From Halobacteriales archaeon SW_10_66_29 (GTDB lineage: Archaea; Halobacteriota; Halobacteria; Halobacteriales; Haloarculaceae), in NCBI GenBank assembly GCA_003022845.1, contig PXSF01000016.1, positions 1 to 45,625 of the forward strand: DNA of 45,625 bases, given 5' to 3'. A model generated the notes under the pieces. That model did no database searches. It saw only the letters and a list, made by a program, of their open reading frames with translations, and was not told the origin of the DNA. Below, one piece after another: positions 1-45,625 of the stretch (position 1 is the stretch's first letter; the number at the start of each line of letters is the position of its first letter). The position numbers were made by a program, and so were the translations under genes.

Positions 1-211
1 AGCCTGCGGCGAACCGTTCGACTCGGCCTTCATCGCTGCCGACACGTCGCTGGTTGGCCTGATGCTCGAGATGAAAGTGTTCAACGCCGAGAGCGCCGAG
101 CACGCACAGCGCATCGCGAAAAGCGACATCGGTGGCGCGCTCCGGGACGTCCCGCTGAAGGTCATCGACACCGTCGAGTTCGACGACGACTCCGAGGGCA
201 GCGACGAGTAA
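1..211 (+). CDS. UPF0212 (DUF555)-like protein, C-terminal part
   Basis: The reading frame is open from base 2 to TAA at 209-211 and gives about 69 residues; the 5' part lies outside the window. The readable protein holds [20 protein letters not shown] followed by [18 protein letters not shown], which matches my recollection of the conserved second half of the archaeal UPF0212/DUF555 family (about 120 aa, function unknown, often with a CxxCG zinc-like pair just upstream; one Cys in an ACGEPF context is visible here). It ends in an acidic tail, as haloarchaeal proteins often do. It is convergent with the ABC permease, whose stop is 85 bases downstream. The family call is from memory of the motif, so it is moderately firm. 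Confidence 0.6.
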
Positions 212-296
212 CCGCCCGACTCCCCGCCCTGGGGAGGAGCCGACTGCTCCAGGAAACAAAAATCGACCCTGACAGTGTCGAGATGATTTACCTCGA

Positions 297-1526
297 TTAC
301 TCGTGGCGGAGTGCCTCGATCGGGTCGACCTTGGCGCCGCGCCAGGCAGGGTACAGCCCCGACAGGACGCCGACGGTGACGCCGATGAAGACGGCGATGA
401 GGATCCAGTCCGTCGGGAGCACCATCGGCCAGCCGATCACCGAGACGCCGAGGTAGCCGAACCCGAGGCCGACGAGCACGCCCAGCAGCGCACCGATCGC
501 GCCGAGGATGACCGACTCGACGAGGAACAGCTGGATCACGTCGCGCTTGCGGGCGCCGACGGCCTTCATCACGCCGATGTCGCGGGTGCGCTCGGTGACG
601 CTGACGATCATGATGTTCGCGATGCCGATCGAGCCCACCACAAGCGAGATACCCGCGATCCCGCCGATGAACACCGTGAGCTGGTCGACGATGTCGCCCA
701 CCTGGTCGATCGCGTCGTCGACAGTCTGCGCTTTGAGGACGTGCTCGTCTTCTTTGAGCTGTGCCGCGTCGGAATCACTCCGGAGGTACTCGAGGGTGTC
801 TTGCTGTGCCTGGTCGAGCACCTCGGAGCTCTCGGCGGCGACGATCAGGTCGCGGTACGCACGCTCCTGGTTGCCGTCGGGCGTTTCGATGGTCGTCTCG
901 TAGTTCGACAGCGACACGTAGCCGGCCGTCGGGACGAGGCTGTTGCCACCCGTGCTCGTGGGCTCGACGATGCCGACGACGGTGAACGTTCCGGACCCGG
1001 CGCCGTCGAAGCTGATCTCCACCTCGTCGCCGACAGAGAGGCCGCCTTCGACCAGATCGGTCGCCTCCTTGCTGAGGACGATCTCGTCCTCGGCGGCGAA
1101 CGTGTCACCTTCGACCACGTCACCCTCGAGTCGCTCCGGCGTGGTCGCCTCGACCGCGAAGCCGCCCGTCCGCTGGTGGCCGTCGTGAGTGAGCTGGGCC
1201 ACCGGGAATCTCGCACTCGGGGCGACGAACTCGACGGTGTCGATCGATTCGAGTGCCGCGACGTCGGAATCGGTGAAGAACTTCGCTCTCACGAACGGCG
1301 AGTCACCGAAGCCGCTGTCTGCCTGCTGGGTGTGGACCCACATCCCGGGCTCGTCGTTGCCCTCCTCGATCTCCTGGGCGATGTTCTGCTCGAACGCGCC
1401 GCCCAGCACCATGAACACGATCACGGAGCCGACGCCGATGATGATGCCCAGCGTCGTCAGCCCGGACCGCAGCTTGTGACCGGTGATCGCCCGCCAGCTG
1501 ATCCGGAAGCTCTCGGTGACCTTCAC
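297..1526 (-). CDS. ABC transporter permease, MacB/LolE (FtsX-like) type
   Basis: 409 aa. This is the membrane subunit of a type VII (MacB-like) ABC system, which couples ATP hydrolysis to export or to mechanical work on envelope substrates rather than forming an import channel. The N-terminus has [19 protein letters not shown], the usual start of this family, running into TM1 (about residues 22-45). A roughly 230-residue extracellular MacB_PCD-type domain follows. The C-terminus has three more membrane segments, including the [20 protein letters not shown] stretch and [16 protein letters not shown], typical of the FtsX domain. The gene overlaps the upstream ATPase gene by 4 bases, so the two are translationally coupled. 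Substrate cannot be inferred; haloarchaea carry several such pairs. Confidence 0.9.
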
Positions 1527-2272
1527 TGTGATCCCCCCGTGTGGGCGCCCGAGTCGAGCTGTTCGATCTCCTGGATTTGCCCGTCGACGAGGTGGACGAT
1601 CCGCTCGGCGTGCTCGGCGATGTGCCGCTCGTGGGTGACCATCAGGATCGTCCGGCCCGCTGCGTGCAGTTCCGCGAAGATGTCCATGATCTCAGCGCCG
1701 GTTCCGGTGTCGAGGTTCCCCGTGGGTTCGTCGGCGAGGACCAGCGACGGCTCGTTGACGAGCGCCCGGGCGATGGCGACCCGCTGGCGCTGGCCGCCCG
1801 ACAGTTCCGGCGGCGCGTGATCCAGCCGGTCGCCCAGCCCGACCCGGGAGAGCAGCGTCTCGGCGCGCTCCCGGCGGTCGACGTCGACTGCGTCGTTGAA
1901 CACCAGCGGGAGCGTGACGTTCTCGGCTGCCGTCAGGCGGGGCATCAGGTTGAACTGCTGGAAGATGAAGCCGAGTTCGGTGCCGCGCAGTTGCGCCCGC
2001 TCGCTGCCGGACAGCGCCGTCACGTTCCGGCCCTCGACGTGGACCGTTCCCTCGTCGGGGGTATCGAGGCAGCCGACCATGTTCATCAGCGTGCTCTTGC
2101 CCGATCCGCTGGGGCCCATCACCGCTGTGAACGACCCGTCCGGCAAGTCGAGCGAGACGCCGTCGAGCGCGTGAACCGGCTCGCCGAGGTAGTAGGTCCG
2201 CCTGACGTTCCCGAGCGACACCGTGGCGTTCCCCGCCTCCACGGACTCCACCACGGACCCTGTCGACGTCAT
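1523..2272 (-). CDS. ABC transporter ATP-binding protein, MacB/LolD type
   Basis: 249 aa. Cytoplasmic nucleotide-binding partner of the permease downstream. Visible motifs in order: Walker [11 protein letters not shown]-loop [14 protein letters not shown], signature [15 protein letters not shown], Walker [14 protein letters not shown] and the switch His in MVTHE. The [11 protein letters not shown] and TGNLDT wording is characteristic of the LolD/MacB subgroup. The ATG is at 2270-2272 and follows a short non-conserved leader of about 20 residues before the domain begins ([22 protein letters not shown]). Three 27-bp tandem repeats lie 40-120 bases upstream and are the obvious candidate control region; no convincing TATA box is seen between them and the ATG. 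Confidence 0.92.
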
Positions 2273-2311
2273 CTCACTGACCCTCCATGCACCGGGCAGC
2301 GGTGCTGTCGC

Positions 2312-2392
2312 GTCTGCGGTACGTCACAATGCTATCATGTCTGCGGTACGTCACAATGCCATCGTGTCTGCGGTACGTCACGATGCTACTGC
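2312..2392. repeat. three tandem 27-bp repeats upstream of the ABC operon
   Basis: Units at 2312-2338, 2339-2365 and 2366-2392. The first 20 bases of each unit are GTCTGCGGTACGTCACAATG, with one A-to-G change in the third copy; the last seven bases vary more. The array lies in the 343-base gap (2273-2615) between the divergent ABC operon and the small acidic gene. It is too short and too regularly abutting (no spacers) to be CRISPR. A cluster of protein-binding sites or a simple tandem duplication are both possible. Confidence 0.85.
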
Positions 2393-2585
2393 AACCGTGT
2401 GATCCGGCCATACGCAGTAGGTCATCCCCAACCCACCAGTGTTGGGGGGCTAACTATTGGAACCGGCCAGCATTTTCAGGTCTAGCTATCCAGATATCGA
2501 GCCATCGGCAGGGGTCAGCAGTCACCGAACAGAATCGTTTTTCCGGATACCGGTGGCTACAACGCCGGGCCGTATTGCCACAAGA

Positions 2586-2595
2586 GATTTATTCG
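2586..2595 (+). promoter_or_regulatory. TATA-like box for the small acidic gene
   Basis: An AT-rich GATTTATTCG lies about 26 bases before the ATG at 2616, the spacing expected for a leaderless haloarchaeal transcript, and supports that start over longer upstream frames. Confidence 0.5.
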
Positions 2596-2615
2596 TTTCC
2601 TACCGAAGGTCAGAT

Positions 2616-2879
2616 ATGAACAAGCACTTCGAAGACACGCGGTACTACCTGAAACGAGCGGGCGAAACGGCAAAAAAGGGGATTTCGGAGGAGCTGGAAC
2701 CGGTGCGCGAGCGGGTCGACGACCTGACCGGCGAGGGGGAGGAGCCGGAGCCGGGGCGCGTCGAGCAGCTCCGCGAGGACCTCTCGGACATCCAGCAGCG
2801 CGCGGAAGGCGAAGCGAAAGAAGCCATCGGCGAGGCGCGCGAGCGCCTGGCGTCGGTCCGCGGGACGCCCGAGCAGTGA
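2616..2879 (+). CDS. small acidic helical protein (DUF7553-like)
   Basis: 87 aa, very acidic, predicted almost wholly helical with heptad-like spacing (EELEPVRERVDDL, REDLSDIQQRAEGEAKEAI), so a coiled coil or helical hairpin is likely. There are no Cys residues, membrane segments or signal. The start MNKHFEDTRYYLKRAGETAK resembles a conserved family of short haloarchaeal proteins of unknown function; I recall the label DUF7553 but am not certain. The ATG is preceded by a TATA-like box at leaderless spacing. It sits 43 bases upstream of tRNA-Val on the same strand. Confidence 0.75.
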   Translation: MNKHFEDTRYYLKRAGETAKKGISEELEPVRERVDDLTGEGEEPEPGRVEQLREDLSDIQQRAEGEAKEAIGEARERLASVRGTPEQ

Positions 2880-2922
2880 GAAGATAATTCTTAAGTCGGG
2901 CGCTGAAGTAAACCCGGGGTAC

Positions 2923-2997
2923 GGGTTGGTGGTCTAGCCCGGTTATGACGCCGCCTTCACACGGCGGAGGCCGCAGGTTCGATTCCTGCCCAACCCA
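2923..2997 (+). tRNA. tRNA-Val (anticodon CAC)
   Basis: A 75-base cloverleaf. The acceptor stem GGGTTGG (2923-2929) pairs with CCAACCC (2990-2996), followed by discriminator A at 2997. The anticodon stem CCGCC/GGCGG encloses loop TTCACAC, giving anticodon CAC at 2958-2960, which reads GUG valine codons. The T arm contains the standard GGTTCGATTCC. CCA is not encoded. An AT-rich stretch (ATAATTCTTAAG, near 2884-2895) about 28-38 bases upstream is a plausible promoter. No intron is seen. Confidence 0.95.
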
Positions 2998-3015
2998 TGC
3001 GTTCGCTTATCGTTC

Positions 3016-3195
3016 GTGAAGGAGGAAAGATCGATCGCTGCGTATCGATTCGTACTCTCCCGTCGCAATCGTCCCAGGCAGTCACCGGTCGGTGCTGGTC
3101 AGACCGTCGCGGTCGAGCGGCTACCAGCCGGGGACATCGTCGTCGAGTCGATGGCCGTCGAGCAAAAGACGCTCCGGGACCGGCCGCTGGAGTGA
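3016..3195 (+). CDS. possible small ORF or gene remnant
   Basis: A GTG-started frame of 59 codons runs from just after tRNA-Val to TGA at 3193-3195. Its second half reads VAVERLPAGDIVVESMAVEQ then KTLRDRPLE, with haloarchaeal-like codon choice, whereas the first half is arginine-rich and unconvincing. It may be the C-terminal remnant of a lost gene. No family is recognised, and the rest of the 2998-3295 gap shows nothing else apart from the flippase promoter. Confidence 0.2.
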   Translation: MKEERSIAAYRFVLSRRNRPRQSPVGAGQTVAVERLPAGDIVVESMAVEQKTLRDRPLE

Positions 3196-3262
3196 CCCGA
3201 TCGATTCGGTTCCGGGCCGGGCGAGCACAGCCCTATCCTCCCCGTACCCGTGGTATCTGGAG

Positions 3263-3270
3263 CTTAATTT
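3263..3270 (+). promoter_or_regulatory. TATA-like box deciding the flippase start
   Basis: CTTAATTT lies about 29 bases before the in-frame GTG at 3296. This favours that GTG over the much longer open frame that extends upstream to 3092 with unconvincing sequence. Confidence 0.55.
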
Positions 3271-3295
3271 TCCCCGTCCATCCCGTAGTCAGCAT

Positions 3296-4315
3296 GTGCA
3301 GACAGGGACCCGCATCGGGATCGGCGTACTCGTCACGGCGTGTCTTTTCGCGCTGCTCATCTTTTTCGTCGGCATCGAGGAGTTCCTCGAGGCAGTGACG
3401 TCGATGGACCCCCAGTTGGCCGCCGCGGTCGTCTCGGCAATCGCGGTTCGACGGCTGTTCCACGGGCTGATCGTGTACGCCGCCTTCGCACGGTTCGAGG
3501 TCACCGTGTCCTACCTCCAGGCCGTCTTCATCTCGGCGAGCGTGTCGTTTGCGAAGAAGGCAACCCCGCTCGCCCAGTTGAGCGGGGAACCGATCGCCGC
3601 CGGCATCATTACCGACGCGATCGACGACACCTACGAGGACTCCCTGGCGGCGATCTCCGTCATCGAGACCGTCAAGTTCGTCCCGGCGATGACGGTGTTC
3701 GTCGTCGGTTCGACGTACTTCGTCGTCTTCCCGACGGTCATCCCGTCGTCGATCAAGCCGATCTTCGGCCTGTTCGGTGCAGTGCTGCTTCTCGTTCCGC
3801 TCGTCGGCATCGTCCTGTGGAGCTACAAAGACCGGGCGGAAGCAATCGCCACGGCGGCCGTCGTGGCGCTCGCGAACGCTGTCTCCGTCATTCCGCGAGT
3901 TCCCAGTCCGAACGAGGAGGACATCCGAAATCGTATCTCGGGGTTCTCCTCGCGGTTCGTCGATCTCACAACGAATCGGAGGCTGGTGGCCGAACTGTCG
4001 ATCCTCACGTTCTGTACGCTGTTTCTCACGGTGTTGGCACTCTGGATTGCGCTCGGGGCGGTCGGCGTCGCAGTTCCGCTGCCGATCGTCCTGTTCGCCG
4101 TCCCGTTCAGCAAACTGGCCAGCGCCGTTCCCTCCCCCGGCGGCGTCGGCGGCGTCGAGGGCGTTCTCGTGATCTTCGTCACCTCGCTGACGGCACACCC
4201 GGTAGAGCAGGTAACCACCGGCGTCATCATCTCCAGCGGCGTCGCCTACTGGATGACGGCTCTCGTCGGCGGCCTGGGTATCGCGTTCGTCCTGCCGCTT
4301 TTGAGTTCTGGGTGA
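3296..4315 (+). CDS. UPF0104/LPG-synthase-TM family membrane protein (flippase-like)
   Basis: 339 aa from a GTG start chosen because of a TATA-like box at leaderless distance. It is a polytopic membrane protein with about eight hydrophobic segments: the first directly follows VQTGTRIGIG, and the last ends the protein at ALVGGLGIAFVLPLLSSG. The diagnostic signature PSPGGVGGVEG lies near residue 280, as in the lysylphosphatidylglycerol synthase TM region/UPF0104 family, whose members flip lipid-linked substrates (archaeal relatives include AglD-associated proteins). A conserved-looking LSGEPIAAGI region lies in the first third. There is no linked glycosyltransferase, so the substrate is unknown. 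Confidence 0.8.
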   Translation: MQTGTRIGIGVLVTACLFALLIFFVGIEEFLEAVTSMDPQLAAAVVSAIAVRRLFHGLIVYAAFARFEVTVSYLQAVFISASVSFAKKATPLAQLSGEPIAAGIITDAIDDTYEDSLAAISVIETVKFVPAMTVFVVGSTYFVVFPTVIPSSIKPIFGLFGAVLLLVPLVGIVLWSYKDRAEAIATAAVVALANAVSVIPRVPSPNEEDIRNRISGFSSRFVDLTTNRRLVAELSILTFCTLFLTVLALWIALGAVGVAVPLPIVLFAVPFSKLASAVPSPGGVGGVEGVLVIFVTSLTAHPVEQVTTGVIISSGVAYWMTALVGGLGIAFVLPLLSSG

Positions 4316-4339
4316 GATGAGAGAACTCAATTGCCAGTC

Positions 4340-4560
4340 ATACTGGTGGCTGTAATTCGTTTACTCACCAGTCTCTGCTAGACAGCCAGACGTGACTCCG
4401 TCCAGTGCCAGGATAGTCCATCGGCTGTGTCATGGTCCGAACAACGGGAGTTGGGACGGCATGACGTAACTGAATCACGTCTGGCTGTCTATCTGCGGAG
4501 ACAGACCCGTTCCGCCTGGATTCTCAATTCGAGTGTTCACGCACGTACAGCCACCAGTAT
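4340..4560. repeat. nested inverted-repeat element (MITE-like)
   Basis: Outer 15-bp perfect arms ATACTGGTGGCTGTA (4340-4354) and its complement (4546-4560). Inside lies a second 17-bp perfect inverted pair at 4379-4395 and 4475-4491 (TAGACAGCCAGACGTGA). The right outer arm shares its last base with the TGA stop of the minus-strand lipoprotein gene. There is no coding capacity. The outer arms resemble those of the element at 36531-36640 (ATACTGCCGGCTGTAA), so both probably belong to one family. This element fills nearly the whole gap 4316-4559. Confidence 0.7.
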
Positions 4561-5852
4561 CAGAACTCGCCGTTGACGATGTCGGCGACGCGCTGGCGGT
4601 CGAACAGTTCCTCCTCGACGCCGTACACCTGACTGGCCGCCCGCTCGGTGAGCACCATGTTCGTGATCGGGCCCTGGTACAGCGGCCCGCCGCGGTAGAC
4701 GTCGCCGTTCCCCACCGCGGTGAGTTCGCTGGCGACGTTGTGGCTCTCCATGAACGACAGCACGGTGTCGCGGAACTCCGCCGCGGTCTTGGCCTCGTTG
4801 CCGCGGATCAGCAGCACGTCCGGGTCGATCTGTAGCAGGAGTTCGTAGTCGATCCGGGCGCGGCCGGCGTGGAAGTCCTCGACGTCCGTCGTCGCGAACG
4901 CGTCCTCGACGCCGAGGTCGCGCCACTGCTTGAAGCTGGTCCCCTCGTCGATGAGATACGGCGAGAACGCCTCGGGCGCCTCGGCGGGCTGGGGCCACAT
5001 GATCGTCACCGACGGCCGCTCGTCTTCCGGCGGCACGATATCGGCGACGTTCGCCTGGAACTCCTCGTGCAGCGCCGCGAACGCCTTGTAGCGCTCCCGT
5101 TCCTGGAATAGCTCTGCCATATGCTCGAAGGCCTCGTACAGCGAGAGGTACTCGTAGTCGTGCCACTCGTACCCCCGCGAGAAGCTGCTGTTGCCGAAGA
5201 AGGGGGTCCCGGCGGACTCGATCCGGTCGATGTCGTTCTCGTCGATGCCGTCGCTGCGGCCGACCAGGAAGTTCGGGTCCATCACCAGCACGTCGACCTC
5301 CTCGCCCAGTGCGAGGAACTGTTCGGGGTCGAGTTTGCTCGTCCACAGCGATTCGACGGCGTCCCCGTCGACGCTCACGCCGGGGATCTCGTCGTACAGC
5401 TTTGTGTGGTAGCGCCCGGCCAGGTACACCGCCTCCGGCGGCGCCCGCCCGAGGGCGATCCCCATGTCCGCCCAGCTGCCGTTGTTCGCGGCCCACGCCT
5501 CCGGGACGGCGTCGAACTCGACGGTGCCCACCGGCTCCATCGTCACGGCGTAGCTCCCGTCGCCGGACTCGCCGTCGCTGCCGTTCTCCATTTCGTTGTC
5601 GTCGCCGTTTTCCATCCCGTCGTCGCCGTTTTCCATCCCGTTGTCGTCGGTACCGTTCTCGTCTGTCTCGCTGTTGCCGCCGTTGCCCGCGTCACCGTTT
5701 CCGGAGCCGTTGCCGCCGTCGCCCGTGTCACCGTTTCCCGAGCCGTTGCCCTCGTCCTCGCCACCGACACAGCCCGCCGCTGCGCCGGCCCCGACCAGTA
5801 CGACACTCGTCTTCAGTAGCTGCCGCCTCGTCGGCGTGGAGTGTTGATCCAT
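4560..5852 (-). CDS. ABC-type iron-siderophore/cobalamin substrate-binding lipoprotein
   Basis: 430 aa. Residues 1-30 form a twin-arginine signal (TRRQLLKTSVVLVGAGAAAG) ending in lipobox AAGC, so the protein is exported folded and lipid-anchored outside the cell. A low-complexity Gly/Asn/Asp/Glu linker of about 75 residues follows. The rest is a periplasmic-binding-protein (BtuF/FepB/FhuD-like) domain: VESLWTSKLDPEQFLALGEE with VDVLVMDPNF, and later YELLLQIDPDVLLIRGNEAK, typical of cluster A helical-hinge receptors. A DtxR-type box directly at the ATG argues for iron repression and hence ferric-chelate rather than cobalamin uptake. No permease or ATPase is adjacent, so it is either an orphan receptor or has lost its partners. 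Confidence 0.85.
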   Translation of the reverse strand: MDQHSTPTRRQLLKTSVVLVGAGAAAGCVGGEDEGNGSGNGDTGDGGNGSGNGDAGNGGNSETDENGTDDNGMENGDDGMENGDDNEMENGSDGESGDGSYAVTMEPVGTVEFDAVPEAWAANNGSWADMGIALGRAPPEAVYLAGRYHTKLYDEIPGVSVDGDAVESLWTSKLDPEQFLALGEEVDVLVMDPNFLVGRSDGIDENDIDRIESAGTPFFGNSSFSRGYEWHDYEYLSLYEAFEHMAELFQERERYKAFAALHEEFQANVADIVPPEDERPSVTIMWPQPAEAPEAFSPYLIDEGTSFKQWRDLGVEDAFATTDVEDFHAGRARIDYELLLQIDPDVLLIRGNEAKTAAEFRDTVLSFMESHNVASELTAVGNGDVYRGGPLYQGPITNMVLTERAASQVYGVEEELFDRQRVADIVNGEF

Positions 5853-5853
5853 G

Positions 5854-5872
5854 TTTTAGGCTAACCTAAAAA
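5854..5872 (-). promoter_or_regulatory. DtxR/IdeR-type iron box at the start codon
   Basis: TTTTAGGCTAACCTAAAA is a near-perfect palindrome that matches the bacterial DtxR/IdeR core (TTAGGNTANCCTAA). It begins two bases upstream of the ATG of the substrate-binding lipoprotein on the minus strand. For a leaderless gene this covers the transcription start, an ideal place for repression. Halobacteria have DtxR-family regulators (Idr1/Idr2, SirR-like), so iron-dependent control is a strong inference. Confidence 0.8.
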
Positions 5873-6062
5873 CTACAAAAGGGTTTCGAACCGCGGGTCC
5901 CGTCAGCCGCCGGAACGACTCTCCCGGCCGCGAGTCGGTTGTACGTCCGGCTGATGAGCGTGCGTCCCCGGGGGATTCCGTGGTCGTCGACGGAGTCCGA
6001 CGTCGAACAGTCCCCGGTCGGATCGGAACGGTCGTGCGGTCGGTTCACTGCGCCGGGAACAA

Positions 6063-6070
6063 CGCTTAAG
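6063..6070 (+). promoter_or_regulatory. TATA-like box of acs1
   Basis: CGCTTAAG ends 26 bases before the ATG at 6096 and only 14 before the ATG at 6084. The same 8-mer occurs 27 bases before the start of the second acetyl-CoA synthetase gene (10338-10345). This favours 6096 as the start and suggests a shared core promoter. Confidence 0.55.
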
Positions 6071-6095
6071 CGTACAAACACGTATGTCCAGACAG

Positions 6096-8036
6096 ATGCG
6101 CGACGACGACCTGGCACTGAACACGCGCGGGCCGGCCGACGAGCGGATCGAGCCGCCAGCGTCGTTCGTCGAGCAGGCGAACGTCTCGGGGGCGGACGTC
6201 GCTGAGTTCGAGCACCCCGAGGACTGGGACCGCGCCGCCGCGTTGCTGGAGTGGACGACGCCGTACGACGCGGTCTTCGACGAGGAGACGATGGAGTGGT
6301 TCCCGGGGGGTGGGCTCAACGCCACGGGTAGCTGTCTCGACAGGCACCTCGACCGCCGGAAGAACCAGCGGGCGCTCGTCTGGGAGGGACAGCGCGGCGA
6401 GACGCGGACGTACACCTACCTCGAACTGTACCGTGAGGTCAACGCCGTCGCCGCGGCGCTTCGCTCGCTCGGCGTCGGCGAGGACGACGTCGTGACGCTG
6501 CACCTGCCGGTGGTTCCCGAACTGCCGGTCGTGATGCTCGCCTGTGCCCGCATCGGCGCGCCACACGCGGTGGTGTTCGCGGGATACTCCGCGGACGCGC
6601 TGGCCGAGCGGATGAACACCGCCGGCTCGGCGGTGCTTTTCACCTGCGACGGGTACTACCGCCGCGGGGACGCCGTCTCCTCGCTCACCCGGACCGAGAC
6701 CGCCTGCGTCGACGTCGAGGGCGACGTCACGACGGTCGTCGTCGACCGCCTCGGCAGCGACTACACGCTCGGCGACGAGGACTACCAGTACGGGGCGCTC
6801 CGGGACGCCCACGCGGGCGAGACGGTCGATCCAGTCGAACGCGCCGCGACCGACGACCTGTTTTACAGCTACACCTCCGGCACGACCGGCGCGCCAAAGC
6901 GCGTCACGCACACCACCGGCGGCTACCTCGCGTACGCGGCGTGGACGAGCCACGCGGTGCTGGACGTCAAACCGAGGGACACCTACTGGTGTACGGCCGA
7001 CATCGGCTGGATCACGGGCCACTCCTACGTCGTCTACGGCCCGCTGGCGCTGGGGACGACGGTACTGCTCCAGGAGGGCGGCACCGACTTCCCCTCGCGG
7101 CGCACGCCCTGGGAACTGATCGAGCGCCACGCGGTCGACGTGTTCTACACCTCGCCGACGGCCATCCGGACGTTCATGAAGTGGGGCCCGGAGTACCCCG
7201 AGCGGTACGACCGCTCCAGCCTGCGCCTGCTGGGCACCGTTGGCGAGCCGATCAGCCCGCAGGCCTGGCAGTGGTTCTACGAGCACGTCGGCGGCGGCGA
7301 CTGCCCGGTCGTCGACACCTGGTGGCAGACCGAGACGGGCGGCCACCTGCTGGCGACGCTGCCGGGGGTCCACGACATGAAGCCCGGGGCGGCGGGGATG
7401 GCGCTGCCCGGCGTCAGCGCGGCCGTCGTCGGCGAGGACGGCACGCCGGTCGGCCCGGGCAGGGGTGGCTACCTCGTGATCGACACGCCCTGGCCGGGGA
7501 TGGCACGCGAACTCTCGACGGGCGAGCGCTGGGCCGGCCGCACCGAGGAGGAGGCGCCGCCGCTGTCGGCGTTCGAGTGGGCCTACCCCACCGGCGACGG
7601 TGCGTTCGTCGACGAGGACGGCTACGTCACGATCCTGGGCCGCGTCGACGACGTGCTGAACGTCTCCGGGCACCGCCTGGGGACGATGGAGATCGAGTCG
7701 GCGATCGCCAGCGTCGACGGCGTGGCCGAGGCTGCCGTCGTCGACGTCGACCACGGCGGCAGCCGCGGCCTGTTCGCGTACGTGAGTCCGACGGACAACA
7801 GCCCGGACGCCGACTCGCTGGCCGCGGCGATCGGCGCGGCCGTCGAGAACGCGATCGGCCGGTTCGCCCGCCCCGACGAGGTCGTCGTCACCGCCGAACT
7901 CCCGAAGACGAGCTCCGGCAAGATCGTCCGCCGCCTGCTCACCGACATCGCCAACGGCGAGGAGCCCGGCGACACCAGCGCGCTGCGCAACCCCGAGGTC
8001 GTCGGCGAGATCGAATCGTCGATCTTCGGGGACTAG
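6096..8036 (+). CDS. acs: acetyl-CoA synthetase (AMP-forming)
   Basis: 646 aa from ATG 6096 (650 aa from ATG 6084); a TATA-like box at leaderless spacing favours 6096. Activates acetate to acetyl-AMP and then acetyl-CoA in the cytoplasm. Motifs: P-loop [45 protein letters not shown], the acetate-pocket Trp in [37 protein letters not shown] and the C-terminal catalytic, acylation-prone Lys in PKTSSGKIVRR. All are intact, but the P-loop reads TGAPKR where TGKPKG is usual; the second synthetase in the window has the usual form. This may alter ATP handling or substrate range, so a related short-chain acyl-CoA synthetase is possible. A Bat-like regulator follows downstream on the same strand. Confidence 0.92.
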   Translation: MRDDDLALNTRGPADERIEPPASFVEQANVSGADVAEFEHPEDWDRAAALLEWTTPYDAVFDEETMEWFPGGGLNATGSCLDRHLDRRKNQRALVWEGQRGETRTYTYLELYREVNAVAAALRSLGVGEDDVVTLHLPVVPELPVVMLACARIGAPHAVVFAGYSADALAERMNTAGSAVLFTCDGYYRRGDAVSSLTRTETACVDVEGDVTTVVVDRLGSDYTLGDEDYQYGALRDAHAGETVDPVERAATDDLFYSYTSGTTGAPKRVTHTTGGYLAYAAWTSHAVLDVKPRDTYWCTADIGWITGHSYVVYGPLALGTTVLLQEGGTDFPSRRTPWELIERHAVDVFYTSPTAIRTFMKWGPEYPERYDRSSLRLLGTVGEPISPQAWQWFYEHVGGGDCPVVDTWWQTETGGHLLATLPGVHDMKPGAAGMALPGVSAAVVGEDGTPVGPGRGGYLVIDTPWPGMARELSTGERWAGRTEEEAPPLSAFEWAYPTGDGAFVDEDGYVTILGRVDDVLNVSGHRLGTMEIESAIASVDGVAEAAVVDVDHGGSRGLFAYVSPTDNSPDADSLAAAIGAAVENAIGRFARPDEVVVTAELPKTSSGKIVRRLLTDIANGEEPGDTSALRNPEVVGEIESSIFGD

Positions 8037-8134
8037 GCTGGTTCCAGTTCGTCCGGGACGCGACCCGACATCGCGGCTCGATCCGCCCTGACTAGCCCTC
8101 GATCCGGTCGCACGCGCCCCACGGAATGTCCGAT

Positions 8135-8162
8135 ATTTCGGAGTGCTATACTACTCCGAAAT
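8135..8162. promoter_or_regulatory. inverted-repeat operator candidate before the Bat-like regulator
   Basis: Two 10-bp perfect arms, ATTTCGGAGT (8135-8144) and ACTCCGAAAT (8153-8162), separated by GCTATACT. A further half-site TCCGAAAT (8317-8324) overlaps the ATG of the regulator gene at 8323. Location and repetition suggest autoregulation of the regulator or control at the 3' end of acs. This is the main content of the 286-base gap 8037-8322. Confidence 0.55.
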
Positions 8163-8322
8163 ACCACGGCCAGAATAGGCGGTTTCTCCACGGGACTGGA
8201 CTCGCGTGAGTCACGTTCCGGAAACAAATCGACGGACAACTAGGGATTCGAGCGCTGTAACTCTCCAGCAGGACAGCCGAAACACGTATTGGCAAGGTTT
8301 CGCAATACTACGATATTCCGAA

Positions 8323-10029
8323 ATGGCGACAGCACAGCCGCGGCTCACGGCGCGGGAGTACGAACGGTTCCGGCGGGCAACAGCGACCCACCGCGAGGAG
8401 CTCGTCGTCCGGCTCTGTGGCGAGGTCGGGCTGCGCGCGGCGGAGGTCGTCGCTGTCCGGCCGTCGGATTTCGACGACCGCCAGGGGAGCGACGGACGCT
8501 TCCTGGCTGTCGAAGAGACTGACGGCGACACCCGGACGGCGTACGTTCCCGAGCAGGTCGCACACGACGTCGAGCAGTACGTCCGGAGCAACGACCTCGG
8601 CGAGGAGGAGCTGCTCGTGGACGTGACGCCGCGGCGCGTCCAGATGCTGGTCGGCGAGATCGGGGCGCGCGCGGCGTCGGAAACTGGTCGGGCGGCGTTC
8701 GACGCGGTGACGCCCACGGCGCTGCGGCGGCAGTTCGGCCAGCGGCTGCTGGTCGAACACGGGGTCGACGCCCGCGTCGTGGCCGCCGTCGGCGGCTGGC
8801 AGGGCGTCGACGACCTGCTGGGGGAGCTGCGATCGCCGACACAGGAGGAGATCGCGACGGCGTTCGAACAGCTCGACGGGGGCACGACCGACGCCGGCCG
8901 GCTGTCGCGGCTCGTCGTGACGCTCGAATCGGTCGACGAGGCGCTGGTCAGCGCGCCGACGCGGACGGAGATCGACCGGGAGGTCTGCTCGCGGCTCACG
9001 GAGGTGTACCGGGCGGCCTGGGTCACGGACATCGAGCCCGACCGCGACCGGCTCACCGTGCGGGCCCACGCGGGCGAGAGCCCCGACCGGTTCGAGGGGT
9101 CCGCGAGCACGGAGCTCCTCCGGCGGGCCCGCCAGACCGGAAAGACGCTCGTCGCGCCCGACGAGCCGGGGCCCGCGAGCGACCGCGAGGGGCGAGGGCT
9201 GCTCGCCGCCACGCCGCTGGCCCACAGCGAGACGACCTACGGCGTCCTCGCGGTTCGGGCGGGGAGTCAGGGGGCGTTCGACCGGCCCGAGCGGACGGCC
9301 CTGGACGCGCTCGGCCGACGGGTCGCGTTCGCCATCACGGCCACCGAGCGGAAACTGCTGCTGCTGGGCGGGCAGGTGCTGGAGGTGCGCTTCCAGTACA
9401 GCGACGGGGCGGCGACGCTGGCCGGGCTCTCGGCGACGCTCGACTGCTCGCTTCACCTCGACGGCGTCGTGCCGGGAGAGGGCGGCTCGCTGGTCTGTTT
9501 CCTCGGCCTCCGGGAAACCAGCGCGGAGCGGGCGCTCGAAGCGGCGGCGGACGCCGACGGCGTCGACGACGTCCGGCTACTCAGACGGCACGACGACGGC
9601 GGCCTGCTCGAGGTCGTGCTCGACGCGGATTCGCCGCTGCTCGCACTGGCCCAGCGTGGCGGGACGATCACCGGGCTGCGCGTCGAGAACGGCGTGGCCA
9701 CGCTAACCTGCGAGCTCGCGCCCGACACGGACGTCAGGGCCGTCCACGACGACCTCGGCCGGCAGTACCCCTCGCTGTCGCTGGCGAGCAAACGCGAGCG
9801 CCAGGCCGCACAGCAGCCGCGCAGCCTCCGGGGGACGCTCGACGACCGGCTCACCGACAAACAGCGCGCCGTCCTCCAGGGGGCGTACTACGCCGGCTAC
9901 TTCGAGTGGCCCCGCGGCAGCACTGCCGAGGACCTCGCGGAGTCGATGGGTGTCTCCGCTCCGACGCTGCACAACCACCTCCGCAAAGCACAGCAGAAAC
10001 TGCTCGACTCCCTGTTCGAGGAGGGCTAA
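8323..10029 (+). CDS. Bat-like HTH-10 transcriptional regulator with integrase-like N-terminal domain
   Basis: 568 aa from ATG 8323. Residues 1-185 look like a tyrosine-recombinase catalytic fold: GEVGLRAAEVVAVRPSDF keeps the first catalytic Arg (R38). The usual HxLR box is TPTALRRQF (His replaced), the following GH is GGW, and no catalytic Tyr is seen, so it is probably a DNA-binding relic rather than a recombinase. A GAF-like sensor follows (about 190-350; GLLAATPLAHSETTYGVLAV). Next is a bacterio-opsin-activator domain (about 350-490). The C-terminal HTH-10 (about 500-565) has LTDKQRAVLQGAYYAGYFEW and GVSAPTLHNHLRKAQQKLL. Its position between two acetyl-CoA synthetase genes and upstream of an acetate-type symporter implies control of acetate use; this is an inference from context. 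An inverted repeat and a half-site at its own start suggest autoregulation. Confidence 0.88.
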   Translation: MATAQPRLTAREYERFRRATATHREELVVRLCGEVGLRAAEVVAVRPSDFDDRQGSDGRFLAVEETDGDTRTAYVPEQVAHDVEQYVRSNDLGEEELLVDVTPRRVQMLVGEIGARAASETGRAAFDAVTPTALRRQFGQRLLVEHGVDARVVAAVGGWQGVDDLLGELRSPTQEEIATAFEQLDGGTTDAGRLSRLVVTLESVDEALVSAPTRTEIDREVCSRLTEVYRAAWVTDIEPDRDRLTVRAHAGESPDRFEGSASTELLRRARQTGKTLVAPDEPGPASDREGRGLLAATPLAHSETTYGVLAVRAGSQGAFDRPERTALDALGRRVAFAITATERKLLLLGGQVLEVRFQYSDGAATLAGLSATLDCSLHLDGVVPGEGGSLVCFLGLRETSAERALEAAADADGVDDVRLLRRHDDGGLLEVVLDADSPLLALAQRGGTITGLRVENGVATLTCELAPDTDVRAVHDDLGRQYPSLSLASKRERQAAQQPRSLRGTLDDRLTDKQRAVLQGAYYAGYFEWPRGSTAEDLAESMGVSAPTLHNHLRKAQQKLLDSLFEEG

Positions 10030-10371
10030 CGGTCAGGCCCGGGAGAGCGGAACCCGCAACGACGGTTCGCAGTCCGTCCGCCACGCCTCCGCGCGCTTGC
10101 ATGCGGTCACTGCGAACTGTCGGGCATGCTCGAATCATGAGCATCATCGGAGTATGTAAGTAATTAGCATGCCGCTGCTTCGGGGGCACCGTCGCCGGCC
10201 GTTTCGGCCGGTTTCCCCGCCTCGACCGGCCGTCAGCGCGCGCCTATTTAAGCAATCCAGTATATTTCTCTCAGTATTGAGATGGTTTTTTTCGAGTTAG
10301 TAGTGAATGAATGAGGAATTGTGATAGTTAGGGTCCTCGCTTAAGACGGCTCTGTGTGCAGTGAGTCGCGT
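10030..10371. other. 342-base intergenic region before acs2
   Basis: No credible gene. It holds a terminator-like hairpin at 10195-10211, an AT-rich tract near 10245-10320 with a short inverted repeat TCTCAGTATTGAGA, and the TATA-like CGCTTAAG at 10338-10345 belonging to the second acetyl-CoA synthetase gene. Confidence 0.6.
10195..10211 (+). terminator. hairpin after the Bat-like regulator gene
   Basis: CCGGCCG-TTT-CGGCCGG, a 7-bp perfect GC stem with a TTT loop followed by GTTTCCCC. It lies 166 bases past the regulator stop, so it could end read-through transcription before acs2. It lacks a long U tract, so the call is tentative. Confidence 0.35.
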
Positions 10372-12260
10372 ATGTCAGACGATACCGAGGTGCACCTCGA
10401 AGCACGACTCGCGGAACAGGACGAGTTCGAGCCCCCGGAATCGTTCGTCGAACAGGCCAACGTCACCGATCCCGGCATCGAGGATGAGTTCGAGGATAAC
10501 TGGCCGGAGGCGTGGGAGCGTGCGGCTGATCTGTTGGACTGGGAGAGCGACTACGACGAGGTACTGGTCGACGACAACGAGCCGTTCTACGAGTGGTTCG
10601 TCGGCGGGGAGTTGAACGCGTCGGCGAACTGCCTGGATCGGCATCTCGCCGACCGCGGCGACGAGGCTGCCATCGAGTGGATCGGCGAACTCGGCGAGAC
10701 GCGGACCTACACCTACGAGGAGTTGCATCGGGAGGTCAACGAGTTTGCCGCCGCGTTGCGCGAGCAGGGCGTCGCGGAGGACGACGTGGTGGCGATGTAC
10801 ATGCCGATGATTCCGGAGTTGCCGATCGCGATGCTCGCCTGCGCACGCATCGGCGCGCCACACGCCGTCGTCTTTGCGGGCTTTTCGGCGGACGCACTGG
10901 CCGAGCGGATGAACGCGTCCGATTCGGAGCACCTGGTGACCGTCGACGGGTACTACCGCCGTGGGGACCCGCTGGATCACCTCTCGAAAGCACGGGAGGG
11001 CCGCGAGCAAGTAGACGGGGACGTGACTACCGTCGTGGTCGACCGCCTGGGCGAGGAGTCGCCCGCGGACGTCGCTGGCGGCGAACACGTCTACGGCGAC
11101 CTGGTCGAGGAGCATGCCGGTGCCACCGTTGAGCCTGTGACCCGGGATGCCGAGGACATGCTGTTTCTCATGTACACGTCCGGGACGACCGGGAAGCCAA
11201 AGGGCGTCAAGCACACCACCGGCGGGTATTCACGGGCCACTCCTACATCGTCTACGGGCCGCTGGCGCTTGGCACGACCTCGGTGATGTACGAAGGAACG
11301 CCGGACTATCCCGACAAGGATCGGCTCTGGGAGATCGTCGACGACTACGACGTCACGCAACTGTACACTGCCCCCACCGCAATCCGTGCGTTCATGAAGT
11401 GGGGGCCGGAGTACCCCGACCGGCACGATCTCTCCTCGCTGCGGTTGTTGGGCACCGTGGGCGAGCCGATCAATCCGCGGGCCTGGAAGTGGTACTACAG
11501 GCACATCGGCAACGAGGAGTGCCCGATCGTGGACACGTGGTGGCAGACCGAAACCGGCGGGATGATGATTACGACGCTGCCGGCGCTCAACACGATGAAA
11601 CCCGGCTCGGCGGGGCCGCCGCTACCCGGCATCAGCGCCGACGTGATCGACCCCAGCGGCGATCCGGTCGAGGCCGGCCGCGCGGGCCACCTCGTCGTCA
11701 ACAAGCCCTGGCCGGGGATGCTGCGCACCCTCTACAAGAACGACGAGCGGTTCATCAACGAGTACTGGGACGAGTACTCCAATCCCGAGCGCGACCAGTG
11801 GGTGTACTTCCCCGAGGACGGGGCGAAGATCGACGACGACGGCTACATCACGGTGCTGGGACGCGTCGACGACGTGTTGAACGTGTCGGGCCACCGGCTG
11901 GGGACGATGGAGATCGAGTCGGCGATCGTGGGTGTCGAGGGCGTCGCCGAGGCCGCTGTGGTGGGCGGCGACCACGAGATAAAAGGCGAAGCGGTCTACG
12001 CCTACGTGATCACCGAAGATGGCCAGGAGGAGAGCGAGGCGTTCCGCGAGGAGATCATCGCGGCGGTGGAGGATGCGATTGGGCCGATCGCGCGGCCCGA
12101 GCAGGTGATTTTCACGCCGGAACTGCCCAAGACCCGGTCGGGGAAGATCATGCGGCGGCTGTTAGAGGACATCGCCAACGGCGACGAACTGGGCAACACG
12201 AGCACGCTGCGCAACCCCGACGTGGTCCACGACATCCAGCAGAAAGTGAGCAGTGAGTAA
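10372..12260 (+). pseudogene. acs: second acetyl-CoA synthetase, broken by an internal deletion/frameshift
   Basis: Starts at ATG 10372 with the standard haloarchaeal beginning MSDDTEVHLEARLAEQ, and the P-loop [18 protein letters not shown] is canonical. Directly after that Tyr (about 11229) the frame changes and sequence resumes at [17 protein letters not shown] in another frame, running cleanly to TAA at 12258-12260. Alignment by eye with the paralogue at 6096-8036 shows about 85 nt missing, including the CTADIGW segment of the active site. All other motifs ([36 protein letters not shown]) are intact. As written, the gene cannot make a functional enzyme. The break could be real or an assembly fault. 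Its stop is 12 bases before the symporter small-subunit gene. Confidence 0.9.
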
Positions 12261-12272
12261 CACCTGCTACCA

Positions 12273-12803
12273 ATGATCGACAACCACACAGACGACAATG
12301 GCACCGACCACGAAGTACCAGCGGGAGACGACGGAGCGACCGGCGGCGAGCCAGCGACGGACGGCGGCGAACCGGTGTCGGAGCGGGGCGAGACAGCGAC
12401 GACCGGCGAGCTGTCCGACGCCGAACGGGAGGAGCAGATCGACTACCTCGACGTGGAGATCAACCTTCTGCGCCCGGCGACGCCGTTCATGCGGGACCAC
12501 CTGAAGGTGATCTGGACGGGCGCGATCATCTGGACGTTAACCACGTTCGGCCCGATCACGCTGACGTGGCTGGCGCCGGAAGCGATGACGTCGACGATGC
12601 CGATCCTCGAGTTCCCGCTGCACTACTTCCTGATCGCGATCGGCAGCCCGGGAGCGGCGCTGTTGCTCTCGGTGTGGTACGCCCGCAAGCGCGATCAGAT
12701 CGACAGGAAGTACGGCATCGAGCAGGGCGTGCCCAGCGAGCCGTATACAACCGAGACGGCCGACGAGGACGTCGCGGCGACTGACGGGGGTGTCCGTGAA
12801 TGA
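12273..12803 (+). CDS. DUF4212 small subunit of a sodium/solute symporter
   Basis: 176 aa. Residues 1-65 are a hydrophilic, low-complexity N-terminus containing DDGATGGEPATDGGEPV. A conserved core follows: LRPATPFMRDHLKVIWTG, two membrane segments (about 80-105 and 112-135), and a basic WYARKRDQIDRKYGIEQG exit. This is the usual pattern of DUF4212 proteins that pair with VC_2705-type SSS transporters. The stop overlaps the start of the transporter gene (ATGA), indicating translational coupling. Together with the adjacent acetyl-CoA synthetase genes it probably belongs to an acetate or short organic acid uptake unit. Confidence 0.88.
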   Translation: MIDNHTDDNGTDHEVPAGDDGATGGEPATDGGEPVSERGETATTGELSDAEREEQIDYLDVEINLLRPATPFMRDHLKVIWTGAIIWTLTTFGPITLTWLAPEAMTSTMPILEFPLHYFLIAIGSPGAALLLSVWYARKRDQIDRKYGIEQGVPSEPYTTETADEDVAATDGGVRE

Positions 12804-14596
12804 GCGACGCGGCGCTGCTTGCGAGCGACCTGCTGTTGCAATCGGAGGGGCTGCTTCCGGAGGGGCTTGACATCTCGTTCAAGATCCTGCCGGCGATCAT
12901 CGTCATCGCGATGATGGCGCTGTTCCTGGCAGTCGGGTTCGTGTTCAAAGTCGCCGACACCGACGACATGTGGGTCGCCGGCCGCTCGATCGGCAACATC
13001 GAGAACGGGATGGCGATCGGGGCGAACTGGATGTCGGCCGCCTCCTACCTCGGGATGGCCGCGTTGATCGCGACAACCGGCGTCTACGGGCTGGCGTTCG
13101 TCGTGGGCTGGACGACGAACTACTTCATCCTGCTGATCTTCATGGCCGCCCAGATGCGCCGGTTCGGGAAGTACACCGCGCCGGACTTCGTCGGCGACCG
13201 CTTCAACTCCGACACCGCGCGCGCCATCGCGGCAGTGACGACGTTCCTGATCGGCTTCGTCTACGCCATCGGGCAGGCCCGCGGGATGGGGCTGGTCGGC
13301 ATGTACATGCTCGGCGACCTCTCGGGGCTCACCGGTGGGACGCTGTCCGCCTACCAGACGATGATGGTGCTGTTCATGGTCGTCACCGTCGGCTACCTGG
13401 CGCTGTCGGGGATGCTCGGCGCAACGAAGAACATGGCCTTGCAGTACATCATCCTCATCTCGGCGTTCCTGATCGGCCTGCTCGCGACCGGCTGGGCGGC
13501 GGGCTACTCGACGGTGTTACCCCAACTGGAGTACGGGCAGCTGATCAGCGACCTCGGCAACGAGTTCTCCGCGCCGTTCGAGGGCGGCAGCTACTATCTC
13601 TGGATCGCGACGGCGTTCTCGTTGATCTTCGGTACCTGCGGGCTCCCGCACGTGCTGGTGCGCTTCTACACCGTCGAGAACGAGCGGGTCGCCCGCTGGT
13701 CGTGTACCTGGGGGCTGTTTTTCATCTGCCTGCTGTACCTGAGCGCGCCGGCCTTCGCGGCGTTCGGTACGGCGCTGTACACCGAGAACGTGACGCCGAC
13801 GTACGGCGACCCCGGGATGAGTAGTGCGGCCGGGGACGTGATCGTAGTGTTAGCATCACAGCTCGCAGGCTTGCCGACCTGGCTGGTCGGGTTCGTCGCC
13901 GCCGGCGGGATCGCCGCCGCCGTCGCGACGACCGCCGGCCTGTTCATCGCCGGCTCCTCGGCCATCTCCCACGACATCTACGCGAACATCATCAACGAGG
14001 ACGCGACCCAGCGCCAGCAGGTGCTGGTCGGCCGCCTGAGCATCATCGCGCTGGGCACGATCACGACGCTCGCGGCGCTGGACCCGGGCCAGCCGATCGC
14101 CGCACTCGTCGGGTTCGCGTTCTCGCTAGCGGCAATCGTGCTGTTCCCGATGTTCTTCATCGGGCTCTGGTGGGAGAACGCCAACCGCCAGGGCGCGCTC
14201 GCGGGCATGACGCTCGGGCTCGTGCTGTGGTTCATCCCGATGATCAACGAGGGGAACTTCAACCTCGTCAACGGCGGCGAGGGGCTCGGCATCGAACTCC
14301 TCAGCACGTGGATGCCCGCGATCGGCTCGGCACTGATCGCGATGCCGCTGGTCATCGTCACGATGGTGTTCGTCTCGATCATCACCGACGAACCTCCGGA
14401 GAAGACCAAGATGATGGTCCGGCAGTGTCACAGCCCCGACCCGATGGCGCGGGACGCGACTGCCGCGGAGGTCGTCGAACGGAAGCTGGACGCTCGCGAC
14501 GCCGCAACCGACGGCGGTGAACCGGCGACCGACGGCGGCGAACCGGTGACCGACGGCGGTGGGCCGCCTGTGGACAACCACCGGGAGGACACCTGA
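12800..14596 (+). CDS. sodium:solute symporter, ActP/VC_2705-like (probable acetate uptake)
   Basis: 598 aa. An integral membrane sodium-coupled carrier of the SSS family with about 13 hydrophobic segments. Characteristic stretches are DMWVAGRSIGNIENGMAIGA NWMSAASYLG, GFVYAIGQARGMG, FGTCGLPHVLVRFYTV and the glycine/alanine-rich AAGGIAAAVATTAGLFIAGS preceding SAISHDIYANI; these mark the acetate/pyruvate-type branch. The protein ends in a hydrophilic tail with DGGEPATDGGEPVTDGG, the same phrase as in the small subunit's N-terminus. It is translationally coupled to that subunit. Acetate as substrate is inferred from family and from the flanking acetyl-CoA synthetase genes; other monocarboxylates are possible. 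Confidence 0.9.
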   Translation: MSDAALLASDLLLQSEGLLPEGLDISFKILPAIIVIAMMALFLAVGFVFKVADTDDMWVAGRSIGNIENGMAIGANWMSAASYLGMAALIATTGVYGLAFVVGWTTNYFILLIFMAAQMRRFGKYTAPDFVGDRFNSDTARAIAAVTTFLIGFVYAIGQARGMGLVGMYMLGDLSGLTGGTLSAYQTMMVLFMVVTVGYLALSGMLGATKNMALQYIILISAFLIGLLATGWAAGYSTVLPQLEYGQLISDLGNEFSAPFEGGSYYLWIATAFSLIFGTCGLPHVLVRFYTVENERVARWSCTWGLFFICLLYLSAPAFAAFGTALYTENVTPTYGDPGMSSAAGDVIVVLASQLAGLPTWLVGFVAAGGIAAAVATTAGLFIAGSSAISHDIYANIINEDATQRQQVLVGRLSIIALGTITTLAALDPGQPIAALVGFAFSLAAIVLFPMFFIGLWWENANRQGALAGMTLGLVLWFIPMINEGNFNLVNGGEGLGIELLSTWMPAIGSALIAMPLVIVTMVFVSIITDEPPEKTKMMVRQCHSPDPMARDATAAEVVERKLDARDAATDGGEPATDGGEPVTDGGGPPVDNHREDT

Positions 14597-14598
14597 TC

Positions 14599-15017
14599 AT
14601 GTACGAACGCATCCTCGTCCCGACCGACGGCAGCGACGTCGCCCAGTCGGCCGTCGATCAGTCGCCGACACCGACGCGATCGCCTACAGCCTCGGCGCCG
14701 AACAGGTCGACCGGATCCGGCAGGGGAACTTCGCCGGGATGACCGAACTCCGCCGGAAGGCCGAGACGGCGACCGGCTACGTCGCCGAACTCGCCGAGGA
14801 GCAGGGGGTCGACGTCGTCGAGCACCACGCCGGGGGCCAGCCCCACGACATGATCGCTGACTACGCCGAGGACAACGACATCGACCTCGTGGTGATGGGC
14901 AGCCACGGCCGCGCGGGCGTCCGCCGGGCCCTGCTGGGGAGCGTCACCGAGCGGACGCTACGCTCGACGCACGTTCCCGTCCTCGTGGTGGACTACCGTA
15001 GCGCCGACGAGGAGTGA
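14599..15017 (+). pseudogene. universal stress protein (UspA family), frameshifted by an internal deletion
   Basis: ATG 14599, three bases after the symporter stop, begins the classic MYERILVPTDGSDVAQSAVD. At about 14658-14661 the frame shifts and continues as VADTDAIAYSLGAEQVDRIR through to GSHGRAGVRRALLGSVTERT and VPVLVVDYRSADEE. The roughly 20 residues normally found between (the first helix and second strand) are absent. The ATP-binding G-x2-G-x9-G-S/T motif in the second part is intact. In haloarchaea a UspA gene commonly follows acetate transporter genes. As read, the product would be truncated after about 20 native residues. Confidence 0.85.
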
Positions 15018-15087
15018 CGGCACCCTACAGCCACTTCGCACGAATGCTTCACCGACCGCGACGCGACCGACCGGGAGCCGACCCGCA

Positions 15088-15309
15088 ATGAGCCTCGACG
15101 ACCGCCTCCGGCAGCACGTCCGCGAGCACAAGTCGGGGATGCTGTACGACCTGATGTTCGCCGTCGTCTGGGTCGCGCTCGTCGGGTTCCTGTTCGATTT
15201 CGTCTTCGTCGGCGCGCCGAGGTGGACGTTCTACATGTTCATGCTGGCCGGCATTCCCGCGTACTTCGGCTTCTTCTGGTCGCTCGAACTCGCCAGACAG
15301 GCGGAGTGA
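15088..15309 (+). CDS. small two-TM haloarchaeal membrane protein
   Basis: 73 aa. A basic N-terminus (MSLDDRLRQHVREHKSG) is followed by two membrane segments, MLYDLMFAVVWVALVGFLFD and WTFYMFMLAGIPAYFGFFW, and a short polar tail. I recognise the pattern as a conserved haloarchaeal small membrane protein of unknown function but cannot name the family. The stop codon sits inside a 20-bp palindrome shared with the convergent minus-strand remnant. Confidence 0.75.
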   Translation: MSLDDRLRQHVREHKSGMLYDLMFAVVWVALVGFLFDFVFVGAPRWTFYMFMLAGIPAYFGFFWSLELARQAE

Positions 15310-15319
15310 TCACTCCGCC
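15300..15319. terminator. 20-bp perfect palindrome at two convergent gene ends
   Basis: The sequence is perfectly self-complementary around TGATCA and supplies the TGA of both convergent frames (15307-15309 on plus, 15310-15312 on minus), each ending in an Ala-Glu or Gln-Ala-Glu context. It could form a hairpin in either transcript and act as a bidirectional terminator. Confidence 0.5.
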
Positions 15320-15423
15320 GACGCTTCGACGTACCGCTGGCGGAGCCGCACGCACAGCAGGCTCGCCAGGCCGAAGATGACCGGGAACCCGGGGAGGCCC
15401 ACCGACCCCGGCCGTCAGCTCAT
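15310..15423 (-). pseudogene. remnant of a small membrane protein gene
   Basis: An ATG at 15421-15423 lies 30 bases downstream of a TATA-like CCTTATACAC on the minus strand, but its frame stops after two codons (MS then TGA). The same frame then reads VGLPGFPVIFGLASLLCVRL and RQRYVEASAE before TGA at 15310-15312: a membrane segment followed by a basic-to-acidic tail. The pattern fits a small membrane protein that has lost its middle. No family is recognised. Confidence 0.5.
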
Positions 15424-15474
15424 CGTGTCGTCACAGAGTCACGTCCGGGTGTATAAGGCCCGGTTACGACCCGG

Positions 15475-15482
15475 ACTTATTT
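15475..15482 (+). promoter_or_regulatory. TATA-like box deciding the DUF389 gene start
   Basis: ACTTATTT lies about 29 bases before the GTG at 15508, favouring that GTG over upstream TTG codons. Confidence 0.5.
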
Positions 15483-15507
15483 GCCCCCGGGCAGCCTCAC
15501 CGCAGAT

Positions 15508-16788
15508 GTGCGGCTCCTCCAGATTACGATTCCCGCCGGCAAGCGGGAGACGCTACTCTCGACACTCGACGACGAGGGGATCGACTACCTCGTCTCCGAT
15601 GAGACCAGCGGCCGGGAGTTCGACGCGATCGCGTACATTCCGCTGCCGACCAACGCCGTCGAGTCGGTGCTCGAACAGCTCCGGGAGGTCGGCCTGGACG
15701 AGGACGCCTACGTCGTGGTGCTGGACGCGAACACGGTCGTCTCGCGGCGGTTCACCAAGCTCCAAGAGGAGTACGACGAGGACCGGATCGCGCGCGACGA
15801 GCTCGTCGCGGCCGCGAGCGAACTGGTACCGTCGACCAACACGTACATCCTGATGACCATCGTGAGCGCGCTCATCGCCACCGCCGGGCTGTTGCTCGAC
15901 TCGCCCGCGGTCGTCGTCGGCTCGATGGTGATCGCGCCGCTGGTCGGCCCGGCGATGTCGGCCAGCATCGGCACAGTCGTCAGCGAACAACGGATGTTCA
16001 TCCGTGGCATCTATCTGCAGGTGATGGGCCTGCTGCTGGCCATCATCGCCGCGTTCGCGTTCGCCTTCGTCGTTCGAAACGTCAACCTGATTCCACCCAT
16101 AACCGATATAACCACAGTCCCGGAGATCCGCGAACGGATCGCGCCGGATTTCCTCTCGCTGGTGATCGCGATCGGCGCCGGCGTCGCCGGGATCGTCAGC
16201 CTCACCACCGGCGTCTCGACGGCGCTGGTGGGTGTGATGATCGCCGTCGCGCTCATCCCGCCGGCCGCGACCGTCGGGATCGGCCTCGCGTGGGGCGCGC
16301 CGCTGGTCACGCTCGGCTCCGGCGTCCTGGTGCTGGTGAACGTGCTCTCGATCAACCTCGCCGCGATGGTGGTGCTGTGGTACAGCGGCTACCGGCCGCA
16401 ACACTGGTTCAAAACGGGTCACGCCCGCCAAGCGATGCTCAAGCGCGCCGCCACGCTGCTGGTCGCAATCGTCGTCCTCTCGGCGTTCCTGGGTGGCGTC
16501 ACACTCGACTCCTACCAGCGTGCGAACACCGACGAAGCCATCCAGGAGGAAATCCAGACCACCGTCGATCAGTTCGAGACGACACACGACATCGAACTGC
16601 TCAGCGTCGAGGTCTTATACTCCCGTGCGGTCCCGTTTCAGGATCCCGACCGGATCGTCGTCAGGATCGGTATCCCGCCCGGCGAGTCGCTGTCGGGGCT
16701 CGCGACGCTGATCCGCGAGCGCGTCGCCGCCGAAACCGGCCACAACGTCGACACCGAAGTCCGGTACGTCCAGACCGAACGGGGCTGA
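15508..16788 (+). CDS. DUF389 (TIGR00341-type) membrane protein
   Basis: 426 aa from GTG 15508. Residues 1-110 are a soluble ACT-like region (MRLLQITIPAGKRETLLSTL type start). Six or so membrane segments follow, including TYILMTIVSALIATAGLLLD, the signature SPAVVVGSMVIAPLVGPAMS, and SLTTGVSTALVGVMIAVALI PPAATVGIGL. A C-terminal soluble domain of about 90 residues follows (VEVLYSRAVPFQDPDRIVVR). This is the DUF389 architecture, whose biochemical role is unknown. The TGA stop forms the first bases of a dispersed repeat element (TGATACGG). Confidence 0.88.
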   Translation: MRLLQITIPAGKRETLLSTLDDEGIDYLVSDETSGREFDAIAYIPLPTNAVESVLEQLREVGLDEDAYVVVLDANTVVSRRFTKLQEEYDEDRIARDELVAAASELVPSTNTYILMTIVSALIATAGLLLDSPAVVVGSMVIAPLVGPAMSASIGTVVSEQRMFIRGIYLQVMGLLLAIIAAFAFAFVVRNVNLIPPITDITTVPEIRERIAPDFLSLVIAIGAGVAGIVSLTTGVSTALVGVMIAVALIPPAATVGIGLAWGAPLVTLGSGVLVLVNVLSINLAAMVVLWYSGYRPQHWFKTGHARQAMLKRAATLLVAIVVLSAFLGGVTLDSYQRANTDEAIQEEIQTTVDQFETTHDIELLSVEVLYSRAVPFQDPDRIVVRIGIPPGESLSGLATLIRERVAAETGHNVDTEVRYVQTERG

Positions 16789-16895
16789 TACGGTCGTTCG
16801 TGACTATTTTCGGGACTATCTCGTCATACCGGGCGTTTGACGAGCTCTGACGCACGAACTGTGACACCGTAGCGGTAACGGATCACGAGTTCGAC
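16786..16895. repeat. dispersed intergenic repeat element
   Basis: Begins with TGATACGGTCGTTCGTGA overlapping the stop codon of the DUF389 gene. Its distal part (16852-16889) is the reverse complement of 24634-24671 with only about four mismatches over 38 bases, around the core TTACCGC and TGTCACAGTTCGTGC. It has no coding capacity. It belongs with the copies at 23219-23256 and 24624-24671. Confidence 0.65.
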
Positions 16896-16977
16896 TACGT
16901 AGCGGTCAGTTCGGGTACAGCCCGGAATGGTCGACTCCTAGAAATGTTCTTGACCCGGGGGAGAGCAACAGACACAC

Positions 16978-17166
16978 ATGGCCCAGCGCACACTCGCAGC
17001 CAGGGAGGGAGACCCGACCAGGGGAACCAGCGGGCGGACGGTCGAGAGGGAGCCGGCGATCTGTCCGCTCTGTGGGGTGGAGACGGCGGACGCCCGAGCG
17101 CTGTACACCCACCTGCAGACGGGACACCGCAAGAGCACGCTCGCGGGGATGGTGCTCCGAGGGTAA
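16978..17166 (+). CDS. small C2H2-like zinc-finger protein
   Basis: 62 aa. A basic, disordered N-terminus (about 25 residues) is followed by one predicted zinc finger with C29, C32, H45 and H50 (ICPLCGVETADARALYTH then LQTGHRK) and a short tail. Haloarchaea encode many such one-finger microproteins; several are known to influence swarming, biofilm or metabolism, but this one is not assigned. It is flanked by intergenic repeat sequence on the left and a gene-free AT-rich stretch on the right. Confidence 0.8.
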   Translation: MAQRTLAAREGDPTRGTSGRTVEREPAICPLCGVETADARALYTHLQTGHRKSTLAGMVLRG

Positions 17167-17465
17167 TCGCCGACGACAGAGGAGTTCGTCCAGCCGCCGT
17201 CCTATCAGCGGGACACGGGACGATCACGAGTCGACCATTTAGTCAACTGAATGTTAGAAACTCCCATCTTCTGCTACAAACGTCCAGACAGACAGGTGAG
17301 ATTTCCGCTGTTGAGCAGCGTTTCAGACGTCCAACAGGTACGAGTAATTTTATTATCTTGTAGTTTAGTAACGTATTATGGATTTTGTATTACCATTTTC
17401 GGACAGGAGCGCTGGTGGTCGGGGCACAAACAAACCGTCGCGGTTCAGGTACCGGAGAAGACACG
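17167..17465. other. 299-base AT-rich intergenic stretch
   Basis: No gene is seen. Bases about 17230-17400 are unusually AT-rich for this genome (GTAATTTTATTATCTTGTAG near 17342) and probably carry the promoter of the PKD-domain gene, though the AT tract lies over 70 bases from its ATG at 17466. Confidence 0.5.
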
Positions 17466-19884
17466 ATGAGTGACCTTCCACTCAGCCGACGGGCGTACGT
17501 ACGGGCGCTGGCAGCACTGGGGGTCCTCGGTTCAGTGGCCGGGACAGCGGCCGGGGCAGACGGACAGGTTCGGGGGACACAGCGTGACGGCCTGACAGGG
17601 GGTGGTGACCGAGTCCTCGGGGCGAAACTGATCAATCTGGAGACGGGCGACGCGAGGGGGGTCAGCGACCTCTCGAAAGTGGATCGGGGCAGTCTCGATC
17701 CGGGCGAGTACGAGATCGTCGTGTTCACCCGCTCAGGGGAGGGTGTCTCCGAACGGCGACACCGGGTGAGCGTCAGCAGGGACGTCTCGACGGCGAGCAC
17801 CCACCGCGAACTCCGGGTACTGGTTCCGGATGGCCCTCGTGGCTCGTATCCGACAGGCGAACCGGTGCCGATCTGGGCCGGTGTCGTCGACGGGGACGGG
17901 CGGCCCGTGGCGGGCGTCGACCTCGAGGTGAGCGTCGTCACAGATGGCAGCTCCGACGAGGTCGCTTCCTACGACGTGACGACAAACTCCGGTGGGAACG
18001 CCAGCGTCGAGTTCGTCCCGGACGAGCGGGGGTTGTACCGCGTCGAAGTCGACTCGGAGGAGGTGGACGGCTCCTCCCGGGACTCGTTCGACGTTGGGCC
18101 GACCACCTCCGTCCTGACGGATACGGGCGTCGCTGCACCGGGAACGGAGACGACGATCGGGATCTCCTCGCTGTTCAACGGCGGGGCCGAGGACGGCGCC
18201 AGCCGGACGGTGGAGATATCGGGACCGAGCGGTACCGGAACCGACACTGTCACGATCGACGGTGGAACGGCGTTGCTGGACGTCGAGTTACCCGCGGAGG
18301 GAACGTACGAGTACTCGCTGGATGGGGCGAGCAGTTCCACCTCGGCGACAGGGACGATCGAGGTCAACAGCCTCCGCCTGTGCCCGCCGGAGGATTCCTA
18401 CTGGAATCAGTACGTAGGCGAACAGGGAACGTTCGCGGGGATCATCTTTGATGACGACGATCCCGCGGCCGACGAGGACGTAACGATCAGGTTCGTACTA
18501 TGCGATCCCGCCCGGACTCGATGACTTCACGTTCGTGGATATCGAGATGCTGGTCAACGGCGAGGAGATACGGATTGCTCGGGACGTAACCTTCAGACGC
18601 ATACCGGGGCAAGGGAGCGGGGCGGGGACGGAACTCGACATCACGTACGACACGTCGCGGACACGGGTGGGAGCCAGTGGCGTCGTCCCCGGAGCCGACG
18701 TCGAAGTCACGGCAACGCTCATGAACGAGGGCGAACCGGTGCCGAACACGGACGTCACACTCCGATACGGCTTCAAATTCTTCGACGGCGTCCCGCTCGG
18801 AGCGGCGGATCTCGTGACTGACGCCGACGGCGAGGCAACGACGACAGTCTCGGTCCCGGACGACGCGCCTGATGGCGAACGGTTCCGGGTGAGTGGCGAG
18901 GCTGAGGTCGGTGGTGAGACTGTGACAGACCGCCGAACGCGGCCGATCTACCACCTGAACAGCGGCTTGCCGGACGACTGGCTGGGCGGCAGCCTCGGGC
19001 CCGGCGGGAGCGCGGACGTGGAGTGGCGAGTAACTGACATGGCCACCGACGAGCCGGTCAGTGACGCGCGGACGGTCATGTTTTCACGGCGGAACGTCCT
19101 CGACGCTGAAGTGTTCGATGCGGCGTCGTTGACGACCGACACGAACGGAACGGCAGCCGGATCGCTGGACATTCCGGCCGACGCGACGTCGAGAGTGGCG
19201 ATCAGTGACAGGTGGATGTACAGACGTGGCGTCGCGACCAGAACGATCGACTTCGACCCGCTGGACCTCCAGGTGAGCGTCGATCCGGAGGAGCCAGTCC
19301 CGGGCGAGACGATCACCGTCGAGTACGGGACGGGCGCTACCGCGGAGACCCGCGCCCGTATCGTCTTCCCCAAGCTCAGGGAGACGAACCAGGGAGTGGC
19401 GACCGAGGCCGACGGCGTCGAACTCGACGTGCCGTGGTGGCTCGACCCGGGAGACAGGGAGTACATCACGGTGCTCGCCGTGAGCGAAGACGGCCGCAAG
19501 TCCGAACAGACCATCGGGATCGACCTCGCCGAAGTACTCGCTCCAGGATTCACCTTCGAGCCACGCGTGCCCGACCCTGGCGAAGAAGTGACGTTCACCG
19601 ACGGCACCCGAACCTCCGGGACCACGGTCGTCGACCGCGAGTGGGACCTCGATGGGGATGGCTCGACCGACGAGTCCGGCCAATTGGTCACGTACACGTA
19701 CGACACCGCAGGGGCGTATCCCGTCTCGCTGACGGTCACCGACGACGCGGGCGACACTGTCACGCTGACCAGGGTCGTCCCCGTCGGTGTCGACGAGGAA
19801 CTCGTGGCTGCTTTCGGATACCAGCCCGCCAACACGGTCGTCGAGGAGCCGGTCACGTTCACCGACCGGAGTTCGCCAGGCGAT

Positions 19885-20009
19885 GCCGAGATCGTCTCAC
19901 ACGAGTGGGATCTCACCGGCGACGGGGCCGTCGACGCGACCGGTGAGACGGTGACACAGACGTACGACCAGCCGGGCGAGTACGACGTGACCCTGACCGT
20001 CACCGACGC
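19885..20009 (+). repeat. 125-bp direct repeat, copy 1 (PKD domain 2)
   Basis: Bases 19885-20009 and 20146-20270 are identical except for three positions, offset by 261 bases (87 codons). They encode the second halves of PKD domains 2 and 3. The DNA-level identity is far above that with PKD domain 1, indicating a recent duplication or gene conversion. Confidence 0.85.
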
Positions 20010-20145
20010 CGACGGCGGGACTGACGAGATGACACAGACGTTGACTGTCACGCTGGAACCACCGGAGGCGTCGTTCTCGATCGATCCGGCGGACCCGGCA
20101 GTGGAGGAGACGGTCACGTTCACCGACGGGAGTTCACCGGGCGCG

Positions 20146-20270
20146 GCCGAGATCGTCTCCTACGAGTGGGATCTCACCGGCGACGGGGCCGTCGACGCGA
20201 CCGGTGAGACGGTGACGCAGACGTACGACCAGCCGGGCGAGTACGACGTGACCCTGACCGTCACCGACGC
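20146..20270 (+). repeat. 125-bp direct repeat, copy 2 (PKD domain 3)
   Basis: Second copy of the repeat described at 19885-20009, differing at three positions. Confidence 0.85.
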
Positions 20271-20584
20271 AGAGGGACAGTCAGACACGGCCGCGGAGAC
20301 GCTCACGGTTCGACCTGACGGGCCGCCAGCGCTGCCTGGCCAGGACAACCCACCCCGGGATCTGGACGGTGACGGACGCTTCGAGGACGTCACCGGCGAA
20401 GGGGAGTTCTCCATCCGTGACGTCCAGGTGTTCTTCGAGCACTACCAGTCCGACGTCGTGCAGAACAACGCCACCTTCTTCAACTTCGCCGAGGACGATC
20501 CGCCGGACGTCTCCATCGGGGACGTTCAGGCGCTGTTCCAGCTGTACCAGGAGCAGTGACCGCGGCCGCCCGATCGTCCCGCAG

Positions 20585-21571
20585 CTACCGGTCCTCGTCG
20601 ATCGGCAGTTCGGGTTCGTAGCCGACGGCGTCGATGACGGCCGCCAGCACCGCGTCGACGTGCTCGCCAGTCTCGACGCTCATCTGGAACTCCGCGTCGT
20701 CGAACTCGCCGCGCTCGCCGTCGTCGAGGCGGTCGATCTTGTTGTACACCGAGAGCACGGGGACGTCGAACCGGGCGACGATGTCGTCCCGGAGCGCGCG
20801 CTGGGCGTCCAGGGGGTAGCCGCTGGCGCCGCTGGGGTCGAGGACCACGAGGACGGCGTCGGCGGCGTGTTCGAGCGCGCTGACGGCCTGTGACTCGATG
20901 TCGTTCCGTTCTTCCGGCGGGCGGTCGAGCAGCCCGGGCGTGTCGATCAGCTGGTAGCGGATGTGGTCGTGTTCGACGTGGCCGACGTGGATCTGCGTCG
21001 TCGTAAAGGGGTAGGTCGCCTCCTCGTTGCTCGCACGCGTGACGCGGTTCACGAACGAGGACTTGCCGACATTGGGGTAGCCTGCGACGACGATCGTCGG
21101 CTCGTTGGGCCGGATGTCCGGGAGATCGCGAAGCTGGTCGCGGGCCTCCGACACCGCCCGGAGGTCGTCGTCGATCTCCTCGACAACGTCGGCGAGGCGG
21201 GCGAACGCCTGCTTGCGGAGCTTGCGGGCCGTCTCCTCCTCGCCATGCAGCCGGCGCTCGTACTCCTGGCGGATGTCGGTCGCCTTCCGGCTCGCCCAGC
21301 CGACCTCGTTGAGGTGCTGGCGGAGGTCGTCCGCGCCCACGATCGCGTCCGCGAGGTTGTCGTAGAAGGGGTCCAGCGCGTCGAAGTCCGGCCACGCCGT
21401 GACGATGTTCTCCAGGTTGTCGGAGATGATGTTGGCTGCAGTCATGAGCATCGACTGCTGGGCGTCGACGCCGGACTTCGCCCGGCCCGCCCGCGCCGCC
21501 CGGGAGAACGCCTTGTCGATGAGTTCCTCGGCGTAGGGCGTCGTCGGCAGAGACTCGAATGGATGACTCAT
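20585..21571 (-). CDS. Nog1-type GTP-binding protein
   Basis: 328 aa. A cytoplasmic Obg/Nog1-family GTPase, probably acting in large-subunit ribosome assembly as its eukaryotic relatives do. The N-terminal helical Nog1 domain spans about 1-155 (FESLPTTPYAEELIDKAF at the start). The G domain follows: G1 AGYPNVGKSSFVNRVTRA (about 163-180), G2 YPFTT, G3 DTPGLLDRP, G4 NKID, and a G5-like MSVETGEHVDAV. The family N-terminus and ATG at 21569-21571 fit well. It is intact. A GTAAAAGG tract lies about 25 bases upstream on the opposite reading and may be promoter sequence. Confidence 0.92.
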   Translation of the reverse strand: MSHPFESLPTTPYAEELIDKAFSRAARAGRAKSGVDAQQSMLMTAANIISDNLENIVTAWPDFDALDPFYDNLADAIVGADDLRQHLNEVGWASRKATDIRQEYERRLHGEEETARKLRKQAFARLADVVEEIDDDLRAVSEARDQLRDLPDIRPNEPTIVVAGYPNVGKSSFVNRVTRASNEEATYPFTTTQIHVGHVEHDHIRYQLIDTPGLLDRPPEERNDIESQAVSALEHAADAVLVVLDPSGASGYPLDAQRALRDDIVARFDVPVLSVYNKIDRLDDGERGEFDDAEFQMSVETGEHVDAVLAAVIDAVGYEPELPIDEDR

Positions 21572-21644
21572 TGGCCTCCTGTAGACTGTGCGACCGTAAA
21601 AGGCCGTTCGTTGGACGGGCGACGCCGGTGCAGGCACGCCATAT

Positions 21645-21812
21645 GTTAACTGCCGCCGGCGGCAGTACCTCCACAGTGACCGGCGCAGGGCCCGCAGAGC
21701 GACCGACGTCCAGCCGGGTGACGCTGGCGTCGAGAACGACTTCACGTTCGCGTTCAACGCCAGCGAGATCAGCGACGAGCGGAGCGTGCTGGACATCCGC
21801 ATCAACTTCCGA
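21645..21812 (+). other. possible gene remnant with an 18-bp palindrome
   Basis: The gap between Nog1 and the hydrolase contains a perfect 18-bp palindrome at 21649-21666 (ACTGCCGCC/GGCGGCAGT). It also has a plus-strand stretch reading ENDFTFAFNASEISDERSVL then DIRINF, which looks like genuine protein but has neither a start nor its own stop before running into the antisense of the hydrolase 3' end. It may be the tail of a lost gene; no family is recognised. Confidence 0.25.
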
Positions 21813-22854
21813 GATGGTCGAGCAGCGCAGACACGACTTCGTCGGGCCGCTCGATGTGCGGCGAGTGGCCGGCCCCGTCGACGACCACTTCCCCGAAGTG
21901 GCCGCCTGCGTCGGCGTACGCCTCGAAGACGTCCCGGGTCTGGGTGACCATCGGCTGTGGCGGGTACTCGTTCTCGCCGGGCCAGCCGGGGAGTTCGCCG
22001 ATCTTGCCGAGATAGCCCGCGTCGAAAAAGGAGCTGTCCGAGACGATCCGGTCCTCGGCGCCGCGCACCCACAGCAGCGGCGGCTTCGGGTCGATGTCGG
22101 CGATCCCGGTCAGATCGAGGTACTCCGGCGAGAGCGCGTTGTTGATGCCGCCGTCGCCCGGCGCGATCCCGGGCCAGTTGTCCGACTCTGTGGCGTTGCC
22201 CGGGTAGTAGTAGTCGCCGGTCTCGGTGTTCAGCAGGGCGTCGACGTAGACGTCCTCGATCTCGGGGTCGAGTTCCGTCCCCGGCGCGACGTAGAACGCC
22301 CGCATGACGTTGCGCGGCGAGGCCTCCGACTCGGTACTGGCGTCGCCGGCCTCCAGGCGCTCGATGAACTCGTCGTCGGCGAGGCCGGCGCCGGTGCCGG
22401 CGTAGTCGGGCTGGCAGGGCGTGCCGTCGCGGTGGGTGCCGCCGTAGCCGTACGGCGAGACGGGGTTGAACAGCGTCATCGAGGCGACCTCGTCGGGGTG
22501 CTCGATGGCGTAGCGCATCACGACGCCGCCGCCGGTCGACCAGCCGACGAAGTGCGGGGTGTCGACGTCGAGGTCCGTCACGAGCGCGCGGACGTCCTCC
22601 CAGAAGTCACGCATCCCTCGGGTGGCGTCGATGGGTTTGCGCTCGGAGTGGCCGTACCCCCGCAGATCCGGTGCGATGGCGCGGTACTCCTCGGGGAGAT
22701 CAGCGAGGAACTCGGCGTAGAAGCGCGAGGAGGAGGCGTTGCCGTGGACGAACACGATCGGGTCGCCGTCGTCCGGCCCGGCCTCGATGAGGTGCGTTTC
22801 GAGACGCTCGGTCTCGACTGTCCGGGACTCGACACCGTCCGGTAGCGACGCCAT
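21802..22854 (-). CDS. alpha/beta-hydrolase fold protein
   Basis: 350 aa from ATG at 22852-22854, with a TTTTATT box about 28 bases upstream. Oxyanion-hole region FVHGNASSSRFYAEF; nucleophile elbow GWSTGGG (S106); acid within RGAEDRIVSDSSFF; catalytic His in DGAGHSPHIERP. The set is complete, so it should be an active serine hydrolase. A long cap region (about 135-260) contains NPVSPYGYGGTHRDG. Closest families are epoxide hydrolase, haloperoxidase or proline-iminopeptidase-like enzymes; substrate cannot be inferred. It is cytoplasmic, with no signal peptide. Confidence 0.88.
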   Translation of the reverse strand: MASLPDGVESRTVETERLETHLIEAGPDDGDPIVFVHGNASSSRFYAEFLADLPEEYRAIAPDLRGYGHSERKPIDATRGMRDFWEDVRALVTDLDVDTPHFVGWSTGGGVVMRYAIEHPDEVASMTLFNPVSPYGYGGTHRDGTPCQPDYAGTGAGLADDEFIERLEAGDASTESEASPRNVMRAFYVAPGTELDPEIEDVYVDALLNTETGDYYYPGNATESDNWPGIAPGDGGINNALSPEYLDLTGIADIDPKPPLLWVRGAEDRIVSDSSFFDAGYLGKIGELPGWPGENEYPPQPMVTQTRDVFEAYADAGGHFGEVVVDGAGHSPHIERPDEVVSALLDHLGS

Positions 22855-22916
22855 GGCTGGCCTTACGTCGATTCGCGGAATAAAACTACCCCAGCGAGGG
22901 GGAGTCAGCTCCGGCG

Positions 22917-23182
22917 TCACCGCCGGTCGGCCAGTTCCTCGCGCAGGTCCGCCACCGTCACGTCTTTCATCGAGAGCAACACGAGCAGGTGGTAGACGAT
23001 GTCGGCGGCAGTTTCTCAAGCACCGCGTTCTCGCCTTTCTCGTGGGTGAACAGCGACGCCGTGTACGAATCCTCCGGAAGCCGCTCCTTGCGGTCCTCGA
23101 TCACTGCGAACAGTTCGTCGAGGAACTCGTCGGCGCTCGCGTCCCCCGCGTCCGGGTCGTCGGCAGTCGAGTCGTCAGCCAT
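22917..23182 (-). pseudogene. hisE: phosphoribosyl-ATP pyrophosphatase, deleted core
   Basis: The frame from ATG 23180-23182 (MADDSTADDPDAGDASADEF, then LDELFAVIEDRKERLPEDSY and THEKGENAVLEKL) is a typical haloarchaeal HisE N-terminus. At about 23008 it shifts frame. The tail ADIVYHLLVLLSMKDVTVAD LREELADRR then runs to TGA at 22917-22919 in a different frame. The expected middle, GEExxE with the metal-binding glutamates plus the next helix (about 20-25 residues), is missing. HisE hydrolyses PR-ATP to PR-AMP in histidine synthesis, so if the break is real the step must be supplied elsewhere. An alternative upstream ATG lies at 23210-23212. Confidence 0.88.
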
Positions 23183-23218
23183 GCCCGACCCATCGCGTGC
23201 TGGTGCCTTCATAGTGAT

Positions 23219-23256
23219 TGTTGGGACTCGTTACCGCCGAGGAGTCACAATTCGTG
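23219..23256. repeat. dispersed repeat copy upstream of hisE
   Basis: GTTGGGACTCGTTACCGCCG followed by AGGAGTCACAATTCGTG aligns with 24634-24671 and with the complement of 16852-16889 around the shared GTTACCGC and GTCACARTTCGTG cores. It is preceded by CATAGTGATT, resembling the arm of the 24542 element. Confidence 0.55.
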
Positions 23257-23328
23257 GGCTCCAGCCCGCGAACCAACCGTTCACACGCAGTATCACGCGG
23301 ATAGCAAACGATCCGTTCTGTCCGAACC

Positions 23329-23937
23329 TCACACAGAAGATACGCTAGCCTTCACGTCGTCGAAGAAGGCGAGGTCGTGAATCCGGGAGTCGGGCGTCAG
23401 TTCGGGGTGGAACGCGGTGCCGATGACTGGCCCCTGTCGGACCGCCACCGGGTGGTCCTCCCAGGTCGCTAGCACCTCGACATCCTCGCCGACGGACCCG
23501 ACGACCGGCGCGCGGATGAACACCGCCGGGAACGGGTCGTCGAGGCCGACGACGTCGAGTGGCGCCTCGAAGCTGTCCCGCTGGCGGCCGAAGGCGTTGC
23601 GCTCGACGGTCATATCCAGCAGGTCGAGCGTGTCCACGCGGTCGTCGTTGGCGTCCGTGCTGAGGAGAATCAGGCCCGCACAGGTCGCCAGCAGCGGCTT
23701 GCCGGCGGCGACGTGGGCCTCGATCTCGGGCGCGATGCCCTCGCGGTGGACCAGCCGCGAGATGGTCGTCGACTCGCCGCCCGGCAACAGCAGGGCGTCG
23801 CAGTCGGGCACCAGCCCCGACTCGCGGATCTCGACGACGCTGGTCTCGGTCCCGTGGGCGGCCCCCGCCCGCCCGATCGCCTCGGCGTGCTCGCTGACGT
23901 CACCCTGGACCGCGACCACGCCAGCCTGCAGTGTCAT
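23329..23937 (-). CDS. pdxT: pyridoxal 5'-phosphate synthase glutaminase subunit
   Basis: 202 aa. A class I glutamine amidotransferase that delivers ammonia to PdxS for one-step PLP synthesis from ribose-5-phosphate, glyceraldehyde-3-phosphate and glutamine. Visible: GVVAVQGDVSEHAEAI start, oxyanion LLLPGGESTTISRL, nucleophile C86 in LATCAGLILL, and the His-Glu pair H177/E179 in GTAFHPELTPD. Length is normal and the gene is intact. No pdxS is adjacent. It is followed (in the minus direction) by a dispersed repeat copy and then the broken hisE. Confidence 0.95.
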   Translation of the reverse strand: MTLQAGVVAVQGDVSEHAEAIGRAGAAHGTETSVVEIRESGLVPDCDALLLPGGESTTISRLVHREGIAPEIEAHVAAGKPLLATCAGLILLSTDANDDRVDTLDLLDMTVERNAFGRQRDSFEAPLDVVGLDDPFPAVFIRAPVVGSVGEDVEVLATWEDHPVAVRQGPVIGTAFHPELTPDSRIHDLAFFDDVKASVSSV

Positions 23938-24455
23938 GTCCGCGGCTAGCCGCTACAACTGAAAAAACCACTCGATCCTCGCGCGCGCCTGGACGGACGT
24001 GGCGTGCGCCATCCGTGTGCCACCGTGCCACAAACCAGACCCGTCGAAAACCGGACAAACCTGCAGCGAGGTGGCGGAGGTCTACAGCGGGGAAGGGGCA
24101 AGTAGAAACTGCCTATCTGCTAGTCGTCTGCCGGTTTTTCGGATTTCTCGTCCAGATCGTTCTCTGCTGGTGGTGCTGTGTACAGCACGCCTCGGCTCGC
24201 ACTGTGTCGTGTCATACCGCAGCAGTCCCGGTTCTCACTGATAAAGCCCACCCTAAGAGAGACTTAAGAGTAATAGGTGTATCGAGACGGCGGGTTATAC
24301 TCGGCTGCAGGAGAACAACTGCGGGTAATACCCGGTCCGGACCGGGAGCCACGGAGGGCGCTCGGGAGCGCCAGGGTGTGCGGGGCCCCGAAGTCGATCG
24401 TACCCGAAACCTGACGAGCGAAACACACAAGACCGGCGAGAGCAATCGTTCGCGT
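23938..24455. other. 518-base gene-free region
   Basis: No protein gene is convincing. The left half carries the pdxT promoter side (AACTGAAAAAACC near 23956). The right half (24260-24375) holds a TATA-like CTTAAGAG and then a run of strong hairpins treated separately as a possible RNA. Confidence 0.55.
24285..24375 (+). ncRNA. candidate structured RNA or hairpin cluster
   Basis: Two strong adjacent hairpins: a 16-bp perfect palindrome CCCGGTCCGGACCGGG (24331-24346) and GGCGCTC-GG-GAGCGCC (24357-24372). They are preceded by CTGCAG...CTGCGG (24305-24324). An AT-rich GAGACTTAAGAGTAATAGG lies about 25-30 bases before the structured part. It matches no RNA family I can recall (not SRP, RNase P or tRNA). 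The region might be a 5' leader of the 28-aa gene at 24456 or an independent sRNA. Confidence 0.25.
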
Positions 24456-24542
24456 ATGACCAGTGAACAGTGGATCGCGATCTTTTTCACCGTCCTGATG
24501 ATCGGATCCGCGATCGCGTTCGGCGCCGTCAGCCTCATCTGA
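24456..24542 (+). CDS. 28-residue single-TM miniprotein
   Basis: ATG at 24456, TGA at 24540-24542. The peptide MTSEQWIAIFFTVLMIGSAI then AFGAVSLI is a single hydrophobic membrane span with a polar Nin cap. I recall near-identical miniproteins across haloarchaea, which argues it is real despite its size, but I know of no function. The stop codon overlaps the start of an inverted-repeat element (TGATAGTG), the same arrangement as at three other genes in this window. Confidence 0.65.
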   Translation: MTSEQWIAIFFTVLMIGSAIAFGAVSLI

Positions 24543-24623
24543 TAGTGATTATTGTGACTGTTTACCGGATCAACCGCATGCAGTCGTGCGGTCGATCCCG
24601 GAACGACTCACAATAATCACTAT
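24542..24623. repeat. inverted-repeat element after the miniprotein gene
   Basis: Perfect 16-bp arms ATAGTGATTATTGTGA (24542-24557) and complement (24608-24623) enclose a 50-base centre with a second stem ACCGCA/TGCGGT. The left arm shares the A of the miniprotein TGA. A related half-site lies at about 30350-30372 in the opposite direction. Confidence 0.8.
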
Positions 24624-24671
24624 GATACGGTCGTTCGTGATTCGTTACCGCGACGGTGTCACAGTTCGTGC
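24624..24671. repeat. dispersed repeat copy abutting the inverted-repeat element
   Basis: GATACGGTCGTTCGTGATTC followed by GTTACCGCGACGGTGTCACA and GTTCGTGC. It starts immediately after the preceding element. The first part equals the start of the 16786 element (TGATACGGTCGTTCGTGA), and the rest matches the complement of 16852-16889. Confidence 0.7.
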
Positions 24672-24785
24672 ACCGCCCGGGGTTTCGCCGCCGTCGGACC
24701 CGGGTTCCCGGCGCCGTAGAGCGTTCCTAATCGGGGTCATCCGGTACCGAAAACTCTTTTCGTGAAATTCCCTTATTACGGTTCG

Positions 24786-25724
24786 ATGACCCAACAACTG
24801 CCGGACGTGCAGGCGTCCAGTCCGGAGGTGTCGGTCGGCCTCAACCGGGTCGGCGTCACCGGCGTCGAGAAGCTCGTCAAAGTCGCCCGCCCCGACAAGC
24901 GGCCGCTCATTCTCATGGCCGAGTTCGAGGTGTTCGTCGACCTCCCCTCCTGGCGGAAGGGCGCGGACATGAGCCGCAACATGGAGGTCGTCGACGAGAC
25001 GCTGGAGGCGGCGGTCAGCGAGCCGGCCTACCGCGTGGCTGACGTCTGCGGCGACGCCGCAGAGCGGCTGCTGGAGAAACACGAGTACACCACGAAAGCC
25101 GAAGTGCGCATGGAGGCGGAGTACATCATCCGCGAGCAGACCCCCGCCTCCGAGCGCCAGACGCAGAGTTCGGCGGACATCATCGCCGCCGCGACCGCGA
25201 CCGACGAGGGCACCCGCGAGGAGATCGGCGTCACCGTCACCGGGATGACCGTCTGCCCCTGCTCGCAGGGGATGTCGACCAGCCGTGCCCGCGAAACCCT
25301 CCGGGGACTGGACGTCGAGGACGAGGTTATCGACGAGTTCCTGACCGAAGTGCCACAGCCGGGCCACTCCCAGCGGGGCCACGCGACCGTCACGATCGAG
25401 AGCAACGGCGCGCCCGAGGTGAACTTCTTCGACCTCATCGACATCGCCCGCGACGCGATGAGCGCGCGCATCTACAACCTCGCCAAACGCCCCGACGAGG
25501 ACCACATGACCGTCGAGGCCCACCGCGACGCCAAGTTCGTCGAGGACTGCGTCCGCGCGATGGCCGAGGGCGTCGTCGACCAGTACCCCGATCTCCCGGA
25601 CGACGCCATCGTGACGATGAAACAGTCAAACGACGAATCGATCCACCAGCACAACGCTCACGCCGAGCGCGTCGCCGAATACGGACAGTTGAAAGCCGAG
25701 TTGAACGGTGACGGCTCGAACTGA
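24786..25724 (+). CDS. mptA: GTP cyclohydrolase MptA (FolE2/MptA family)
   Basis: 312 aa from ATG 24786. Converts GTP to 7,8-dihydroneopterin 2',3'-cyclic phosphate, the first step of archaeal tetrahydropterin (tetrahydrofolate-type in haloarchaea) synthesis and of archaeosine precursor supply. Family stretches: [24 protein letters not shown]-equivalent [20 protein letters not shown], the metal-site Cys in [30 protein letters not shown] and [12 protein letters not shown]. Length is standard. The preceding bases (CTCTTTTCGTGAAATTCCC) provide an AT-rich box at leaderless distance. The gene is intact and stands alone. Confidence 0.95.
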
Positions 25725-25766
25725 TCGGCTCCGGGGAGTACCCCCCGCGTCCGATCGGGGTCCGCG

Positions 25767-26018
25767 GTGGGCACCTCCTTCTCAAGTCTGCGGACACGAT
25801 CTACGGCGTTCCGACTGGATGAGGATGTCTACGAGCGGCTCAAGTCCGAAAAGCGGGACGACGAGACGTTTTCGGAGGTCGTCAATCGGCTCATAGGTGA
25901 CTGGTCGCTGCTCGATCTGGCTGGAACTGCGACCGAAGCGGAGACAGCCCGCCACAGAGAGATCCTCGAAGCAGCCGAACAGAACGCAACGCAGGACCGC
26001 GAGGGGCTGCTGGAGTAG
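25767..26018 (+). CDS. VapB-type antitoxin (ribbon-helix-helix, DUF217-like)
   Basis: 83 aa from GTG 25767. The core FRLDEDVYERLKSEKRDDET FSEVVNRLIG is the typical haloarchaeal DUF217/VapB-family antitoxin DNA-binding segment. The acidic C-terminal arm normally wraps the toxin. The leader before FRLDED (about 15 residues) is longer and less typical than usual, so the true start or N-terminus is uncertain. It is followed 17 bases later by a PIN-domain toxin start, giving the expected antitoxin-first order. Confidence 0.75.
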   Translation: MGTSFSSLRTRSTAFRLDEDVYERLKSEKRDDETFSEVVNRLIGDWSLLDLAGTATEAETARHREILEAAEQNATQDREGLLE

Positions 26019-26035
26019 TTCGGGATCGAGCGGGA

Positions 26036-26164
26036 GTGATCCTGGACACCGATTTTCTGATCTCGCTCAGGGACGGGGACGACGGTGCAGTTGAACTCGC
26101 AGCTGAACTCGAACAGTCGGCAGTCCCCCGACGTATTCCGAGCATCGTCCTCGCTGTGCCATAG
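26036..26164 (+). pseudogene. truncated VapC (PIN-domain) toxin
   Basis: A GTG-started frame reads ILDTDFLISLRDGDDGAVEL AAELEQSAVPRRIPSIVLA then two residues and TAG at 26162-26164. LDTDFLI carries the first PIN catalytic Asp, and IPSIVLA leads to where the next conserved acidic residue (E of LAE) should be. About 90-100 further residues of a normal VapC are absent, and the CRY-DASH promoter begins immediately after. The product cannot be an active nuclease, so the upstream antitoxin is effectively solitary. Confidence 0.7.
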
Positions 26165-26171
26165 CCAGTCA

Positions 26172-26179
26172 GTATTTGC
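26172..26179 (+). promoter_or_regulatory. TATA-like box of the photolyase gene
   Basis: GTATTTGC lies about 26 bases before ATG 26202. It is intact although the upstream toxin gene ends abruptly next to it. Confidence 0.45.
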
Positions 26180-26201
26180 CGCTCCAGTCAAAGGGGCGCG
26201 T

Positions 26202-27564
26202 ATGGAAACTGCAGTCGTCTGGTTCCGCGACGACCTCCGGGTCGACGACAACCCGACGCTGGCCGACGCCGTCGCGGCGGCCGGGGAAGTCGTCCCACTG
26301 TACGTGTTCGACCCCCGCACTCGTGGCGAGACGCGCTACGGCACCGAGAAGCGCGGCACCCACCGCACCCGGTTTCGCCTGGAGAGCGTCGCCGACCTGC
26401 GTGCGTCGCTTCGCGAGCGCGGCGGGGAGTTGTTTGTCCGCGAGGGTCGCGTCGAGGACGTCGTTCCCGCAGTCGCGGGCGCGGTCGGCGCTGACGCCGT
26501 GTTCGCACAGACGAAGCCCGCCACGGAGGAACTGGAAGCCGAGTACGGCGTTCGAGATGCGCTCCCCGATAGCGTCGATTTCCGCCGCCGGTGGACCCAC
26601 ACGCTGTACCACGTCAACGACCTGCCGACCCGCTACGACCAGATCGACGATACGTTCACGCCCTGGCGCAAGGAGGTGGAGGACGGCGCCGCGGTGCGCG
26701 ATCCCGTCCCCGCGCCCGACAGCGTTCCGTCGCCGGCGACGCTACAGGCGGAATCCGCCGATTCGCCGGTCGCAGACGTTGCTGGCGATCCCGGCGACAT
26801 CCCGACGCTCGCCGACTTGGGGTACGAGGAGGACCAGAAACGGGCTGCTCGGCGCGGACTACTCCTCGAAGGTCTCGCCCTGGCTGGCCGCGGGCTGTCT
26901 CTCGCCGCGGTGGCTCCACCGCGAGGTGCAGCGCTACGAGGAGCGACGCGTCGCCAACGATGACACCTACTGGCTGGTGTTCGAACTCGCCTGGCGGGAC
27001 TTCTTCCAGTTCCAGTTTCTCAAACACGGCGCCGACTTCTTCGCGCCGAACGGGATCCGGGACGTCGAGAAACGCTGGGACCGCGACCGCGCGGCGTTTT
27101 GCCGGTGGGCGGACGGCGAGACGGGCATCCCGTTCGTCGACGCGAACATGCGGGAGCTGAACCGGACGGGCTACATGTCCAACCGCGGCCGCCAGAACGT
27201 CGCTTCCTTCCTCGCAGACGCGCTGGGGATCGACTGGCGGTGGGGGGCAGCGTACTTCGAACAGCGGCTGGTCGACTACGACGTGGCCTCGAACTGGGGC
27301 AACTGGGCGTACCAGGCCGGGGTCGGCAACGACTCGCGTGACAACCACTTCGACGTCCTCTCGCAGGCCGAGTACTACGACGACGATGCCGCGTACGTCC
27401 GGACGTGGCTGCCGGCACTCGACGACCTGCCGCCCCAGTACGCTCACCGACCCTGGCGGATGGACGACGACGAACAGGCCCGCTACGGCGTCGACCTCGG
27501 CGTCGACTACCCCGAACCGATGCTCGACATTGAGGCGCGGTACGCGGAACTGCGGAATCAGTGA
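26202..27564 (+). pseudogene. cryptochrome/photolyase, DASH type, frameshifted by internal deletion
   Basis: ATG 26202 begins METAVVWFRDDLRVDDNPTL, the standard photolyase antenna-domain start. The frame is good up to IPTLADLGYEED (about 26834), then changes. The C-terminal FAD domain resumes in another frame as TRNGLLGADYSSKVSPWLAA and GCLSPRWLHREV. It includes LVFELAWRDFFQFQF, DANMRELNRTGYMSNRGRQN and the DASH-type SNWGNWAYQAGVGNDSRDNH, and ends at TGA 27562-27564. The linker of roughly 30 residues normally present between them (around the GGExxA region) is missing. CRY-DASH proteins repair cyclobutane dimers in single-stranded DNA and may sense light. As read, the gene would yield only the antenna domain. 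Confidence 0.88.
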
Positions 27565-27601
27565 GCTGGAGGGTGCAGCCGGGATGTTCAGGATCGCGTG
27601 T

Positions 27602-27760
27602 GAACTACCCTTGCCTACTCGCCGCCGTTGGCGGCTCCGTGAGGCAGGGGCTTCCTGGTTCAACGACGCGCTTTGCAGACACAACCACAGTGTCCACAGG
27701 GAGCGCAGTCTCCACAGGCGTACCTTCGGAGTGACCCACTCCTAGTTTGGCGAGTCCGCG
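27602..27760 (-). ncRNA. omega-RNA (reRNA) region at the right end of the TnpB element
   Basis: Downstream of and overlapping the tnpB 3' end. The minus strand reads GAAGCCCCTGCCTCACGGAG, then a GCCGCC-AAC-GGCGGC hairpin, then GAGTAGGCAAGGGTAGTTCA, which pairs back over CCTTGCC. This is the usual haloarchaeal form of the terminal hairpin of TnpB guide RNAs. The guide would be read from the flank immediately beyond 27600 (minus-strand CACGCGATCCTGAACATCCC). The 5' limit of the RNA is a guess. Confidence 0.6.
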
Positions 27761-28864
27761 AAGAAGAATGTTCCATGCCGCGTTTGCATCCCTGTCCGCC
27801 TCGAAGCCGCAGGCAGGGCAGGAATGTTCACGCACCCAGAGCGGTTTGTCTGTTTCCACGCCACAGGACGCACACTCTTTGGTGGTGCCATTTGGGTCAA
27901 CCTTCACAAAGTGCGCTCCTTCGCGTTTGCACTTGTGTTCGAGCATCAAGGTGAATGTATTCCATGCGGCTGAGGCCGTGTTACGGCTGTTGCCCGGCGA
28001 TTCCAGCATCCCTTTCACGTCGAGGTCTTCGACGGCCACGAGGTCGTACTCCTGAGCGTAGTAGTTCGAGAGTTTGTGCAGGAAGTCACGCCGCTTGCGC
28101 TTGATGTCGAGATGACACTCGGCAACTGTCTGCCGCTGTTTTTCCCAGTTGTTCGACCCATGCTCTTTGCGCGAGAGGTTCCGTTGCTCTCGTTCGAGCC
28201 TGTCGCGTTCGTCCGCGAGGTCGAGTGAACCAACTGCTGTGCCGTCAGTATCGTGGGTATACTTCAGAATACCCACGTCGATGCCAATCATATCGTCGGC
28301 GTCAATATCCTCTATCGACGGTTTGAGTGGTTCCTCTTTGTCGTCAACAGCGAAGGAGGCGTACCACTCGCCAGTCGGTTCTTTCTTGAGTGTGACTTCT
28401 TTGACCTTTTCATCGTCGGGGATTTGTCGGTGGCACTCAATGGGAATATCCGCAAGTTTCGACAGCGAGAGCACAGTCTGACCGTTCTTGTTGTCGAACT
28501 CGAAGCCAGACTGGACGTAGGTGAAACTGCGGAACTCTCTGGGCGCTTTCCAGTTGAGGCTCCCGACGTTGTAGCCCTTGTCTTTCAGTTCAGACAGTGC
28601 CGTGATACTGTCTTCAATCCGCATGACTGCGGCCTGTGCAACTGTCGAGTACAGGTCATTCAATTCGTCCCACCAGTCTTTGAGGTCGGTGAGTTGGTCA
28701 CGGACTTGTCGCACTCGTTGATTGAGTGTTCCGGCTGATTCGGGAATCTCGTTAAACTCACCGAGCGCGTGGTTGTAGAGTTGCCTACAAGTGTCCCGGT
28801 GGTAATCCAACAGCTCGCGCTGTTCGGCGGTTGGCTTGAGCCGGAACCTGTAGGCGTAATGCAT
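27605..28864 (-). CDS. tnpB: TnpB RNA-guided nuclease (IS200/IS605-IS1341 type)
   Basis: 419 aa, full length. The RuvC-like site is complete: D196 in MIGIDVGILK, E279 in LVAVEDLDVKGM, and the DRDANAAWNI motif (D357/D359). The zinc ribbon has C331, C334, C349 and C352 (CASCG...CPACG). The N-terminal helical/WED region starts YAYRFRLKPTAEQRELLDYH. Intact catalytic residues argue for an active guided nuclease rather than a nuclease-dead TldR-type repressor. There is no tnpA, so the element is non-autonomous for transposition. A small ribbon-helix-helix gene ends 3 bases before the TnpB start, forming an operon, and an omega-RNA-like hairpin overlaps the 3' end. Confidence 0.95.
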   Translation of the reverse strand: MHYAYRFRLKPTAEQRELLDYHRDTCRQLYNHALGEFNEIPESAGTLNQRVRQVRDQLTDLKDWWDELNDLYSTVAQAAVMRIEDSITALSELKDKGYNVGSLNWKAPREFRSFTYVQSGFEFDNKNGQTVLSLSKLADIPIECHRQIPDDEKVKEVTLKKEPTGEWYASFAVDDKEEPLKPSIEDIDADDMIGIDVGILKYTHDTDGTAVGSLDLADERDRLEREQRNLSRKEHGSNNWEKQRQTVAECHLDIKRKRRDFLHKLSNYYAQEYDLVAVEDLDVKGMLESPGNSRNTASAAWNTFTLMLEHKCKREGAHFVKVDPNGTTKECASCGVETDKPLWVREHSCPACGFEADRDANAAWNILLRGLAKLGVGHSEGTPVETALPVDTVVVSAKRVVEPGSPCLTEPPTAASRQG

Positions 28865-28867
28865 TAG

Positions 28868-28990
28868 CTATGGCTCACGTTGTTCGATAAGCTCATCCAG
28901 TTTCTCTTGGACGAACGAGGAGAGGTTCAAGTGGTTCTCCTCGACCCACTCGGCTTGATCTTCACGGATTGTAATATTCTTCCGCTCCAC
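28868..28990 (-). CDS. small ribbon-helix-helix protein upstream of TnpB
   Basis: 40 aa from GTG 28988-28990 to TAG at 28868-28870. The peptide VERKNITIREDQAEWVEENH then LNLSSFVQEKLDELIEQREP has the strand-helix-helix layout and the RxDQAEWVEEN and LSSFVQEKLD wording of RHH/CopG-like regulators. It lies three bases before tnpB and shares its promoter (strong TATA-like tract 29008-29021), so it is likely co-expressed and may regulate the element. It is too short to be caught by most gene finders. Confidence 0.75.
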   Translation of the reverse strand: MERKNITIREDQAEWVEENHLNLSSFVQEKLDELIEQREP

Positions 28991-29007
28991 AGTGTGTGTT
29001 ATGCGCG

Positions 29008-29021
29008 TTATATGTATAAAC
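29008..29021 (-). promoter_or_regulatory. strong TATA-like promoter of the RHH-tnpB operon
   Basis: On the minus strand TTTATACATATAAC is centred about 27 bases before the GTG of the RHH gene, fitting leaderless transcription and supporting that start codon. Confidence 0.65.
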
Positions 29022-29082
29022 GTATCGGTTCGTGGGCCTGTGAGCCAGCAACAGGAAAGTGCAAAAGAGACAAAGACGGCGC

Positions 29083-29154
29083 TGTATCCCCTCCCTACTG
29101 CGCTCCTCGGTCGCTCCGCTCCCTGCGTTGCTCCTTGAGGAAGGGGGGCTTAGC
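29083..29154 (-). ncRNA. orphan omega-RNA-like hairpin
   Basis: The minus strand reads TAAGCCCCCCTTCCTCAAGG, then an AACGCAGGGAGCGGAGCGAC arm, then CAGTAGGGAGGGGATAC. The outer arms CCCCTTCCTC and GTAGGGAGGGG pair around an inner GGAGC/GCTCC-rich hairpin. The layout and AAGCCCC lead-in match the terminal hairpin of the TnpB element 1.4 kb away, but no tnpB precedes it, so it looks like a relic right end of another element or a free-standing guide-RNA source. Confidence 0.5.
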
Positions 29155-29319
29155 GCCTGCTATTAGCTAAAAAAGAGAGCCTGAACCGAGTCTCGTGAAT
29201 TCGACCCGTGGTCAGTAGAGGGTACGCACGTCCCGCGAGAAGTGGGAACCTCTATGAAGTCTATCAGAAAGCCGGTAAACCATGCAGAGGGTGTATGCAG
29301 CAGGAAACACAACTTATCG

Positions 29320-29739
29320 TCAGTAGGTCTGGATGTGGGCGACAGTGTCCTCATACTCACTCCCGTCTAAATCCTGCAAGAGATTCCCATCGGCGGTGTA
29401 GGCTGTCGCATCCCGTTCGACGGCGAGCGCGACGTAGGCAGCGTCGTAGGCCGTGATGTCAACGGTGTTCGTGATCTCCGCGATGGGGCCGACTGACCCG
29501 AACGAGACGAGTTCGATACCGTAGTTGTCGATCGAGTTTGTAGCCTCCTGGAGTCGTTCGCCATCGTAGTAGCCGCTGTAGTTGAGTGCATTGACCGCCT
29601 CGAAGGGCATGAGAGCCGGTGCGCACAGGTCGTGTTTGCCGTTGAGGAAATCGTCACGAAGTGCTCGGGCCTGTTCGTGATGCTGCTCGGGAATGTACCA
29701 CTTGACGACAGTGCTGGTGTCGATGACGATGTCGGCCAT
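29320..29739 (-). CDS. vapC: VapC toxin (PIN-domain ribonuclease)
   Basis: 139 aa. A PIN-domain nuclease that typically cleaves tRNA or rRNA when freed from its antitoxin. Acidic site residues are visible: D in MADIVIDTSTVVKW, E in ALMPFEAVNALNYSG, D in DITAYDAAYVALAVE and D/N in ATAYTADGNLLQDL. Length is normal and the frame intact. The start overlaps the antitoxin stop (TGATG). Confidence 0.88.
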   Translation of the reverse strand: MADIVIDTSTVVKWYIPEQHHEQARALRDDFLNGKHDLCAPALMPFEAVNALNYSGYYDGERLQEATNSIDNYGIELVSFGSVGPIAEITNTVDITAYDAAYVALAVERDATAYTADGNLLQDLDGSEYEDTVAHIQTY

Positions 29740-29996
29740 CAGGGTCGCTCCTCGCTGTATCGGGTATCACGGAACTCCCGAATCTGTTCTGCTGTGTTCG
29801 TCGTCGCCGCCTCGTCGGCATCGATGGCACTGCTCAGTCGCTCGCTGGTCGCAACTGCGTGGGCGACATTCCGTGATTCCAGACTGTGTAGTTCCTCCTT
29901 GATGTGGTCACGGAGCACTGCACTCCAGTTTATTTCGTCGTGTTCTTCCATCCGTGCTTTCACTTCGTCGGGGACACGGAAACTGACACTTCCCAT
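29739..29996 (-). CDS. vapB: VapB-type antitoxin (ribbon-helix-helix)
   Basis: 85 aa. The N-terminal MGSVSFRVPDEVKARMEEHD EINWSAVLRD is a clear RHH DNA-binding domain. The C-terminal half is helical and acidic, suited to binding the toxin. It is translationally coupled to vapC. A TATA-like ACTTATGC about 28 bases upstream and an imperfect palindrome GTGCATGTAATACAC just before the ATG suggest autorepression by the VapBC complex. Confidence 0.85.
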   Translation of the reverse strand: MGSVSFRVPDEVKARMEEHDEINWSAVLRDHIKEELHSLESRNVAHAVATSERLSSAIDADEAATTNTAEQIREFRDTRYSEERP

Positions 29997-30421
29997 GGTG
30001 TATTACATGCACTACTGTAGCATAAGTCCTACGCCGCGTCCTGAGCTGGCTCTAACCACAAACTCCGTCAGCCGACAGGCCGGCGACGGCGTACCGAGCC
30101 ATGGTGAACACATCCCGAGGTCAACCTCCAGGCCATTCTCCTCTATCGCCTATAAAGAGACTGTCACTCAGAGTGTCGTAGAGACATGACCCTCTGTACC
30201 ACCCAATTCAACTGCGTAATCTACATACGGCCCGTACAGGACCCGCGCACTCCATCCTGCATCCCAGAAGAAATACCAGATTCATCTGTCGTTTTCTGCA
30301 CCAGTCGGTTCACATCTTCACTGACCGGCTGTGAATGGTTCTACGACACGCTGGTCACAGCAATCACTATCAGTGGAAGCGTTTCTCCGAGCAGCGCCGC
30401 TGCAACCGTAGAGAGATTTTC
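29997..30421. other. 425-base gene-free region
   Basis: It contains the vapBC promoter at the left edge and a TATA-like CCTATAAAG near 30148 that serves no obvious gene. A reverse-oriented copy (about 30350-30372) of the CTGATAGTGATT-GCTGTGAC motif, related to the 24542 element arm, is also present. No protein gene is convincing. Confidence 0.5.
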
Positions 30422-30727
30422 TCACCGCCATTCGCGGACGTGATCGCTCGTCTCGATCTGGATGTCCAGCTTCTCGGTCGTCCGGATCCACGCGAGGTAG
30501 TCGCGCAGTCGGTCGGCATCCCGGAGAGTGTCGACGGTGTCGTAGTCCTCGCGGAGTTCCTCGTTCGTGAACAGCGCGTGGATTTGCTTGTGGCAGGGCC
30601 GGCAGAGGTCGACCGTCGGGCTCTCGGCGCGGCGCTCGGGCCGGAGGTGGTGCTCCTGGATCACCTGTGGATCGTCGATCCGCTCGTCGGGGATCGAGCG
30701 CCGGCAGAGCGCACACGTCGTGGGCAT
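30422..30727 (-). CDS. HNH-like zinc-binding protein
   Basis: 101 aa. A CxxC pair (TCALCRRSI) is followed by IQEHHLRPERR and LCRPCHKQIHALF, matching the HNH/YajD-like layout with two zinc CxxC knuckles and the catalytic His in EHH. Haloarchaea have a conserved small HNH family of this kind whose biological role is not established. The C-terminal half is helical. It stands alone, 42 bases downstream of the TrmB regulator gene on the same strand, so co-transcription is possible. Confidence 0.8.
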   Translation of the reverse strand: MPTTCALCRRSIPDERIDDPQVIQEHHLRPERRAESPTVDLCRPCHKQIHALFTNEELREDYDTVDTLRDADRLRDYLAWIRTTEKLDIQIETSDHVREWR

Positions 30728-30769
30728 GCGTCGAATCGGGTGTCAGCCTCGGATGGCACGTCGAGGGCG

Positions 30770-31573
30770 CTACAACCGAAGGACGTCGGACTCCGCCCAG
30801 AGCGGGTCGAACGTCTCCTGGACGTTGGTCGCGAACTCGGTGTCCTTGAGGTTGATCAGCGCGAACAGTTCGCGGGCGTCAAGCGGGTGGGGGACCTCGA
30901 TGCAGACCTCGTGGTGGTCGAGCAGTTCGAAGGTGGTCGACACCTGCTCGTTCGTGCGGACCTCGAAGCGCTCGTGGTTCTGGAGGTGGTACCGGTAGCG
31001 CCGGCCGATGCTCTCCGGCAGGCGGTCGACGACCTCCGGATGGAGCAGGACGGAGATGGTGACGCCGCGCTCCAGCGCCTCCTCGAGTTCGTCACCGATC
31101 CGCTCGCCCGCCGCCTCCAGGTCGACCGTCGAGGTGGCGCCCGAGCCGACGAACACGATCTCGTCGTTGGCGGCGGTGATCCGCTCGGCGAGCAGGTCGA
31201 CGGCCTCCTCGTCGCCCAGCGCGGCGGTCCAGAACGGCTCCTCGACGGGCTCGGCGATCTCCAGCTGTTGTTCGAGTTCCTCGGCGATCTCCTCGTACTG
31301 AGTGATCTTCTCCTCCAGCTCCTCGCGCTTGTCCGCGAGCAGCCGATCGAGCGCTGTCTCGGGCTCGACGGCGACGTACTTTTTTGGCCGGCTGGCCGCC
31401 TGGCTCCTGACGAGGTTTTTCGTCTCCAGGCTGTTCAGCACGTCGTAGATCCGACCCATCGGGACGTCGCTCGCCCGTGACAGCTCCTTCGCCGTCGTCG
31501 CGCCGGTCTGGAGCAACGAGCGGTACGCCCGCGACTCGTACTCCGAGAGACCGAGATCCCTGAGACTGGCCAT
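30770..31573 (-). CDS. TrmB-family transcriptional regulator
   Basis: 267 aa from ATG at 31571-31573. An N-terminal winged helix (about 1-75) has LRDLGLSEYESRAYRSLLQT, the TTAKELSRASDVPMGRIYDV recognition region and NLVRSQAASRPKKYVAVEPE. A coiled-coil stretch follows (KREELEEKITQYEEIAEELE), then a PLD-like/sensor domain characteristic of haloarchaeal TrmB relatives. These regulators usually bind sugars or act as global metabolic switches; the ligand is unknown. A TTTATACG box lies about 26-30 bases upstream on the minus strand. It is divergent from the RND exporter. Confidence 0.88.
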   Translation of the reverse strand: MASLRDLGLSEYESRAYRSLLQTGATTAKELSRASDVPMGRIYDVLNSLETKNLVRSQAASRPKKYVAVEPETALDRLLADKREELEEKITQYEEIAEELEQQLEIAEPVEEPFWTAALGDEEAVDLLAERITAANDEIVFVGSGATSTVDLEAAGERIGDELEEALERGVTISVLLHPEVVDRLPESIGRRYRYHLQNHERFEVRTNEQVSTTFELLDHHEVCIEVPHPLDARELFALINLKDTEFATNVQETFDPLWAESDVLRL

Positions 31574-31829
31574 CACCCGTACCGTCTCGTTGCCCGCGTA
31601 TAAACTCACCGGGTGTTTATTGGAGCGCCAGTCGAGCGGTGGTCGGCGACAGTGAAATCGGGGGACGTGACGGGGACGGTTGCCGAGCGTCGTCCGCCGA
31701 TCGCCGGCCCAGCAACGCAATCGGGTGGGCGTTGTCTTCGACAGATGGGTGGGATCCTCCGCGACCGGGCCGGGCTCGCCGTCGCGGATCGCCCGTTTTT
31801 AGTGGTCCTCGGCTAGCGTTCCAGTAACG

Positions 31830-31853
31830 CGCTTCCCTGACGGGTGGGAAGCG
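31830..31853 (+). promoter_or_regulatory. inverted repeat just before the RND exporter start
   Basis: CGCTTCCC and GGGAAGCG, 8 bp each with an 8-base spacer (TGACGGGT), end 13 bases before ATG 31867. They lie in the 293-base gap between the TrmB regulator and the exporter and could be an operator or a 5' hairpin; nothing else notable is seen in that gap. Confidence 0.4.
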
Positions 31854-31866
31854 ACGGGAGCTGACC

Positions 31867-34473
31867 ATGTTAGGGAAGGGACTCGACAGACTCGTCGGGG
31901 TCGTCATGGACCACAATCGGATCGTCGTGGTGGTGCTGTTGCTGCTGACTGCCGGGATCGCGATGGGCGCGACGGAGCTGAACACCAACCCCGACACGGA
32001 CGACTCGGACGCGCTCGGCGACACGGAGGTCGCACAGAAGCAGGCGTACATCGAGGACCGGTACGCCGCCGACGGCCGCGGGGAGGAGGTCCAGCTGAAC
32101 GAGAGCGAGCGACTTGCCCGCACCCGCTCGAAGACGGTGTACGTCCACGAACCCGGAGGGAACGTCCTCTCGAAAGCGTCGTTACTCCGGACGTTGCGGT
32201 TCCAGCGAACGCTTCGGGACGACCCCGCGGTCGGTGACCTGCTCGACGGCCGCGGGCGGATCGACGGCGTCGCAACGCTCATCAGCAGCCGGGTTGCCGG
32301 CGACGGGAACGCGACGCTCGACGCGCGGATCGATGCCCTGGACGAAACGCCCGCGTCGGAGGTCGAGCTGCTGGTCAGCGAGACGCTGGCCGACGAGTCC
32401 GTCGCGACCGCGTACATGCCCGACGACTACGAGCCGGGCGCGACGACGGCCGAGAGCCGCCGGATCGAGGTCCGACTGGCGGCTGACGGCGACACCGAGC
32501 TGGCGGCCGCGCGGCCACAGCTCCAGCGGGCCGACCAGCGGGTGTACCGCAACGCCCGCGCCGTCACGGGGTCGGACTACTTCACGCTGGACAGCCACGC
32601 GTTCGACCGGGCGAGCACCCAGCAGACGAACAACACCTTCCAGCTGATCGTCCCGATCGCGCTGGCGATCATCCTCGCGGTGCTGGCGTTCGTCTACCGC
32701 GACCTGGTCGACATCCTGGTCGGGTTCACCGGCGTCGTCGTCTCGGTGCTGTGGATGTTCGGCATCCTCGGCTGGCTGCAGGTGCCGGCGAACGCCGCGA
32801 TCATCGTCGGCCCCGTCCTGATCGTCGGGCTCAGCGTCGACTACGGGCTGCACGTGTTCATGCGCTACCGCGAACAGCGCCAGGCGGCCACCACCGAGCG
32901 CGGCGTCGCGAGCACACACGACGACGGTATCCGCCCCTCGATGTTCCGCTCGCTGCGCAACGTCGCCGTTGCGCTCGCCCTGGTGACAGTGACGACCGCC
33001 GTCGGCTTCGCCGCCAACCTCACGAACGACTTCTCGGCGATCCGCGGGCTGGCGGTCGGCATCTCCGTCGGCGTCGTCGGCTCGTTCGTCGTCTTCGTGA
33101 CGCTCGTGCCGGCGCTGAAGATCGGGATCGACGGCCTCCTCGAGCGGCTCGGGCTGGATCGCAGCAAGCGACCGCTGGGCGACGGCCGCGTTATCCGGCC
33201 GCTGCTGCTCGGCGGCGTCGGCCTCGCGCGCCGGGCGGCCCCGGCCGTGCTCGTGCTCGCGCTCGTGGTCGGGACGGTCGGCGCCGGCGCCTGGTTCAGC
33301 CTCGACCGCCAGGGGATCCAACAGCAGCAGGGCGAGGTTGCCGAGTGGAAACAGGACCTCCCGGACCCGATCGGCTGGGACCGGCCCGACGCCTACCGCC
33401 ACTCCGACTTCGTCGACGAGGCGTACCGCTCGGACCGCTTCAGCGACTACGATCGCTCGCAAATCCTCGTCCAGGGTCCCGTGACCGACCCCGGGACGCT
33501 CGACCAGCTCGCGGCGGCCGAGTCACAGCTGCGCGAGTCCGAGGTGTTCTACCGCGCCGGGGACCGCCGCTCGATCGCCTCGCCGCTAGCGGCGATCGAG
33601 GAGCTGGCCGCACGCGACGAGCGGGCCGCGGCCCGCCTCGACAAAGCCGACACCGACGGCGACGGCATCCCCGACCGGAACCTCGACGCGGTGTACGACG
33701 CGCTGTACGAGGTCGCGCCCGAGCAGGCCAGCAACGTCATCGAGCGGACCGACGGCGGCGAGTACGCCTCCCTCCGGATGATCGTGCTGGTCAAAGAGGA
33801 CGCGACGCTCGACGAGCGCGCGACGGCGATGCAGGCCGCAGCCGACCGGATCGAGGCGGACAGCGACCTGACGGCGACCGCCGTCGGCCGCGGAACGATC
33901 GTCGAGGCCGAGTCGATCCAGACCGCAAAGAGCATCCTCGAAACGCTGCTGATCGCCCTGGTCGCCGTGTTCGTGATGCTCATGATCGTCTACCGGGTCG
34001 CGGAGGGCAGCGCCTCGCTGGGCGCCGTGACCGTCCTCCCGATCGTGCTCGTCACCGCGCTGCTCGTCGGATCGATGTTCCTCCTCGACATCCCGCTGAC
34101 GTTCGTCACCGCACTCCTGGTAAGCCTCGTCGTCGGTCTGGGGATCGACTACAGCATCCACATCAGCGACCGGTTCGCACAGGAACTGGACGACGGCACC
34201 GACCCCCACGCCGCGCTGGAGCGGGCCGTCACGGGCACCGGCGGCGCGCTGCTGGGCAGCACGCTCACCTCCGCGGGGGCGTTCACCGCCATCCTGCTGC
34301 ACCCGAACCCCCAGATCCGCAGCTTCGGGACGCTGGTCGTGCTCGCGCTCACCCTGTCATTCCTGGTCAGCGTCTACGTCCTCCCGAGCATCCTCCTGCT
34401 GTGGCACCGTCACGTCCGCGATGCCTCGGCCGCCATCGAGTCGCGGCTGCCCGACGCGGTCACCTCCGACTGA
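31867..34473 (+). CDS. RND/MMPL family membrane exporter
   Basis: 868 aa. A single-chain resistance-nodulation-division type transporter with two repeats, each made of one membrane helix, a large extracellular domain and five helices. TM1 is RIVVVVLLLLTAGIAMG. The proton-relay/sterol-sensing-like motifs are GLSVDYGLHVFMRYREQ in repeat 1 and GLGIDYSIHISDRFAQ in repeat 2. The second repeat starts near residue 455 (ARRAAPAVLVLALVVGTVGA). Haloarchaeal homologues are annotated as patched-like or MMPL proteins; substrates (lipids, hydrophobic compounds) are unproven. The gene is intact and monocistronic. Confidence 0.9.
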   Translation: MLGKGLDRLVGVVMDHNRIVVVVLLLLTAGIAMGATELNTNPDTDDSDALGDTEVAQKQAYIEDRYAADGRGEEVQLNESERLARTRSKTVYVHEPGGNVLSKASLLRTLRFQRTLRDDPAVGDLLDGRGRIDGVATLISSRVAGDGNATLDARIDALDETPASEVELLVSETLADESVATAYMPDDYEPGATTAESRRIEVRLAADGDTELAAARPQLQRADQRVYRNARAVTGSDYFTLDSHAFDRASTQQTNNTFQLIVPIALAIILAVLAFVYRDLVDILVGFTGVVVSVLWMFGILGWLQVPANAAIIVGPVLIVGLSVDYGLHVFMRYREQRQAATTERGVASTHDDGIRPSMFRSLRNVAVALALVTVTTAVGFAANLTNDFSAIRGLAVGISVGVVGSFVVFVTLVPALKIGIDGLLERLGLDRSKRPLGDGRVIRPLLLGGVGLARRAAPAVLVLALVVGTVGAGAWFSLDRQGIQQQQGEVAEWKQDLPDPIGWDRPDAYRHSDFVDEAYRSDRFSDYDRSQILVQGPVTDPGTLDQLAAAESQLRESEVFYRAGDRRSIASPLAAIEELAARDERAAARLDKADTDGDGIPDRNLDAVYDALYEVAPEQASNVIERTDGGEYASLRMIVLVKEDATLDERATAMQAAADRIEADSDLTATAVGRGTIVEAESIQTAKSILETLLIALVAVFVMLMIVYRVAEGSASLGAVTVLPIVLVTALLVGSMFLLDIPLTFVTALLVSLVVGLGIDYSIHISDRFAQELDDGTDPHAALERAVTGTGGALLGSTLTSAGAFTAILLHPNPQIRSFGTLVVLALTLSFLVSVYVLPSILLLWHRHVRDASAAIESRLPDAVTSD

Positions 34474-34503
34474 CCGGCGCCCCGGCAGCGCCGAGCGGCG
34501 GGA

Positions 34504-36118
34504 TCACTCCCCGCTCGTCAGCAGCGTTTCGAGCGCGGCCGGCGAGTCGGCACGACCCTCCTCGACGCCGTCGGCGACGACGCGCGCTTCGCCGCGAGCG
34601 AGGTCGCCCTCCTCCCCGTCGGGTGCGTGGCCGGCAGTCGCCGCCGTGTCGTGATCGCTCGCCACCAGCGGCGCGACGACCGTCTCGTGGTCGGCCAGGC
34701 GGAGCGCGGCGCGGTGGAGGTCGCTGCCCGGCTCGGTCGCGACCTGGATGCACCGCGGGTCCCGCAGGCGGGCGGCGACCGTCGCGTAGCCCGCCACCTC
34801 GACGCCCATCCGCTCGCCCGCGCCGGCGAACGCCTCGACAGCCTGGCGGGCCGCTCGTCGGTAGCGGTCGTCGCCGGTGAGCAGCGCCAGATCGAGCAGC
34901 GCGTCGGCAGCCTCGACGGCCGAATCCAGCGGATAGAGTGGGCGGTCGAGGAGCCCGGGGCCCTCGGCAGGCCCGTCGCGGAACGCCCCCTCGCCGGTCT
35001 GGAGCTGTTCGACCGTCCAGTCGGCGACGGCGACGGCGGGGCCGGGTTCGCCCAGCACCGCCCAGGAGGTCGTGAGCCCGGCGAGCAGGCGGGCCTGATC
35101 GAGCAACAGACCGGACTCGCCGCTATCGTCGCCGTCGCGGTAGTGGGTGACCTCGCCACCGTCGACGAGCGTCTCGCAGACGTGCTCGCGGGCCTGGCGG
35201 GCGTATCGCGTCGCGTCGGCGTCGTCGGTGTAGGCGACGTACCGCAGCAGGGCGTCGACGGCCAGCCCGTTGCGGTCCGCGAGGACGGTGTCGTCGACGC
35301 TCGGCGGGTCGGCGTCCTCGCGGTCGGCGGGTTCGAGGGTGAAGTACGATTCGTCGCCGCCCTGGCTGGCGCCGACGGCGTCGCCGGTCCACAGCGTCGT
35401 GGTCAGGAACTCGACGCCGCGTTCGGCGGCCTCCCGGTAGGACTCCTCGCCGGTGTAGCGGTAGCCGTGGGCGAACGCCCGCACGAGGGCGGCGTTCTCG
35501 TCGGCGAGTTTCTCCCGGCGGGCGCCGCCCCAGTTGCGGTTGCGCGCGTAGCGTTAGAACCCGCCGTCGTACGTGTCCAGCAGGTGGGTCTGGATGGCTT
35601 CAAGCGTTCGTGTGGCCCCACCCGCCGAACTCCTCGTCGAAGGTGCCCACAAGCTGTTCGACCATGTGCTCCTCGATGCGGGCGTCGAGGTCGCCCGCCG
35701 GGGTGGGATCGTCCTGGAGGGCTCGGGGGGTCGATCCGGCTTTTTCGCCCTTGCTGTCCCACGTCTTGCGGACGCTGTCGAGGATGCCCCGGAAGCCGTC
35801 GACGCCGAGGAGGGTGGCGCCCGTGAGGACGTTTCCGGAGGGTGTGAGAAAGACCGTGGAGGGGAACCCGCCCATGTTGTAGCGTTCGCGGACCCGGGGG
35901 TGGCGGTCGGCGTCGACGCGTACCGGGACGAAGCCGTCGTTGATGTTCGCTGCGATGCGCGGTTCCGCGTAGGTGGTGGTGTCCATCTCCCGGCACTCCG
36001 CCGACCACGGCGTGACAAGGGCGAGTAGCACTGGTTTGGCCGCCCGGCCGGCGACGTCGAAGGCGTCCTGGCCCCACTCGCGCCACTCGACTTTCGTCGC
36101 GTCCGCGCTCTCGGTCAT
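34504..36118 (-). pseudogene. DUF255/YyaL-type thioredoxin-domain protein, frameshifted with an extra nonsense codon
   Basis: ATG 36116-36118 starts a DUF255 thioredoxin-like domain (VEWREWGQDAFDVAGRAAKP; the active-site position reads PWSAEC instead of a CxxC). At about 35610, after FGGWGHT, the frame changes and resumes as RTLEAIQTHLLDTYDGGF. It then meets TAA at 35554-35556 where TAC (Tyr) is expected, before continuing RYARNRNWGGARREKLADEN and the (alpha/alpha)6 barrel to TGA at 34504-34506. The KPKFP-type stretch normally after GGWGH is missing. Two independent lesions make this a firm pseudogene if the bases are right. The family (SSP411/spermatogenesis-associated-20-like) has no settled function. 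Confidence 0.85.
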
Positions 36119-36639
36119 ATCTGTGGTTGGTTTCTGGTGGTTAAAGGCGTTGCATATCACGCTAGTGCCACTTGGGAGGATGAGCGCACGCCGACACCCG
36201 TCCGCTGTTTCGCGGTTCGACTTCACTCTTCCACGATTTGTCATTCGGAGGAGACGTACGTAACCGACCGGTAGGTTCCGAGCAGTACTGACCACCCCGT
36301 TCAGGTACGATCAACAACTAGCATCGCTTAAGAGCTGTTCTATCCTGTTCCTACCTGGCACGGGAGAACGCCGACACCAGTGCTCCCTGGTGTTGCCGGA
36401 AGTGTCCAGTTCAAACCATCACGTGCCTCTGACCACCGACTTCTCCATTTCCCCGTGCCATCTATCCGTTTCGAGCTGGCACAGCCGCAGCCTTGCTCGC
36501 GTGGATCCCGCTAGCTCCCCATCGACGCTGATACTGCCGGCTGTAATTCTTTCAATATCCCTCGGCAATATCCGGTCGGATACCGTCCAGAACCTCATCT
36601 TCCGGACAGGACCGCTTCACGTAGTTACAGCCGGCAGTA
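36119..36639. other. 521-base gene-free region
   Basis: It holds the promoter side of the DUF255 gene (CCTTTAACCACC near 36139 on the minus strand), a near-palindrome AACCGACCGGTAGGTT around 36262-36277, and the 110-bp inverted-repeat element at its right end. No protein gene is seen. Confidence 0.55.
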
Positions 36640-36640
36640 T
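36531..36640. repeat. 110-bp inverted-repeat element (MITE-like)
   Basis: Perfect 16-bp arms ATACTGCCGGCTGTAA (36531-36546) and complement (36625-36640). The right arm shares its last base with the TGA stop of the minus-strand MFS gene, and the left arm is also preceded by TG, giving TGATACTG at both ends. It shares ATACTG-GGCTGTAATTC with the outer arms of the 4340-4560 element. Confidence 0.8.
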
Positions 36641-37919
36641 CACTCGTAGGCCTCGAACTCGCGGCCGAACAGGGAGAAGTACACCGTCCCGATCAGGCCG
36701 ATCACGGTTGCGATGGCGAACGCGAGCGTGGGGCTGCCAGCGTAGGCCAGGTCGGTGCGGGGGACGGAGAACCCGTCGTAGATCGCCCCGCCGATGGCGG
36801 CGCTGGGAATCACGATCAGGTTCCGGACCAGGTAGTACGAGCCAGCCACGCGGCCGCCGGTGTCGCGCTCGGCGGGGCCGACGATCAGCGCCTTGTGTGC
36901 CGGCAACCCGGCGAAGCGCAGCCCCGAGTATGCAAAGAGGAGCGTCACGACGACGGCGTTGGCCGGCGCGAGAATGAGCAACACAGGGAAGATGGCGTAC
37001 ACCGAGAACCCGAAGCCGACGACGGGCTTGAGCCCGACCGACTCCGCGAGTTTCGCCGCCACGGGCATCGACACCAGTGCGATCAGCATCTCGACGCCGA
37101 GCAACACGCCGAAGAACGTATCGGGATCCAGTCTGACCGTGCCGAGGTCGACCCCGACCTGCAGGAACTCGGTGACGACGATCACGAAAAAGACGTACAC
37201 CATGCCGTTGGCGAAGCGGACGAACGTGTCCGCGACCAAAAGCGGCCGGAGTTCGGCCGGCATCGCCGCGAGGTCGCGCCTGATCTCCGCGACCCCCTCG
37301 AAGGACTTCCCGATCGAGGTGTCCTCGGCCTCGTAGAGGTAGTGCTGGACGGCCGTCGCGACGACGCCGAAGACGACCGCGACGGCGAGAATCACCTGGA
37401 AGCCGACCTGGAAGTCCGCGGCGACGTGGAGCACGCCGGCAGCCAGCAGCGGGCCGATGAGGAACGCCGTCCGCCGGAACACCTCGGTGCTGGCGAACCC
37501 GCGGGCCAGCCGCGAGGGCGGGACCGACTGCTTGACGATGGCGAACGTCGCGCCCAGCCCGAACGACTTCCAGGCCTGTGCCAGAAAGAGGCCGACGAAG
37601 ATCCAGAACCACGGCTCGATGGTGACGCCGGCGACGGCGATGGCGCCCAGCGACGGCGCGATCAGCCAGAACAGGAATCCGAGGCTCGAGATCAGCCCGA
37701 ACAGCGTGAGCGCGTACCGCGACCCGACGCGGTCGGAGATGGCACCTCCCGGATACGGGTAGCCCGCGCTGATGATGTTGCCAACGGTGCCGAACGCACC
37801 GATCGCCAGGCCGCCGGCGCCCAGCACGGACATGTACCGCGGGATGTACCGGCTCGTCATCTGGAAGCCGAGGACGGATCGAACAGGTCCGGCGTCTCCG
37901 TCTCCGTTTCCTCGGCCAT
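36640..37919 (-). pseudogene. MFS transporter, N-terminal frameshift/deletion
   Basis: A good ATG at 37917-37919 begins the hydrophilic MAEETETETPDLFDPSSAS, but the frame stops within 21 codons. The transporter resumes in another frame from about 37868 as GFQMTSRYIPRYMSVLGAGG and runs 400 residues to the end (…GREFEAYE). The expected first membrane helix just before FQMTSRY is missing. The remaining body has 11 hydrophobic segments, the PGGAISDRVGSRYAL loop-2/3 motif typical of MFS, and RFAGLPAHKALIVGPAERDT in the second half. It could still be translated from ATG 37858-37860 as a TM1-less protein (406 aa), but a functional carrier is doubtful. The substrate is unknown. Confidence 0.75.
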
Positions 37920-38097
37920 CGATAGGCGACGGTTCCCGCGGAATAGGGAAAAAACTGCGGTCCCTGGAGGGGTGTCATTTAATTCGGGAACCCCTCGTTA
38001 CTCCCTTACTCTACGTCCGCCTCTATAGGCATCCACAGCCGAAAGTATAATATTTTAGATAGTTTTTTGATTGTGGCGCACCGACGGGGAAGTACAG

Positions 38098-39138
38098 ATG
38101 GCACCCGACACGGAGAGGGGGAGAGAACGGAACGGGCGGGTGGAGCTACCGGAGACTGGGGGCGGTAGCGAACAGCGTGAGTCGGTCTTTCCGGCCGGCG
38201 GCGGGACGACACTGGCCCGGTTCGACCGGCCGCGGGGGAGCGGCACGACGCTCGCGGTCGTCGCTGATCCGCACCTGACGCCGACGGATCGCGGGTCGTT
38301 CAACGTCTACCACCGGACGAAACAACGGTTCCAGATGGCCGTCGCGGACGCACACCGGCTCGACGTCGACGGGTTCGTCGTCGCTGGCGACCTCACGAAA
38401 GACGGGGCGACCGAGGAGTTCGCACTGGCCGATGAGCTGCTCTCGGCCGCGCCGGCCCCGACGCTCGCCGTCCCGGGGAACCACGACCTCGATCCGGGCG
38501 GGGAACCGTCCGCTGGGGCCTTCGCCGACCGGTATGCCGGCGGCGAGTACCCGGTGACCAGGGAGGTCGGCGGTACGACGGTGTCGCTGCTTGACAGTAC
38601 ACACCCGGACGGCGTCGAATCGCTGTCGGGTGGACTCGACGCGGCGGCCCTTTTGGGACTTGCGAACGACGGCGTCACTGCGCCGCGGGTCGCCGTCGTC
38701 CACCACGCGCTCGCACCGCTCCCGGCGCCCGTCGATACCGCCTGTCCCGCGGCACAGTACCGCCTCCAGGAGCCGGCAGCGACGGCTGACGCGCTCGCCG
38801 ACGCGGGCGTCGAGCTGGTCGTGACCGGTCACGCCCACTGGCCGTACGCGACCACCTACCGCGGGCTCGGAGTGGTCGGCGCACCCGGTTGTTGTTCGTT
38901 CCCGCCCGCCTACCTGCTGTTGCATTTCGACGCCGTCGGCACGACGGTTTCGATCATGCCGCTGGCAGACGAGGCCGGCCTGACTGAAGCTTACGAGTTC
39001 GCCGTCACTGACGATCGCCGCGGGGACGCGGTCCGGGCGGCGGTCATCGACGGCTACTTCGGGCGGTTTCCGATGGTCGAGGAGGTCGATACGCAGGCCC
39101 TGGCCGACCCGCCGACCGCGCCGTCAGTTGGCAACTAA
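38098..39138 (+). CDS. calcineurin-like metallophosphoesterase
   Basis: 346 aa from ATG 38098, preceded by a very AT-rich promoter tract (38045-38070). The family motifs are all present: D-x-H in VVADPHLTPTD, GD in VVAGDLTKDG, GNHD in AVPGNHDLDPGG, H in VAVVHHALAPL and GHxH in VVTGHAHWPYA. It should be a di-metal phosphoesterase, possibly of cAMP-phosphodiesterase/Icc type; the substrate is unknown. The N-terminal 50 residues are disordered and non-conserved. There is no signal peptide, so it is cytoplasmic. The gene converges with the lipoprotein gene (20-base gap). Confidence 0.85.
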   Translation: MAPDTERGRERNGRVELPETGGGSEQRESVFPAGGGTTLARFDRPRGSGTTLAVVADPHLTPTDRGSFNVYHRTKQRFQMAVADAHRLDVDGFVVAGDLTKDGATEEFALADELLSAAPAPTLAVPGNHDLDPGGEPSAGAFADRYAGGEYPVTREVGGTTVSLLDSTHPDGVESLSGGLDAAALLGLANDGVTAPRVAVVHHALAPLPAPVDTACPAAQYRLQEPAATADALADAGVELVVTGHAHWPYATTYRGLGVVGAPGCCSFPPAYLLLHFDAVGTTVSIMPLADEAGLTEAYEFAVTDDRRGDAVRAAVIDGYFGRFPMVEEVDTQALADPPTAPSVGN

Positions 39139-39157
39139 CAGCCGGGCCAGGACACCC

Positions 39158-40345
39158 CTACGCCCCGTCGGGGGGCCGCGTAAGGAACCAGCCGAGCCCG
39201 TACGTGACCGGTGCGAGAACGACGATCAGCATCACCCAGACCGTGTAGAGCAGGTCAGGGCCGAGAAAATCCTGGGACGCAGCTCCCACGAAGGCGACGC
39301 TTACGAACAGCACCGTGAGGCCGACGATCGAGAGCAACAGGGTGAGGCTCACGCACTCCTCGGTCCGTGCCCGGCTCCCGAACACACCGAACAGAAGCAG
39401 CTGTCCGCCCAGGACAACGAATGCGGCGTCCGGGTCGGGTCGCGATCCGATGACGAACAGGGCCCCGACGACGAGGGCGACGACGACCGCGACCGACCGA
39501 CGCCTGTCCGACGCTGAGCGGAGGCCGACCCGCCAGCCCTCCCGCCGGATCGGCGCCGCCGTGTCGGACGGCAACAGCCCCATCACGAGCAGGAGCACAG
39601 TAAACATGCCGAGTGCGATCCCGTAGCCGAACAGATGCGGCGCAGCCCACCGAACAGAGTGGAGAAGGGTTGCGGCAGCCGCTCTGGTCCCCGCCCAGCT
39701 GCCCGCGTCGTCGTCGAACGCGACGAACGTCCCCGCCCTGAACGACCCGCCGTCCCACGCTGCGGTTTGTCCGCCGTCGGCGAGTGTTGCCCCGTCGGGG
39801 CTGTTGGTGATCCGCATTCCCGGCGGGCTGTGGACGACGAGTCTGTCCGCGCCCATCCCGTATTTGCCGCCCCCGTCCGACGCGTCGTGGAAGTGATCGA
39901 ACAGCAGCACACCCCTGAACGTGTGGTACGCGACATCGTCGGTGACGAACGAGGCGACCAGTGTTCCGTTCCGCACCGACACAGACGGTTCCCGGTCGGG
40001 GAACGGCTGGAGGTACGTTCCCCGCACCTCCGCCTCCAAGCGGGGAACGACGGCCTTAGCCAGCCTGGACGTATCGAGTCGCGACTCCCGGATTGTCGAC
40101 TCCGAGAGCTGTGTCCGGACGGTCCACTCGGCGGTGCCGTTCTGATAGACCTGTACGTGGAGTTCACTGTGCTTGATCGTCGTGTTCCCCCAGTCGAACT
40201 GTTCGGACGCACGGATGCCCTCCTCACAGGAGTAACACACTTTCTGCGGGGAAAAACTACAGCCCGCGAGAACGAGTAGACACGCTACCCCCAGACCAGC
40301 CAGCACCCGCCGGTCCACAGGCCTTGCGTCAGATGGGGACCACAT
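39158..40345 (-). CDS. haloarchaeal lipoprotein with C-terminal membrane helices (unknown function)
   Basis: 395 aa from ATG 40343-40345; a TATA-like ATATAAGTAAT about 30 bases upstream supports this start over longer frames. Signal and lipobox are VLAGLGVACLLVLAGCSF. A beta-rich extracellular domain of about 190 residues follows (HSELHVQVYQNGTAEWTVRT), with a Cys pair VCYSCEEG near its start. Four or five membrane helices follow (LFGYGIALGMFTVLLLVMGL and later). The layout, an N-anchored exodomain plus a membrane bundle, recalls several haloarchaeal DUF families, but I cannot assign one. The neighbours give no functional hint. Confidence 0.7.
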   Translation of the reverse strand: MWSPSDARPVDRRVLAGLGVACLLVLAGCSFSPQKVCYSCEEGIRASEQFDWGNTTIKHSELHVQVYQNGTAEWTVRTQLSESTIRESRLDTSRLAKAVVPRLEAEVRGTYLQPFPDREPSVSVRNGTLVASFVTDDVAYHTFRGVLLFDHFHDASDGGGKYGMGADRLVVHSPPGMRITNSPDGATLADGGQTAAWDGGSFRAGTFVAFDDDAGSWAGTRAAAATLLHSVRWAAPHLFGYGIALGMFTVLLLVMGLLPSDTAAPIRREGWRVGLRSASDRRRSVAVVVALVVGALFVIGSRPDPDAAFVVLGGQLLLFGVFGSRARTEECVSLTLLLSIVGLTVLFVSVAFVGAASQDFLGPDLLYTVWVMLIVVLAPVTYGLGWFLTRPPDGA

Positions 40346-40450
40346 GTCGATTCCTGTCGCTTCGTTATTACTTATATGTGGGGTGTGTCGCGAACGCGGA
40401 AGGTCGTCGGCGAGGAGAACGACGCCGCCGTGGGACACCGGCGCCAGTGC

Positions 40451-41572
40451 TCACTTCAGCAGCGATTCGGCCATCCGCTGTGGGAACCCGAAGATCAGCT
40501 CGCTCCAGCTGCGCTTCTCGTCGGCACGCAGGCGGGCGCGGAGCCGCTGGCTGAACAGCTCGACGGAGATGATCAGGATGAAGATCGCGAACAGCGTCGC
40601 CATCATGTCCGTGAACCGGAGGAGGTTCCGCTGGGATTCGACGATGAACCCGAGGCCCCCGGCGCCGATAACGCCGACCGTGACGGCGATGCGGACGTTG
40701 ATCTCGAAAATGTACAGCGTCCACGCGATGAACGCCGTCCGGACCTGACTCAACATGCCGAAGAACACGACCTGTGGCCTGCTGGCGCCCGTCGTTCGCA
40801 TCGCCTCGATCGGACCGTCCTCGATCTCCTCGAGTTCGTCGACGAACAGCCGCCCGAGGTTGCCGATGGTGTCGAACGCGATGGCGAGCGACGCCGACGC
40901 GGGGCCGAGCCCCAGCGGCGCGATGAAGATCAGCGCCCAGACGATGGCCGGCACCGACCGGATGAACGACATGGTTCCCCGGAAGATGAAGTTGAAGGGG
41001 AACGGCGTCACCCGCTCGGAGCCGAGGGTGCCGAACATGAGCGCGAACGGGAAGCCCAGGACGGTCCCGATGAACCCCATCGCGAGGGTGACACCTGCCT
41101 CGCCGAAGATCGTGAAGATCCCCAGCTCCGTAAAAAAGAACGCGTAGATGTCGCCGGGGTTCGGCGGCCACTGGAACAGCAGCCCGCCGATCTCGGGGTC
41201 GTACAGGAGGTTCTCCTGCCGGATGAACTCGATGTACTGGCTGACGTCGAGAAACGGGATCGGGCCGAGCGTCACGGTCGGGAAGAACGGGTTGGCGTCC
41301 CCGAACATCGTGGTGAGCAGCTGTTCCAGACGGAAGTCGGCGTTCAGCAGTTCGGCAGCCGCAAACGCCTGGACGGTGACGAACCCGAGAAAGACCAGCA
41401 GGACGAGCCACCCGAGCGCCCGCCGTCGACGTGTCCGTTTGATGTTCTCGAACTGTCTGGCGACGGCAGACCCTGGCGCGTCCGACTCGGAATCGGTCGA
41501 CTCCGAGCCCGCCTCCCGGGCGACGCCACCGTTGGCGGTGGCATCCGCGTCCATTTCCCCGTCGTCGGTCAC
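40451..41572 (-). CDS. phnE: phosphonate ABC transporter permease
   Basis: 373 aa. Membrane subunit of a PhnCDE-type importer for phosphonate or phosphite/phosphate esters. The first 60 residues are acidic and disordered, then TM1 ALGWLVLLVFLGFVTVQAFA. The coupling EAA loop is EDGPIEAMRTTGASRPQVVF, and AITVGVIGAGGLGFIVESQR is the characteristic PhnE C-terminal stretch. It is longer than bacterial PhnE because of the N-terminal extension. Its start overlaps the end of phnC by 4 bases, so they form an operon, phnD-phnC-phnE. Confidence 0.9.
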   Translation of the reverse strand: MTDDGEMDADATANGGVAREAGSESTDSESDAPGSAVARQFENIKRTRRRRALGWLVLLVFLGFVTVQAFAAAELLNADFRLEQLLTTMFGDANPFFPTVTLGPIPFLDVSQYIEFIRQENLLYDPEIGGLLFQWPPNPGDIYAFFFTELGIFTIFGEAGVTLAMGFIGTVLGFPFALMFGTLGSERVTPFPFNFIFRGTMSFIRSVPAIVWALIFIAPLGLGPASASLAIAFDTIGNLGRLFVDELEEIEDGPIEAMRTTGASRPQVVFFGMLSQVRTAFIAWTLYIFEINVRIAVTVGVIGAGGLGFIVESQRNLLRFTDMMATLFAIFILIISVELFSQRLRARLRADEKRSWSELIFGFPQRMAESLLK

Positions 41573-42275
41573 GCTGTCACCTCTTGATCCTCGCTCGTCT
41601 CCGTCGTGTCACCGACGAACATCCCTTCGGTGTCGATGTCGCCGTAGATCTCGTCGACGGCGTCGATCGTGAGCTCGTCACGGTACCCGTCGAACACCTT
41701 CTTCCCGTTCCTGAGGCCGATGAACCGGTGTCCGAACTTGCGGGCGATGTTGACCTGGTGGAGGCTGGAGAATGTCGTCAGCCCCCGTTCCTCCGAGGTA
41801 ACCCGCAGGTACCGCATGACGTCTTGGGCACTACCGGGGTCGAGGCTCGCGACCGGCTCGTCGGCGAGCAGCACGTCCGGCCGCTGCACCAGCGCCCGAC
41901 GGTTTCGAGCGCCTCGAGCGCCCTGTGTTTCTCTTCTTTGTCCTGCAGCTGAAGGACGCTCCACAGGAAGCTACTGCGGTGGATCCCGCCGGAGAGGGCG
42001 TTCGAGTACGCCGACATGTCGCCGATGATGTTGTGCTGCTGGAAGATCATCGCGATCTCCGGGCGTGGCTCGGTGACGGGCTCGCCGTTTACGCTGATCA
42101 ACCCTTCAGTCGGCGAGGTCAGCCCGCACATCGACCGCAGCAGCGTCGACTTGCCCGAGCCCGAAACCCCGAGAACGATGACGAACTCCCCCTCGGGGAC
42201 CTCGAAGGAGACGTCGTCCAGGGCCACAGTCTCCCCGAACGTCTTGGTGAGACTGTCGACCACGATTTTGCTCAT
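41569..42275 (-). pseudogene. phnC: phosphonate ABC transporter ATPase, internal out-of-frame deletion
   Basis: ATG 42273-42275 starts a normal ATPase with Walker [16 protein letters not shown]-loop AMIFQQHNIIGDMSAYSNAL and LEALETVG. At about 41895 the frame shifts directly to RALVQRPDVLLADEPVASLD in another frame, continuing to the end (Walker B, switch His in SSLHQVNIARKFG). The missing piece is the roughly 20-25 residues containing the LSGGQ signature, so ATP hydrolysis would be lost even if the frame were restored. The gene lies between intact phnD and phnE, which makes a functional system unlikely as written. Confidence 0.88.
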
Positions 42276-42298
42276 GATTGCCTTGGTGTGTCGACGCG

Positions 42299-43525
42299 TT
42301 ACAGTTCGGCCCAGTCGAGTCCGAGTTCGTTGCCCAGTTCCGAGATCGGGTCGTAGTAGCTTTTGTCGGCTTCCTTGATACCGCTGAACCAGAGTGCGTG
42401 GTCCTCGACCAGCTGGACGTCCGCGAGCTCCTGTTCCGAGAGCTCCTCCTCGTCTTTGTCGAGCAGGCTGGGATCGACGCCGAGTTCTTCCGCCAGGGCC
42501 TTCTGGGACTCGTGCTCGAAGGCTGACTGGGGCGCATCGATCATCAGGGTCCGGAGCTCCTCCTTGAGCGGCTCCTCCCAGGCCGCGTTGCTCACGATCG
42601 GGGCCCGCGGGATCGGATCAGACACCGCGAGCAGGTCAAGCTGGGGCTCGCGCTCGCCCGCCCCCTCGTACTCGACGGAAATATCGACGAAGTCCTGTGA
42701 CATCTCGTCGAACTGCTCCTGGGGAACGTGTGCCGCCGTCGAGAACGCGCCGGTCCCCGCCGCAGCGATCCGGTCGTCCTGGATCAGCTGCTCGCGGGCG
42801 GTCGTGTGGTCGGAGGCCCGGATCTCGAAGTCCTCGGGCGTCCCGCCGGGTGCGCTCCCGATGTCGAGCCCCGCGTTGTTGAGCATCAGCAGCGGGAACA
42901 GCGTGCCCGACACCGACGTCGGCGCGGCGGTCGCGAGCGTCTCCCCCTCCAGGTCGGCCAGTTCTTCGACCCCGCTGTCGGTCGTGGTCGTTATCAGAGA
43001 GAAGTACCGCTCCGCGCCGAACGCGACCCGGACACCGGTGACGTCGATCTCCGCTGGAATCTGTGCCACGGCGCCCGGCGAGACGTCTGCGAACACCCGG
43101 TCGCCCTCCGAGGAGCGCCGGAGTTCCTGGACTGTCCCCGCGTAGCTCGCCGTCGGCACTTCGTTGATCTCGACGTCGGCCTCCGACTCGACGAACTCGA
43201 ACAGAGGACTGTACTGGACTGTGATGTCGATCGCCTCCTGGGCCGGGTTCATCACCCAGTCGACCTGCGTCGTCGTGTCGTCTGTCGTGTCGCCGTTCTC
43301 CATGTCGCCGTCGCCGTTTTCCGTGTCGCTGCCGCCGTTCTCCGTTCCGTTGTCGCCGCCGTTCTCCGTTCCGTTATCGCCGCCGTTCTCCGTTCCGTTG
43401 TCGCCGTCGCCGTTCCCACTGTCGTCGTCGCCGGTACAGCCTGCGAGGAAACCGGCGCCCAGCACGCCGGTGGTTGCCAGGAATGTCCGCCTTGTTCGCC
43501 GCCTTTCGGAGTGTTTCTCCGTCAT
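42299..43525 (-). CDS. phnD: phosphonate ABC transporter substrate-binding lipoprotein
   Basis: 408 aa. Tat signal RRTRRTFLATTGVLGAGFLA ending in the lipobox Cys (AGC), then a Gly/Asn/Glu-rich linker with three 24-bp DNA repeats (DNGTENGG units). The PhnD-type binding domain starts at WVMNPAQEAIDITVQYSPLF, with VEINEVPTASYAGTVQELRR and SDPIPRAPIVSNAAW typical of the family. It captures phosphonates or phosphite outside the cell for PhnCE. The promoter region carries three AATAGCG copies. It is the first gene of the phnD-phnC-phnE operon, with a 23-base gap to phnC. Confidence 0.9.
   Translation of the reverse strand: MTEKHSERRRTRRTFLATTGVLGAGFLAGCTGDDDSGNGDGDNGTENGGDNGTENGGDNGTENGGSDTENGDGDMENGDTTDDTTTQVDWVMNPAQEAIDITVQYSPLFEFVESEADVEINEVPTASYAGTVQELRRSSEGDRVFADVSPGAVAQIPAEIDVTGVRVAFGAERYFSLITTTTDSGVEELADLEGETLATAAPTSVSGTLFPLLMLNNAGLDIGSAPGGTPEDFEIRASDHTTAREQLIQDDRIAAAGTGAFSTAAHVPQEQFDEMSQDFVDISVEYEGAGEREPQLDLLAVSDPIPRAPIVSNAAWEEPLKEELRTLMIDAPQSAFEHESQKALAEELGVDPSLLDKDEEELSEQELADVQLVEDHALWFSGIKEADKSYYDPISELGNELGLDWAEL
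43331..43402 (-). repeat. three tandem 24-bp repeats in the phnD linker
   Basis: Units 43331-43354, 43355-43378 and 43379-43402, nearly identical, encode repeated (D/S)NGTENGG in the flexible linker between lipid anchor and binding domain. Such runs change length easily by slippage. Confidence 0.8.
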
Positions 43526-43552
43526 TCGCTTGAATCACGCACGTGGCACGGA

Positions 43553-43608
43553 AATAGCGTTTATAATAGCGATATAGATGCAAAAGGCAAACTATATTGA
43601 AAATAGCG
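43553..43608 (-). promoter_or_regulatory. phnD promoter region with three AATAGCG copies
   Basis: AATAGCG occurs at 43553-43559, 43565-43571 and 43602-43608 in an otherwise AT-rich stretch. A minus-strand CTATTATAAACGC lies about 37 bases before the phnD ATG. The repeats are candidate binding sites for a phosphate-limitation regulator; this is an inference from position only. Confidence 0.45.
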
Positions 43609-43789
43609 AAACTATATATCAGCGGTTGCCGTGTGACGACGGGGAGTAGGGCGAAGTCGGCGGCGACCGGCTGTGCGCGACAGTGCGAGCCAGCGCGGGT
43701 AACAGCTGTTTCAGCATTGAGCGCATGATAGGGAAACCGAGGGCTTGCTGAATATACACTCTGTATCTCGCAGGCATCTTCTGACGGAA

Positions 43790-44247
43790 CCTTGGTAGTT
43801 CGTCGAGTCGCTGCTGCATACAGGGCGCGTGTCTCCCGGATTCTATCTTGCCCCCGCGTCTCGACTGTGACCGTCGCGGCGTCGCCTGGAACATCGTCGA
43901 CGAGGTTGTCCACCGAGTTCTCTGCCTTCCAACTCCCCTCCCATTCCAATCCTCCGTTGATTGCCTCCGTCCACGCCGCAACTACGCTGGAGGCGTTACC
44001 GACGGCAACGACGTTGAGGTCCTCACTCGCGCGGAGGGCCTCCTCGGAGGACACGTCGGCGACGGCTTGCACGGTCGCTGTCGATGTCCCCATCACGAAC
44101 AGATCGTCCGTCGTTGTGGCGAAAAGACCCTCCATGTCGGAGACGGTCTCGGCGAACCGCCCTGCCACCGGGGTTGCCGACGACCACCCCCTCCTCGGCC
44201 TGCGCTGTCAGTTCTGCGTCGACGTATGTAAACCAGAGGGAACTCAT
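43790..44247 (-). pseudogene. frameshifted fragment of a haloarchaeal protein (second part)
   Basis: ATG 44245-44247 overlaps the stop of the preceding gene and reads MSSLWFTYVDAELTAQAEEG VVVGNP. At about 44168 the frame changes to AGRFAETVSDMEGLFATTTD, continuing DLFVMGTSTATVQAVADVSS and VDNLVDDVPGDAATVTVETR before losing coherence near 43800. The remaining open frame runs on into phnD antisense and is not real. Together with the 44244-44603 gene this looks like one decayed protein split by at least two frameshifts. The function is unknown. Confidence 0.6.
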
Positions 44248-44603
44248 TCCTCGCTCCCCACATTGACCTTCTCGTAGCCAGCGGAGACGGTGCGGCCGTC
44301 GATGGTGCCCGTGAGTTCCGTCTCGTCCGTGTCTCTGCCGTCGCCAGCGGGGCGGAGACCTGCCTCTCGCCCGACTTCCCGCCACTCGGCTCGCTCGATC
44401 CGCGTGATGCGGGAGTTGAGGACTACCCCCCCGACTGCAAAGAGGACGATTCCAATGGCCATCCCCCCTGTCATGCCACCGGGAATGTCCGAGACGGACA
44501 GCCAGGGTTCAGCCCGCCCCAGATCGACGTATATCACCCCGCCGAATACCACAAAAAACCAAGCGACTCCCAACGCCTTGTAGACCGTCTTCTTCAGGCC
44601 CAC
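44244..44603 (-). CDS. small membrane protein, probably the N-terminal part of a broken gene
   Basis: 119 aa. Two membrane segments (ALGVAWFFVVFGGVIYVDLG and GGMAIGIVLFAVGGVVLNSR) are followed by a cytoplasmic RITRIERAEWREVGREAGLR and LTGTIDGRTVSAGYEKVNVG. I recall haloarchaeal proteins in which this continues directly into a domain like that encoded by the next, overlapping frame, so the stop at 44244-44246 probably results from a frameshift. It may still be expressed as a separate small membrane protein. Confidence 0.55.
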   Translation of the reverse strand: MGLKKTVYKALGVAWFFVVFGGVIYVDLGRAEPWLSVSDIPGGMTGGMAIGIVLFAVGGVVLNSRITRIERAEWREVGREAGLRPAGDGRDTDETELTGTIDGRTVSAGYEKVNVGSEE

Positions 44604-44755
44604 GGGCGCTCACCTCGACCGTCGTGAAGGTCGTGTGTCCGGGTGGTTTCGCCTTCGATCATTACAGTGTCGTTTCAGTGTAGGTGTAATTAATGTTGGG
44701 TAGTGAAGTCGGGCGTGAGCATTGATACGTCAGCCCGTTCGTCCTACCAGCTGTT

Positions 44756-45538
44756 TCATCCCGAGTAACTGAGGGCGCGTTCGACGTCGCGGCGCAGAGA
44801 CTGGACGTGGTCGAGGGCGTCGGCCGCCGTCGCGACGATCGGGTACCGCACGTCGAGCGTCTGGTAGACGAAGGTCGGGACATCAGGGCCGTCGATCGGC
44901 AGTGCGAGGTCCCGGCGCTGGTCAACCAGCGTCGCCTGGCGGCGGTCGACGACGGCGTTGCACTTCTCTTCGAGGACTGTCAGCCGGGTGCGGTACGCGT
45001 CCAGCGCCCCGAACGACAGGTCGGCGTAGGTGGCCTCGTGGTACTCCGGCAGCTCCTCCAGCACCGAGCGGAGTTCGGCGGTCAGGTCCTCGAAGGAGTC
45101 CTGCTCGTCGTCCAGCGCGTCGAGGAGTTGACTGCGGGACTCCTGGGCCTGCGTAGCGGCGGCCAGCACCGCACCCTTGGACTGGCTATCGAGGACGCGG
45201 CCCTGGCACAACAGGGCTGCGATCTCGGGCCCGAACTCCGTCTGGACGTGCGTCTCGAACGGTTCGTCGTACTCCTCCTCGTAGTGTGGGACGGCCATGA
45301 CCGTCGCCTCGTAGGCGTCCCGGACTGCCTGCAAGCCGCGGGCGGATCCGCTCGCCGCCAACTGGACTTCTGCGACGTCCGCCTGGCTGCCTCTGGACTG
45401 TCCCTCGAGCGTCCGGACCTGGCTCTCGAAGACGCGAAACGCCTCCTGCTCGTCGATGGTCCGGCGCCGCTCGGTCCGCAGACACGCACGCGCCCGGTCG
45501 AACACCTCCTGCCGCTGTGTCGTATCGATCTCCGTCAT
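44756..45538 (-). CDS. coiled-coil cytoplasmic protein (DUF7260-like)
   Basis: 260 aa, almost entirely helical with no signal or membrane segment. The start TQRQEVFDRARACLRTERRR TIDEQEAFRVFESQVRTL and the end DALDHVQSLRRDVERALSYS resemble a haloarchaeal-only family; I recall DUF7260 but am not certain. A TATA-like ATTATAATCGCTTAAG lies about 28 bases upstream of ATG 45536-45538. It is probably monocistronic. No function is known. Confidence 0.7.
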   Translation of the reverse strand: MTEIDTTQRQEVFDRARACLRTERRRTIDEQEAFRVFESQVRTLEGQSRGSQADVAEVQLAASGSARGLQAVRDAYEATVMAVPHYEEEYDEPFETHVQTEFGPEIAALLCQGRVLDSQSKGAVLAAATQAQESRSQLLDALDDEQDSFEDLTAELRSVLEELPEYHEATYADLSFGALDAYRTRLTVLEEKCNAVVDRRQATLVDQRRDLALPIDGPDVPTFVYQTLDVRYPIVATAADALDHVQSLRRDVERALSYSG

Positions 45539-45625
45539 AGGCGGGGGATCAGCCGAGTGCTGCTTAAGCGATTATAATAGTGCTACGCGTCCGGGCGTAG
45601 GCCGATTGAGAGCTACGTAGGCCTA

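What the first reader, a model, noticed from the sequence alone, without database searches (positions are those of the whole stretch)
27600..29021. RHH-TnpB operon: a 40-aa ribbon-helix-helix gene coupled to a catalytically intact TnpB with omega-RNA end
The RHH frame ends 3 bases before tnpB and owns the strong promoter. TnpB keeps the RuvC DED set and zinc ribbon, there is no tnpA, and the 3' hairpin typical of haloarchaeal reRNA overlaps the tnpB end. A dedicated small DNA-binding partner could autoregulate the element or make a TnpB-RHH addiction-like unit. This layout is easily missed because the RHH gene is very short.
Basis: partly seen in the sequence, partly recalled or inferred. Interest (0 to 1): 0.6.

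Follow-up and report, generated by a model that had tools for sequence, protein, structure and literature searches.

The report
Gene-scissors transposon with its own repressor
A jumping-gene fragment from salt-loving archaea carries an RNA-guided DNA cutter (TnpB) next to a tiny, usually unannotated DNA-binding protein that probably switches off their shared promoter; the pairing recurs in over a hundred genomes, where the small gene sits in the place usually held by the transposase gene.

Summary
A 40-codon GTG-start ORF (28868-28990, -) with a ribbon-helix-helix (RHH) sequence pattern ends 3 bases before an intact TnpB (27605-28864). The element runs from a left end near 29167 to a sharp right end at 27600, with a covarying omega-RNA hairpin. 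It is not a chance frame: 126 of 131 RHH-profile hits in haloarchaeal genomes lie directly upstream of tnpB (usual gaps 3, 0, -4, -1 bases), and dN/dS is about 0.11. In this TnpB clade the upstream slot holds RHH (55 of 134), DUF2080 (37), TnpA (34) or nothing (8), with at least 26 exchanges on the TnpB tree. Each partner brings its own conserved promoter. RHH promoters carry three tandem 9-bp repeats between TATA box and start codon; operator sequence tracks the RHH beta-strand subtype, though phylogenetic independence is not shown. Best reading: a dedicated autorepressor of the rhh-tnpB-omegaRNA operon that takes the place of tnpA. An antitoxin role is less likely: the protein ends where the RHH domain ends. 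RHH fold and DNA binding are inferred; AlphaFold monomers were inconclusive. I found no description of this unit in the searched literature, and the gene is mostly unannotated.

The parts
27600..29167 (-). whole element, left end (29167) to right end (27600); left border uncertain by a few bases
   Evidence: conservation profile at both ends in 197 (LE) and 181 (RE) related elements; 11 orthologous photolyase loci in relatives show no TnpB nearby
29168..29171 (-). candidate TAM/target motif TTTA flanking the left end
   Evidence: conserved TTTA next to the left end across elements; no precise empty site obtained
29088..29158 (-). left-end conserved block AGGCGCTAAGCCCCC and imperfect subterminal hairpin sequence
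   Evidence: shared by RHH-, DUF2080- and TnpA-type elements; hairpin seen by eye, not folded
29031..29046 (-). shared block GGCTCACAGGCCCACG, upstream edge of the exchangeable promoter-plus-gene cassette
   Evidence: present upstream of all three partner types
29015..29020 (-). TATA-like box TTTATA, 25 bases before GTG (leaderless transcript expected)
   Evidence: sequence; same position in relatives
28990..29016 (-). predicted RHH operator: three tandem 9-bp units TACATATAA / CGCGCATAA / CACACACTG
   Evidence: 9-base periodicity in 12 representatives under 60% identical plus 2 from outside the class: 0.507 vs 0.289 expected, p=2e-4; unique in the window with up to 3 mismatches
28868..28990 (-). 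RHH protein, 40 aa, GTG start
27605..28864 (-). TnpB, 419 aa, catalytic residues and zinc ribbon intact
27602..27654 (-). 3' end hairpin of the predicted omega-RNA, overlapping the tnpB stop codon
   Evidence: fold_alignment: 15 pairs, 4 with compensatory changes
27580..27599 (-). predicted guide: flank immediately after the right end
   Evidence: conservation drops to none after 27600; guide role by analogy with known TnpB systems

Best explanation
This is a tnpA-less IS1341-type (IS200/IS605) element in which a 40-aa RHH protein occupies the slot just upstream of tnpB. The RHH gene and tnpB are transcribed together from one leaderless promoter. RHH dimers bind three tandem 9-bp repeats between the TATA box and the start codon and repress that promoter, keeping TnpB and its omega-RNA low in an established host and allowing a burst when the element enters a repressor-free cell or copy number changes. 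TnpB, guided by the RNA at the right end, would cut empty donor sites so that the element is kept. Movement, if it still occurs, would rely on TnpA from related elements with the same ends. Shown here: gene order, conservation, intact catalytic residues, element ends, hairpin, operator periodicity, partner exchange. Inferred: RHH fold and dimerisation, DNA binding, repression, burst on entry, RNA-guided cutting by this TnpB, mobilisation in trans.
For: 126 of 131 RHH hits sit directly upstream of tnpB, dominant gaps 3, 0, -4, -1; 72 of 80 in a separate search of named genomes, with 4 of the 8 exceptions at contig ends. RHH dN/dS 0.11 against 0.22 for TnpB. GTG start in 107 of 119. 9-base periodicity in RHH promoters but not in DUF2080 or TnpA promoters (0.436 vs 0.195 and 0.17). 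In subfamily B, beta-strand Asn goes with TGTGTA sites in 30 of 30 and Thr in 0 of 16. RHH subfamilies A and B, 80% identical in the gene and with 87% identical tnpB, have operators at near-random identity, 58%. RHH vs DUF2080 pairs with about 84% identical tnpB: operator and gene at random level, tnpB start 87% and left end 88% alike. At least 26 partner changes on the TnpB tree, 9 for RHH forced by well-supported branches. 97 of 102 full-length TnpBs with RHH pass all catalytic and zinc motif checks.
Against: No binding, expression or genetic data. The AlphaFold monomer models gave one long helix at pLDDT 72-75, and no solved RHH was found by sequence. The beta-strand/operator association lacks enough supported independent changes to exclude shared ancestry. 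Some TnpBs of the clade, including one in the same genome, have no partner, so the repressor is not essential to every element. Binding at the promoter could in principle activate rather than repress.
Confidence: 0.74

Rival explanations
1. RHH-TnpB is an addiction or toxin-antitoxin unit: RHH binds and restrains TnpB protein, and loss of RHH frees a harmful nuclease.
For: Antitoxin-before-toxin gene order; the best Pfam hit is the antitoxin CcdA; a DUF2080-type antitoxin was validated against a nuclease toxin in PMC10440598.
Against: The protein ends with the RHH domain: the match covers CcdA positions 5-39 of 71, with no C-terminal region left. The same TnpB clade also occurs with DUF2080, TnpA or no partner, which argues against a dedicated protein contact. 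TnpB activity is normally set by its guide RNA.
Confidence: 0.12
2. RHH mainly regulates transposition or acts as an end-binding accessory of a TnpA supplied in trans.
For: RHH occupies the tnpA slot and the element ends match those of TnpA-bearing relatives.
Against: The conserved repeats lie at the promoter; the window operator has no second copy at either end.
Confidence: 0.07
3. The RHH ORF is a passenger or a leader ORF kept mainly for translational coupling to tnpB.
For: Tight or overlapping junctions are typical of coupled genes.
Against: dN/dS about 0.11 and 15 invariant columns in 35 diverse members show selection on the protein; the operator changes with the protein subtype.
Confidence: 0.04

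Closest known systems
IS200/IS605-family, IS1341-type TnpB elements of haloarchaea (omega-RNA/sotRNA; PMC3119063, PMC8303175, PMC12558985)
   Same: TnpB with RuvC and zinc ribbon, subterminal palindromes, RNA overlapping the tnpB 3' end, no tnpA in most copies.
   Different: Carries an RHH gene with its own operator in the tnpA slot; the RNA is not recognised by Rfam sot0042 or sot2652.
DUF2080 family transposase-associated protein (NCBIfam NF033496, Pfam PF09853)
   Same: A small gene in the same slot directly upstream of the same clade of tnpB, with its own conserved promoter.
   Different: Unrelated sequence; already a named family, while this RHH has no family model above cut-off.
Minimal RHH autorepressors (CopG; N-terminal domain of CcdA)
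   Same: Strand followed by two helices in about 40 residues, tandem operator sites over its own promoter (CopG from general knowledge; CcdA match).
   Different: Archaeal, coupled to an RNA-guided nuclease; no toxin-binding tail.
TldR, TnpB-derived RNA-guided regulators (PMC13418256)
   Same: TnpB lineage linked to transcriptional control.
   Different: TldRs are TnpB relatives that act as RNA-guided transcription factors; here TnpB keeps its catalytic residues and a separate protein is the likely regulator.

Membership tests
IS200/IS605 (IS1341-type) TnpB element | TnpB with RuvC catalytic residues and zinc ribbon | tested here: met
IS200/IS605 (IS1341-type) TnpB element | conserved ends shared with TnpA-bearing relatives | tested here: met
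   absence of terminal inverted repeats was not tested separately
IS200/IS605 (IS1341-type) TnpB element | structured RNA at the tnpB 3' end followed by a guide | tested here: met
   hairpin with compensatory changes; expression not tested; Rfam sot families not matched
IS200/IS605 (IS1341-type) TnpB element | RNA-guided cleavage by this TnpB | not testable with these tools
   needs biochemistry
RHH (CopG/CcdA-like) DNA-binding protein | sequence match to an RHH family above cut-off | tested here: inconclusive
   CcdA E=0.0047, 17.7 bits against a 22.4 cut-off; 22 of 35 members match sub-threshold
RHH (CopG/CcdA-like) DNA-binding protein | strand-helix-helix fold as a dimer | tested here: inconclusive
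   AlphaFold monomer gives one helix at moderate confidence; no dimer prediction available
RHH (CopG/CcdA-like) DNA-binding protein | repeated operator sites at its own promoter | tested here: met
   sequence evidence only
Type II toxin-antitoxin system | antitoxin has a toxin-binding region beyond its DNA-binding domain | tested here: not met
   40 aa, match ends at CcdA position 39 of 71
Type II toxin-antitoxin system | toxic partner neutralised by the antitoxin | not testable with these tools
   needs expression assays
TldR | loss of RuvC catalytic residues | tested here: not met
   D196, E279, D359 present; the defining feature itself is from general knowledge

The most novel reading that the evidence does not exclude
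A general mobile regulatory cassette: haloarchaeal TnpB elements exchange tnpA for one of two unrelated small DNA-binding repressors (RHH or DUF2080), each with its own operator, giving self-regulated RNA-guided retention units that fire when they enter a repressor-free cell, much as controller proteins time restriction enzymes.
Probability: 0.35. Interest if true: 0.78.

Novelty: new variant of a known kind. Interest (0 to 1): 0.62.

Why it matters
Many TnpB elements, especially in haloarchaea, lack tnpA, and how they control their nuclease is unclear. A dedicated, swappable repressor coupled to tnpB could explain low TnpB levels, gives a testable induction-on-entry model and would mark a step from transposon accessory towards a self-regulated nuclease unit. 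The gene is so short that it is left unannotated in most records, so it is easily overlooked even in model species such as Halobacterium salinarum (L306).

Tried and rejected
Rfam at gathering and permissive thresholds found no omega-RNA family. Two AlphaFold monomer predictions with 6 and 35 sequences gave a single helix; no fold search was run on them because a lone helix matches anything. PDB sequence searches found no RHH relative. No match in phage records. An exact empty site could not be fixed: orthologous photolyase loci in relatives lack the element but the intergenic DNA has diverged. A tree test for independent beta-strand/operator changes lacked resolution. The TldR reading was rejected because catalytic residues are intact. 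Literature searches for TnpB with ribbon-helix-helix, CopG or DUF2080 found no description of this unit; only open-licence papers are held, and Gomes-Filho 2015 was not available.

Full report
Observation. On the minus strand, a GTG-start ORF of 40 codons (28990-28868) ends three bases before the ATG of a 419-aa TnpB (28864-27605). TnpB exceeds the curated cut-offs of three Pfam TnpB domains and of NCBIfam guided_TnpB and keeps D196, E279, D359 and four zinc-ribbon cysteines by motif. A TTTATA box lies 25 bases before the GTG, as in leaderless haloarchaeal transcripts (general knowledge).

Borders. Alignment with related elements shows a conserved left end near 29167, preceded by a TTTA motif, and a right end TAGTTCAC after which conservation stops sharply, at 27600. 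Eleven relatives with an orthologous photolyase locus carry no TnpB there. The right-end hairpin pairs GAAGCCCCTGCCT with AGGCAGGGGTAGTTC-type sequence; 4 of 15 pairs have compensatory changes. No relevant Rfam family matches.

The RHH gene is real. A profile of it finds matches in 152 of 392 haloarchaeal genomes. Of 131 hits read with flanks, 126 are directly upstream of tnpB on the same strand, mostly at gaps 3, 0, -4 and -1. Of the five exceptions, one is a contig end, two keep a remnant of tnpB and two have none nearby. A separate scan of named genomes gives 72 of 80 adjacent, with Halobacterium salinarum DSM 3754 among them. The two samples overlap in organisms, so they are not fully independent. 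The RHH core has a dN/dS near 0.11, lower than TnpB at 0.22. Public plasmid records mostly leave the gene unannotated or call it hypothetical, though that gene table is incomplete. A few diverged copies next to TnpB also occur in other members of the phylum, for example L261 with a -4 gap.

A three-way slot. Among 134 classified TnpB relatives at 59% identity or more, 55 have RHH, 37 DUF2080, 34 TnpA and 8 nothing upstream. On the TnpB tree partner identity changes at least 26 times, not counting partnerless genes. For RHH/DUF2080 pairs with about 84% identical tnpB, the promoter and small gene are as different as random pairs, while the left end and tnpB start are 87-88% identical. The unit exchanged is thus a promoter-plus-gene cassette. 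DUF2080 is an already named transposase-associated family.

Operator. The 27 bases up to the RHH start hold three tandem 9-bp units. In 12 haloarchaeal operators under 60% identical to one another plus two from outside the class, bases nine apart agree in 50.7% against 28.9% expected (p=2e-4). DUF2080 and TnpA promoters lack this period. Operators follow RHH subtype: in subfamily B, Asn in the beta-strand goes with TGTGTA in 30 of 30, Thr in 0 of 16. Shared ancestry cannot be excluded, because the short gene tree supports too few independent changes.

Mechanism. The simplest reading is autorepression: RHH dimers on the repeats block the promoter of rhh, tnpB and the omega-RNA. An antitoxin role is less likely because nothing follows the RHH domain. 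Repression, binding and RNA-guided cutting by this TnpB are inferences; the fold itself is supported by sequence pattern only, since AlphaFold monomers were inconclusive and Pfam CcdA scores stay below cut-off. Mobilisation in trans by TnpA of relatives with the same ends is plausible; the genome holds a partial TnpA at a contig edge.

Known or new. TnpB elements without tnpA and 3' RNAs are known in haloarchaea (PMC3119063, PMC8303175, PMC12558985). No paper found in the searched library describes the RHH-TnpB unit; the library is open-licence only. I classify it as a new variant of a known kind.

Noticed in passing
29320-29996 (-): Probable VapBC-type pair next to the element: a PIN-domain protein (29320-29739) preceded by an 85-aa antitoxin-like ORF (29739-29996) with no Pfam match.
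   Followed up: partly
25767-26164 (+): A VapB-like 83-aa ORF followed by what looks like a truncated PIN ORF just before the photolyase-like gene; possibly a broken toxin-antitoxin pair.
   Followed up: no
L246-L257 (G423): A genome from another class of the phylum carries about 14 RHH-family copies, several next to diverged or decayed TnpB genes, with 9-bp-like repeats upstream of some.
   Followed up: partly
L175 (G000:C60): The nearest TnpB relative within the same genome (77% identical) has no small partner gene upstream.
   Followed up: partly
DUF2080 promoters, e.g. L016-L031: DUF2080-type elements have their own conserved promoter with TGTTGAAACA-like inverted repeats, suggesting that DUF2080 is also an autoregulator.
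   Followed up: partly
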